37,980 bases of DNA. Source: a virus. The notes under the pieces were generated by a model. The model was given only the letters and a program-made list of their open reading frames with translations. It was not told the DNA's origin and made no database searches. The translations under genes were made by a program, and so were the position numbers. Positions within the stretch are counted from its first letter, which is position 1. Each line of letters begins with the position of its first letter. This document shows positions 1-37,980 of the stretch, piece after piece. Where the stretch lies: the IMG/VR virus record IMGVR_UViG_3300050821_007189, positions 1 through 37,980 of that record; one strand, written 5' to 3'.

Positions 1-27
1 GCCTGACCGTCCAAGTTTGACCCATGC

Positions 28-228
28 GTGCTCCCGCCCTCCGACTTCGAACTGATGCTGGAAACCGTGGACATGGCTTTCGTGCGCACGACGCCGGGTG
101 GGAAGAAGCTGAGCCCGGAGATGACCCGGCTGCTGGGTTTGGCGATGTTCGGCGGCTACTTGCTTTTCCCCTCCAAGCAGGAGCGGGACTGCATCACGCC
201 ATTCGTGAACTCTGAGCCGACCGAATGA
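28..228 (+). CDS. small hypothetical protein
   Basis: A 66-residue reading frame starts at GTG; the upstream in-frame stop at 4-6 leaves no earlier start. I do not recognise the family. The protein is mixed in character, with a short hydrophobic stretch around residues 36-48. Its TGA overlaps the ATG of the next gene (ATGA), which supports it being translated and coupled. It lies at the window edge, so its promoter is not visible. Confidence 0.5.
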   Translation: MLPPSDFELMLETVDMAFVRTTPGGKKLSPEMTRLLGLAMFGGYLLFPSKQERDCITPFVNSEPTE

Positions 229-446
229 CTCCCCGGATTCCTGACGAGTGGCGCGAACACTATCTCCATGCCGAGCGCTCCAAGCAGCAACTCCAGAAGG
301 ACCTCACGGTTGCTTTCGACCGGATCGCCGAACTCCAGGGCCAACTGCGCACCTGCAAGATCATGCTCTGGATCTCGGGGATGTTCATCGCTGGCCTGGG
401 GGCGGTGGTGATCTTACTGGCGAATGTTGTCCTGGAGCGGATCTAG
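225..446 (+). CDS. small single-pass membrane protein
   Basis: A 73-residue protein begins at an ATG overlapping the previous stop. The first 45 residues are charged and helical, with a coiled-coil-like run around residues 18-42. One strong hydrophobic segment follows at about residues 47-68 (from IMLWISG to ILLANVV), then a very short tail. This topology fits a small inner-membrane protein. A holin or superinfection role is possible, but nothing in the sequence decides it. It is followed by 57 bp holding repeats next to the recombinase gene. Confidence 0.6.
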   Translation: MTPRIPDEWREHYLHAERSKQQLQKDLTVAFDRIAELQGQLRTCKIMLWISGMFIAGLGAVVILLANVVLERI

Positions 447-478
447 GCCGCGCGCCCTGCACCAATATGCTATTCGGG

Positions 479-521
479 TGCAAAAGTTGATTCTTTTTGA
501 TTTATGAAGCGGAAATCAAAA
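479..521 (+). repeat. recombinase-adjacent repeat, copy A, with internal inverted repeat
   Basis: The segment begins TGCAAAAGTT (479-488) and ends GCGGAAATCAAAA (509-521). The same two blocks recur in the same order at 778-814. Inside copy A, TTTTGATTT (495-503) and AAATCAAAA (513-521) form a perfect 9-bp inverted repeat separated by 9 bases. The recombinase ATG (504) lies in that spacer. Two inverted arms around a short spacer is the layout of a tyrosine-recombinase core site, so this is a candidate attachment or binding site. A 6-bp hairpin, TGCACC/GGTGCA, lies at 458-482. Confidence 0.55.
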
Positions 522-1064
522 CCCTCGCCGCCGCCGATTTCACTCACTCGGGGAGAACTTCGGCTCCTGTTTTGCCACGCGCGTGAGGCTGATTTTCGAG
601 TCTACGTGCTGATGCTGATCCAGTACTGGCACGCCGGCCGCAACTCGGAAATGGTTCATCTGACGCGAGATAACTTCGCCGACGGTTTCATCAGCTACAA
701 ACGCGGCAAAGGCTCCGAGCCCTGCCGGCAGGAACTCGTCGTGCACGGAGATCCGCTCTTCAATGAGCTGGCAGTTGTGCAAAAGTTCGTTTTGAATCTT
801 CGCGGAAATCAAAAGCTGTATCCGCGCTCGCGCTGGACCTATTGGCGTCACCTGGTGGCGCTCGCCGTCGCGGCCGGCATTCCGCGGCACAAGGCCAGGA
901 CCACGGTGTTGAAGCATTCCATCTGCACGCATCTGGCTGAAACTCTTCCACTTAACGCAGTGCAGCGCCGCGCTGGGCACGTGAACGGCGCAAGCACTTT
1001 GCGCTACGCGAAGCTCCGGGAAGAGCAGGTCGACGCCCTCGTCTCCGCCGCCGCAGGGGTTTGA
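504..1064 (+). CDS. minimal tyrosine recombinase / integrase
   Basis: A 186-residue protein consists almost only of the catalytic domain of the tyrosine recombinase (phage integrase) family. The N-terminal arm- and core-binding domains are missing. Visible landmarks are R46 in GRNSE, a beta-hairpin lysine around K67-K69, GH at 158-159 and the likely nucleophile Y168, nine residues after H159 as expected. The usual HxLRH box reads TVLKH (134-138), so the first His is Thr and the second catalytic Arg is Lys. The protein may be a weakened recombinase or a divergent active one. Repeats lie at its start, inside it and just after its stop. No clear ribosome binding site precedes the ATG. Confidence 0.8.
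   Translation: MKRKSKPSPPPISLTRGELRLLFCHAREADFRVYVLMLIQYWHAGRNSEMVHLTRDNFADGFISYKRGKGSEPCRQELVVHGDPLFNELAVVQKFVLNLRGNQKLYPRSRWTYWRHLVALAVAAGIPRHKARTTVLKHSICTHLAETLPLNAVQRRAGHVNGASTLRYAKLREEQVDALVSAAAGV
778..814 (+). repeat. recombinase-region repeat, copy B
   Basis: TGCAAAAGTT (778-787) and GCGGAAATCAAAA (802-814) repeat exactly the two outer blocks of copy A (479-521), in the same order but 6 bases closer together. Copy B lies within the recombinase coding sequence (about residues 92-104). A 13-base identity 300 bp apart is unlikely by chance, so this looks like a duplicated protein-binding or recombination site. Confidence 0.55.
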
Positions 1065-1086
1065 TTTCGTTTGATTGTTTTGATTT
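1060..1086 (+). repeat. TTTGATT direct-repeat array after the recombinase gene
   Basis: TTTGATT occurs at 1060, 1070 and 1079, a spacing of 9-10 bases (one helical turn). The first copy overlaps the recombinase stop codon. The last, TTTTGATTT at 1078-1086, is identical to 495-503, so the gene is bracketed by direct repeats. Helically phased copies suggest integrase arm-type or regulatory binding sites. Confidence 0.5.
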
Positions 1087-1104
1087 AGTACCAGCCCTCG
1101 ACGA

Positions 1105-1503
1105 ATGGCCCAAGGTGGAAAAAGACCAGGCGCAGGCCGGAAGAAGGCAGAACGGCCCACCAATGCGAACGTCGCCGCGCGCGTTCTCGCCCAAGCCAAA
1201 GCCGAGCAGCTCTGGCTCTCGATGATCGACCTGGAGCGACGGCGCCTCGGGCTGAACAAAGACGGCACACTCAGCGAGAGAGAAAAGGGCGCGATCACAG
1301 ATGGTGAGTACCGCGGGAACTTTTCGATCATACCCCTCACCAACTTGCTCCGCTACCTCGAAGACCGCGCCTACGGCCGGCCAGTGGACACCGTGAACCA
1401 CCTGCACGACAAACCCATCGAGCACAACCTAAACCTCAATCTGTCCGAGCGCTTCCGCATCGCGATGGAGAAAGCCTCGAAACGTGTCAGCGACCTCCGC
1501 TAG
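1105..1503 (+). CDS. terS: terminase small subunit (candidate)
   Basis: A 132-residue basic protein begins with a GKRPGAGRKK motif (residues 5-14). That motif is typical of phage small-terminase-like and other DNA-binding N-termini. It sits directly before the large terminase, whose GTG start lies 20 bases inside this gene. The small subunit recognises packaging DNA and assists the large subunit. The rest is helical and not diagnostic, so the call relies on motif plus position. Confidence 0.7.
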   Translation: MAQGGKRPGAGRKKAERPTNANVAARVLAQAKAEQLWLSMIDLERRRLGLNKDGTLSEREKGAITDGEYRGNFSIIPLTNLLRYLEDRAYGRPVDTVNHLHDKPIEHNLNLNLSERFRIAMEKASKRVSDLR

Positions 1504-3028
1504 TTACGAGACGGACTACGAGCAGGAGCTGGTCGAGAAGCTCTATAGCTTCCGCCACGATCCGCTCGGCTGCGTTTTGTTTTCATTCCCTTGGGGCGAA
1601 GCCGGCACTGAGTTCGAGCACGATCCCGGCCCGCGCGAGTTCCAGCGCCGCACCCTCGAAGAACTCGGCGCGCATCTCCAGAATCCGGAGACGCGACACA
1701 AGCCCTTCCGCAAAGCGATCTCCTCCGGCCACGGCATCGGCAAGAGCGCACTCATCGCGCAGATCGTTCACTGGGCGAAATCCACCTGTCTGGATTGCAA
1801 AGTGCTGATCACGGCCAACACCGGCGACCAGCTGCGCTCGAAGACGCAGCCGGAAATCTCGAAGTGGTTTCGCAGCTGCATCAACAAAGACTGGTTTGAC
1901 GTGCACGTCACCTCGATCAAGATCAACGATGCCGAGCACGAGGACACCTGGCGCACCGATTTCAGCACCTGGAGCGAAGACAACCCGCAAGCCTTCGCCG
2001 GCGCCCACAACAAAGGAAAGCGCCTGGTCATCATCTTCGACGAAGCGGCCGGCATCTCCGATGTGATCTGGAAAACCGTGTCCGGCGCGCTTTCTGACGC
2101 CGACACCGAGATCATCTGGATCGCGATGTCGCAGGCCTTCCGATCGGAGGGCGCATTCTACGAAGCCGTCTTCGGGGATCAGAGGCATCGCTGGAACCCG
2201 GAAGTGATCGACAGCCGCACGGTGGAAGGGATCAACGTCGAAGAGATCGACGAAGAGATCAAAGTCTACGGAGAGAACTCCGATCACGTCCGCGTGCGCT
2301 GGCTCGGCCTGTTTCCTCTCGCCGGCGGCGGCAAGTTCATCGACCTTGACCTGGTCCAGCAATCGCAACACGCGCCCGGCTTCGCGCTCGACACCGATCC
2401 GCTCGTCGCCGGTGTGGACTTCGCCTGGGGTGGAGCTGACGACAACGTGATCCGCTTCCGCAAAGGACTTGACGCCCGCTCCATCCCGCCGATCAAAGTG
2501 AAAGGCCAGTTCACCCGCGACGCGGCGGTGATGGTGGGCAAGATCAGCGACGTGCTGAGCCGCACTTATGACGGCGAGAAAGTGGCGATGGTGTTTTTCG
2601 ATTCCGCCGGCATCGCTTCCTCGGTCTACTCCGGCGTGCGCGCGCTCGGCTATGAAGACCGCATCATGCTGGTGAACTTCGGCGCCGACTCACCCAAAGC
2701 CAGCTGCGCCTACTGGCGAGATTTTATGTGGGACGGCATGAAGCAGTGGATGCTGCGCGGCGGAGGGATCGACAAGGATCACGACCTGGCGGCCGATCTG
2801 CAGAAGCCGGTCCTGGTCTACGACCGCCTGCAGCGCGTGAAGCTTGAATCGAAAGAAGACATGAAGAAACGTCTGGCGAAGATGGGGCTCGACTCGGCAT
2901 CGCCCGACGATGGCGACGCGCTGGCTCTGACGTTCGCCGCACCGGTGTCGAAGCGTGCGCCGTTGACGGTGGACACGCCGCCGGCGAGTGTGAGTGCGCG
3001 ATCGAGCGATGGCGGGTGGATGGGATGA
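1484..3028 (+). CDS. terL: terminase large subunit (packaging ATPase/nuclease)
   Basis: This 514-residue packaging motor is close to the P22 gp2 length. The ATPase domain shows a Walker A-like SGHGIGKSA (81-89), a Walker B LVIIFDEA (181-188) with the catalytic acid, and a coupling segment near IWIAMSQ (211-217). The C-terminal RNase H-like nuclease shows acidic residues at D312 (GVDFAWGG), D373 (FFDSAG) and the DDGDA cluster (475-479). It starts at GTG 1484 within the small-terminase gene, suggesting coupling. Its stop overlaps the next ATG (3025). It cuts concatemeric DNA and drives it through the portal. Confidence 0.95.
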   Translation: MSATSASYETDYEQELVEKLYSFRHDPLGCVLFSFPWGEAGTEFEHDPGPREFQRRTLEELGAHLQNPETRHKPFRKAISSGHGIGKSALIAQIVHWAKSTCLDCKVLITANTGDQLRSKTQPEISKWFRSCINKDWFDVHVTSIKINDAEHEDTWRTDFSTWSEDNPQAFAGAHNKGKRLVIIFDEAAGISDVIWKTVSGALSDADTEIIWIAMSQAFRSEGAFYEAVFGDQRHRWNPEVIDSRTVEGINVEEIDEEIKVYGENSDHVRVRWLGLFPLAGGGKFIDLDLVQQSQHAPGFALDTDPLVAGVDFAWGGADDNVIRFRKGLDARSIPPIKVKGQFTRDAAVMVGKISDVLSRTYDGEKVAMVFFDSAGIASSVYSGVRALGYEDRIMLVNFGADSPKASCAYWRDFMWDGMKQWMLRGGGIDKDHDLAADLQKPVLVYDRLQRVKLESKEDMKKRLAKMGLDSASPDDGDALALTFAAPVSKRAPLTVDTPPASVSARSSDGGWMG

Positions 3029-3246
3029 AGCCGGTTGTCTTGATCCGCGAAGAGAACATCACCCTGCCGCTGGATGACTTCTATCGGGCAGTGGAAACCG
3101 TCGTCGACCAGGCCAATCCACGCACCCACATGTCCCACGATTTCTCGCGCGATCCGCTCCGCTTTGGCCTCACGCTCTATCCGCCCAGAGTCTACGAAAA
3201 AATCCGCGAGTTGAAGGAGCAACAGCAATGTCAGAAATCCAAGTAG
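3025..3246 (+). CDS. small hypothetical protein
   Basis: A 73-residue protein is read from the ATG at 3025, which overlaps the terminase TGA (ATGA). An upstream GTG at 3016 is less likely. The N-terminus suggests a beta strand (MKPVVLI) and the C-terminus is a Lys/Gln-rich helix that ends inside the next gene's start region. I do not recognise the family. Its place between terminase and portal makes a packaging or head-assembly accessory role possible, but this is inference. Confidence 0.6.
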   Translation: MKPVVLIREENITLPLDDFYRAVETVVDQANPRTHMSHDFSRDPLRFGLTLYPPRVYEKIRELKEQQQCQKSK

Positions 3247-3515
3247 CTGAGAGCAGCACTCCGACGAAGCGAGCGCGCGCCCCGAAAGTTCTCGATCACC
3301 TCGAACTCCACCCAAAGATGGGCGGCGGCCACATCGTGAAGCACGTCTACACCGACTACGAGGACAAGCCGCTCGAAGTACATTTCAACAAAGAGGGCAA
3401 GGCCAAGGGCGGCGAACACATCCTCTCGCACCTCTCAAAACACGGCGGCCTGCCCGGTCTCGAAAGCTACGACAAGCACGCCGAGAGTGAGACCGACGAC
3501 GAGATCGACGACTGA
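3228..3515 (+). CDS. small hypothetical protein, charged
   Basis: The 95-residue protein starts at ATG 3228 behind an AAGGAG ribosome binding site and overlaps the end of the previous gene. It has a basic N-terminus (TKRARAPK), a middle with many His and Gly residues and a strongly acidic tail (ETDDEIDD). There is no transmembrane segment and no recognised domain. It belongs to the run of small genes between terminase and portal. Confidence 0.65.
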   Translation: MSEIQVAESSTPTKRARAPKVLDHLELHPKMGGGHIVKHVYTDYEDKPLEVHFNKEGKAKGGEHILSHLSKHGGLPGLESYDKHAESETDDEIDD

Positions 3516-3558
3516 TCGAGCAAGCACGCACGACAAATTCGGAACCAGAGGAGCAACC

Positions 3559-3762
3559 ATGACCACCCGCACCGCAACCTGCAAGGGCCTGGAACGGCCG
3601 CACAAACACGAAGCAGCCAAGCCCGGCATCGGAGCCTCGATGTCGAATGCGAAGTCGATCGCCACCGAGCGCAGCCCTAAAGGACTAAAGAGCGCGGGCG
3701 GCGTGGCTCACACCTACTTCGGCAACTCACGCTCCATCGGCACCGAACGCGGCAAGAAGTAA
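3559..3762 (+). CDS. small basic hypothetical protein
   Basis: A 67-residue Lys/Arg/Ser-rich protein. The ATG at 3559 is chosen over GTG 3487 because AGAGGAG lies just upstream at a good distance and the first part would otherwise overlap the previous gene. Two similar phrases, SIATERSPK and SIGTERGKK, hint at a short internal duplication. The stop abuts the next start (TAAATG). Function unknown. Confidence 0.6.
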   Translation: MTTRTATCKGLERPHKHEAAKPGIGASMSNAKSIATERSPKGLKSAGGVAHTYFGNSRSIGTERGKK

Positions 3763-3963
3763 ATGCCTGCCTTCCTCGAAGCGAAGCTGAAGTCGAAGGC
3801 CGCCGAGAAGGGGTTCAGCGGCAAGAAGGCCAAGCGCTACGTCTACGGCGCACTGAACAACATGGGCGCGATGCGCGGGAATAAAGAGACTGCCAAGGGC
3901 AAGCGGATGCAGAAGAAGCATGACGCCGCCACGCCCATGAGAAAGCTAAGTGATCTGGCCTGA
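3763..3963 (+). CDS. small basic hypothetical protein
   Basis: A 66-residue, very Lys-rich protein (KLKSKAAEKG, GKKAKRY, KGKRMQKKH) begins immediately after the preceding TAA and ends at a TGA overlapping the next ATG. Its charge suggests nucleic-acid contact or a structural role in the head. I recognise no family. Its tight packing against both neighbours supports expression with the packaging genes. Confidence 0.6.
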   Translation: MPAFLEAKLKSKAAEKGFSGKKAKRYVYGALNNMGAMRGNKETAKGKRMQKKHDAATPMRKLSDLA

Positions 3964-4412
3964 TGTCGCTCACCCGCGAACAAATTAAGCACGCCCCGGT
4001 CTCCGAAGAAGTCTGGCGGCCGCAACGGACGCAAGTCGGCGGACTCTGGTTTGATCCGCTGAAGATCAAGCCGCTCGGGGATCACATCCTCGTCGTACTC
4101 GACGAAGAGAAGCCAGCCAGCGATGTGATCGAAACCCCGGACGTGGCCCGCAACCGGGAGATCGGCACGCGGATCGGCACCGTGATCGCAGTCGGCCCCG
4201 GCAGGTGGCACGAGAAGCGCAAATACACCGAGAGCTATCTGCTCAACCGCGAAGTGTTCAAGCCGACACAGTTGAAGCCCGGCGACTGCGTGGTGATCGG
4301 CCACTACTCCGACTGGGAATCCTGGTTCGCTGATTACGAGGGGCGCGGCGCGAACGTGGTGTTGTGCCAGGAGAACGATGTGCGGCTCTATCAGCGGCCG
4401 TTGCAAGCCTAA
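3963..4412 (+). CDS. GroES-like co-chaperonin (cpn10 fold)
   Basis: A 149-residue protein whose middle matches the cpn10 pattern: KIKPLGDHILVVLDEE (34-49) as the first strands, a polar loop at about 50-66 in the place of the mobile loop, GTVIAVGPGR (72-81), LKPGDCVVIGHYSDW (104-118) and a terminal NVVLCQENDVRLY (131-143). It has about 30 extra N-terminal residues and an insertion around 82-103 compared with bacterial GroES. Phage co-chaperonins such as T4 gp31 replace GroES on GroEL so that the coat protein can fold. The position between terminase and portal fits a head-assembly role. Its start overlaps the previous stop. Confidence 0.8.
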   Translation: MSLTREQIKHAPVSEEVWRPQRTQVGGLWFDPLKIKPLGDHILVVLDEEKPASDVIETPDVARNREIGTRIGTVIAVGPGRWHEKRKYTESYLLNREVFKPTQLKPGDCVVIGHYSDWESWFADYEGRGANVVLCQENDVRLYQRPLQA

Positions 4413-6632
4413 ATGCCCGTCGTCCTCTCATCGAAATCAAAGAAGCGCTCGAAGGGGATCTCCGACGACGAGGATCTCATCCAGAAATCCCTGAAGCGCT
4501 TCAAGATCACCGCCGAATCGGAGTCGGAGTCGCGGCGCCAGGCGCTCGAAGATCTCAAGTTCTCAATCGGCACCGGCCAGTGGGATGAATCCGTCAAAGC
4601 CAACCGTGAGATCGAAGGCAAGCCGTGTTTGACCATCAACCGTGCCCCTGCGTTCCTCCGCCAGTACACCGGCGAAGAGCGCCAGCACCGGCCCGCAATG
4701 CTGGTGAGCCCGGTGGGATCGGGAGCGGATCTCGAAGTCGCCAAGATTCACCAGGGCGTGTTGCGCCACACCGAAGTCGTGAGCGTGGCCGACGTCACCT
4801 ACGACAACTCCTACGACATGATGATGCGCATCGGCTGGTGCCCGTGGCGGATCAAGGTGGATTACGTGCACGAGCGATCGTTTGACCAGGAGCCGCGCAT
4901 TGAAGCGATCGAGAATCCCTTTGCGGTCTATCTTTCGCCCGTGCGACGGCCGGACGGCACTGATCCGCTGTGGGGACACGTCGTCACCGACTACTCGAAA
5001 GAAGACTATGAAGCCGAGTTCGGCGAGACCGACATGGTGAAGTTGCACTTCCCCACCAGCCAGGGCAATGCCGAGCCGGACTGGGTGACGAAAGACGGGG
5101 CGCGCGTCGCCGAGTACTGGTGGATGGATCTGCAACGCAAAATGCTGTGCCAGCTCGACAACGGCTCGGTGCTTTTGGAAGAGGAGATCGCGAAGATCGA
5201 GCGAGATCCCGCTGGCAAGTTCCGCCGCAACCAGTTGCGGGATCGCATCGTCGATCAGCGGGAGACCACCATCCGCAAAGTGAACTGCGTCATTCACGAC
5301 GCGATGCGAGTGCTGAAGACCTACGAATATCTGGGGATGTATCTCCCCTTCCCCGAAGTCAACGGGGTGCGGCTGAACGTGAATGGCAAGGTCTACCGCG
5401 CCGGGATGGTGCGCGACTATCGCGACGCCCAGCGCATTTATGACTTCATGGTCACGCGCCAGGTGGAGCAGGTGGACATGGTGTCGAAAGACCCGCTCTG
5501 GGTGCCCGATGCGAACGCACAGTACGGCGAAGACTATCGCCAGATGAACCGGAAGAACTTCTCTCACCTGTTTTTCAAAGCTTACGACGGAGAAGGGCGC
5601 CAGTTGCCGCAACCCGCGCGCGCCGGGCGGGAAGCTCCTATCCAGGCGATGACCGAAGTGATCAAACAGGCCGACTACGACATGAAATCCGTGATCGGCA
5701 TCTACGGATCGAGTCTGGGCGAAGAAGCGGGCAGCGCACAGGAGTCCGGCTTCGCCATCATGAACCGCCGCGAGCAGTCCGACACCGGGGCAGTGACCTG
5801 GCATGACAATTTGAACCGCGCGATTATGTGGCAGGGCAAGATCCTGCTCGATCTCTGGCCGAAGCTGATCAACGCAGCCCGCGTGCAGCGCATCGTCAAT
5901 CCCGACGACAGCGTGAAGCATGCCGTGGTCTTCAACTCCCAGTACAGCGACCCGGCAGAAGCGCAGCAACACCTGAACGAACAGCTCGGGCTGAAAAAGG
6001 CTTACGACGTGGGAGCTGGCACCTATGACCTCGTCTTATCCAGCGGGCCAATGTATGCCACCGCGAGAAAAGAGGCGTTCAAGGCTCTGACTGCGGTGAT
6101 CAGCGAAAATCCGGAAATGATGCTGCCGATGGTGGGTGACATCTGGGCCAAGAATGCCGACTTCCCGGACGCCGATGTTCTCGCGGCCCGCTTCAAGAAG
6201 ATGCTGCCTCCGAACCTACAGGACGAGAGCGCCGAGGACGCACAGTCGAAGTTGCTGGCCCTGCAATCGCAACTGCAGCAGCTCAGCCAGGCGCACGATC
6301 TCATGGTGCAGGAGTTGAGCCGCGCCGACGACACCATCCGCACCAAGCGCCTCGATCTCGAATCGCGCGAACGTGTCGCTCTGATGAACAACTGGACGCA
6401 GCTCATGCTGCAGCGCCTGAAATCGCACGACGTGGCGGCCCAAGCGCAGATGGATGCGCAGCTCGAAGCCATCACGCAGCGGCTCTCGGTGCTCCACGAA
6501 AACATGAGCATCCAGGACGATGCTGGCGCCCCCGTCAACACGCCGGAACTCTCAAACTCCGTCGAACCCAAAGTGCAGCCGATCACGCCCGCCGCGCCCA
6601 CGCCCCGACCGCAACCCGTAGGAGGGATGTAA
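4413..6632 (+). CDS. portal protein, P22-like
   Basis: A 739-residue portal, close to P22 gp1 (725). The N-terminal segment resembling PCLTINRAPAFLRQYTGEER (about 70-90) followed by RPAM is characteristic of the P22-type portal family. The dodecameric portal forms the DNA channel and docks the terminase and then the tail. The C-terminal region (about 606-699) is Gln/Leu-rich and predicted to form a long coiled coil, as in the P22 barrel. The last 25 residues are Pro-rich. It starts directly after a TAA and ends in TAATG with the next gene. Confidence 0.93.
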   Translation: MPVVLSSKSKKRSKGISDDEDLIQKSLKRFKITAESESESRRQALEDLKFSIGTGQWDESVKANREIEGKPCLTINRAPAFLRQYTGEERQHRPAMLVSPVGSGADLEVAKIHQGVLRHTEVVSVADVTYDNSYDMMMRIGWCPWRIKVDYVHERSFDQEPRIEAIENPFAVYLSPVRRPDGTDPLWGHVVTDYSKEDYEAEFGETDMVKLHFPTSQGNAEPDWVTKDGARVAEYWWMDLQRKMLCQLDNGSVLLEEEIAKIERDPAGKFRRNQLRDRIVDQRETTIRKVNCVIHDAMRVLKTYEYLGMYLPFPEVNGVRLNVNGKVYRAGMVRDYRDAQRIYDFMVTRQVEQVDMVSKDPLWVPDANAQYGEDYRQMNRKNFSHLFFKAYDGEGRQLPQPARAGREAPIQAMTEVIKQADYDMKSVIGIYGSSLGEEAGSAQESGFAIMNRREQSDTGAVTWHDNLNRAIMWQGKILLDLWPKLINAARVQRIVNPDDSVKHAVVFNSQYSDPAEAQQHLNEQLGLKKAYDVGAGTYDLVLSSGPMYATARKEAFKALTAVISENPEMMLPMVGDIWAKNADFPDADVLAARFKKMLPPNLQDESAEDAQSKLLALQSQLQQLSQAHDLMVQELSRADDTIRTKRLDLESRERVALMNNWTQLMLQRLKSHDVAAQAQMDAQLEAITQRLSVLHENMSIQDDAGAPVNTPELSNSVEPKVQPITPAAPTPRPQPVGGM

Positions 6633-7543
6633 TGAAACGAATTCTCTTCGTCTTAGTGCTTCTGTGTTCCGCCCTCGCCTTCGGGCAGGCCACGCTGCCG
6701 AACATCAGCTACAACGGCTATCTGAATGCGACTTGCTCCACCGGCAATGCCGCCTGCGCGAACGGCGTCTTCGTCACCAGCTTCGGGACTAGCACGAATG
6801 CCGGGCCGCTCGGATCAGGCTCTACGCTTGATATCGCGGTGGCGAACTATTCCGCCGCGACGGTGACCGTCTCCGGAACATATGCCGGCTCCACCATCAA
6901 CTTCGAGTTCTCCGATCCCACCAGCGGCACGAACTACTTTCAGGAAGTGTGCGCCCGTACCGACATCAACCTGCTCGAAATCAGCGAAGTTCTACCGGCG
7001 AATCAGGTGCGCGCCTGGCAGTGCCCAGTCTGGGCGGCAACTCGCTTCCGAGTTCGGCAAAGCGCTTACACCTCCGGCAATGTCAACGTGTGGATCACGC
7101 TGACGCAGGCAGCGATTGACCCGTCGCTCGTCGTCGCCGCCAGCATCACGAATATCGCCGGAGCTTCGGACCCCTGCCAGGATGTGAGCGCGCTGAAATC
7201 GAGCGTTGCCATCAATGCAGTGGGCGTCGGCACGACGCAGCTCGTCGCGCTCTCCGGCACCACGACAATTTACGTGTGCAGTTTTCAGGCAGCCGGCGGC
7301 GCTGGAACCAATCCTAGTTTCCAGCTCGAATATGGAACGGGAGCCAGTTGCGGCACGGGCACCACGGCCTTGACCGGGGCCATGTCCACTGGCGTCACCG
7401 TCGCTTCCGGTGTCGCCGGACCGATTTTTGAATCCAGTCCCGGCAACAACATTCTGAAAACCCCGAGCGGCAATGCTCTCTGCGCTGTCGTCGCCGGAAC
7501 CTCGGCGGTCTTCAACGGTTGGCTTTCGTACGTACAGCAGTAA
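6632..7543 (+). CDS. signal-peptide protein in the head-gene cluster
   Basis: A 303-residue protein starts at an ATG overlapping the portal stop. Residues 1-19 form a clear Sec signal peptide (KR, then a Leu/Val core, then ALAFGQ). The mature part is Thr/Ser/Gly/Ala-rich with paired Cys, looks beta-structured and has no family I recognise. Placement between portal and scaffold suggests a virion or decoration role, yet tailed-phage structural proteins normally stay in the cytoplasm. A second protein of this style follows the coat gene (9928). It could be exported to the envelope or the signal could be retained as a membrane anchor. Confidence 0.75.
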   Translation: MKRILFVLVLLCSALAFGQATLPNISYNGYLNATCSTGNAACANGVFVTSFGTSTNAGPLGSGSTLDIAVANYSAATVTVSGTYAGSTINFEFSDPTSGTNYFQEVCARTDINLLEISEVLPANQVRAWQCPVWAATRFRVRQSAYTSGNVNVWITLTQAAIDPSLVVAASITNIAGASDPCQDVSALKSSVAINAVGVGTTQLVALSGTTTIYVCSFQAAGGAGTNPSFQLEYGTGASCGTGTTALTGAMSTGVTVASGVAGPIFESSPGNNILKTPSGNALCAVVAGTSAVFNGWLSYVQQ

Positions 7544-7598
7544 GTCTCAGCAGTAACCACCATCCCGACGATCCACACACCCACACCAGGAGGAAGTG

Positions 7599-8579
7599 AT
7601 GACGCCCACAGGAATCATTATGCAATCCAGCTCGGTCGGAGCCACCCAGGAAGCGATCGAGAAAGTTCTCACCGACAACGGCTACGAACCGGAAAAAGCG
7701 GCACCGGTCGAAGCCGTGGAACCGAAGCGCGACGATTTTGAAAGCGACGAAGCCTTCGAGACCGCGCAACAGGAATTTGAAGAAAAGCAGGCCGCGGCGG
7801 GCGGCAATGAGAATGAGACCGACGAAGAGCGCGAGGAAAAAGAAGAGCGTGCACGTGCAGCGCGTGAAGTGAAAACGTCGAAGCCTCTCTCCCGCAGGCA
7901 GCGCGCCATCGCCCGCGAGACTAGGAAGCTGCAGGACGATCTGCGCGCGGCCAACGATCGCATCGCGGCGCTCGAAGGCAAAGGCGGCGGTGGAAATCGC
8001 GAGACGCAGACCGTCAAAGCCCCCGAACTACCAAAGCGCGAAGCCTTCAAGTCCGACGCCGAGTTCGACGAAGCGATGTTTGACTATCGCTACCAGCTGC
8101 GCCGCGCGAAAGAAGTTGCGGCGAATGCGCAGGCGGCCACAGAGGCGCAGCTCAAAGAGAATTACGAGAACTACAAATCAGGAGTCGAGGATTTCAAGGA
8201 AGAGCACGACGACTGGGATGAAGTCGTTGGCTCGAAAACTCCGATTCACGAATCCGTCTACCTCGCGATCATCGAACTGGAGAATGGCCCCGCAGTGACC
8301 TACTACCTCGGGAAACACCCAGACTATGCGAAGAGACTCGCAGAAAAATCACCGCTTGCTGCCGTCGTGGAAGTCGGTCGCCTGTCCGACAGGCTGAAGA
8401 CTGGCGCGCCCAACCGAGGCGAGGCCGATGGCACAACCAAACCAAAACCCAAGACGCGACTCCCGGAACCGGTTCGACCGGTGAGCACCGCGGCTACTTC
8501 TTCCACCATGACCAGCGCCGAAGCTGCCAAGAAGCGCGATTTTCGCGCCTTCAAAACGGCCCAGCGCGCGGGCAGGTGA
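7599..8579 (+). CDS. scaffolding protein (P22 gp8-like by position)
   Basis: A 326-residue, highly charged and largely helical protein lies between portal and coat genes, the standard scaffold position (P22 gp8 is 303 aa). The N-terminal half is Glu/Lys-rich with coiled-coil runs (about 30-130). The C-terminus is basic (KKRDFRAFKTAQRAGR), like the coat-binding tail of scaffolds. AGGAGG at 7588-7593 sits 5 bases before ATG 7599, so this start is preferred to GTG 7596. Scaffold directs coat assembly into procapsids and then leaves. Confidence 0.82.
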   Translation: MTPTGIIMQSSSVGATQEAIEKVLTDNGYEPEKAAPVEAVEPKRDDFESDEAFETAQQEFEEKQAAAGGNENETDEEREEKEERARAAREVKTSKPLSRRQRAIARETRKLQDDLRAANDRIAALEGKGGGGNRETQTVKAPELPKREAFKSDAEFDEAMFDYRYQLRRAKEVAANAQAATEAQLKENYENYKSGVEDFKEEHDDWDEVVGSKTPIHESVYLAIIELENGPAVTYYLGKHPDYAKRLAEKSPLAAVVEVGRLSDRLKTGAPNRGEADGTTKPKPKTRLPEPVRPVSTAATSSTMTSAEAAKKRDFRAFKTAQRAGR

Positions 8580-8596
8580 GTTAGGGGAAATTTCTC

Positions 8597-9868
8597 ATGG
8601 CCAACATGGTCCTTACCAACCAGGAGATCAGCTTCAAGAACCTGATGGTGCTTGAAAACTCGATCTCCTTCACCAAGAAAGTCGTCCGCCGTTATGACGA
8701 CAAATTCGGACGCGCCGGCGCGAAGATCGGCTACATCCTCAACATCCGCAAACCCGCGCGCTCCGTATCCACCGCCGGCCAAGGCATCCAGCTTCAGGAC
8801 TACATCGAGCGCTCGGTGCCCCTGGTCCTCAACAAGCAGTACCAACAGGCATGCGCATTCACCTCTTCCGATCTGGCGCTGTCACTCGATGATTTCACCA
8901 ACCGCGTGACGAAGCCGAAGATCGTGCAGCTCGCCAACGACATCGACTACGACGGCCTGCAGCAGTTCGCCAACGTGCCGGCAGAGGTTGGGACGCCCGG
9001 AACGGTCCCCAACACCCCGGACACGTATTTGAACGCCTTGCAGGTCCTGGCCGATGAAGGTTTCCCGGTCGATGACGAAGAAGGACTCTCGGTACACATC
9101 TCGCCCCGCATGCAGCGTGCCATCTTTCCCGCTCTGCAGGGCCTGGTCGCAACCGGAGGCGGCACCGCAACATTCGCTTTCCTGCGCAATCTGGCGAAGG
9201 GCCAGGGCGGCGAGAGCGATTACTTCAAAGGCCTGGTCGCCAAAGGCCTGGGCTTTGACTGGTTCATGACCCAGAACGCTCCCACGTTCACCACCGGAAC
9301 GCAGGGCGGATCGGGAACTGTGAACGGCGCGAACCAGACGGGTAGCTCGATCGCGACGCAGGGCTGGTCGAACAACATAACGAACCTGCTAGTGGTCGGC
9401 GATGTAGTCTTCTTCGCCGGCGTGCACCGCATCAACCCGCTTACCCGGCAGTCCACAGGCGATCTGCGGCCGTTTGTGGTGACGGCTAACGTGAACTCGA
9501 ACGGCTCCGGCCAGGCGAACATCCCGATCGCCTGCGTCGATGGCGACGGCATCACGCTCGCCGGTCCTTACCAGACCGTCGATGTGTCGCCGGCGAACTC
9601 GGCGGCTATCACGGTGCAGGGCGCGTCCGCGGTGCAGTCCTATCGCGGCGTCGCTTTCCACCCCGAGGCGTTCTGCTTCGGCTGCGCCGATCTGGAGATG
9701 TACGACAACCAGCACATCATGGAGATGGCCGCGGATAAAGAACTCGGCCTCGCCATCCGCATGTGGGCGATGCCGGACATCAACACCGACCGGCTGCTGA
9801 TGCGGCTTGACGTGCTCGGCGGCTGGCTCACAATGTATCCGCAGGGCGCCGTCCGGATCGCCAGTTAG
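8597..9868 (+). CDS. major capsid protein, P22 gp5-like coat
   Basis: A 423-residue coat protein, almost the length of P22 gp5 (430). It opens with the family pattern MANMVLTNQEIS and a long N-arm helix. The body carries the HK97-like fold elements, including an inserted beta-rich region around residues 220-340 (Gly/Thr/Asn-rich), comparable in place to the P22 insertion domain. It follows the scaffold with a 17-base gap and a weak purine-rich site (AGGGGAAA). It forms the icosahedral shell. Confidence 0.92.
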   Translation: MANMVLTNQEISFKNLMVLENSISFTKKVVRRYDDKFGRAGAKIGYILNIRKPARSVSTAGQGIQLQDYIERSVPLVLNKQYQQACAFTSSDLALSLDDFTNRVTKPKIVQLANDIDYDGLQQFANVPAEVGTPGTVPNTPDTYLNALQVLADEGFPVDDEEGLSVHISPRMQRAIFPALQGLVATGGGTATFAFLRNLAKGQGGESDYFKGLVAKGLGFDWFMTQNAPTFTTGTQGGSGTVNGANQTGSSIATQGWSNNITNLLVVGDVVFFAGVHRINPLTRQSTGDLRPFVVTANVNSNGSGQANIPIACVDGDGITLAGPYQTVDVSPANSAAITVQGASAVQSYRGVAFHPEAFCFGCADLEMYDNQHIMEMAADKELGLAIRMWAMPDINTDRLLMRLDVLGGWLTMYPQGAVRIAS

Positions 9869-9927
9869 TAAGTTCCACCAACCCACCCAACCGGTCGATC
9901 AAACCGGAAAAGAAAAGAGAACCCAAC

Positions 9928-10761
9928 ATGACTGTGAAACGAATTGCATCGCTTCTCGTTCTTATGGCGGGTCTGGCTGGAGCTTGCTTCGGCCAGGCTG
10001 CGCTCACCCAAACCACACTCGCTTCGGCGGTGACCGGTCCTTCGCTGTATTCCGGAACTCCGCCGACGCTCTCACTCACCGTGACCCTGGCCGCTTGCAC
10101 CGGCCTCGCCGGTCCCATTCTTCCTGGCACCCCATCGAGCATCATCTATGTGGACCGGGAGGCGATGGGCATCTTCAACATCAACACGACTACGTGCGTC
10201 GCTGTCGTTAACCGAGGCTATCTGGGAACGCAGGCCTCACCGCATTTGTCTGGAGCCATGGTGCTCTACGGTCCCAACTATGCGGCGACGGTGGCGTTCG
10301 GCGGCAACCCCGTCCCGAGCGGCCTGTTTCAGCAGGATCCGCCTTACGGGGCCACCTGCACCGCAGCCGGCACGCCCACGACTCCGTGGGTGAATGTGCT
10401 GACTGGGGCGCAGTGGCTCTGCTCGGCGCAAACGGGCACGTGGGCACCAGGCTGGCAGAATGCTCTGGCGGCTCCGCCTACGTGGGTGCAGACCGGAACC
10501 GTGGCATCGGCGGCGGGCGCGATCACGCCGTCGGGGCCTTACTTCAATATCAGCGGAACCGCGGCGATCACCAGCTTCAACATCCCAGTCGGGTTCAACA
10601 CCTTGTTGGGCGGGTGCTTCACTGCGAATCCAACCGGCATCTGGACCTGGACCGCCGCGGGCAACATCGCCACCGCGGGAACCACCACGGCAGCGACCAC
10701 TCCAGTGACGTTCTGCTGGAACGCCGCCAGTCAGAAGTGGATTCCGAGCCGCTTGTCCTAG
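9928..10761 (+). CDS. signal-peptide protein after the coat gene
   Basis: A 277-residue protein. Residues 1-23 are a Sec signal peptide (KRIA, a Leu/Ala core, GACFGQ). The mature part is rich in Thr, Gly, Ala and Pro with several Cys and looks like beta-sandwich repeats; the last about 80 residues (from TGTVASAAG onward) resemble a fibre-tip or binding domain. No family is recognised. It is the second exported-looking protein in the head cluster, and an intrinsic terminator follows 19 bases after its stop. Head decoration and an envelope-exported protein are both possible. Confidence 0.72.
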   Translation: MTVKRIASLLVLMAGLAGACFGQAALTQTTLASAVTGPSLYSGTPPTLSLTVTLAACTGLAGPILPGTPSSIIYVDREAMGIFNINTTTCVAVVNRGYLGTQASPHLSGAMVLYGPNYAATVAFGGNPVPSGLFQQDPPYGATCTAAGTPTTPWVNVLTGAQWLCSAQTGTWAPGWQNALAAPPTWVQTGTVASAAGAITPSGPYFNISGTAAITSFNIPVGFNTLLGGCFTANPTGIWTWTAAGNIATAGTTTAATTPVTFCWNAASQKWIPSRLS

Positions 10762-10779
10762 TACTTCGCTTCACGCTTC

Positions 10780-10811
10780 GGGCGTTGAGCGTCATCAGCG
10801 CCCAGCTTTTT
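10780..10811 (+). terminator. Rho-independent terminator after the coat module
   Basis: GGGCGTTGA (10780-10788) pairs with TCAGCGCCC (10795-10803), nine pairs with one G-U, around a 6-base loop. It is followed by AGC and five T residues (10807-10811). This is the clearest intrinsic terminator in the window. It would limit read-through from the head genes into the tail genes. Confidence 0.75.
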
Positions 10812-10846
10812 ACTCCGACCCAAAATCTCAGCAAAGGAAAATTCCC

Positions 10847-11116
10847 ATGGCAGATCTCGATGGAAAAACACCCGTAAAGCCCACGCCGTTCGATGCGCAC
10901 GAGCAGGCCACGCGCGGCGAACACATCCCCACCGAACTCGACTCTCCGGACAAAGACCCGAAGACGATCGTCGAGTTTCCCAAGGCGGTCGATCACGTTC
11001 AGAAGGCCGACGCGCCCGAAGGTCATCTCGAACCGGTGATCGCCACCAGCCCCGAACACGAAGCGGAACTGAAAGCAGCGAAGACCGCCGAAGCAGACGA
11101 AACCAAGAGCGCGTAA
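10847..11116 (+). CDS. small acidic hypothetical protein
   Basis: An 89-residue protein rich in Glu, Asp, Pro and Lys with no hydrophobic core, probably disordered. The ATG is preceded by AAAGGAAAA. It is the first gene after the terminator. Family unknown; small disordered proteins at this point in podovirus head-tail regions may bind the head or tail, but that is only positional inference. Confidence 0.6.
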   Translation: MADLDGKTPVKPTPFDAHEQATRGEHIPTELDSPDKDPKTIVEFPKAVDHVQKADAPEGHLEPVIATSPEHEAELKAAKTAEADETKSA

Positions 11117-11179
11117 GCCTCTCGGCTCAATTCGTTCTCTCACTCGTTCCTCACTCAACCTGACAAGGAGAATTCCGTC

Positions 11180-11506
11180 ATGGCAACCGGCAACTTCAAT
11201 ATGGACGACCCCGCGAAGCAGGAAGCGATCCGCCGCGGGCCGCACGAATACCAGCCCGGAGTGGGCAAGCATGGCACCTACGTGCCCAAACAATACGACC
11301 GCGCGAAAAACGAGTATCCGAAGATGATGGGCAAGTGGCCGAAGCCCGAGCAGAAGGACTTTCTGAAAGTGAATGGCGTCTCGATCCCCGGCGACATCGC
11401 TTTACAGAACTTCCAGCTGGCGATGACGGAATGGGATCGGCTCATGACCAACTCCATCGTCAACTCGAAGGCGGAAGAACTTCAGTGGCTGAAGGAGAAC
11501 GGCTAA
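11180..11506 (+). CDS. small hypothetical protein
   Basis: A 108-residue protein starts at ATG 11180 behind AAGGAG. It is rich in Lys, Pro, Trp and Tyr (EYPKMMGKWPKPEQKDF), with a helical C-terminus (ALQNFQLAMTEWDRL). It lies immediately before the gp4-like adaptor and probably belongs to the head-completion set. I do not recognise the family. Confidence 0.65.
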   Translation: MATGNFNMDDPAKQEAIRRGPHEYQPGVGKHGTYVPKQYDRAKNEYPKMMGKWPKPEQKDFLKVNGVSIPGDIALQNFQLAMTEWDRLMTNSIVNSKAEELQWLKENG

Positions 11507-11518
11507 CCGGCCGCACTC

Positions 11519-12331
11519 TTGCCCGCGCTCACTCCCAGCGTCACTCTCTCCAGGTCGGCGACCGACTTCATCAAGTCGGCGCTGCGCCTGGTGGGAGCGC
11601 TGCGTTCCGGCCTGAACCTGGCCAATGACGAACTGAAGGACTGCCAAACTGTGTTGAACGACATGCTCGATGCTTTCTCGGTCGAGCGGGTCAACATTCC
11701 GGCCGTCACCATCCAGACACTCGATCAGAACCAGCTCGCACTCACCCTCACTCCCAACAAACCGTCCTACACGCTCGGCAACGCGAACGGGACGGAGAAC
11801 TTTCTGCTGGCGCGGCCGTCGCGAGTGGAGCGGGTTTCGATCATGTACGCGGCCAGCCAGTCCACGCCGGTCGAGCTGCCGATGGAGATGGTCGACGATG
11901 TGGGATGGCAGGGAGTCACCAATAAATCTACCTCGTCGATTCTGCCGCAGGTTTGCTTCGTGGATGCGTCGAACGCGGTGTTCCCCGACATGGTGCTCTA
12001 CTTCTGGCCGGTGCCGACGCAGGCGAACCCGGTGATTCTCTACCTGTGGACCGTTCTGCAACTATTCCCTGATCTCACGTCGCAGTTCTTCTTTCCGCCC
12101 GCCTACGCCGAGATGCTGCGCTACAACCTGGCCATGCGGCTGGCGGCGGAGTTCCCCTGCGACCTGAAGAAATTTGAAATCGTGCAGAAACTTGCGAGTA
12201 TGTCGCTGGCGCGCGTGGCTGGGATCAACGTGGCCCCGAAAGAAGCGGCTTGCGATGAGGCGCTGGTGGGCAGCTACGGCAAGATGGGCAATATTTTCAC
12301 CGGCACGGCCAATCGGAGCTTGAAACACTAA
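11519..12331 (+). CDS. P22 gp4-like head-completion / tail adaptor protein
   Basis: A 270-residue protein with the N-terminal pattern DFIKSALRLVGAL...NDELKDC seen in the P22 gp4-like packaged-DNA stabilisation family, which binds the portal and starts tail assembly. It is longer than P22 gp4 (166 aa), as in many relatives. The start is a TTG at 11519; earlier starts are absent and the next in-frame ATG would remove the conserved helix. No Shine-Dalgarno is evident. Its TAA abuts the next ATG. Confidence 0.82.
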   Translation: MPALTPSVTLSRSATDFIKSALRLVGALRSGLNLANDELKDCQTVLNDMLDAFSVERVNIPAVTIQTLDQNQLALTLTPNKPSYTLGNANGTENFLLARPSRVERVSIMYAASQSTPVELPMEMVDDVGWQGVTNKSTSSILPQVCFVDASNAVFPDMVLYFWPVPTQANPVILYLWTVLQLFPDLTSQFFFPPAYAEMLRYNLAMRLAAEFPCDLKKFEIVQKLASMSLARVAGINVAPKEAACDEALVGSYGKMGNIFTGTANRSLKH

Positions 12332-13858
12332 ATGCGCTTCGGCTTCGTAGGTTCGTCTTACGCTTCGCCTCTTTCGCTGGCCTCTGCGGAATCGCTGATC
12401 AACTGGCGCGTGCAAAAGGTCGAATCCCCGAACGCGCGCGTGCCTTTCATCTTGCTGCCCACTTCCGGGCTCTCTCTGTTCGCGAATCTCGGCAACTTCC
12501 CTTCCGTGCGCGGCGAGTACCCGATCAGCGGCCGTCATTTTGTCATCGCCGGGACGCATCTGTTTGAAATCTCGGCCAATGGCGCGGTGACCGACTACGG
12601 CGGGGCAGGAACGGCGAACAACAACATCCTCGACGATGGGCTGCCCGCGACCATGACCTCGGCTGGCACGGTTGGCGGTATCTACCCTTCGCAATTGCTG
12701 ATCGCCTCCGGAGGAACGCTCACGGTGTTCTCGCTGGCGACGAACACCTTCCAGGCGATCACGACGCCGCCCGCCAATGTGCTGATGGTGGATTTTCTCG
12801 ACGGCTTCTTCATTGCCCTCAGCGCGGGCAACAGCTGGAGCGTCTCGAATCCGGAAGATGCGACCACCTGGCCGGGACTTTCGGTGTCGCAAGTTGCAGT
12901 CTTTTCCGATCAGTTGACCGGCCTGATCGTCGCCAACCGCTTGCTCTGCGTCTTCGGTGCGCGGCGCGCGGTGTTCTATTACACCTCGGGCGCCCCGCTG
13001 TTCCCTTTCGATGTGGCCTCGGGCGGATTCATGGAAGTGGGCCTGGCCGCGCAGTACTCGCCGCAAAGAGTCGCCACCCACAGCGGCACTTCGATCATGT
13101 GGCTGGGTGGAGATGAACGCGGACAGGGCGTCGTCTATGCTGCGAACGGATTCATCCCGGTGCGCGTCTCCGACAGCGCACTCGAATATTGGCTCTCGCA
13201 GCAGACGACCATCGGCGATGCGGTCGGAATGGCGCGTCAGGAGGAAGGCCAGAACTTTTACGATCTCTGGTTCCCCACCGCCAACGCCACCTGGTCGCTC
13301 GACGTAGATCTCGGCCAATGGCACCGCCGCAGTTCGCTCGTGAATGGGCGGCCCGCCGCGCATCTCGGGCGTTGTCATGCCAGCGCTTTCGGTCTGCACC
13401 TGGTCGGCGATCGGACCTCGGGCAATCTGTACCAAATGAGCACGAATTTCCTGACCGACAACGGGGCGGCCATCATCCGCACCCGCATCGGCCCCACGAT
13501 CTCCGACGAAGGCGGCGACAACACGGTTCCGATTAATGAATTCCAGGTGGACTTTGAAACGGGCATGGGACCACAGCCGCCACTGAAAGACGCTTTCGGC
13601 AACCCGCGCGATCCCGTCGCCATGTTTTCCTACTCCGAAGATTTCGGCAAAACCTGGACTCCGGAGCGCATGATCCCGTGCGGCCAGGCGGGGCAGTTCA
13701 AAAAGATCGCCCGCGATTCTCGCCTGGGAAGCTGGCGGAGCTGGACGCCGAAGGTCACGGTCAGCGATCCGATCGTCTGGAGAATCGCCGATGCCTACGT
13801 GAACGGCACCGAGGACACGAAAGAACGCTGGGCGAAGTCGATCGCCCGCGTGAGCTGA
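12332..13858 (+). CDS. P22 gp10-like tail hub / packaged-DNA stabilisation protein
   Basis: A 508-residue beta-rich protein (P22 gp10 is 472 aa) in the expected position after gp4. Repeated sheet-like segments (for example FVIAGTHLFEIS, LLIASGGTLTVF, LCVFGARRAVFYY) fit the propeller-like hub. The C-terminal phrases on sample roughness and comparison to a reference (KFGKTW-like FGKTWTPER, then WRSWTPKVTVSDPIVWRI) are typical of this family. The protein forms the hub that carries the tailspikes and seals DNA. Confidence 0.88.
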   Translation: MRFGFVGSSYASPLSLASAESLINWRVQKVESPNARVPFILLPTSGLSLFANLGNFPSVRGEYPISGRHFVIAGTHLFEISANGAVTDYGGAGTANNNILDDGLPATMTSAGTVGGIYPSQLLIASGGTLTVFSLATNTFQAITTPPANVLMVDFLDGFFIALSAGNSWSVSNPEDATTWPGLSVSQVAVFSDQLTGLIVANRLLCVFGARRAVFYYTSGAPLFPFDVASGGFMEVGLAAQYSPQRVATHSGTSIMWLGGDERGQGVVYAANGFIPVRVSDSALEYWLSQQTTIGDAVGMARQEEGQNFYDLWFPTANATWSLDVDLGQWHRRSSLVNGRPAAHLGRCHASAFGLHLVGDRTSGNLYQMSTNFLTDNGAAIIRTRIGPTISDEGGDNTVPINEFQVDFETGMGPQPPLKDAFGNPRDPVAMFSYSEDFGKTWTPERMIPCGQAGQFKKIARDSRLGSWRSWTPKVTVSDPIVWRIADAYVNGTEDTKERWAKSIARVS

Positions 13859-13862
13859 AGAA

Positions 13863-14426
13863 ATGCCGAGCCGTGAACTTTTAGAAACACTCGTCCCGCA
13901 GCACTGGGACAGCCAGGAGCCGGAAGTCAATTCCGGTTTTAACCGCATGCGCTGGCTGCAGGGCTTGAACGATTTACTCAAGCGGCCGGTCCTCAACCGG
14001 CTCAGCGCGACGGCGCCGAACACGGCCGTGCTGGCCAACGGGAACGCGCAATCGACAGGCATCGGTGTGGGGCCGCTGCAACCCAAGCGCTACGCGGAGT
14101 TCACCGTGAAAGCGCGAGTCACCTTCAACGTCAACTCCATCGGCCCGGTCTATCTCTTCGTCTATCGCACGCTCGCACCGGCTGTTGGGAGCGGGATTCC
14201 CGCCGATGGCGCGGCGCCGAATGCGGGCGATGTGATCGTGAGCGGAGATTCCTTCGCCGGTGGAGCGATGACGGCCGGAGTGAACGAGTCGGGCACGCTG
14301 TCATTTCTCGACAGCGGCCTCGATGTCACCAAAAAGTACAGCTACTACTTCGCAGTCGTCGCGCCCAACGGAAACGTGTTGAACCTGGTGAACGCCTCGC
14401 AGCTTTTGGTCATGGAGCGCAGCTGA
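13863..14426 (+). CDS. tail-region protein, beta-rich, at the gp26 position
   Basis: A 187-residue protein with a helical N-terminus (LVPQHWDSQEPEVNSGFNRMRWL) and a beta-sandwich-like rest (FTVKARVTFNVN, PVYLFVYRTL, KYSYYFAVVAPNG). It sits right after the gp10-like hub, where P22 encodes the gp26 needle. It does not show the long coiled coil of gp26, so a different tail-tip or plug protein is likely. Its TGA overlaps the next ATG. Confidence 0.6.
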   Translation: MPSRELLETLVPQHWDSQEPEVNSGFNRMRWLQGLNDLLKRPVLNRLSATAPNTAVLANGNAQSTGIGVGPLQPKRYAEFTVKARVTFNVNSIGPVYLFVYRTLAPAVGSGIPADGAAPNAGDVIVSGDSFAGGAMTAGVNESGTLSFLDSGLDVTKKYSYYFAVVAPNGNVLNLVNASQLLVMERS

Positions 14427-14779
14427 TGGAAGTCCGGATCGCAACCGAGGAAGAGATTCAGAACCTGAGCTGGATGTCGGTGTCCCTCGGCAATGTTCGC
14501 TTCCTTCCGGGCCAGGCCGTGGTTGCGCTCCTCGAACACGATAAGAAGATTGTCGGCTTCGCGGCGGTGCAAGCGGCGGTGCATGCGGCCGGCTCCTGGG
14601 TCAAGGAAGAATTTCGTCGCAAAGGCCACACCTACGAATTGCGCCAGTGTCTCGACAACGAACTGCGGAGCCGCGGCATCCCCGTCTACTTCGCATTTCC
14701 CAACACCGATTTCGAGAAACACCTCTTCGCCAAGTACGGCACGGTGACCGAACACCTGGCGCAGGTTCGACACCTCTGA
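14426..14779 (+). CDS. GNAT-like acetyltransferase-fold protein, short
   Basis: A 117-residue protein with a GNAT-like arrangement: VRIATEEE at the start, a central pair of strands (VVALLEHDKKIVGFAAV), a basic turn RRKGHTYELRQCLDNEL (about 64-80) in the place of the acetyl-CoA-binding loop and helix, then strand PVYFAF and FEKHLFAKYG. The RxxGxG/A motif is only partly kept. GNAT-type proteins occur next to ejection proteins in several podoviruses; the substrate is unknown. Start overlaps the previous stop. Confidence 0.6.
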   Translation: MEVRIATEEEIQNLSWMSVSLGNVRFLPGQAVVALLEHDKKIVGFAAVQAAVHAAGSWVKEEFRRKGHTYELRQCLDNELRSRGIPVYFAFPNTDFEKHLFAKYGTVTEHLAQVRHL

Positions 14780-14801
14780 TTTCGTAAAACCAAAAACTCT
14801 C

Positions 14802-15632
14802 ATGCCTTTCGGTGGACTACTCACGGTCGGAGCTATCAGCGCGGGCGGTTCCCTCTTCAGCGGGCTGTTCGGCGCCAGTGCGTCGGAAAAAGCGGCGCAG
14901 GAATATGAGGCAGGGCTACAGAAAGCGGAGAACTCGCTTCAGTCCGACGAGAAGGCGGGGCTGCAGGATTATCGGCCTTATCTCGATGCGGGCAAGGGTG
15001 CGACGACGACGCTGTCGAGCCTGCTGGGCACGCCAGGATCGGGGCTGCTCACGCCCTGGTCGGGAACGTTCCAGGCTCCCACCGCAGCTCAGGCTGAGGC
15101 GACACCGGGCTATCAGTTCCAGCTGCAGCAGGGCGAGAACGCGATGCAGAACTCCGCCGCCGGCCGGGGCGGACTGCTCTCGGGGCGCACACTCGCCGAT
15201 CTCAACAACTTCGCGCAGGGCACGGCCAGCTCGAACTATCAGAACGTCTTCAACAATGCGTTCACGCAGTACCAGACAGCCTATAACCAGTTCCGGAACA
15301 ACCAGCAGGATCAGTACTCGCGGCTGATGGGATTGTCAGGGGAAGGCTTGAACGCGACGCAGGGCGCGGAGCAATTCAGGGCCAATATGGGCGGCGACAT
15401 CGCCTCACTGATGGGGCAGAAGGGTGCAGCCCAGGCTCAGGGCACGATCGGGGCAGCAAATGCTTACGGCTCGATCCTGCCGGGAATGGCGAATTCGATC
15501 GGCAGCACGTTGTCGCTCAGTTCGTTGCTCGGCGGCGGCGGGGGCGGGGGCAGTCTAAGCGGCCTTGATCCGAGCACCTGGCTCAGCGTTCCCAACACCT
15601 TCAATCCAACTCCGGGGACACTCCCATCATGA
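14802..15632 (+). CDS. DNA ejection (internal virion) protein, gp7-like
   Basis: A 276-residue protein with a hydrophobic Gly/Ala/Ser-rich N-terminus (residues 3-28) and the pattern common in phage DNA-transfer proteins: ATPGYQFQLQQGENAMQNSAA, GRGGLLSGRTL, then NYQNVFNNAFTQYQTAYNQF. These proteins leave the head at infection and help DNA cross the envelope. The C-terminus is Gly/Ser-rich. Its stop overlaps the next start at ATGATG. Confidence 0.8.
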   Translation: MPFGGLLTVGAISAGGSLFSGLFGASASEKAAQEYEAGLQKAENSLQSDEKAGLQDYRPYLDAGKGATTTLSSLLGTPGSGLLTPWSGTFQAPTAAQAEATPGYQFQLQQGENAMQNSAAGRGGLLSGRTLADLNNFAQGTASSNYQNVFNNAFTQYQTAYNQFRNNQQDQYSRLMGLSGEGLNATQGAEQFRANMGGDIASLMGQKGAAQAQGTIGAANAYGSILPGMANSIGSTLSLSSLLGGGGGGGSLSGLDPSTWLSVPNTFNPTPGTLPS

Positions 15633-16075
15633 TGGCACTCAACTCACTACTCGGTGGCGGCGGCGGTTACGGAGCGGGCTGGGGCGGTTCGGGCGGCTTC
15701 GGAGGCTTCGGCAATTTTGGCGGCGGCGGCGGCTTCCCACCGTTCTTCGGCGGCGGTGTCCCGATGCCTCCATGGGGCGGACAGCCGCCACAGTGGGGCG
15801 GGGGTGGTGGCGGGTTCGGTGCAAATCCTCCCGGTGCTCCGGGCGCTCCAGGTGGCGTTCCTATGCGTCCTGTGGGCACTCCAGCGCCTTATCAGCCAGT
15901 CGGAACTCCCGCACGTCCAGTTGGCGATCCGCTTCAAGCTGGCGGTGGTGGCGGGACGATGCAGCCGGTGGGCGGTCCTGTCCAGTCGATCGACCCGCGA
16001 CGGCTGCCGGTGAACCCAGTTCGCATGCCCTTCGGTTTTGGCGGCGCTCAGATGCCGCTCAGGAGCTTGATGTAA
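15629..16075 (+). CDS. Gly/Pro-rich low-complexity protein in the ejection operon
   Basis: A 148-residue protein made mainly of Gly, Pro, Phe and Trp. The first 60 residues are Gly-Phe/Gly-Gly runs. Then come a collagen-like GAPGAPGG and a repeated phrase PVGTPA/PVGDP (about residues 79-105). The C-terminus is more ordered (VRMPFGFGGAQMPL). The start overlaps the previous stop (ATGA), and the stop abuts the next ATG, so it is a genuine operon member despite its composition. Function unknown; a flexible internal virion component is a reasonable guess. Confidence 0.68.
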   Translation: MMALNSLLGGGGGYGAGWGGSGGFGGFGNFGGGGGFPPFFGGGVPMPPWGGQPPQWGGGGGGFGANPPGAPGAPGGVPMRPVGTPAPYQPVGTPARPVGDPLQAGGGGGTMQPVGGPVQSIDPRRLPVNPVRMPFGFGGAQMPLRSLM

Positions 16076-17614
16076 ATGGCCTTTGAACTTCCAGCGATGC
16101 CTTCGTTTCAGACCAACATCCCGCAGATGCCGTCTGCGCTCGATCAGTACGGCAAGATGCTGCAACTGAAATCGCTCCAGGGCCAGCAGGCGATGCAGCC
16201 GTTGCAGCAGGAGCAGGCGCGGCAGAGCATTCAAGCGCAAACGCTCGAAAATCAGCAGCGGCAACTGGAGATGGATTCGCAGAAAGCGATGATGAAGGCC
16301 TGGAGCGATCCGAAGTTCCTCGACAAATTCACCGGCACCGACGCGGCGCAATCAAGCGGGATGGGCTTCGATCCCAACGGCCTCACCACTTCACTGATCC
16401 AGTCGGGGGTGCTTCCGAAAGATGCGATGTCGATGACGCAGGGGATGATCGAGCGCTCCGCGAAAATCGCGGACACGCAAAAGGCGATCGCGCAAACCGG
16501 CGAAGCGAATGCAGGCACGCGGGACAAGGGCATGAAGATCCTCGCCGACAAAATCGGCGGCGTGCTCGATGCACCCACCGCGAAAGCTGGAGACATGCTG
16601 GCGGCGCTGAAGCAGGATCTCGTCAAGAACCCCACAGCCTACGCGGGCGTTCCGAAAGATGATCTCGCGCACGTCTTCGCAGCGGACCTCGAACATCTGC
16701 CTGCGATGGCAACGCTGATCGGACTCGACGGCAAGATCGCGGACTTCCACAAATCGAAATTCGAGGCGGCGAAAGCGGCGCAGGGCGTGATCGATCCCGC
16801 GACCGGGCTGTCTCCAGAGATGCAGGGCGAGGGAAAGAAAGAAGTCGCCGTCGCGAAAGCCACGCAGCCGCTGAAGATTCAGACCGCAGAAATCGAAGCG
16901 AAAACCAAGCAGCTTATGGAAGGGCTTGCGAAGCCCGGCTATGCCTTCGATCCCGCAACGGGCACCACGAAGCTCACGGACCAGACGGCCTATCTGCAAT
17001 CGGGCGGAAAAATGCAGGCTTTCCGTCCCGTCACGGAAAAAGATGTGCGCGAAGACACGATGCTCACCAACCGGCTCGGCGACGTGCATCAGAAACTGGC
17101 TGAGTACGAACAATCACTTCAGAAGCCGATCAGCTCCCAGGATCAAAGCAACATTGCGGCGCTGCTGGGCACCGACAAATTAAAGGCTGGGCTGCACCCC
17201 AGCGGACTTTTCGGCGGCGTTGGTTTGGAAATCCCAACGGAGCGCATCGACGCCGCACTCAATAAACAAAATCTGCAAGGTCTCAGCGCGAACGCACGGG
17301 ATCAGCTCATCGCTTTTCGCAACGCGCGGGAAGCCATGTTGGGCTATAAGACTGTTCTCTCTGGAAGCGCCCGCGGCAGCGACAAAGGGATGGACCTGCT
17401 CACGCAGGCATTGCCCGATCCTTCGATCACCGATCCCGATTACTCCACTCGCTCGCTCGCCGCGTTCAAACAGAACCTCCACGTCGTCGGTCAGGGATTG
17501 CCGCAATTACCGGGAATCAAATCGCCGCGCGAGATTGAGTCTGAAGTTTGGGGGCAGAAAAAGAATGCCACCGCTCCCGGCGCTTTTAGCTGGGACAACA
17601 TGCCCACGCACTGA
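16076..17614 (+). CDS. large helical ejection / internal virion protein
   Basis: A 512-residue protein, mostly helical. Gln-rich coiled-coil-like runs appear at about residues 27-75 and at 230-300. It lacks a signal peptide or transmembrane segment. Position and size match P22 gp20/gp16 ejection proteins, although no diagnostic motif is visible. It starts directly after TAA and its TGA overlaps the next ATG. I call it an ejection protein from context. Confidence 0.65.
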   Translation: MAFELPAMPSFQTNIPQMPSALDQYGKMLQLKSLQGQQAMQPLQQEQARQSIQAQTLENQQRQLEMDSQKAMMKAWSDPKFLDKFTGTDAAQSSGMGFDPNGLTTSLIQSGVLPKDAMSMTQGMIERSAKIADTQKAIAQTGEANAGTRDKGMKILADKIGGVLDAPTAKAGDMLAALKQDLVKNPTAYAGVPKDDLAHVFAADLEHLPAMATLIGLDGKIADFHKSKFEAAKAAQGVIDPATGLSPEMQGEGKKEVAVAKATQPLKIQTAEIEAKTKQLMEGLAKPGYAFDPATGTTKLTDQTAYLQSGGKMQAFRPVTEKDVREDTMLTNRLGDVHQKLAEYEQSLQKPISSQDQSNIAALLGTDKLKAGLHPSGLFGGVGLEIPTERIDAALNKQNLQGLSANARDQLIAFRNAREAMLGYKTVLSGSARGSDKGMDLLTQALPDPSITDPDYSTRSLAAFKQNLHVVGQGLPQLPGIKSPREIESEVWGQKKNATAPGAFSWDNMPTH

Positions 17615-18690
17615 TGAGCACACAACCGATTCCCGTTTTTGATCCGCAAGGTGTTCTGCGAGACGTTCCTCCGGAGATGCTTGCGCAAGCCGTCAAGGCC
17701 GGTGGCATGCCCGCAGTGAAGTTCACCGCTCCAGACAAGTCCATTCGTTTCGTACCCGCGAACCGCACACAGGAAGCCTATAAAGCGGGCGGCACACTGA
17801 TGCGATTGGAACAGCAGGACGTGAAGCATCCGGGCTTCTGGGCCACGCTGCTCGATGACGTGACATCGATTCCCGCATCTCTCCTCCACGCGGTCACGGA
17901 TGACGACCCAATGACCGATCCGAATCTTACAGAAGCACAGAAGATGCGGATCGCGGATCAGCAGAGCGCCGCGGCTCAGGCAAAAAACGCACAACGAACA
18001 AAAGAACACGGCACGCTCTACTCGGTTGGGGCTTCCGCGAATGAAATGTTGGGCGTCAATGTTTCAGGCGAAGAGAAGTCCGCGGCCGAAGGCGATCCTG
18101 GCGGCGTTCTCGGCCATGCAGCGGCTGTACCTACAGCGCTCGCCGCATCGGAGCTCGGCGGCAGAGTTTTTTCCGCAACACTCTCGCGCGCCATCGACGC
18201 GGCCCCCGAGACTTTCACCAAGAAACCAAGCGCGACGCCGAAGCTCGATGCCACTGGCGAGAACGTTCCGTACGCTGGAGAAAAACCGCCGAAACCCACG
18301 CCCGAACCCGATGCTACTGGCGAGAACAAGCCTTTCGCTGGCGGCATGGATGAGTGGACACCGACAGCGAAACCAACGCGACCGCTCTCTGATCTCGATC
18401 CCGCAACAGCAGCACGCAAAGCGTCGGCGCGAAAACCTGCGGCACCGCCTCCCGCTCCGAAACCCGCGCCCGTAACCCCTCCCGCGGCAATCGTTCCATC
18501 CGGCGATCCTCTGCTGGATCGACTTCGCGGGATCGCGCACGACATCGAGCGGAAGAGCGGAGTTAAAACGGCCGCGGAACCAACTGTTCCCGACCCCGAA
18601 GAGGATCTCGAAGGCATATTGCGGGAATCACTGACGCCCGAAAATCTAGAAAAGTTTCGCGCGCGGAAAGCAGCACTCACAGTCCAATGA
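17614..18690 (+). CDS. ejection-region protein with DATGEN repeats
   Basis: A 358-residue protein with three parts. Residues 1-100 form a compact domain beginning IPVFDPQGVLRDVPP, with AGG-containing turns. About 105-200 is Ala-rich with amphipathic helices. From 200 to 300 it is Pro/Lys-rich and disordered and carries two copies of DATGEN-(V/K)P-(Y/F)-AG (212-222 and 233-243). The C-terminal 60 residues are helical. It ends with ATGA shared with the tailspike gene. It is probably a virion protein ejected or attached near the tail; no catalytic motif is seen. Confidence 0.65.
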   Translation: MSTQPIPVFDPQGVLRDVPPEMLAQAVKAGGMPAVKFTAPDKSIRFVPANRTQEAYKAGGTLMRLEQQDVKHPGFWATLLDDVTSIPASLLHAVTDDDPMTDPNLTEAQKMRIADQQSAAAQAKNAQRTKEHGTLYSVGASANEMLGVNVSGEEKSAAEGDPGGVLGHAAAVPTALAASELGGRVFSATLSRAIDAAPETFTKKPSATPKLDATGENVPYAGEKPPKPTPEPDATGENKPFAGGMDEWTPTAKPTRPLSDLDPATAARKASARKPAAPPPAPKPAPVTPPAAIVPSGDPLLDRLRGIAHDIERKSGVKTAAEPTVPDPEEDLEGILRESLTPENLEKFRARKAALTVQ

Positions 18691-20108
18691 AAACCACCAT
18701 CGCCCGCTACTCCGTCCTGATCTTCGCGCTCGTGCTCGCACTGGCTTCCTTCTCTCACGGCCAGGTCACGCCCTTCATGTCGCTCGGCAACGCGCAGTTC
18801 TTCGACAACAACGGCAAGCCTCTCACCGCGGGCGTGCTCTACAGCTTCCAGGCGGGAACTTCCACCCAACAGGCGACCTACACCGATGCCACCGGCTCCA
18901 CTCTCAATCCGAATCCGATTCCCTTCGGCTCAGGAGCGCGCGTCGCGATCTGGCTGAATTCGGTTTCAATTTACAAGTTCGTGCTCTGCCTGCAAAATGA
19001 TGGGCCGACCTGCGCGCCCGCCGACGTCCTGTTCTCCGTCGATCAGGTTCCCGCCTGTCCAGGATGTTCGGGTGGAGGAAGCATCTTCACCGGAACTTTT
19101 ATTTCCGGCACCGCGCTGCCCGCATCTACCGGCGTTCTTCGCCTGGCCTCGGCGGATGCAATCTGCTGGCGCAATGCAGCGGGCACGGCGAACCTCTGCA
19201 TCTCGAAGGACACGAGCGACATTCTGCAGTGGTCCGGGGGAACGATCAAATTCCCGGAGATTTCCTGCGCCATCAGTTTTCTGAGCTTCGATTATCTTTG
19301 CCCGAACAGCAGCACGCACCGGCTCTCGATCTCGAACAATAACGGCGCATATGGCAGCATCCCGACCACTCCGGAGACTGCGGCCGTCAGCGCGCACCTG
19401 CCCGGCTTCGCCGCGAACGGCTTCGACCTGGTGGATTCCGGCGGCACTGCACCGGCGGTTGCGCCCGTCACATTCTCGGCGACTCCGACCTTCGCCGCGA
19501 CGGCACAGGACCAGCTCTTCACGATGCTCTTGACGGGAAACGTGACCAGTTCGACGCTGACGATGACTTCACTGCCTGTCCCTTCCGTCGTCTCGTTTGA
19601 ACTCACGCAGGACGCAACCGGCGGGAGAACTTTTGTCTGGCCGGCGAATGTGATCGGCGGTGTGCCCGTCGCGCAGGCCGCAAATGCGGTCACGCTCGCG
19701 GTCTATCTCTGGGATGGCACCAACGCGCGCGCCCTCAGTCCCGGCTGCACAGTGCAAAGCAAAACTGCGGCCTACACTCTGACGGCCGCGGACTGCGTGA
19801 TTCACGCTTCGGTTGCCAGCGGCTCTTATTCCATCACGGTCCCGCGCCTGATCACCGGAACGCTCTGGACCATCACCCGCACCGACACGAGCACCAACAC
19901 GTTGACGATCGCCCCGGACGCCGGCCAGGTGAACGGCCAGGCCAACTTCACCATGTCGCGGAATACGACCGCGCAGTGCCACTCCGACGGAGTGAATGTC
20001 TGGTGCAGCATCTCGATCTTCGCCGGCGGACAGCTGATCCAGTACGCAACCGATTCGGGCTGCACCAGTGGCTCCTGCTCGGCCGAGACTTTTCCGATTC
20101 CCTACTAG
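18687..20108 (+). CDS. tailspike/fibre with signal peptide and adaptor domain (amber-terminated)
   Basis: A 473-residue protein. Residues 1-26 are a Sec signal peptide (TTIARYS, Leu/Ala core, SFSHGQ). Residues about 28-100 form a head-binding/adaptor domain with the widespread pattern NGKPLTAGVLYSFQAGTST, then QATYTDATGS, NPNPI, and IYKFVL. The rest is Thr/Ser/Gly-rich and beta-structured, as in receptor-binding proteins. The reading frame stops at TAG 20106-20108, but the same frame continues sensibly for 45 codons to a second TAG. The start overlaps the previous stop (ATGA). Confidence 0.82.
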   Translation: MKTTIARYSVLIFALVLALASFSHGQVTPFMSLGNAQFFDNNGKPLTAGVLYSFQAGTSTQQATYTDATGSTLNPNPIPFGSGARVAIWLNSVSIYKFVLCLQNDGPTCAPADVLFSVDQVPACPGCSGGGSIFTGTFISGTALPASTGVLRLASADAICWRNAAGTANLCISKDTSDILQWSGGTIKFPEISCAISFLSFDYLCPNSSTHRLSISNNNGAYGSIPTTPETAAVSAHLPGFAANGFDLVDSGGTAPAVAPVTFSATPTFAATAQDQLFTMLLTGNVTSSTLTMTSLPVPSVVSFELTQDATGGRTFVWPANVIGGVPVAQAANAVTLAVYLWDGTNARALSPGCTVQSKTAAYTLTAADCVIHASVASGSYSITVPRLITGTLWTITRTDTSTNTLTIAPDAGQVNGQANFTMSRNTTAQCHSDGVNVWCSISIFAGGQLIQYATDSGCTSGSCSAETFPIPY

Positions 20109-20246
20109 ACCGCGGTTCCGACCTGCTTCTGCACCGGGATCAATGGCAGCTGCAATTTGCAAACGGCCGGCGCCTCGAAAACCTCGTGCGCCTATAACGC
20201 CTCGGCGACGGGCGGAATCAACTGGATGGCGATCGGCGTTCCATAG
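20109..20246 (+). other. in-frame C-terminal extension behind the amber codon
   Basis: After TAG 20106-20108 the tailspike frame stays open for 45 codons to TAG 20244-20246. The encoded piece is Cys/Gly/Asn-rich (CFCTGINGSCN, then SATGGINWMAIGVP), which resembles the ending of a fibre tip and matches the Cys-containing style just before the amber codon. Codons are GC-ending, like the gene. Either the UAG is read through or suppressed, or it is a nonsense mutation that removes the natural C-terminus. The next gene starts 31 bases later. Confidence 0.6.
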
Positions 20247-20277
20247 TCGAAAACTTTCTCCCTCTCACTTCAGTCCC

Positions 20278-23200
20278 ATGCGAAAAATCTTATTGTGTGT
20301 GCTCTTCGCTGTCGCGGGGATCTCGCTCGCCTCCGGGCAGGGCGCGTTCATCCCGCCCCAGACCGCCTTCAAGGTGGTCAACGGCTTCACCAGCCCGATC
20401 GCCAGCGCGACGATCACGGTGTGCGGGCCGAACGCCAGCGGGATTCCCTGTTCTCCGGCGCTGACCAATACGATCTTCAAAGATGCCGCGCTGACGGTAC
20501 CACTGTCGAACCCGTTCCCTTCGGACTTTCTAGGGAACTACCAGTTCGCGGCCGCGGCCGGCACCTACACCGTCACGGTGAGTGCGCTAGGATTCGTCGG
20601 GCAGAGCTACCAGGTAACACTTCTCAGCGGCGGGGGCGGGATCGGCACGATCACCGGCGTCACCACGGGATCGAGCAGCGGATTGAGCGGAGGGGGACTC
20701 ACTGGAACTCTGAATCTGGGGCTTCTGCAAAGCTGCGCTGCCGGGCAAATCCTGCAATGGACGGGCTCAGTCTGGGCCTGCTCGACTTCGGTGAGTCTCA
20801 CCAACGGCCTGGCCTTCCCTTCAACCTCTCCGCCGGGAATGCCCGCCTTCACGAATTTTTGTCCCACCGGCATGAACGCCACCGGAACTTTTCAGCGCGC
20901 CGACACGAGCTACGCCTCATTCGTGGGAGTCGATGAAACCACCACGCCGGGGGGCCTCGGGGCAGGAACTCCCTCCGATTGTTTCCGCCACTACTTCAAC
21001 GACACCTCCCTGCCCATCTTCATGAAGAACGCCCTGGTGTCGATCTACCACACCTGGGGCAACGGGAACACGACTTCGACGGCCGCGGACGATAGAGCCT
21101 TTGCCTTCCGCATTGAACCCCTGGCCTCGATCTCCGGCAATCAGTCGAACAGCCGCATCCAGGGCATCTACGGAGAAGTTGGGATCAAGGGTTCACCGAC
21201 GGGATTCGGCTCCGGACCGGATCAAGGCCAGGACGGAGCACGCATCGTCATCGACGACACCCACAACAGCACGCTTACGACAATCTCAAAAGCCGTGACC
21301 GGAAGCTTTGGCCAGAATGCGACGACTGCCCTTTACGGCGGATGCTCGGTCTGCGCGATCGGAGTGCAGGGTCAGATCAGTGTTTCCGCAGCGGCGAATA
21401 ACAATGGCGCAATTTTCGCTTCGTTTGAGTCGGTGACTTCGAACGGCGGAGGAGCCACAAATACAACCGTCGTCGATTATGACGCCCCTTACTCGAACTC
21501 GGGAAATTTTTCTTCGCAGTTTGGTATGTGGGTGCGAGGCGCGTATCGCACGAGCGACTGGGCTTTCCTGAACGATACTGTGGCTCCGGCCTATCTCGGA
21601 TCGCAGGGAATTTTCGCAGGAGCCATCTCCAGTACGGGCGGCAGTGTTCCGGTCTTCGCGTCCTTCACCGGACTGTCCGCGCTCACCACGGGGCAGATCG
21701 CGGCGCAGAGCTTCGCCACAGTGGGCAATGCCGGAGCTCCGGGCTCGACCACCTACACCTACGCGCTGTGCTCGAAAGATGGAAACGGCGGCGCAGTCTG
21801 CGGAGCTACGCGCTCGACTACGACGGGCAACGCGACTCTCAACGGCTCGAATTTCAACAACGCGACCTACACAGGATCGGCCGGCGTTTCGAGCTTCGAT
21901 ATTTACCGAACGGTCGGCGGAGTCACGGGCAAGCTGGCGAATGTCCCGGTGGGATCAAACTCTTCGGGGACGGGCTGGACGAACACCTGTGTTTTGAATC
22001 GCGGAGCCAGCACGCTGTGCACCTTCAATGATCAGGGAGCCACGGGAGACGGGACGACTCCGCCGACGACAACACTCAACTCAACCGGTGGGCTCAACAT
22101 TGCGGGGCCGGGCGTGTTTTCTTCGTTCGGTCCAACCCTGAACAACTGGAGTTTCATCTGCGCCACCTGCACTTTCACCACAACCCAGCAGGCTGCTGAT
22201 TATGCGGAGTGGTTCAACGCTCCCGCGCCGAACACGAATCAGGGACTGCGAACGCAAGTGATTTACAGCCCGCCCGAAAATATTCTCGTCAATCCCTTCC
22301 CGCCGAACTTCGCGCCCGAGTGGAGGCTAGTCCCCGGCTCGGTCCACAGCACGCTCTGCGATACAACCCACATTTACTGCATTCTGAGCGCCGTGCCCAT
22401 CATCCTCGGGGCGCAGTCAACGGTGAGTGGTCTCGGGCCAGTGGGCAGTGGGGCGGACATGTCCGGCGGCTCGCTGATCATGAACGATCCGATGAACTTT
22501 CCGGGCCCAGCCGGAATTCCGACTCTCGGAACGATCACCTGCTCTGGCACAGGAGGAGCTGGCGGAACGTTCCATGTGGCCGTGCAGTTCGTGGTGAACC
22601 TGCAAACCCATGCGGGCAGCACGCCATTCCCCGGACCTGGCGCCTACGTGACGCAGGACGTAACTTGCGGCGGCGTCACTTCAGTCTTGAACATCCCCGC
22701 ACCCACGGGCGGCCTGTCGGGATCGCTGGCCAAGACGGACTATCGCATCGGCATCGCGTCCGCGCTGAATGGAAACTACATCGTGCAGCAGCCAGGTGTC
22801 GCTACCACTTGCGGAGCCCCCGGCACAGTGGACTCGAACAATGACTGCAAGGTTTCGGGCGGCGCTTCGACGGTGCTGATGTCGGCGATCCAAACGCTGT
22901 CGTCTTCTTTCCCGATGGAGTCGGAAGAAAAAACCGGCAACTCGGTGGACTTGAGCAATCCGTTGATTGTGATGGGGACGCCGGGCGTTTCGGTCTCCTT
23001 CGCCGCGCAACTGCGGGATGCCGCTTATGGCTGCCAGCCCACGGGCCACGGCGTCAACAACCCGAACGTCCTGATCTGGGATTTCAACGTGCAGGAGCAT
23101 GGCGGATCGAACAACGGGGAGACGACGATCTACGGCGACTGCGGCGGCTACACCGGGATTTCCGGGGCCTTCATCTACAGCGACACGCAAACACCGAACT

Positions 23201-24438
23201 CCACCTGGTCGCAGGTTCAGATGTCGGGCGGCCCCACATCTGGCGCGGTCCCGTTCTACGGATTCATCTGCGACGGCCGCGGCAACAGTGGGGGAACCTC
23301 CGGATGCTTCCGGGAAATCCACAACGTGACCTGCGCACTGCGCGCCGGAGGAACGGCCAGCACCTGCTTCGTCGAGCAGGGTTTCCGCGCCCGCGTCGGC
23401 CACGATCACGTGCACATGGAAATGTCGAGCGGGAATGACAACTTCTTCGCCACAGACGGGGCGCGCGGCGTGTTCAATGCGATTGAAGGTTCGCAACAGT
23501 CGGGCTCGGGAAACCTGATTCACCTGTCGAGCACCGCTGGCGCTTTTTCCGGCAAGGGGCTCTGTCCGCAAGGCTCGGGCAATTCCACCACGACGCGCTG
23601 CTCCCCAACCAACATAGCCGTCCAGGACGATGGGGACACCGTCAGCGGATTGCAGCCTTTGCTGGGCTATCAGGCCGACTGGACTTCGTCGGCGTCGGCC
23701 AGCGTTTTCGGCCCCACGACTTTTTCAAGCACGGTGAAAATGCCGACCAACATCCAGGTGGGCACCGATTCCGGTGCAGTGAACGCCTACGTGGTGAACA
23801 ACCTGAGCCCGCAGATGACCTCGCTCGCGAACGGCAATCAGTTGTGCTTCGTCCCGCTGAACTCGAACACTAACGGCGCACCGACGCTGAACGTGAACTC
23901 ACTCGGAGTCACGACCATCGTCAAGCAGAACGGGGCGCTGGCCACCATCAACGACATGGTGACGACGAAACTCGCCTGCTTCCTCTATGACGCCGCGAAC
24001 ACGAAGTGGGTGCTCACCAACCCGGCGAGTGCGACCGGAACCGGAACCGGAGTTCTCGCGACTTCTCCGACGTTTGTCACCAAGATCACCACGCCCGCTA
24101 TCACTCTGGCCAATGTGCTCACCAGCGCGACGGCGCCCACCATCAGCTCCGGCTTCGGCACCTCGCCCTCGATTGTCAACAACAACGGAACCGCAACCTT
24201 CACCATCAATGTGGGCACGGGCGGAACGGCCACCTCGGGGGTCATTGGGCTGCCGGCCGCCACGAACGGCTGGCGCGTGACCTGCGACGACTTGACCACT
24301 CAGTCGGCCTCCGTGTTCATCACCAAGCAGACGGCATCGAGCACTACTACGGCGACCGTGACGCAGTTCAATACCAGCGGAGTCGCAACCGCCTGGGCAG
24401 CCAGCGACATCCTCACCTGCGACGCCTGGGCGCGATAG
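20278..24438 (+). CDS. giant tail fibre / receptor-binding protein with signal peptide
   Basis: A 1386-residue protein. ATG 20278 is chosen because it begins a Sec signal peptide (RKILL, a Val/Ala core, SLASGQ, residues 1-20); the frame extends upstream to 20068 but only with Pro/Arg-rich shadow sequence. Residues 30-115 form an adaptor-like beta domain (NGFTSPIASATITVCG ... NYQFAAAAGTYTVTV). Then come long Gly/Thr/Asn-rich beta regions, an FN3-like part near 485-585 (TTYTYALCSKDGNGG...SSFDIYRTVGG), and a fibre-type C-terminus (QVGTDSGAVNAYVV, then repeated Thr/Gly-rich segments). It is likely the main host-range protein. Confidence 0.8.
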   Translation: MRKILLCVLFAVAGISLASGQGAFIPPQTAFKVVNGFTSPIASATITVCGPNASGIPCSPALTNTIFKDAALTVPLSNPFPSDFLGNYQFAAAAGTYTVTVSALGFVGQSYQVTLLSGGGGIGTITGVTTGSSSGLSGGGLTGTLNLGLLQSCAAGQILQWTGSVWACSTSVSLTNGLAFPSTSPPGMPAFTNFCPTGMNATGTFQRADTSYASFVGVDETTTPGGLGAGTPSDCFRHYFNDTSLPIFMKNALVSIYHTWGNGNTTSTAADDRAFAFRIEPLASISGNQSNSRIQGIYGEVGIKGSPTGFGSGPDQGQDGARIVIDDTHNSTLTTISKAVTGSFGQNATTALYGGCSVCAIGVQGQISVSAAANNNGAIFASFESVTSNGGGATNTTVVDYDAPYSNSGNFSSQFGMWVRGAYRTSDWAFLNDTVAPAYLGSQGIFAGAISSTGGSVPVFASFTGLSALTTGQIAAQSFATVGNAGAPGSTTYTYALCSKDGNGGAVCGATRSTTTGNATLNGSNFNNATYTGSAGVSSFDIYRTVGGVTGKLANVPVGSNSSGTGWTNTCVLNRGASTLCTFNDQGATGDGTTPPTTTLNSTGGLNIAGPGVFSSFGPTLNNWSFICATCTFTTTQQAADYAEWFNAPAPNTNQGLRTQVIYSPPENILVNPFPPNFAPEWRLVPGSVHSTLCDTTHIYCILSAVPIILGAQSTVSGLGPVGSGADMSGGSLIMNDPMNFPGPAGIPTLGTITCSGTGGAGGTFHVAVQFVVNLQTHAGSTPFPGPGAYVTQDVTCGGVTSVLNIPAPTGGLSGSLAKTDYRIGIASALNGNYIVQQPGVATTCGAPGTVDSNNDCKVSGGASTVLMSAIQTLSSSFPMESEEKTGNSVDLSNPLIVMGTPGVSVSFAAQLRDAAYGCQPTGHGVNNPNVLIWDFNVQEHGGSNNGETTIYGDCGGYTGISGAFIYSDTQTPNSTWSQVQMSGGPTSGAVPFYGFICDGRGNSGGTSGCFREIHNVTCALRAGGTASTCFVEQGFRARVGHDHVHMEMSSGNDNFFATDGARGVFNAIEGSQQSGSGNLIHLSSTAGAFSGKGLCPQGSGNSTTTRCSPTNIAVQDDGDTVSGLQPLLGYQADWTSSASASVFGPTTFSSTVKMPTNIQVGTDSGAVNAYVVNNLSPQMTSLANGNQLCFVPLNSNTNGAPTLNVNSLGVTTIVKQNGALATINDMVTTKLACFLYDAANTKWVLTNPASATGTGTGVLATSPTFVTKITTPAITLANVLTSATAPTISSGFGTSPSIVNNNGTATFTINVGTGGTATSGVIGLPAATNGWRVTCDDLTTQSASVFITKQTASSTTTATVTQFNTSGVATAWAASDILTCDAWAR

Positions 24439-24452
24439 CCCGCAATCGTAAA

Positions 24453-24465
24453 GCTCTGAGCTATG
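24453..24465 (+). repeat. 13-bp leader repeat at the endolysin start
   Basis: GCTCTGAGCTATG ends in the endolysin ATG. The identical 13 bases end in the ATG of the lipoprotein gene at 25688-25700. No other Shine-Dalgarno is evident at either start, so the shared block may be a translation-initiation element or a trace of duplication. Confidence 0.45.
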
Positions 24466-24927
24466 AACCCTCTCCAGCGCCAGTTCCTCGATCGCGCGAC
24501 GGCCGAAGCCATGAAGGTGCAGCATCCCTTCCCGCAGATGGCGGCGTGTGAAGCCGCGCTCGAATCCGGCTGGGGCGCAAGCGTTTTAGCGCGCGAGGGA
24601 AACAATCTGTTTGGCATGAAGCAGCACCAGCATCCCAATCCGGCGTGCGGCGTGATGGCGCTGCCCACGCGGGAATTTCTCAACAGCGAGTGGGTGACCT
24701 GCGAATCGGAGTGGGTGAAGTATCCGGACTGGGCAAGTTGTTTCGCCGACCGGTTGTCAACACTGAAGCGGCTCTCGACTTTGTACTCACACTACGCGGC
24801 TGCGCTGGCTGCGACCGACGCACAGACTTATATCACTGAAGTTTCTCAGACCTGGTCGACCGATCCCGATCGCGCGAAGAAGGTCCTCTCGATCTACCAG
24901 GACTTCAGCTCTCAGCGAATTCAGTGA
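24463..24927 (+). CDS. endolysin, GH73 beta-N-acetylglucosaminidase
   Basis: A 154-residue peptidoglycan hydrolase of the FlgJ/LytG-type GH73 family. The catalytic Glu is E34 in AALESGWGAS (31-40), and GNNLFGMK (46-53) is the family's second signature. The phrases YPDWASCFADRL and the C-terminal TDPDRAKKVLSIYQ also fit. The domain fills the whole protein, with no signal peptide or wall-binding domain, so a holin or other membrane route is needed for it to reach the wall. Its stop overlaps a GTG start of the next gene. Confidence 0.88.
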   Translation: MNPLQRQFLDRATAEAMKVQHPFPQMAACEAALESGWGASVLAREGNNLFGMKQHQHPNPACGVMALPTREFLNSEWVTCESEWVKYPDWASCFADRLSTLKRLSTLYSHYAAALAATDAQTYITEVSQTWSTDPDRAKKVLSIYQDFSSQRIQ

Positions 24928-24974
24928 ACAACGATCTCAACCTGATCGAACGCATCATCCTATGGAGGGAAGCT

Positions 24975-25682
24975 ATGAAGTACTTCACCACTCTTTTTTC
25001 TCACTGGACGAGCTATGCCAGTCTGCTCAGCCTGGTCATTTCGTTTGAAACCCCGTCGATCAACGCTTACATCGGCGCGCATCCGCACACCGTCTTTGCG
25101 ATTCTGCTGGGCGCAGCTCTGGCGGCCTACCACGCGACGGCGCCGAAGGACAAAGACTCAAATGGGCCGACTGGTCCGCAGGCAGTGAAAGCGATCGCGC
25201 TCGGATTCGTTCTGCTGGCTCTGGTGCAGCCCGGCTTCACGCAAACAGCGCCGCCCGCCACGCCCGCACCGATCGCGAACATCTACGCGGCTGGAATTTC
25301 GTTCGACAGCGGCGCCTCGCCTGCGATCGCGGGAACTGGCATATACGCGCACCTGGTCAACGACGGATCGGGGACCTATGCCTTCACGGTTGTCGATGTG
25401 CTCCCTGCCAGCGTGAATCCCTTCACGGTGACGACCAACTTCAGCGGCGGCATCGCGCAGAAAGTTTTCAGCATCGGCAAAGTGCCCATCTTCGTCCCCA
25501 GCTCGGCGGGCATCTCCTACACCGGAACAAATACAGGCTGGGCGTGGAGCACGGGCGCGATGGCCCCCATCAAGATCAAGGGCAACTGGCGGATTTTTCC
25601 CAATGTGCGCGTGGTGAAATCCTCGGTTGGGGGATCGGGCTATCGGCCCGTCGTCGGCTTGCTGTTCGGCTACGCGGAGTAA
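24975..25682 (+). CDS. lysis-region membrane protein with beta-rich C-terminal domain
   Basis: A 235-residue protein from ATG 24975, preferred because GGAGGG lies 5-6 bases upstream; GTG 24924 (252 aa) overlaps the endolysin stop and is an alternative. Hydrophobic segments lie near residues 12-24, 37-54 and 71-87. The third ends PGFTQ and reads like a signal peptide; a GTG at 25185 could even start there. After a Pro/Ala linker, the last about 130 residues are beta-rich with alternating aromatic residues, resembling an outer-membrane barrel or binding domain. Context suggests a holin-like or envelope-targeted lysis role. Confidence 0.65.
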   Translation: MKYFTTLFSHWTSYASLLSLVISFETPSINAYIGAHPHTVFAILLGAALAAYHATAPKDKDSNGPTGPQAVKAIALGFVLLALVQPGFTQTAPPATPAPIANIYAAGISFDSGASPAIAGTGIYAHLVNDGSGTYAFTVVDVLPASVNPFTVTTNFSGGIAQKVFSIGKVPIFVPSSAGISYTGTNTGWAWSTGAMAPIKIKGNWRIFPNVRVVKSSVGGSGYRPVVGLLFGYAE

Positions 25683-25687
25683 GGTTC

Positions 25688-25700
25688 GCTCTGAGCTATG
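25688..25700 (+). repeat. 13-bp leader repeat at the lipoprotein start
   Basis: Second exact copy of GCTCTGAGCTATG, ending in the ATG of the lipoprotein gene (first copy 24453-24465). Confidence 0.45.
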
Positions 25701-25892
25701 CGCCGACTCTTGCTGTTCGCGTGCCTTCTGCTGGTTGGTTGCGGCACGCGCGCGGCGAGAGTCACGATCCCGGCGAACTGCATGAAGGTGCGGATCACCG
25801 ACTTCACCAAGCCCTGCCCTACCCTGCCGGATGGGGACCTGATGTGTGACGGCGTGCGGGTCCACCTGAACTGCGTGGCGGTACGGAAGTGA
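25698..25892 (+). CDS. small lipoprotein, candidate outer-membrane spanin-like protein
   Basis: A 64-residue protein with a lipoprotein signal: MRRLLLF, hydrophobic core, lipobox LLVGC with the lipidated Cys at about residue 15. The mature part is short with four further Cys. A small lipoprotein directly behind an endolysin and a membrane protein fits the o-spanin slot of lysis cassettes, but it lacks the Pro-rich stretch of Rz1, so this is only positional inference. Its stop overlaps the next GTG. Confidence 0.65.
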   Translation: MRRLLLFACLLLVGCGTRAARVTIPANCMKVRITDFTKPCPTLPDGDLMCDGVRVHLNCVAVRK

Positions 25893-26089
25893 AGCACGGC
25901 GAGCAAATTTCGGCGGCGCACTTCTATCAACACCTGGAACACATTCTCTCCGGAGTGTGGGCGGACAAGCGTTGCCGGGTGTGCGCGCTCCGGGACATGA
26001 AGAGAGGCGTCCAGGCGCAGTGGGAGACTCCGCCGCCTAGCTTGCTTCCTTCAGGCGCTTCACGGGCGGCAGGATTTCCCCCTCAGTGA
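25889..26089 (+). CDS. small hypothetical protein
   Basis: A 66-residue protein from a GTG overlapping the lipoprotein stop (GTGA). Residues 1-45 look genuine, with a CRVC pair in a basic context (DKRCRVCALRDMKRG). The last part is Pro/Ser-rich and overlaps the end of the leftward gene by 53 bases, tail to tail. Family unknown. It is the last rightward gene of the late region. Confidence 0.45.
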   Translation: MKHGEQISAAHFYQHLEHILSGVWADKRCRVCALRDMKRGVQAQWETPPPSLLPSGASRAAGFPPQ

Positions 26090-26420
26090 GCGCGTTCACG
26101 ACCGGATAGAGAATGTCCTGCCGCCGCTGTTGCAGTTGGCGGAACGTCGCCTCGGAAACATCCGGCACGGCTCCCACCAGGTCGAGCAGGATACGGAAGA
26201 TGGCCTGGTCGAAAGGGGCGTTTTTCGACGGCTCTTTTTCGAGCGTGATCCGCGTGGCGCACTGCGGGCAGAGGAAGTAGCGCTGGGATTTTGAGGTGCG
26301 TTGCTTGCCCATCCCCACGGTTTGAGCGAAGCAGGAGACGGCCACAGCGCTCTCAGAGGGCAGGATTTCACGGCGACAGAGCGACGAACAGCAGATTTGC
26401 GGGCTTCGGGGGCGGGCCAT
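26037..26420 (-). CDS. zinc-ribbon-like hypothetical protein (leftward)
   Basis: A 127-residue protein with two Cys groups, ICCSSLC (9-15) and LCPQC (about 50-54), suggesting a zinc ribbon, then a helical C-terminal half. GAGGTGA lies 6 bases before the ATG, so the gene is well supported. It is the only leftward gene in the middle of the window and stands back to back with the early operon. That and the repeat-bearing control region make a regulatory role attractive, but no HTH is visible. Family not recognised. Confidence 0.72.
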   Translation of the reverse strand: MARPRSPQICCSSLCRREILPSESAVAVSCFAQTVGMGKQRTSKSQRYFLCPQCATRITLEKEPSKNAPFDQAIFRILLDLVGAVPDVSEATFRQLQQRRQDILYPVVNALTEGEILPPVKRLKEAS

Positions 26421-26439
26421 CAGGGATCACCTCTCAGGA

Positions 26440-26477
26440 GTTAATTAATAAACCATCGCCGGGTTAATTAACAAACC
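26440..26477 (-). promoter_or_regulatory. divergent control region with two TTAATTAA operator-like repeats
   Basis: Two near-identical 15-mers, GTTAATTAATAAACC (26440-26454) and GTTAATTAACAAACC (26463-26477), lie 23 bases apart, about two helical turns. On the leftward strand they supply TTGTTA (from 26474 to 26469), an 18-base spacer and TATTAA (from 26450 to 26445), a fair promoter for the zinc-ribbon gene. The repeats cover both promoter boxes, so binding there would control it, and perhaps also the rightward early genes starting at 26542. Confidence 0.6.
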
Positions 26478-26541
26478 CTGATCGGGGCTGGTTACCTTGG
26501 GTATCTAGTCAGTCAACACAGCACGAAAGTACAGTGGCCGC

Positions 26542-26895
26542 ATGGAATTCGACACCGAGAAAACGCAAGCGCAGCCGTCGAATCCCTTCGATGAAGGGTT
26601 CCTCCGCCGAGCGAAGGATGCTGAGAATCGCCGATTGGCCGATTGCCGCACGACAGCACCCCAGCGCGCGATGACGAGCGAAGAGATCGTCGCCGAATTT
26701 TTCAAGTACCACGCGCCGAATGATTTCACGATCCCGAAGTACGCCGCGATCAATCAGGCCGCCAAGAATTTCGCCGAAGTTGTCCTGGCGAACTGTCCGC
26801 GCGGAGCGGATCTCGCCGCCGCGATCCGCCTGATCCGGGACGCGCGCATGACGGCCAACGCTGCGATTGCGCTGAATGGGTTGTCGCTGTACTGA
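26542..26895 (+). CDS. Acb2/Tad1 hairpin-domain protein, candidate anti-CBASS/anti-Thoeris sponge
   Basis: A 117-residue early protein. The first 45 residues are charged and variable. Residues about 46-112 match the Acb2/Tad1 hairpin domain pattern: FFKYHAP (53-59), then PKYAAINQAAKNFAEVVLA, NCPRGAD (84-90), then AIRLIRDARMTANAAIALN. The order F.YH.P, Y..I, CP, M..NAAIA is what I use for the call. Acb2 proteins are small helical oligomers that bind cyclic nucleotides and so block CBASS and related signalling. As the first rightward early gene it would be made early, as expected for a defence inhibitor. Sequestration activity here is inferred. Confidence 0.75.
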   Translation: MEFDTEKTQAQPSNPFDEGFLRRAKDAENRRLADCRTTAPQRAMTSEEIVAEFFKYHAPNDFTIPKYAAINQAAKNFAEVVLANCPRGADLAAAIRLIRDARMTANAAIALNGLSLY

Positions 26896-26900
26896 AGCCG

Positions 26901-27578
26901 ATGACGAACGCCTCACAAAACGCCCGCGAGTTGCCGGTCTATCAGTGCCACAAGAAAGTTGGAGCGCTGAAGATCGCCAAGGTTCACATTGACGAGGATG
27001 GGCAGGGCGTCGCGCTCGTGTTTAAAGATGCCCGCTTCGCTGTTCGCGCTCTCACTGCCTCTCAGCTCAAACACAAACCGACTCCGGAAGCTGGAATGTA
27101 TTTCGTGCAGTACGATGGCGGGTATTTCAGCTTTTCACCGGCGAAAGAGTTCGAGGACGGCTACACACTCGTGGAGCCCAACGCTCTCGAACTCGTCACC
27201 AAAGACGAACTGCTCGAACTCGCCGAGTGGGAGCGCAAGTTTGCCGACGCCAAAAAGAAAGCCAGCTTCGCGGAGTCGGAAGTGAAGTTCCGCCGGCTGA
27301 AGCTCGCGGAAAAAGTTCTCGGCATCAAGAGCGAAGACGATCTCAAGGCGCTCAGCCCGGAGCAGGTCGAGAAGAAATTGGCGAAGCGGCTCGAAGCCGG
27401 GGAGTGGCGGCCCACGCAGAACGCCCCGGAATTTTCCTTCGTGAAAACCAACCAGGGCCGCTACCCGTCCTGGTCCCAGCTTTTTATCGAAGAGATGGGC
27501 GAAACTGCCGCCGCGCGCATCCGCACCGAAACCCCGCTGAGCTACTCGTACTCGGTGGATGTGGCTGTTCCCGCCTGA
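26901..27578 (+). CDS. conserved phage early protein with N-terminal YQCHK domain
   Basis: A 225-residue protein. Residues 1-95 show a pattern I have seen in many phage proteins: VYQCHKKVGALKIAKV near the start, then KPEAG-like TPEAGMYFVQYDGGYFSFSPAKEFEDGYT. Its role is unknown. Residues about 100-155 are Lys/Glu-rich and helical, and the C-terminal part (from FSFVKTNQGRY) appears to be a separate short domain. It starts 5 bases after the Acb2-like gene and is probably cotranscribed with it. Confidence 0.7.
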   Translation: MTNASQNARELPVYQCHKKVGALKIAKVHIDEDGQGVALVFKDARFAVRALTASQLKHKPTPEAGMYFVQYDGGYFSFSPAKEFEDGYTLVEPNALELVTKDELLELAEWERKFADAKKKASFAESEVKFRRLKLAEKVLGIKSEDDLKALSPEQVEKKLAKRLEAGEWRPTQNAPEFSFVKTNQGRYPSWSQLFIEEMGETAAARIRTETPLSYSYSVDVAVPA

Positions 27579-27632
27579 TCCTGCGTTTTCGCTTTTCCCG
27601 CCCGCAGTACCCCTCCGCTGGGTCCACCTGAG

Positions 27633-27697
27633 TTGACTTGTTTGTTCCGGAGCTACGATTTCGCTTGACAGTGAAACGGGTAACAGTTACCGTGTCA
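27633..27697 (+). promoter_or_regulatory. tandem promoters with palindromic operator
   Basis: TTGACT (27633-27638) with TACGAT (27654-27659, spacing 15) and a perfect TTGACA (27665-27670) with a weak TACCGT (27688-27693, spacing 17) precede the zinc-finger gene. The perfect palindrome GGTAAC-A-GTTACC (27679-27691) overlaps the second -10 region and looks like a repressor site. TGACA and TGTCA (27693-27697) add an outer inverted pair. Confidence 0.6.
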
Positions 27698-27700
27698 CCC

Positions 27701-28015
27701 ATGCGATTCAAGCGAATCTGCCCCCTTGCTGAATGTGGACTGGAGTTTGAGACCGACAACCCGCGCAAGGAATTCTGCACCCCGGAACACTCGACCATGG
27801 GACGAGTGCGGCGTCACCGCGCGAAGAAACGCAAGGGCGGCGGAGGTGGTGGCGGGAATGGCGGTGGCGGCGGAGAGCCTCAATTGTTCGACACGATCAC
27901 CCCACAGGACGCTCGCGCAGTCTATGTACCCGATACCTGTTATCGGACACCGGAACTAACTCCCAAAAGAAAACCAGCAAGGGCCAGCATCAGGAGGCGC
28001 ACCCGTGTCGCCTGA
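27701..28015 (+). CDS. zinc-finger protein with Gly-rich linker
   Basis: A 104-residue protein from ATG 27701, directly behind a promoter/operator. Residues 7-35 form a finger with CPLAEC, a spacer NPRKEFC and EH (C-x4-C-x12-C-x3-H), followed by a very basic segment RVRRHRAKKRKG. A poly-Gly linker comes next, then a C-terminal part with EPQLFD. The frame extends upstream to a TTG at 27638, but the operator lies there, so ATG is preferred. It probably binds nucleic acid. Confidence 0.68.
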   Translation: MRFKRICPLAECGLEFETDNPRKEFCTPEHSTMGRVRRHRAKKRKGGGGGGGNGGGGGEPQLFDTITPQDARAVYVPDTCYRTPELTPKRKPARASIRRRTRVA

Positions 28016-28116
28016 GATTCCCTTCGCCCTTTTCGTGATCCTGGCGCCGCTCTCGCTGGCTACAATCCAGCGTTTCGCTGTGGGCGTCCAAGGCGCTTCC
28101 CCCGAAGAGCCTCGAC

Positions 28117-28488
28117 ATGCAAGTTGCTTCGCTGGTCAGGCGCGTTCTCGCGCGCCTGTGGCAGTCCGAAGTGTGCGAACCCAACCCCAATTTTCAGGCC
28201 GACTATCGGATCGCCTACATCGCGGTTCTCTATGCGGCGCGGAACGTCCGCAACCCCGCCGTTCACGCGAGCTACATCGTGCTCGGTCTGCATCCCTCAA
28301 AAGTTTGGCCGTCGATTGTGGCGCGCAGAAAAGCGCTGCTCGGCAAAGAGTACCCGCTGTTCTACGACGAGGCGGGCAACTGGAAACCCGAGCCGCTGTC
28401 CGACCCGTGGGCCGGATCGTCGCCGCGCAAGCCGATGGGAACGGTGCGAATTTTTCCGCGTCCGCCTGAGGAAGATCAGGTGGCGTGA
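28117..28488 (+). CDS. conserved hypothetical early protein
   Basis: A 123-residue protein. ATG 28117 is the likely start; a different frame beginning GTG 28005 covers the region but has shadow-like Arg/Ala composition after 40 residues. The protein has a helical core (FQADYRIAYIAVLYAARNVRNPAV, split by a turn) and a Pro-rich tail (PFPRPPEE-like FPRPPEEDQVA). No family is recognised. About 100 bases between the previous gene and this start hold a TACAAT (28061) but no convincing -35. Confidence 0.6.
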   Translation: MQVASLVRRVLARLWQSEVCEPNPNFQADYRIAYIAVLYAARNVRNPAVHASYIVLGLHPSKVWPSIVARRKALLGKEYPLFYDEAGNWKPEPLSDPWAGSSPRKPMGTVRIFPRPPEEDQVA

Positions 28489-28496
28489 AAACACAT

Positions 28497-28524
28497 CGGC
28501 GCGAGAGCTCGAACTCTCGCGCCG
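28497..28524 (+). other. perfect 11-bp hairpin between early genes
   Basis: CGGCGCGAGAG (28497-28507) pairs perfectly with CTCTCGCGCCG (28514-28524) around CTCGAA. No T run follows, so it is not a standard intrinsic terminator. It could pause polymerase, protect RNA 3' ends or bind a protein. Confidence 0.6.
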
Positions 28525-28548
28525 AAGACCAAAGCGAGTACACCAGGC

Positions 28549-29031
28549 ATGGCGACTCAATCGACAGCATCCCACAATCCGTCCGCGTGCTCAAGCGGAA
28601 AAGCGCGCTTCGCCGAAGCTGCGCGGGAAGCTCTTGAGTCCCTCCGGCCATTCCTTCCCGAGCTGACCGACATCGACCACAACGCCGCCCGCAATGGCGG
28701 CAAGCCTTCCGCGTTTCACCTCGCGGCGCTGAAGGCTCACCTGGCACTCGCGGGAATGGAGTTGAGTGTCGCAAGGCGCAACACCCAGAGCGGAATCGAT
28801 TTCTACCAGGTTTTTGATTTCGCGACAGCGACGGCACGCCCTGCGGCACTCAATCCTGTTCCCGAACTCCCGACCGAGCGAAGAGAGCAGGAATCGTCTG
28901 CCAGAGCTGGAAGAAAAAACCTGGTCCGAAGGCCGGGGCGAATTTTGCCCCGGCTGCTGCCCGAGCTGGGAACAAAAAACCTGGAATGCGTGGAGCCACC
29001 CAAACGGCGGTTTCACAGGGAGGGATTTTAG
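28549..29031 (+). CDS. hypothetical early protein
   Basis: A 160-residue protein. Residues 20-80 are helical (KARFAEAAREALESLRPFLPEL, interrupted by IDHNAARNGG, then FHLAALKAHLALAGMEL). From about 105 the sequence becomes Arg/Pro-rich and low in pattern, so the true protein may be shorter or the tail poorly conserved. It ends just before the candidate replication origin. No family is recognised. Confidence 0.5.
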   Translation: MATQSTASHNPSACSSGKARFAEAAREALESLRPFLPELTDIDHNAARNGGKPSAFHLAALKAHLALAGMELSVARRNTQSGIDFYQVFDFATATARPAALNPVPELPTERREQESSARAGRKNLVRRPGRILPRLLPELGTKNLECVEPPKRRFHREGF

Positions 29032-29035
29032 GGTG

Positions 29036-29058
29036 TTGGTTTCTTTACTTGATACCAG
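29036..29058 (+). other. candidate rolling-circle double-strand origin (nick site)
   Basis: ACTTGATA (29047-29054) lies in a T-rich stretch, in the loop of a small hairpin with TGGT (29037-29040) and ACCA (29054-29057), immediately before the Rep gene. Rep_1 plasmids of the pC194/pUB110 type and phiX174 are cut within CTTG^ATA; here the cut would fall between 29051 and 29052. The 7-mer also occurs by chance elsewhere (6828-6834), so location and hairpin carry the argument. Confidence 0.5.
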
Positions 29059-30164
29059 TGAATAAGTCGACAGATCAAACCGAAGCTCTTGATTCTAGGG
29101 TTTTTGGCTCTTGGGGTGTTTTGGATTCTGGGCCTCAACAATTTCTCGGGACGGAGTTTCGTCTCTTAGATCGTTACGAGATTCAGGCGGGGTTGGTGGA
29201 GACCTTGAAGCAGGCAAAAAATCATCGGGTTCGGAGGAAAGCGGCGGCCTGTTCTGACTGCCATCGCAGTTTCCGCCACTGGCGCTGCCGGAACAGCCAC
29301 GACTGGGCCGAAGCTGAGAACTCCTGCTCGGTTCGGGTTTGCCCGCACTGTTCTCATCGTCGTGCGAAGGTGCTCGGCTCCCGGATGGAGCGTTTCCTTC
29401 TGGGTCGGGAGAAGACTTCTCTGCGCTACGCAGTCTTAGCGGAGCGCAACTCTGAAAATGTGGCTGAGGGGATGAATCTTCTGTGGGAGTCGTGGACTCG
29501 GCTGCGCCGCTCAGTGCGCTGGAAAAACAAAGTCAAGGGTTGCATCGTTGCGCTCGAAGTCACCTACAACCGCGAGGAAGACACTTGGCACCCGCACCTG
29601 AATGTGCTGATGGAAGGCGAGTACTTCCCTTTCGAGGAATTACGCCAGGCGTGGAGTGAAGCGTCAGAACATCGCGGCCAGACTGCCTTCATTCGCGCGG
29701 CGGATGCGGGGACGGTGAGCGAGTTGATTAAGTATGTCACGAAAGTTTCCGACCTGATCGGCAACCCGCATGCGCTCGAAACTCTGTTGCTCGCTGTTCA
29801 CAAAAAACGCTTCGTTCGTACCTACGGCAGTTTTTATGGGCTGTCGGTTGCCGACGAAGAAGCTCCGGTGCAGAGTCACTGCCCCGATTGTGATTCGACG
29901 GAGTTGGTCGCTCTGGGCCGGATCAAACCGCAGCAAGTCAGTATGGATTTTGACGGGATTCTGCGCGTGCAATCGCGCGCGCCGGATGAGGTGGCGAGAG
30001 ATTTTGAGGAGAGCGCTTCGTTCCGTCCCGGTTTGTTTTTGCGTCACAAGTATGCGCCTCGTCCCGGTCAGGAAAGAACCCCGGCATGGGCGGACGCTTT
30101 CGACGACGGCGTGCGGGCGTTTTCGCGCGCGAAGTACACGGCATCGCGGCAACCAGCCGCGTAA
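29058..30164 (+). CDS. rolling-circle replication initiator (Rep_1 / HUH family)
   Basis: A 368-residue protein from GTG 29058; ATG 28986 (392 aa) is possible but overlaps the previous gene and the origin-like site. It has a zinc-type N-terminus (ACSDC, CRNSHDW, then RVCPHCSHRRA), the HUH metal motif in TWHPHLNVLM (H178 and H180), ALEVTYN before it, the likely nicking Tyr in IKYVTK (Y226), and a VHKKRFVRTYGSF segment as in pUB110-type Rep. It nicks one strand and binds covalently to start rolling-circle replication. T-rich third positions in its 5' part differ from its GC-rich neighbours, suggesting acquisition from a plasmid. No clear ribosome binding site is visible. Confidence 0.87.
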   Translation: MNKSTDQTEALDSRVFGSWGVLDSGPQQFLGTEFRLLDRYEIQAGLVETLKQAKNHRVRRKAAACSDCHRSFRHWRCRNSHDWAEAENSCSVRVCPHCSHRRAKVLGSRMERFLLGREKTSLRYAVLAERNSENVAEGMNLLWESWTRLRRSVRWKNKVKGCIVALEVTYNREEDTWHPHLNVLMEGEYFPFEELRQAWSEASEHRGQTAFIRAADAGTVSELIKYVTKVSDLIGNPHALETLLLAVHKKRFVRTYGSFYGLSVADEEAPVQSHCPDCDSTELVALGRIKPQQVSMDFDGILRVQSRAPDEVARDFEESASFRPGLFLRHKYAPRPGQERTPAWADAFDDGVRAFSRAKYTASRQPAA

Positions 30165-30176
30165 GGAGCAATACCG

Positions 30177-30530
30177 ATGGCAACAGCACCAGCAACTCCA
30201 ATCACTCGGCGAAAGATGCAGGAAGTTAAAGCGCCGGAGCAGTTCACCTTCAACAAACAGGGTCAGCTCGCAGCCGGGATTTTGATCTCGATCGAACCTG
30301 TTCCGGTCAAAGGAAAACAGGCGATGGAGTATCTGTTTCAAGCTGAAGGCGGCGGCCGGTTCACTTGTCTCGGCACGGCGGACCTCGACAAAAAACTCAC
30401 ACCCCATCACATTGGCCACTACGTCGAGATTCGCTATGAACGCGACGATTCGTCGTTTACCAAGCCGGGGCAGAGTCCGATGAAGGTTTTCAAAATCACG
30501 GTGAGTGAAGAACGCGAACCGGGATTCTGA
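30177..30530 (+). CDS. possible OB-fold single-strand DNA-binding partner of Rep
   Basis: A 117-residue protein behind AAGGAG, 12 bases after rep. A disordered N-terminus is followed by alternating strands (FTFNKQGQLAAGILISIEPV, MEYLFQAE, RFTCLGTADL, GHYVEIRYE, MKVFKITV) compatible with a small OB-like barrel. Its place next to rep suggests a single-strand-binding role during rolling-circle replication. No sequence motif proves this. Confidence 0.55.
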   Translation: MATAPATPITRRKMQEVKAPEQFTFNKQGQLAAGILISIEPVPVKGKQAMEYLFQAEGGGRFTCLGTADLDKKLTPHHIGHYVEIRYERDDSSFTKPGQSPMKVFKITVSEEREPGF

Positions 30531-30558
30531 GGGAAGTTGAAAAGGGAGGGCTTGACGA

Positions 30559-30819
30559 ATGGGAAGCGTAAACAATTTGCCGACTGAGAAACCTAGCCTT
30601 CCCGGCTCAGTCAGCCGGAGTGACGAGGGTTGCGGAATTCCTGGGGGAGTCGCGGCCCTCGACACTCGCGTCGAGTTCATGCGCTTCTGCGAACACTGTC
30701 AGGAAGAGCGTCAGTTCATCTGTGCCTGGTACTCGCTGGCGGGGCTGATCGGAAGGTGTCTCTACTGCGGGACGCCGGATGTGGCGGAGTACACGCGCGT
30801 GAATTCGGAGGTGGCGTGA
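30559..30819 (+). CDS. zinc-ribbon small protein
   Basis: An 86-residue protein with CEHC (about 44-47) and CLYC (67-70), a typical two-knuckle zinc ribbon; the first 38 residues are Ser/Pro/Gly-rich. AGGGAGGG lies just upstream. Its TGA overlaps the ATG of the methyltransferase, and a GGAGGTGG inside its end serves that gene. Function unknown. Confidence 0.62.
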   Translation: MGSVNNLPTEKPSLPGSVSRSDEGCGIPGGVAALDTRVEFMRFCEHCQEERQFICAWYSLAGLIGRCLYCGTPDVAEYTRVNSEVA

Positions 30820-31385
30820 TGCGACGTCGACCACGAGTGGAAGTTTTGTGGTGTCCGAACCGACGTCGCGAAGCGAAGCGATCTGGCTGGTCATTTCCTC
30901 CGATTATCGAAACCAAGATCAAGGAATTTTGCGACGGCCGAGTTCTTCAACTTTTCGGCGGTCAGGCGAAATTCGGCGTGCGGCTCGATGTCGATCGCGC
31001 AACGAAGCCGGATGTGATCGGCGATGCGTGGATGCCGCCATTCGCGGCTCGCAGCTTCGACACGGTTGTGCTCGATCCACCCTACTTCGAGCTGGACCGG
31101 GAGCAGCTCGGGGCGCTGATGATGACGGCGGCACACCTGACGCGGCATCGGGTGATCTGGCTGCATCAGCTCTGGGCGCCGTCGCAGTTCGGGCTGCAAT
31201 TAGATCACGGCTATCTCGTCCGCGTCGGCGATAACCACTTCGTTCGCTGCCTTCAGATGTTTCGGCGGAGTGCGAGATCCGTTCCGGCACCGAAGTACTT
31301 CACGCGCGGCCCGCAGCAGAAATATAACCGCTGGCTTCGCGGCGAGATGCCGCTTCCCTTCACGGCGCAATTGGAGGTCGCATGA
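30819..31385 (+). CDS. DNA methyltransferase with DPPY motif
   Basis: A 188-residue protein from ATG 30819, overlapping the previous stop and preceded by GGAGGTGG. The Rossmann-type core reads VLQLFGG (43-49, SAM loop), GVRLDVD (53-59, acidic end of strand 2), GDAW (68-71) and FDTVVLDPPY (80-89); DPPY is the catalytic motif of adenine-N6 or cytosine-N4 methylases. It is short and has no separate recognition domain. Phage methylases of this kind protect DNA from restriction or mark it. Its stop overlaps another ATG. Confidence 0.82.
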   Translation: MRRRPRVEVLWCPNRRREAKRSGWSFPPIIETKIKEFCDGRVLQLFGGQAKFGVRLDVDRATKPDVIGDAWMPPFAARSFDTVVLDPPYFELDREQLGALMMTAAHLTRHRVIWLHQLWAPSQFGLQLDHGYLVRVGDNHFVRCLQMFRRSARSVPAPKYFTRGPQQKYNRWLRGEMPLPFTAQLEVA

Positions 31386-31717
31386 TCTCCAACCTCTCCC
31401 TCCTCTTCCTCGCCATCGCCAAGGCCGCGCTCTACACGGGGTTCGGGCCGGGATTGATTGCGATTCTTGTTTTTGAAAGGTGGACACAATGGCAAAAACG
31501 AAGTTCCCTGAGACGCTTCAGATTACCCGCGATCCAAATTCGGACCCTAGAGACGACTTGGATTTTCTGGCTTTCACGGCGGTGGAACCAGCGATTGACG
31601 AGGATGGGCCAACCGACATCGCAGAGTACAAACTCGTCCGCGTTCGCAAATTTCGCAAAGATGCCGTCGAGTGCAAATGATTTTCAGAGTTCCGGGGGCG
31701 GGCAGTTAGCCAGTTAA
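31382..31717 (+). CDS. doubtful membrane ORF overlapping the next gene
   Basis: ATG 31382 overlaps the methyltransferase stop (ATGA) and begins a hydrophobic helix (LSLLFLAIAKAALYTGFGPGL), then ILVFERW. After about 40 residues the frame runs into the sequence of the gene at 31489 and becomes Arg/Ser-rich, like a shadow. The start region suggests translation of a small membrane peptide, but the full 111-residue product is doubtful. Confidence 0.3.
   Translation: MISNLSLLFLAIAKAALYTGFGPGLIAILVFERWTQWQKRSSLRRFRLPAIQIRTLETTWIFWLSRRWNQRLTRMGQPTSQSTNSSAFANFAKMPSSANDFQSSGGGQLAS
31489..31680 (+). CDS. small hypothetical protein
   Basis: A 63-residue acidic protein. AAAGGTGG lies 5-6 bases before ATG 31489. 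The sequence (MAKTKFPETLQI, then DDLDFLAF, IAEYKLVRVRKF) suggests a small beta-strand protein. No family is recognised. It lies between the methyltransferase and a structured leader. Confidence 0.6.
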   Translation: MAKTKFPETLQITRDPNSDPRDDLDFLAFTAVEPAIDEDGPTDIAEYKLVRVRKFRKDAVECK

Positions 31718-31774
31718 GAAATCGGGACCAGACACCCTGTTGGCAACCAGCCCGTCCCGGAAAGTGAGGCATGC
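31681..31774 (+). other. 94-base leader with inverted repeat
   Basis: CGGGAC (31723-31728) and GTCCCG (31754-31759) can pair, enclosing CTG/CAG (31737-31739 and 31748-31750). The following gene starts 15 bases downstream. I compared the layout with riboswitches I know and recognise none, so it is simply a possible RNA structure. No promoter is clear. Confidence 0.3.
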
Positions 31775-31966
31775 GTGAAAAAGGGTGACAAAGTTCGCAT
31801 TAAAGCGACGAAGCCGGACGGCTCACCGCATCCGCACGCTGGGAAAACTGGCGTTGTGGATGAAGTCTGGATCACGGTGCCGCGCGTCACAGTCCTTCTT
31901 GATCGGGGCCAGAAGGACGGCGGAAATTTCGCCATCGTTTCAGCCGCATCGGTGGAAGCGCTATGA
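31775..31966 (+). CDS. small KOW/SH3-like protein
   Basis: A 63-residue protein from GTG 31775. It begins KKGDKVRIKATKPDG and continues HAGKTGVVDEVW, the strand-turn pattern of a KOW or SH3-like barrel that binds nucleic acid or protein. ATG 31771 is in a frame that closes at once. Its TGA overlaps the ATG of the next, frameshifted gene. Confidence 0.6.
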   Translation: MKKGDKVRIKATKPDGSPHPHAGKTGVVDEVWITVPRVTVLLDRGQKDGGNFAIVSAASVEAL

Positions 31967-32182
31967 GCGAACACTACCCCCGCCACACCCGTCTCCGCCT
32001 CCGCCTGGTGCCCCAAGTGCCAGAAGCAGACACAGCACCGCATCGACGGCACGCGCAAAGGTCCGTGCATCCCCTGCATGGAAAAACACGACGCCGAAAA
32101 AGCCGTCATCGACATCGACGAGCTGCGCCGAAAACTTTCTCCTCCCCCACAAATTTCACTCTTCGAGGAGATCGCAAAATGA
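31963..32182 (+). pseudogene. zinc-ribbon gene interrupted by a +1 frameshift
   Basis: ATG 31963 overlaps the previous TGA, but its frame becomes Arg/His-rich nonsense. From 31982 another frame encodes a convincing zinc ribbon: WCPKCQ, then GPCIPCMEKH, a helix and the end PPPQISLFEEIAK, with TGA 32180-32182 overlapping the esterase ATG (ATGA). Removing one C from the run CCCCC (31977-31981) joins the two parts into a 72-residue protein. This is either a sequencing or assembly indel, a real mutation, or a programmed +1 shift. QISLF near the C-terminus resembles the sliding-clamp-binding motif. Confidence 0.65.
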
Positions 32183-33078
32183 AACGCAACTTCGTTCTGA
32201 CTCTGGCCCTGACGCTTCTCTGCCCGCTCTTTATCGAAGCGCAGAACGGCACACCCTCCATGCTCTACTCCACCTGGAACGGGATTCCGCGGCAGACCGT
32301 GCTCTATGCGCCGCCGAACTTCCGCCCCGGCTCCCCGCTCGTGATCGTGCTGCACGGCACGGCAGTCGCCCCACCATCCGATCCGCCCATCGGCGTCTAT
32401 CACTTCATGGGATGGGACCAGCTTGCGGACGCGAACAAGATCCTCGTCGCCCAGCCGATTGCAACCTGGAAGGCGATCCCGCACTCAGGACCGAGCGGCG
32501 GAGCGTTCTTCTGGGAGTCGATTGGAACCGAATCGTATTTCCCCGTCGATCCCGACGACAGCGGATTTCTGGCGAACCTGGTCACCACGTTGCAGCAGCA
32601 GTACCAGACCGATCCGAAGCGCACCTTCGTCATGGGCTTCAGCTCCGGCGGGATGATGACGCAGACGATGGCAATTCAGCACGCCGAACTGTTTGCAGCG
32701 GCCGCGCCCTTCTCAGGAACGGTGTGGGTCAACAATCCGGGCACACTGACCCAGCCTTCGCAGCCGGTCTCGATCATCGAATTTCACGGGGACATGGACA
32801 CGACGATTCCCTACTGCGGCGGACTCTTCAATGGGTGGGGCGAGAAGAACATCGTCATCCCGTCGATCGATGCAGACCTGAATTACTGGCTGGCGGCGGA
32901 CGGCTTACCGGCAGAGTCTTTGCCGATGTGCAGCTCGGGATCGCCGGCCGCTCCGAGCTTCGATTCCGGACCCGCGAAGGTCGAAGTGCAGATCGTGCGG
33001 GAGTACAGCTTCGCTCACACCTGGCATCAGCCGGAGATTGCGATGGCGTGGGCGTTTTTCTCGACGCATGGAAGGTGA
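32179..33078 (+). CDS. secreted alpha/beta hydrolase, PHB depolymerase / feruloyl esterase-like
   Basis: A 299-residue protein from ATG 32179, with GAGGAG eight bases upstream; the frame is open further upstream but only as shadow. Residues 1-21 are a signal peptide (KRNF, Leu/Thr core, FIEA). The hydrolase core shows LVIVLHG (54-60, oxyanion loop), nucleophile S155 in GFSSGG (153-158), D207 in HGDMDTTIPY (203-212) and H280 in AHTWH (279-283). This triad and spacing match the LpqC/PHB-depolymerase and feruloyl-esterase family (COG3509). The phage-encoded secreted enzyme may cleave polyesters, plant-derived esters or acetylated surface glycans; substrate is unknown. Confidence 0.83.
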   Translation: MKRNFVLTLALTLLCPLFIEAQNGTPSMLYSTWNGIPRQTVLYAPPNFRPGSPLVIVLHGTAVAPPSDPPIGVYHFMGWDQLADANKILVAQPIATWKAIPHSGPSGGAFFWESIGTESYFPVDPDDSGFLANLVTTLQQQYQTDPKRTFVMGFSSGGMMTQTMAIQHAELFAAAAPFSGTVWVNNPGTLTQPSQPVSIIEFHGDMDTTIPYCGGLFNGWGEKNIVIPSIDADLNYWLAADGLPAESLPMCSSGSPAAPSFDSGPAKVEVQIVREYSFAHTWHQPEIAMAWAFFSTHGR

Positions 33079-33080
33079 GC

Positions 33081-33242
33081 ATGGAAACTCTGGCCGACTA
33101 CAGCGTGCCCAATCCTCGCTGCTCAAGCTGTTCGATGGACATCCCGCCATCCGCTCCGGTCGAAGTCTACGGCCGGTGGATCGTGGCCCAGTGTCCGAAG
33201 TGCAAGGTGGCAACTCCGTTCCGATTGGAGAAGAGCGCATGA
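33081..33242 (+). CDS. small zinc-ribbon protein
   Basis: A 53-residue protein with CSSC (about 14-17) and CPKC (38-41), a compact zinc ribbon. AAGGTGAG lies just before ATG 33081. Its TGA overlaps the next ATG. It opens a dense run of tiny coupled genes. Function unknown. Confidence 0.65.
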   Translation: METLADYSVPNPRCSSCSMDIPPSAPVEVYGRWIVAQCPKCKVATPFRLEKSA

Positions 33243-33598
33243 CGCCGTCCGAATTCGTTTCCCATCTCGCACCCGTGGAATCAGCCCGACTGGCGCTGAT
33301 CTTCGATTTTCTGGCGGTGAAGCATCACGACTTCACGCTCGAAAACGGAAAACCTCTGAGCGACGGCATCGACTTCTCCGCCTTCTTTCAGGAAGTGGCG
33401 GTCGCGCTCAAATCTCCGCAACCGGGAATGGCTCTCGAAGCTCCGATTGAAATTCGCACCCATCCGCGCACCGTCAGCCGATTCAGCTCGACTGAGTTCT
33501 GCCCCGACTGCGGGCATATCCACGCCGACGATAGCGAGTGCGGCTTCCCTCAGGGTGGGGGAAGGATTTGCCGGTGCGAAAGGCAGGTCTCGGCGTGA
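33239..33598 (+). CDS. small zinc-binding hypothetical protein
   Basis: A 119-residue protein from an ATG overlapping the previous stop. The N-terminal 80 residues are mixed helix (FVSHLAPVESARLALIFDFLAVKHHDF). The C-terminus carries CPDCGHIH and CGF...ICRCE, a probable zinc site. Its TGA overlaps the GTG of the following micro-gene. Family unknown. Confidence 0.62.
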   Translation: MTPSEFVSHLAPVESARLALIFDFLAVKHHDFTLENGKPLSDGIDFSAFFQEVAVALKSPQPGMALEAPIEIRTHPRTVSRFSSTEFCPDCGHIHADDSECGFPQGGGRICRCERQVSA

Positions 33599-33684
33599 AT
33601 CTGGTGAAGGATCTGTTTCCGCCCGTGCTGATCATGGGCTTGCTGTTTCTGCTGTTCGTGCTCACCCGGAGGACCCGGCCATGA
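33595..33684 (+). CDS. 29-residue transmembrane microprotein
   Basis: A 90-base gene from GTG 33595 to TGA 33684. It shares GTGA with the previous gene and ATGA with the next, so it fits exactly between them. The product has a short amphipathic start (MNLVKDLFPP), one membrane helix (VLIMGLLFLLFVL) and a basic end (TRRTRP). A holin-like or regulatory membrane peptide is possible. Confidence 0.6.
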   Translation: MNLVKDLFPPVLIMGLLFLLFVLTRRTRP

Positions 33685-33878
33685 ACCTTCTGATCGGCGT
33701 ATTCTGTTTTCTGATTGCGGCGGCGCTGCTGGTGAGCGCATTGCATGACGTTCTCCGCTGGGCGTTCGAGGAAGGGCGCACACGGGGACGAACCGAAGCG
33801 GAGAATGCCTTCGTGCAGTACGAGAAGGGCGCGGACCAGGCGCGGCAGGAAATCTGGAGAGAGGAGGCCAATCAGTGA
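33681..33878 (+). CDS. small single-pass membrane protein
   Basis: A 65-residue protein from ATG 33681. Residues 3-20 form a membrane helix (LLIGVFCFLIAAALLVSA), followed by a charged helical tail (RTRGRTEAENAFVQYEKGA) with coiled-coil character. This N-in/one-helix form resembles an inner-membrane spanin or another small envelope protein, especially because a lipoprotein gene follows directly (33875). The pair may therefore be i-spanin and o-spanin, but they are far from the endolysin. Confidence 0.62.
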   Translation: MNLLIGVFCFLIAAALLVSALHDVLRWAFEEGRTRGRTEAENAFVQYEKGADQARQEIWREEANQ

Positions 33879-34177
33879 AGAACTTTTTGCTTGTAATTCT
33901 TCTCGCGGCGATGGGGTGCCGACAACCAAAAGCGGTCCAGATGGGATGGAAGCCAGAGATGTGCCGAGTGCAACAGGACGAGGCGTCGGAGGAGTACATC
34001 CGCTACTGCATGAAGGTTTCGCCCAACGACTATCCGGCGTGTCACGGAATGGACCCGCAGGGGGCGATGTGGGCAATGCAGGTCGCGGAGCGCGAGGGGA
34101 AACAAGGCGCATATTTTGAAGTACTCGATTGCTCGTGGCATCCCGGCGGTAACCCGAGAGAAGAGTCGCGGCAGTGA
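33875..34177 (+). CDS. small lipoprotein
   Basis: A 100-residue protein from GTG 33875, with GAGGAGG seven bases upstream. The signal is lipoprotein-type: MKNFLLVILLAAMGC with the lipobox Cys at about residue 15. The mature part has Cys residues that may pair (CRVQQ, YC, AC, DC). It follows a single-pass membrane protein, a spanin-like pairing. It could also be an outer-membrane superinfection-exclusion lipoprotein. Confidence 0.65.
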   Translation: MKNFLLVILLAAMGCRQPKAVQMGWKPEMCRVQQDEASEEYIRYCMKVSPNDYPACHGMDPQGAMWAMQVAEREGKQGAYFEVLDCSWHPGGNPREESRQ

Positions 34178-34446
34178 CATCCTTCACGTCGGAAGGGGAT
34201 TACGGGAACAACGCGACCGTCATCCGCATCTTTCACGACAGGTTGATGCACCTGGTCTCACACGACGCCGTGATGCGCATGATCGGCGAGGAAATCCAGA
34301 CCGCACTGACCAGTGACCCCGAGCTGAGAATCCTGGTGCGCGAGATGATCAAGGAAGCGATCTCTCGGATGAACGTGCAGGAAGTCGTCGCCGAAGCGGT
34401 GAAGCTGGCGCTCAAAGTGGAGCATGGCGATGTGCCTAAACGTTAA
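34174..34446 (+). CDS. small helical hypothetical protein
   Basis: A 90-residue protein from GTG 34174 (GTGA overlap). It is almost entirely amphipathic helix (HDRLMHLVSHDAVMRMIGEE, then IQTALTSDPELRILVREMIKEAI), with no motif or membrane segment. Cotranslated with its neighbours. Family unknown. Confidence 0.55.
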   Translation: MTSFTSEGDYGNNATVIRIFHDRLMHLVSHDAVMRMIGEEIQTALTSDPELRILVREMIKEAISRMNVQEVVAEAVKLALKVEHGDVPKR

Positions 34447-34717
34447 ATTCGCGGACGGAACTTCGACCATCGTCTGCGGGATTCGCAGCCGAAAGAAATT
34501 TTGCGCGTGCGGCCATGCCGCCGATCTGCTCTGCGACTGGAAGGTGAAGGAGAAGAAGTCCGGAACCTGCGACGCCCCGATCTGCCCCAAGCACGCGAAG
34601 CAAGTAGGACCGGACAAGCACCTCTGCCCGCTCCACCAGAAAGCCTACGAGTCGTGGTTGCGGCAGCATCCCGGTGCGGTCCTGCCGCCGGACTACCAGC
34701 AGTTATCCCTTCTGTGA
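34424..34717 (+). CDS. Cys/His-rich zinc-binding protein with clamp-motif-like tail
   Basis: A 97-residue protein from ATG 34424 (or ATG 34430, 95 residues), overlapping the previous gene. It contains many Cys and His residues (KFCACGH, LLCDWK, TCDAPICPKH, HLCPLH), likely two zinc sites. The C-terminus DYQQLSLL resembles the QLSLF pentapeptide by which partners bind the bacterial sliding clamp. Its TGA overlaps GTG 34714. Function unknown. Confidence 0.65.
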   Translation: MAMCLNVKFADGTSTIVCGIRSRKKFCACGHAADLLCDWKVKEKKSGTCDAPICPKHAKQVGPDKHLCPLHQKAYESWLRQHPGAVLPPDYQQLSLL

Positions 34718-34731
34718 GTGGAGGCGCGGCA

Positions 34732-34875
34732 GTGATCCGTCGATGGCTCAGCAACTTGTTCTGGCTTCCACGATGGCTCTATCTGCGAATGCAGGTTCAT
34801 TTTCTGCGAAGGGATTTAGTGCGGCTTCAGGCGGAGCAAGCTGAGTTGCGAAAACAGTTGGAGGCGAAGAAGTGA
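34732..34875 (+). CDS. small amphipathic membrane-associated protein
   Basis: A 47-residue protein from GTG 34732, chosen because GGAGG lies 7 bases upstream; GTG 34714 (GTGA overlap with the previous stop) is the alternative. Trp/Leu/Arg-rich first half (IRRWLSNLFWLPRWLYLRM) would bind a membrane surface; the second half is a coiled-coil-like helix (LVRLQAEQAELRKQLEAKK). Function unknown. Confidence 0.5.
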   Translation: MIRRWLSNLFWLPRWLYLRMQVHFLRRDLVRLQAEQAELRKQLEAKK

Positions 34876-35090
34876 GCCTACGAGCCAGCATGCGAACAGA
34901 ATTTTTGCAGTACGTCGTGAACACAAACGGCGGAGCGACGAAGGCGGATTTCATTGAGGACTGGGCTCCGATTGGCGAGCAGATCTGGGATGATCTGTGG
35001 GGCGAAGAGCTGATCGAATTCGACGAGAACCTTCGCGTGCGGCTGACGAAGCATGGACTCGAACAATTGAAAATCCTACCCCTTATCTGA
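34872..35090 (+). CDS. small winged-helix-like protein
   Basis: A 72-residue protein from a GTG overlapping the previous stop. The pattern FLQYVVNTNGGATKADFIED, then IWDDLWGEELIEF and VRLTKHGLEQL, fits a small winged-helix domain with a wing before LTKHG. It may bind DNA. It is the last rightward gene and meets the leftward HNH gene tail to tail with a 15-base overlap. Confidence 0.6.
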   Translation: MSLRASMRTEFLQYVVNTNGGATKADFIEDWAPIGEQIWDDLWGEELIEFDENLRVRLTKHGLEQLKILPLI

Positions 35091-35420
35091 ATTGCACACC
35101 CAATGCGCCGCCCCGTTCCAGTCCTGACCGTCCCGAGTGATCCGGTCGTCCCGCCAAGCCGCTCCCATCCCTCTCCTCCGCTGGTGCTCAAAAGTGGCGT
35201 TTCCGAGCGATAGGGCTCGATTACAGAGGCAGCAACGGCGTCCCTGACGTTCCAGCATGGCCGAAACTCGCCGCTTGTATTCCCGCCAGCCAGCCGGGGA
35301 ATCGACGCACACTTCCCTGCCGTCCCGGTACTGGCGGACGGCTCCGTTCAGGATGGTCTCGTAGCGGAGCGAGGACTCAGGGTAGTTACGGGTCTTCGGA
35401 ATTGGCCTTCTGCGGATCAT
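35076..35420 (-). CDS. HNH endonuclease-like protein
   Basis: A 114-residue protein from ATG 35420. A zinc knuckle CCLCN (about 66-70), then TFEHQRRRGMGAAWRDDRI with the metal-binding His, and NGAAHWVCNSDKG with N and H of the HNH core are all present. Such phage HNH proteins are often linked to packaging or homing. The start overlaps the TGA of the gene upstream (ATGA). A longer frame reaching 35642 is shadow sequence of that neighbour. Confidence 0.78.
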   Translation of the reverse strand: MIRRRPIPKTRNYPESSLRYETILNGAVRQYRDGREVCVDSPAGWREYKRRVSAMLERQGRRCCLCNRALSLGNATFEHQRRRGMGAAWRDDRITRDGQDWNGAAHWVCNSDKG

Positions 35421-35697
35421 CGAAGCACTTTCTCCCAGAGTTGTTTGGGGCCTTGCGGCTGATCGGTCCTGCGTCCGCCGCGCGAAGGACGGTTCCAGTC
35501 GCCACCTTTCGACATACGCACGAATTTCCAGCCCGCCGCACGGAGACTCACGCCGCTCTCGCTTTCGAGGATGAAGGTTTGAATCCGGTCGAAGCCCATT
35601 TCCCGTGCGATCCGAGCCGATGCCGCGTAGAGGAACGAACACACATTCTTGCTGCCATCGGAGATCCAGAGCAAACGATTTTGAATTTTCCTTTCAC
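35417..35697 (-). pseudogene. XF1762-type acetyltransferase-like gene, N-terminal part missing
   Basis: The C-terminal half of an XF1762-family protein is intact: SKNVCSFLYAASARIAREMG, FDRIQTFILESESGVSLRA, AGWKFV, then NRPSRGGRR and QLWEKVLR. Intact members have about 60-70 more N-terminal residues with a strand and VTRV-like segment before this; here they are absent. A coupled GTG at 35697 lies in another frame, and the same frame reaches ATG 35788 only inside the neighbouring gene. It looks like an internal deletion or frameshift. Confidence 0.5.
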
Positions 35698-35942
35698 AGG
35701 CGTCTCCGCGTGACCACTTCGACCAGGACAGCGCCGTCTTTACACTTCTGGCTTTTGTTGCGGGCCGCGATCCGCGCCATCTGCGCAAGCTGCTGTGAAT
35801 CGAGCGCGACGTTGTAGATCACTTCCTCTTCGCCGACTTTGACCCATTCGTATCCGTGAGCGCCTGACGGGAATTCGCGTTTTTGCTGTTCGGTGATGTC
35901 GCGTTTCGTGTACTGATTCGTGAAGATTGTCGCGTAGATCAT
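35694..35942 (-). CDS. small hypothetical protein
   Basis: An 82-residue protein with an excellent ribosome binding site, GAGGAG, just before ATG 35942. It has a beta-hairpin-like start (YATIFTNQYTKRD), VKVGEEEVIYNV and a basic C-terminus. No family is recognised. It follows the hairpin pair at 35954-35990. Confidence 0.6.
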   Translation of the reverse strand: MIYATIFTNQYTKRDITEQQKREFPSGAHGYEWVKVGEEEVIYNVALDSQQLAQMARIAARNKSQKCKDGAVLVEVVTRRRL

Positions 35943-35953
35943 GGTCTCCTCAG

Positions 35954-35990
35954 TGCGCGCATCACGCGCAGACCGGGATGTTCTCCGGTT
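35954..35990 (-). other. two hairpins before a leftward gene
   Basis: TGCGCG (35954-35959) pairs with CGCGCA (35965-35970), and ACCGG (35972-35976) with CCGGT (35985-35989). They lie between the exonuclease stop and the next gene's ribosome binding site. No T run follows, so they may regulate translation or RNA decay rather than terminate transcription. Confidence 0.45.
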
Positions 35991-35996
35991 TCGACC

Positions 35997-36689
35997 TTAG
36001 AACTCCAGTTCGTCCGGCGTGTGGTTCATCGCCGCCACCACGAGCTGCGGCCTGCCCGGTAGTTGCATCATCACATCGGCGATTTCCGAATTGAAGTGCT
36101 CGACGTTGTGCTCCAGTTGCTCGATGAAGTGCTCGACCGACTCGCGCTCCAGCCGCCGGATGAACAGTTGCAGGTGTTCCGGCATCCGGGGATCGTAGCT
36201 CACGAAGTCGGACCAGGTGCGCGTCGGGTTGCAGGAAAACTCCGCCAGCATTTGAGGCAGGTGCTCAAGCGGAACGGTCCCGCCGAGAATCCACCCCAGA
36301 TGCGTCGCGGTCGTGGGGCACTTGATCTGGAGCATGCCATCGTCGCCCACGAAGCCATCCGGAGAGCAGCCGAAGCGGGAGATGTACGGATTCACCACGA
36401 AGCCGCAGGTCTCGACCAGCACGCCGCACCTCAGCTCGTATTCCACGCGGGCGTCAGCTTCGTGATCGATACCCCACTGCATCTCTCGCGTGACGTGGCG
36501 TGGATACGGATGCCCGCTGAGGATTTCGCAGATCAACTCCGCGCGGTAGTGCGCCCGCTCGGACTTCTCTTCCCCCTTTTTGGTCATGGCTACGACGTCG
36601 GCACAGCGCGAAGCGGTCACGAGACCACAGCGCGCCTGACGCCACTCCGGCCCGCCCTGTTCGAGTTTCACCAGTTCGAGCGGCGTCAT
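35997..36689 (-). CDS. YqaJ-type phage exonuclease
   Basis: A 230-residue protein of the YqaJ/lambda-exonuclease family, which digests one strand for recombination. N-terminal GPEWRQARCGLVTASRC (13-29), GIDHEADARVEYE (73-85), and the active-site region FGCSPDGFVGDDGMLQIKCP (106-125) are clear. The catalytic pattern D-x(n)-E-x-K reads D111...Q121-I-K123, so the usual Glu is Gln. Activity may be reduced or another residue may compensate. Its ATG overlaps the stop of the ERF gene, its natural partner. Confidence 0.85.
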   Translation of the reverse strand: MTPLELVKLEQGGPEWRQARCGLVTASRCADVVAMTKKGEEKSERAHYRAELICEILSGHPYPRHVTREMQWGIDHEADARVEYELRCGVLVETCGFVVNPYISRFGCSPDGFVGDDGMLQIKCPTTATHLGWILGGTVPLEHLPQMLAEFSCNPTRTWSDFVSYDPRMPEHLQLFIRRLERESVEHFIEQLEHNVEHFNSEIADVMMQLPGRPQLVVAAMNHTPDELEF

Positions 36690-37432
36690 CGGAGTTCCTT
36701 TTTCCGATCATCCTTGGCGCGAATGAAGGCTTCGAGCGCATCCCGGTCGTTGAATTTCTTGGCCTCGTTCCCGGCGGAGAGATAGCGCCCGCGCAGCTCC
36801 TCGATGGTGCGCGATCCCGCGATCTCGAAGCACAGTTTGCGAACGCGCTCCGGGTTCATGGGCGTGGCGATGGTGCAGACCTGCCCGTTGCCGTCGTTGT
36901 CATCTTCGCCGATGGCGATGTTGAAAATGTTCTTCAACAGATAGCGCTTGGCGTAGGAGTCCGCGCTGGCGTCGGCGTGAATCGGCGTCATCACGTCGCC
37001 ACCCTTCGGCCCCTTGGTCGATGGGGAAAGGTCTTTGAACCGTTCGCGCGTGACGCCGCCGCGCGAGATGTAGGCCACGAAGCGCGTCTTGCCGGGAATG
37101 GGACAGTCGCGCTCGCCAAACGAGATGGCGAAACCTTCTGCGGTGTAGATGGGACGGACGATCCGGTCGAGCTTCGCATAGCTGGCGTAGCGCGATTGGG
37201 TTTGCGGATTGGTGGCGTCGGCGGAAATGCGCTGCACTCGCTCTTGGCAGCGGCTCAGCGCGTCGTCGAAATCAACGTTGGCCTGATACTCGCGCTCCTC
37301 GCGCTGCAAGTTAACCAGCCGCTCGATTACGTCGATAGCGGCATTGCTTTCGAGGGCCATCGTGAGCAGGTCCAGCGGTTTGCGGACGAGATGGTGAACC
37401 TCGGGACTAAGCGGCTGCTGTGCGGTTGCCAT
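36686..37432 (-). CDS. erf: ERF-family single-strand annealing protein
   Basis: A 248-residue protein of the ERF family (P22 Erf). Core pattern: TQSRYASYAKLDRIVRPIYT (77-97), FAISF, then KGGDVMTPIHADASADSYA and KRYLLKNIFNIAIGEDDNDG (162-181). It anneals complementary strands made by the exonuclease, allowing recombination and genome circularisation. AAAGGA lies upstream of the ATG. The C-terminal 60 residues are helical. It forms one operon with the exonuclease. Confidence 0.88.
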   Translation of the reverse strand: MATAQQPLSPEVHHLVRKPLDLLTMALESNAAIDVIERLVNLQREEREYQANVDFDDALSRCQERVQRISADATNPQTQSRYASYAKLDRIVRPIYTAEGFAISFGERDCPIPGKTRFVAYISRGGVTRERFKDLSPSTKGPKGGDVMTPIHADASADSYAKRYLLKNIFNIAIGEDDNDGNGQVCTIATPMNPERVRKLCFEIAGSRTIEELRGRYLSAGNEAKKFNDRDALEAFIRAKDDRKKELR

Positions 37433-37568
37433 AGAAGATTCCTTTCTTTGCGGCGTCGAAGTTGGAGTCGGAGAGTGCCTTGAGCAAAACGTCGAGAGCC
37501 TGTTCCGGTTCGTTGAAGTTCAGGTGGACGATGGCGCGGACAACGGAATCGAGAAGTTGCTCAGCCAC
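37407..37568 (-). CDS. small helical protein overlapping erf
   Basis: A 53-residue protein from GTG 37568, with GGAGAAG just upstream; it overlaps the end of the previous gene by 8 bases and the start of erf by 26. The sequence (AEQLLDSVVRAIVHLNFNEP, then QALDVLLKALSDSNFDAAKK) is a plausible helical protein. Its 3' part carries the erf ribosome binding site, so translation is probably coupled. Confidence 0.55.
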   Translation of the reverse strand: MAEQLLDSVVRAIVHLNFNEPEQALDVLLKALSDSNFDAAKKGIFYGNRTAAA

Positions 37569-37821
37569 GGCGCTTCTCCACTTCCGCGAAATGCCGGAGA
37601 CAGAATTCCTGTTCGCTGTGGAGATCGTGAACCGTGGCCAGTTGGCGGCAGTCGCAGTGCTCGTCGGACCAGAAGCACTGGGTCAGGTGGACGTGGGCGA
37701 AGGCGCGGGCAACCAAGCGGTCGAGGGACTGAATTTCGCAGTCCAGCCCGGACTGAAGTGTCGAGTGGAGTACCTGTGGAAATTCCGCGAGGGGAACGGT
37801 GGTAAGGTGCTGTGCAGCCAT
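37561..37821 (-). CDS. first gene of the leftward operon, hypothetical
   Basis: An 86-residue protein with a perfect AGGAGG before ATG 37821. It contains His and Cys residues spaced like a metal site (HLTQCFWSDEHCDCRQLATVH, then CLRHF). No family is recognised. It is preceded by the promoter and hairpin described next, so it should be strongly expressed. Confidence 0.62.
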   Translation of the reverse strand: MAAQHLTTVPLAEFPQVLHSTLQSGLDCEIQSLDRLVARAFAHVHLTQCFWSDEHCDCRQLATVHDLHSEQEFCLRHFAEVEKRRG

Positions 37822-37828
37822 GGAGCCT

Positions 37829-37838
37829 CCTAGCTAGG
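37829..37838 (-). promoter_or_regulatory. palindrome covering the ribosome binding site
   Basis: CCTAGCTAGG is a perfect 10-bp palindrome that overlaps the AGGAGG (CCTCCT on +, 37827-37832) of the first leftward gene. It could fold over or bind a protein to control translation. Confidence 0.45.
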
Positions 37839-37850
37839 TCTCTTTGGTTA

Positions 37851-37884
37851 GGGCTGATTCGGTGCTTCAACACCGGACCAGCCC
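37851..37884 (-). other. long hairpin in the leader of the leftward operon
   Basis: GGGCTG (37851-37856) pairs with CAGCCC (37879-37884) and TTCGGTG (37858-37864) with CACCGGA (37871-37877), around a 6-base loop CTTCAA and one A-C mismatch, about 13 pairs in all. It lies between the promoter and the ribosome binding site. No T run follows it on the leftward strand, so a leader regulatory structure is more likely than a terminator. Confidence 0.6.
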
Positions 37885-37897
37885 GACTACGCATACA

Positions 37898-37927
37898 AAT
37901 CTATTCCCTACCCCCCTACGGTGTCAA
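37898..37927 (-). promoter_or_regulatory. leftward promoter of the recombination operon
   Basis: On the leftward strand TTGACA (37927 to 37922) is a perfect -35 and TAGATT (37903 to 37898) a fair -10 with 18 bases between; ATAGAT gives 17. The spacer is the repeat described next, so a repressor bound there would block RNA polymerase. Confidence 0.65.
37905..37923 (-). repeat. operator-like direct repeat, copy 1
   Basis: TCCCTACCCCCCTACGGTG on the + strand lies in the spacer of the leftward promoter. A nearly identical copy is at 37963-37980, 58 bases away. Confidence 0.55.
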
Positions 37928-37962
37928 GGGTAAAATGCGCCCCGATTAAAATAGTTCTTGCA

Positions 37963-37980
37963 TCCCTACGCCCTACGGTG
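37963..37980 (-). repeat. operator-like direct repeat, copy 2, at window end
   Basis: TCCCTACGCCCTACGGTG differs from copy 1 by a small indel and substitution. It reaches the last base, so further copies or a second promoter may lie outside the window. Confidence 0.5.

Follow-up and report, generated by a model that had tools for sequence, protein, structure and literature searches.

A minimal tyrosine recombinase gene and its adjoining dyad, a probable crossover site, behave as an exchangeable cassette beside phage terminase genes

Our window, the whole 37,980-base stretch of record IMGVR_UViG_3300050821_007189 (hereafter W), served as the reference for comparisons. On its plus strand, int (504-1064) encodes a minimal tyrosine recombinase of 186 aa. 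Downstream of it lie, on the same strand, a gene (1105-1503) in the position of the small terminase subunit (terS), so named from its place and its homology among relatives and showing no family match in Pfam or PHROGs, and its neighbour terL (1484-3028), recognized by PHROGs as terminase large subunit. Six related IMG/VR records (L001-L006) carry close relatives of int. Using terL as bait brought in further, more divergent relatives, among which the int proteins of L144, L146, L148 and L149 are 26-43% identical to that of W. Searches for int relatives by profile or by the codons for QRRAGHVNG returned the same six contigs again. The source phages are uncultured soil phages, perhaps of Acidobacteriota.

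Farther along, W displays other recognizable genes. A GroES-like co-chaperonin is encoded at 3963-4412 (Cpn10, E 4.9e-7), an Acb2/Tad1 hairpin domain protein, a probable sponge protein against CBASS or Thoeris, at 26542-26892 (PF24729, E 1.4e-9), and an alpha/beta hydrolase (esterase or S9 peptidase-like) at 31963-33078, among the early genes. Between divergent genes, a direct repeat GTTAATTAAYAAACC with copies 23 bp apart (26440-26478) contains the only TTAATTA copies in the window and resembles the operator pair of an early regulator. The gene at 28986-30164 encodes a rolling-circle replication initiator (Rep_1) with an IS91-type zinc domain; since it is present in W alone among 12 records, it was discarded as a candidate partner of the recombinase.

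The assignment of int as a recombinase gene, already made in the first-pass annotation, is borne out by its match to PF00589 (38.3 bits, curated cut-off 27.1), shared by the int proteins of relatives, and by its fold. The AlphaFold model (pLDDT 88.5) matches XerA and, over nearly the whole chain, the catalytic domains of P2, HP1 and lambda integrases, leaving int without the core-binding and arm-binding domains of lambda-type integrases and without the N-terminal domain of two-domain recombinases. By sequence, its best solved relatives are archaeal XerC-like/XerA proteins and XerD. The active-site residues are R46, K69, T134, K137, H159 and Y168, of which R46, K69, H159 and Y168 are unchanged across 12 aligned homologues. 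The classical consensus of tyrosine recombinases is R...HXXR...Y (PMC8371274); in W the HxxR is replaced by TxxK, and int is thus a homologous variant rather than a canonical member. The lysine of TxxK (K137) is present in all 12 homologues, whereas the histidine is regained in L146, L148, L149, L166 and Tunturi_3. Judging from these residues, the change of catalytic Arg II to Lys and of His to Thr could mean weak or absent activity. Tunturi_3 (L244), a phage of the acidobacterium Tunturiibacter (PMC11924767), encodes at 3980-4528 a related small recombinase, 35% identical to the int of L149, with an HxLK active site and no evident dyad beside the gene.

A 25-bp dyad, TGCACCAATATGCTATTCGGGTGCA, precedes int in W (458-482). 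It was overlooked in the first-pass annotation, which took the surrounding repeats for recombination sites; its final four bases double as the beginning of one of these, TGCAAAAGTT. The exact pattern TGCACC-N13-GGTGCA occurs once per genome in W and its six relatives and always adjoins int, so that each phage possesses one short two-arm dyad, as in Cre/lox or Xer/dif systems. It lies upstream of int in W, L001 and L002/3, and downstream and inverted in L004-L006, overlapping the int stop codon in L004; this inversion relative to the gene favours a DNA site over an RNA hairpin. In L144, L146, L148 and L149 the equivalent position is taken by a 25-bp dyad that has different arms and a common centre. 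Across five arm types only, coming from few independent lineages, 90.6% of the arm cells are paired, two-sided changes concern 5 of 8 pairs, and covariation reaches 0.53 versus 0.18 in shuffles (0/500) and is lost when the arms are slid. When a looser pattern, TGCACCAA-N11-GGTGCA, was searched in IMG/VR viral contigs, only known relatives, among the matches listed, had such an int. Being single-copy and carrying compensating arm changes, the dyad is a better candidate than the repeats, and crossover would most likely take place there, not at the TTTGATT repeats. Nor would recombination cut the recombinase's own start, as initially proposed: the dyad ends 21 bp before the ATG and the start codon would be spared. 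With only one site per genome, self-excision or inversion by the cassette is excluded, and the partner site belongs either to a different molecule or to a repeated end. An invertase role was rejected on the same ground, the site being single per genome in the tyrosine types and the palindrome of the serine types (see below) also single where searched.

The dyad, int and the flanking units appear to travel together. Between W and L001, blastn homology covers 440-1086 (plus strand) with 78% DNA identity and drops steeply on both sides. Identities of int and terL do not go hand in hand: they are 82% and 53% for W/L001, 63% and 36% for W/L005, and 35% and 83% for W/L146. From these comparisons, the site, the gene and its units (about 650 bp) behave as a unit exchanged among related phages at a fixed slot beside the terminase genes. 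The self-contained cassette first proposed for this locus finds support here, as the exchange boundaries (about 440 and 1086) fall close to its repeat-marked ends and both flanks share the units.

Another type of enzyme can also occupy this slot, which immediately precedes the terminase genes. L145, L147 and L150, whose terL are 78-84% identical to that of W, carry there a Gin-like small serine recombinase (PF00239), followed by its own single palindrome. In 11 of 14 records there is one PF00589 protein and no PF00239 protein, and the reverse holds in the other three. L004 illustrates the exchange: its homology with L145 runs as far as the beginning of the recombinase gene and resumes 40 bp past the site; between these blocks the two contain different recombinase-plus-site units, and, by eye, the first codons of the L004 gene resemble a remnant of the serine gene. 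In the serine recombinases (L147 844-1392, L150 4670-5218, L145 1664-2239) the C-terminal helix-turn-helix is shortened, with 21 residues after the Gin-like part in L147 versus 53 in Gin. Small serine recombinases typically resolve or invert. An alternation has been reported for plasmid prophages of B. cereus, in which Xer-like and small serine enzymes replace each other and are believed to resolve dimers (PMC8026635).

As to the repeats themselves, every element listed in the first-pass annotation was found in its place. TGCAAAAGTT occurs at 479-488 and 778-787, extending to GTGCAAAAGTT at 478-488 and 777-787, and GCGGAAATCAAAA at 509-521 and 802-814. TTTTGATTT (495-503) and AAATCAAAA (513-521) form a 9-bp inverted repeat with the ATG (504) between its arms, TTTTGATTT returns at 1078-1086 and brackets the gene, and TTTGATT stands at 1060, 1070 and 1079, with spacing of 10 and 9. 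Two TTGATT units 10 bp apart (487-502, plus strand) lead from the site to the start codon and share the motif of the downstream array. The inverted unit AAATCAAAA just past the start codon, on the minus strand, has a similar inverted copy in relatives; a mid-gene pair TTTGAAT...AAATCAAAA (791-814) shows weak evidence of function; and three phased TTTGATT units (1060-1086, plus strand), supported by conservation and flank matching, stand after the stop and before terS. The order in W is core, TTGATT, TTTGATT, ATG and an inverted AATCAAA; the stop codon is followed by two or three phased units and then by terS.

Per-window tallies of raw k-mers mostly reflect GC-rich repeats in coding sequence. 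TTTTGATTT with at most one mismatch is found in 14 copies versus 5.6 expected (0/100 shuffles). Six of the nine TTTGATT copies in the window fall within 650 bp, making it the most concentrated 7-mer (uncorrected p 2e-9); some 7-mer was equally concentrated in 1 of 20 Markov-random sequences, and clustering alone is therefore only suggestive. The stronger case for the repeats comes from their conservation. In L001 and L002, with int 82% and 77% identical, the two units ahead of the gene persist with small motif changes, as do the inverted one that follows the ATG and the phased trio beyond the stop. The second copy of TGCAAAAGTT is absent from both and probably due to chance, which eliminated TGCAAAAGTT as recombination site; the mid-gene 13-mer retains no more than its AATCAAA. 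L005 and L006, which possess the same kind of recombinase and the dyad, lack the units.

The unit motif varies among phages (TTTGATT, TTTGAAA, TTTGAAC, TTAGCTT/TTTGCTT), and the two flanks match within a phage: a 7-mer pairing test gave 23 of 5040 permutations (p=0.005), and a looser version with local scores p=0.017. Inside the genes, 18 unit copies were counted versus 3.2 in synonymous-codon shuffles (0/500), with weak pairing to their own phage (p=0.04-0.06). W, L001 and L002 being related, few independent lineages stand behind these unit statistics. Similar arrays are present between recombinase and terS in the serine-type phages, so the units do not belong to the tyrosine enzyme alone; together with their absence in L005/L006, this points to a regulatory or accessory role, with a regulator or an accessory DNA-binding protein probably recognizing the TTTGATT-type units. 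TerS is unlikely to be the binding partner, since the TerS of L146 is close to that of W and its units are different. IHF sites (WATCAANNNNTTR) were set aside because, by eye, the second half misfits, and no sigma-70 promoter or terminator was detected beyond chance. Alternatively, a shared DNA-binding partner on the phased units would dock either enzyme at its own palindrome, making plug-in catalytic cassettes on one platform beside the packaging genes of headful phages; this would explain why two unrelated recombinases, a tyrosine enzyme with no core-binding domain and a serine enzyme lacking most of its helix-turn-helix, can stand in for each other in one slot. We regard this scheme as unlikely.

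From the domain, the site, its covariation, the matching unit motifs, the exchange and the swap, we infer binding, strand exchange, the partner molecule and the role of the units as follows. The recombinase would bind both arms of the dyad at 458-482, and two copies of the site would exchange strands at their centres, the partner copy lying most likely on another copy of the phage genome. In the manner of Cre/lox or Xer/dif, the enzyme would circularise terminally redundant injected DNA or resolve concatemers and dimers. The TTTGATT-type units would be bound by a regulator or accessory protein, either controlling int and the late operon or helping the recombination complex to assemble. P22-like portal and coat proteins are encoded and the gene maps are circularly permuted, which suggests headful packaging, from which repeated ends or concatemers would be expected. 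That small serine recombinases can take the place of int speaks for circularisation or dimer resolution, and the dyad stays with int despite its differing side. On the other hand, int has no core-binding domain, and no ParA-type partition protein was found. We give an even chance to this proposal, an exchanged cassette of a minimal tyrosine recombinase and its own dyad promoting recombination of the Cre/lox or Xer kind between copies of the phage genome.

It is favoured over host integration, a tenable but less probable explanation according to which the locus would be an ordinary integration module: the dyad would be attP, the small integrase would act on a host attB and the phased units would be accessory (arm, Xis or IHF-like). 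A single core adjoining int is indeed the usual attP layout, the site centre is conserved as if it matched a partner, and the related recombinase of the Acidobacteriota phage Tunturi_3 is annotated as an integrase. However, genome contigs contained no int relative and, in a search that was not exhaustive, no attB-like match to one strict pattern; in none of the records whose maps were read does viral sequence end at the site; and small serine recombinases replace int in close relatives. Moreover, eight records have no S24 repressor or HTH_3 protein over the cut-off, in a search for CI-like repressors that was not exhaustive.

That the dyad and arrays are merely operators or RNA leader elements, with a recombinase inactive or otherwise employed, appears distinctly unlikely. 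The arrays directly precede the starts of int and terS, TxxK stands in place of HxxR, and compensating arms are compatible with a hairpin too. Yet in L004-L006 the site lies on the other side of the gene and in the opposite orientation, the remaining catalytic residues are invariant, recombinase and site are always exchanged together, and a Rfam family search found no known RNA. Most improbable of all is the original proposal that the TTTGATT-type repeats are crossover sites by which the cassette moves or inverts itself. They lie near the exchange boundaries, and short homology could serve module exchange; but the units are variable and only 7-10 bp long, they also precede terS in the serine-type phages and are missing in L005/L006, and the single-copy dyad offers no second site for self-excision.

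If recombination between phage genome copies is confirmed, the cassette of about 650 bp would be a case of an enzyme moving in company with the DNA site on which it acts, and of phages exchanging tyrosine and serine recombinases at one fixed position beside their packaging genes. The group would then offer a naturally occurring collection of minimal recombinases, each paired with its site and differing in specificity (five arm types), useful both for understanding how a lone catalytic domain recognizes DNA and as a source of recombination tools. Light would also be shed on how uncultured soil phages handle circular or concatemeric DNA.

We know of no exchangeable, array-flanked cassette beside terS. 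In Cre/loxP of phage P1, which serves in circularisation and resolution, one tyrosine recombinase likewise acts with a dyad site present once in the phage genome. P1 is a plasmid prophage for which Cre is the listed recombinase (PMC8026635). Cre differs by its N-terminal DNA-binding domain and canonical active site, both lacking in int, loxP measures 34 bp versus 25 bp for the dyad here, and no ParA-type protein accompanies the system in W. The Xer/dif systems (XerA, XerD, XerH) include the closest solved relatives by sequence and fold and use a short two-arm site, whereas int is a phage-borne catalytic domain only, with TxxK for HxxR and a dyad unlike dif. With lambda-type integrases and attP, the locus shares a recombinase gene adjoining a single core site with accessory repeats nearby; unlike them, int lacks arm-binding and core-binding domains. 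The one strict pattern searched gave no attB match. Finally, the Gin-like serine recombinases of L145, L147 and L150 belong to an enzyme family unrelated to int, yet they occupy the same slot, with an adjacent single palindrome and the terS arrays.

Follow-up and report, generated by a model that had tools for sequence, protein, structure and literature searches.

A probable rolling-circle replication cassette of a soil tailed phage and its relatives, with a Rep_1-type initiator and a conserved DNA element across the start of its gene

Here we describe a segment (positions 29040-30530) of a soil tailed phage, which is quite probably an exchangeable phage replication cassette of the rolling-circle type, composed of an initiator, an origin nested in the initiator gene and a single-strand DNA-binding protein. 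The window analysed is the whole viral record, 37,980 bp long. The initiator gene, rep, belongs to the Rep_1 family and its catalytic residues are conserved, a DNA element that spans its start is linked exclusively to it, and both are distributed as a module among phages with different heads. The initiator family and the type of origin are known ones; it stands out by an unusual residue of the active site, the nesting of the origin and a new viral context. The known ways in which tailed phages initiate replication rely on theta-type initiators or on two-tyrosine HUH proteins of the P2 type, and P2 and its relatives are tailed dsDNA phages that replicate by rolling circle with the HUH initiator gpA (Phage_GPA-type).

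The window contains a large terminase subunit, a portal and a major head protein, which places it among the Caudoviricetes (Table 1). Scanned against Pfam and PHROGs, its ORFs include no recognised polymerase, replicative helicase, primase or other initiator, and about half of the small ORFs belong to no known family, so that a second replication system may lie among them. A recombination pair, consisting of an ERF-type annealing protein and its YqaJ-type exonuclease partner, is encoded near the right end. Other genes deserve a mention in their own right: a phage co-chaperonin sits between the terminase and portal genes, an alpha/beta hydrolase follows rep as an accessory gene, and genes of 178-201 aa similar to the short tyrosine recombinase of the window are present in the relatives G009, G001 and G008 as well as in the rep-less phage G413.

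Table 1. Features of the window, with their positions and the basis of each assignment
Feature	Position	Strand	Basis
Short tyrosine recombinase, 186 aa	504..1064	+	Catalytic domain only (PF00589)
Terminase large subunit	1484..3028	+	phrog_2 122 bits
Cpn10/GroES-like co-chaperonin, 149 aa	3963..4412	+	Cpn10/GroES match 30.1 bits (cut-off 21.1)
Portal protein	4413..6632	+	phrog_156 296 bits
Major head protein	8597..9868	+	phrog_283 196 bits
GC-rich hairpin GCCGGGGCGAA-T-TTTGCCCCGGC	28932..28954	+	~105 nt ahead of rep
Proposed double-strand origin (dso)	29040..29075	+	DNA-level conservation; straddles the GTG start
CTTGATA, Rep_1-type nick heptamer	29048..29054	+ (rep's strand)	Match to Rep_1 nick site
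rep, Rep_1-type rolling-circle initiator, 368 aa, GTG start	29058..30164	+	PF01446
OB-fold protein, 117 aa, probably ssDNA-binding	30177..30530	+	Directly 3' of rep
DNA methyltransferase-like	30630..31385	+	DPPY motif (phrog_3816, 27 bits)
Alpha/beta hydrolase	31963..33078	+	Several Pfam families, best 31.9 bits
YqaJ-type recombination exonuclease, ERF partner	35997..36689	-	PF09588 65.7 bits, phrog_149 117 bits
ERF-type single-strand annealing protein	36686..37432	-	PF04404 37.7 bits, phrog_155 70.4 bits

The initiator, its active site and its neighbour

A sequence-only reading of this DNA had recognised a Rep_1 initiator, and the profile search agrees: the product of rep matches PF01446 at 65.2 bits (8.4e-18), the gathering cut-off being 33.2, and a six-frame search of the record with Rep_1 gives 1.6e-18. 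The cysteines of the Zn-type N-terminus (C68, C77, C90 and C95 in the window Rep), the motif E-V-T-Y-N and the motif E-x-x-K-Y are all conserved in the Rep alignment. The last of these reads E222-x-x-K225-Y226 in the window, i.e., a single tyrosine with a glutamate four residues before it and a lysine beside it, and E-x3-Y is present in 21 of 21 aligned sequences, plasmids included. A single tyrosine with a glutamate four residues earlier is the arrangement of the pC194 Rep.

The metal motif of the window Rep, H178-P-H180-L-N182, is invariant across the tailed-phage clade. Where plasmid proteins have H-P-H-F-H (H-F/L/I-H), all tailed-phage members, together with G010, have H-P-H-L-N. Thus, the HUH signature that had been proposed holds as a conserved metal motif but not in its canonical His-hydrophobic-His form, the second histidine being an asparagine (H-U-N). 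This one-residue departure may be compatible with function, by analogy with the HUQ motif of active circovirus Reps, where the second histidine is likewise replaced (PMC9973303). For Rep, AlphaFold2 yielded a poor model (pLDDT 49), and a Foldseek search with it gave no significant fold match, the HUH Rep 9pqf appearing among the non-significant ones. Searches of PDB sequences, both with Rep and with its OB-fold neighbour, returned chance matches only.

Rep has also been considered as an IS91/ISCR-like rolling-circle transposase carried by phages, the conserved element being its terminus. The profile Zn_Tnp_IS91 matches weakly, at 26.0 bits, just under its cut-off of 26.3, and a relationship of IS91 transposases with pUB110 Reps appears in the title of a reference listed in PMC5714925. 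Nevertheless, Rep_1 is matched at 65 bits, whereas the catalytic profile of IS91 transposases is absent from the Pfam matches; there is one copy per genome, with no second terminus or copy found elsewhere; and the linked OB-fold gene and the E-x3-Y motif with its single tyrosine, like that of pC194, do not fit such an origin. Even conceding that in G001 the CTTG of the others is replaced by GTTC, we consider a transposase very improbable.

As regards composition, T-ending codons reach 0.38 in rep codons 1-60, vs. 0.09-0.18 in 12 other window genes sampled, in agreement with the bias noticed in the sequence-only reading. The recent transfer deduced from it is, however, unsupported, since the rep genes of the relatives are likewise T-rich (0.12-0.33 by segment), which makes composition a family trait, and since the cassette has diverged to about 50% protein identity of Rep among tailed phages.

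The OB-fold gene adjoins rep in all relatives except G003, where it was not detected, and a homologue stands beside rep in two Acidobacteriota chromosomes. The AlphaFold2 model of its product (pLDDT 74) has as nearest folds mostly OB domains, including those of LEF-3, RPA, PRD1 P12 and PrgE, with weak fold scores (Foldseek E-values of 0.008 or worse, VIA Z below 8). On the basis of this model, the protein likely binds single-stranded DNA.

A DNA element across the start of rep

An element of ~36 bp (TTTCTTTACTTGATACCAGTGAATAAGTCGACAGAT in the window) is present at the start of rep in ten of ten distinct records, while the DNA that flanks it is not conserved. These records are the window and its relatives, from which G005 was dropped as near-identical to G004. 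Nine relatives were obtained by protein search of a viral collection and the tenth, L029, through a DNA pattern; a profile search of viral contigs added no Rep relatives to the first nine. Across the ten sequences, 12 of the 16 nucleotides before the start codon are invariant, as are 14 of the 18 in codons 1-6. At positions -150 to -41 the count is 0 of 110, and other 18-nt stretches of the rep codon alignment reach at most 12 of 18, with a mean of 3.1. Moreover, T5 and D6 are encoded by one codon each in 10/10 sequences, which elsewhere happens in 3 of 70 invariant-residue columns, and in L029 the residues differ (N2L, S4L) with the DNA of the element nearly kept. Both facts indicate a constraint on the DNA and not on the peptide. 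Furthermore, when 2.9 million viral contigs were scanned, either half of the element occurred in rep-bearing contigs only, once in each.

We propose that the 5' half of the element constitutes the nick region and that its 3' half, overlapping rep codons 1-6, constitutes the region bound by Rep. PMC10378824 gives CTTGATA as the conserved nicking site that Rep_1-like proteins recognise. By analogy with pC194-class origins the cut is predicted between 29051 (G) and 29052 (A). The heptamer alone is no evidence, as it occurs in the window near chance frequency (2 copies vs. 1.14 expected); it is conservation that gives it significance. As for ACTTGATA, the ten phage contigs contain seven copies of it, each lying 11 nt ahead of rep. 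CTTGATA is exact in 6/10 distinct phages, the others having CTAGATA (G006, G007 and L029) or GTTCATA (G001). This weighs against the proposed cut: the site would have to accept variation, or the heptamer would not be the place of cutting in all of them. The same pair of rep and proposed origin is found in related phage contigs, where the sequence-only reading had advised to look for it, although the heptamer that it had expected upstream of the gene is altered in 4/10. Only in G001 (L002:7060-7090) does GTTC stand in place of CTTG at the presumed nick site, and CTTGATA is found nowhere else in that contig.

The same reading had placed the nick site in the loop of a small hairpin, which had to be abandoned: its folding energy is -1.8 kcal/mol (z = -0.03), no better than that of shuffled sequences, and in the four-pair TGGT/ACCA stem the third pair is kept in 3/10 sequences and the fourth in 5/10. 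A stable or conserved hairpin around the nick site is therefore ruled out, both by folding energy and by loss of the stem in relatives. The GC-rich hairpin listed in Table 1 is a separate structure, near-identical in G001 and G002, other relatives having different GC-rich hairpins at a similar place; it is a candidate terminator, attenuator or single-strand origin.

More distant homologues carry the comparison beyond the phages. The lone match in the genome collection, the Acidobacteriia MAG contig L048 (42% identity), has TTTACTTGATAACTGCGAATAAGTC before rep, and a profile search of 399 genomes of the Acidobacteriia class yielded three more Reps, those of G114, G250 and G174. ACTTGATA lies at the rep start in all four of these remote Acidobacteriota homologues, each of them with CTTGATA. 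It is read as S-L-D (frame 2) in G114, G250 and G174, and as Y-L-I (frame 1) in the window and L048, so that here too what is conserved is the DNA and not the peptide. The sequence 3' of the heptamer is, in turn, clade-dependent (AATAAGTCGACAGAT vs. CATCTAGCAACA), as would be expected if a conserved catalytic domain cut the heptamer and a clade-specific surface bound the rest. Of seven remoter Rep_1 replicons, six carry CTTGATA at 32-541 nt ahead of rep and on its strand; the six comprise one inovirus and five of the six plasmids checked.

These data bear on whether the element would be a regulatory site for rep, be it an operator or a leaderless promoter or translation signal, instead of an origin. 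It does overlap the GTG start, ahead of which no Shine-Dalgarno sequence is present. However, its core is the known nick heptamer of the family, which in plasmids lies at the above distances from the gene, and in the remote homologues, which keep this core, both its reading frame and its spacing to the start differ. We thus regard a purely regulatory site as unlikely; Rep autoregulation at the origin is common, and both roles may coexist.

Distribution among phages and related replicons

Rep and the element are common to phages of at least four different head or packaging modules. The P22-like terminase/portal module is that of the window, G001 and G009, and the combination that had been pointed out at first is upheld: a P22-like terminase/portal phage has a plasmid-type initiator, and beside it a nick site of the pC194/pUB110 class. 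G002 and G004 have a phrog_21 portal with a phrog_617 head protein, G002 having also a phrog_15 terminase, and G003 resembles them by ORF layout only. G006 carries a phrog_9 terminase, a phrog_12 portal, and tape-measure and J-like genes, and G008 a phrog_10963 portal and a head protease. On the other hand, 16 terminase relatives of the window gave no Rep match, among them G413 and G414, contigs of about 41-43 kb with terminases 83% and 77% identical to that of the window. Different heads with rep, and close terminase relatives without it, imply that rep and the element travel independently of the head genes. G008 and G004 encode a HerA/DUF87-like ATPase ahead of rep, and the rep-less G413 has a homologue (L009:6863-8608, L005:6863-8704 and L154:5877-7607).

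That the element would serve for packaging (cos/pac) or for attachment (attP) is barely conceivable, even if one conserved site per phage would suit either role. A common packaging site is not expected among at least three terminase or head types, a search of 399 Acidobacteriota-class genomes that allowed up to 3 mismatches revealed no attB-like copy, and not all element-bearing phages have a match to the short integrase-like gene. A decidedly unlikely case is that of rep as a moron or decaying passenger, in a phage with a different, unrecognised means of replication. In its favour, many ORFs of the window fall in no known family, and sister phages without rep replicate somehow; against it, the catalytic motifs and the origin are strongly conserved at about 50% Rep identity, no disrupted copy was seen, and no alternative replication gene was recognised in the scanned ORFs.

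The rolling-circle cassette, which remains our preferred explanation, has counterparts in plasmids. It shares with the pC194/pUB110 class the Rep_1 family, the Zn-type N-terminus, E-x3-Y and a CTTGATA upstream on the strand of rep, and it differs from that class in a Rep of about 25% identity with Asn for the second HUH His, an origin over rep codons 1-6, a linked OB-fold gene and a tailed-phage genome of ~38-46 kb. P2 gpA, unlike the window Rep, belongs to a different HUH family, with two tyrosines, and not to Rep_1. Reps of Myoviridae have been grouped with a different plasmid cluster (PMC6668415).

Among phages, pUB110-like Reps are described in filamentous ones, such as Propionibacterium phage B5 and inoviruses from porcine gut (PMC6668415). 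The inovirus MT135285 has CTTGATA 142 nt upstream of rep, and the pairing of Rep with a single-strand DNA-binding protein also recalls filamentous phages; these, however, are tailless ssDNA phages with a small genome, and the match is 29% identical over 41% of Rep. This Rep clade is in no tailed phage among 50,697 GenBank phage records. Against them, the window Rep matches inoviruses only; with plasmid Reps as queries, the further matches are a microvirus, a satellite phage, a small unclassified virus and Listeria phage LIS04 (OQ999172). The latter is, like the window, a tailed phage with a Rep_1 homologue (“protein Rep”), but it measures 181 kb, its 250-aa Rep is not matched by that of the window, and no OB-fold partner is annotated. 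Its gene (OQ999172.1:148545-149297, L056) lies between nucleotide-metabolism genes; since the rep strand lacks CTTGATA immediately ahead of this gene, LIS04 was rejected as a second tailed-phage example of the rep-origin pair. In the open-licence literature, no tailed phage with Rep_1 was found.

As for the Acidobacteriota homologues, G114, G250 and G174 have Rep_1 with ACTTGATA at the start, in integrated elements (G114:C54 ~116.6-127 kb, G250:C3 ~599.8-601.4 kb and G174:C8 ~346-355 kb; L067-L072), two of the three with an OB-fold gene. They differ from the window in a canonical H-x-H and in the 3' half of the element. The integrated element of G174 also differs in that it encodes a phage lysozyme and small membrane proteins with no terminase recognised; sequence searches with its putative capsid protein identified nothing. 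Possibly, the three elements represent an undescribed family of tailless prophages.

The sequence-only reading had left a choice between an unusual rolling-circle replication mode and a phage-plasmid lifestyle. The second finds no backing. Partition or plasmid-maintenance genes are absent from the Pfam and PHROGs matches of the scanned window ORFs, many small ORFs being matchless, and the 127-bp terminal overlaps that make circular assemblies of four relatives would equally be given by circularly permuted virion DNA. The first is probable, judging from the initiator and the adjacent nick site. That reading had overlooked the Asn of the metal motif, the reach of the element into rep codons 1-6, the OB-fold gene immediately 3' of rep and the presence of the cassette in phages whose capsid genes are unrelated.

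A proposed course of replication and its meaning

From sequence, we infer the following course of nicking, strand displacement and product formation. At the 36-bp element that spans the start of its gene, Rep would bind to the 3' half, and Tyr226 would cut the + strand at CTTG^ATA, Rep staying on the 5' end, with the metal held by His180 and Asn182 together with Glu167 or His178. The freed 3'-OH would prime the leading strand, using host DNA polymerase and a host UvrD/PcrA-type helicase, and the OB-fold protein would coat the displaced strand. Termination would come about by hydrolysis, allowed by Glu222, in the way proposed for pC194. Unit circles or, through read-through or ERF/YqaJ recombination, concatemers would result and be delivered to the terminase. 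Since initiator and origin overlap, the replicon would move as one piece, and hence be present in phages with unrelated heads.

A wider proposal can be advanced, although we hold it as rather doubtful: a virus replicon with an H-U-N initiator, a nested origin and a single-strand DNA-binding protein would circulate both among tailed phages, with four or more types of head, and among integrated elements of Acidobacteriota that are apparently tailless, as the sole replication system of the tailed phages and possibly also allowing these to persist as rolling-circle episomes. The cassette itself, a one-tyrosine Rep of the pC194 class with its origin in a terminase phage, raises the question of how rolling-circle products would become packageable concatemers. 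The change from His to Asn at the metal site represents a natural variant of biochemical interest. To our knowledge, few replicons or cultured phages of Acidobacteriota are known, and the cassette would offer a ready origin for their phages. If it is indeed exchanged as one unit between phages with unrelated heads, the replicon pools of plasmids and of tailed phages are connected.
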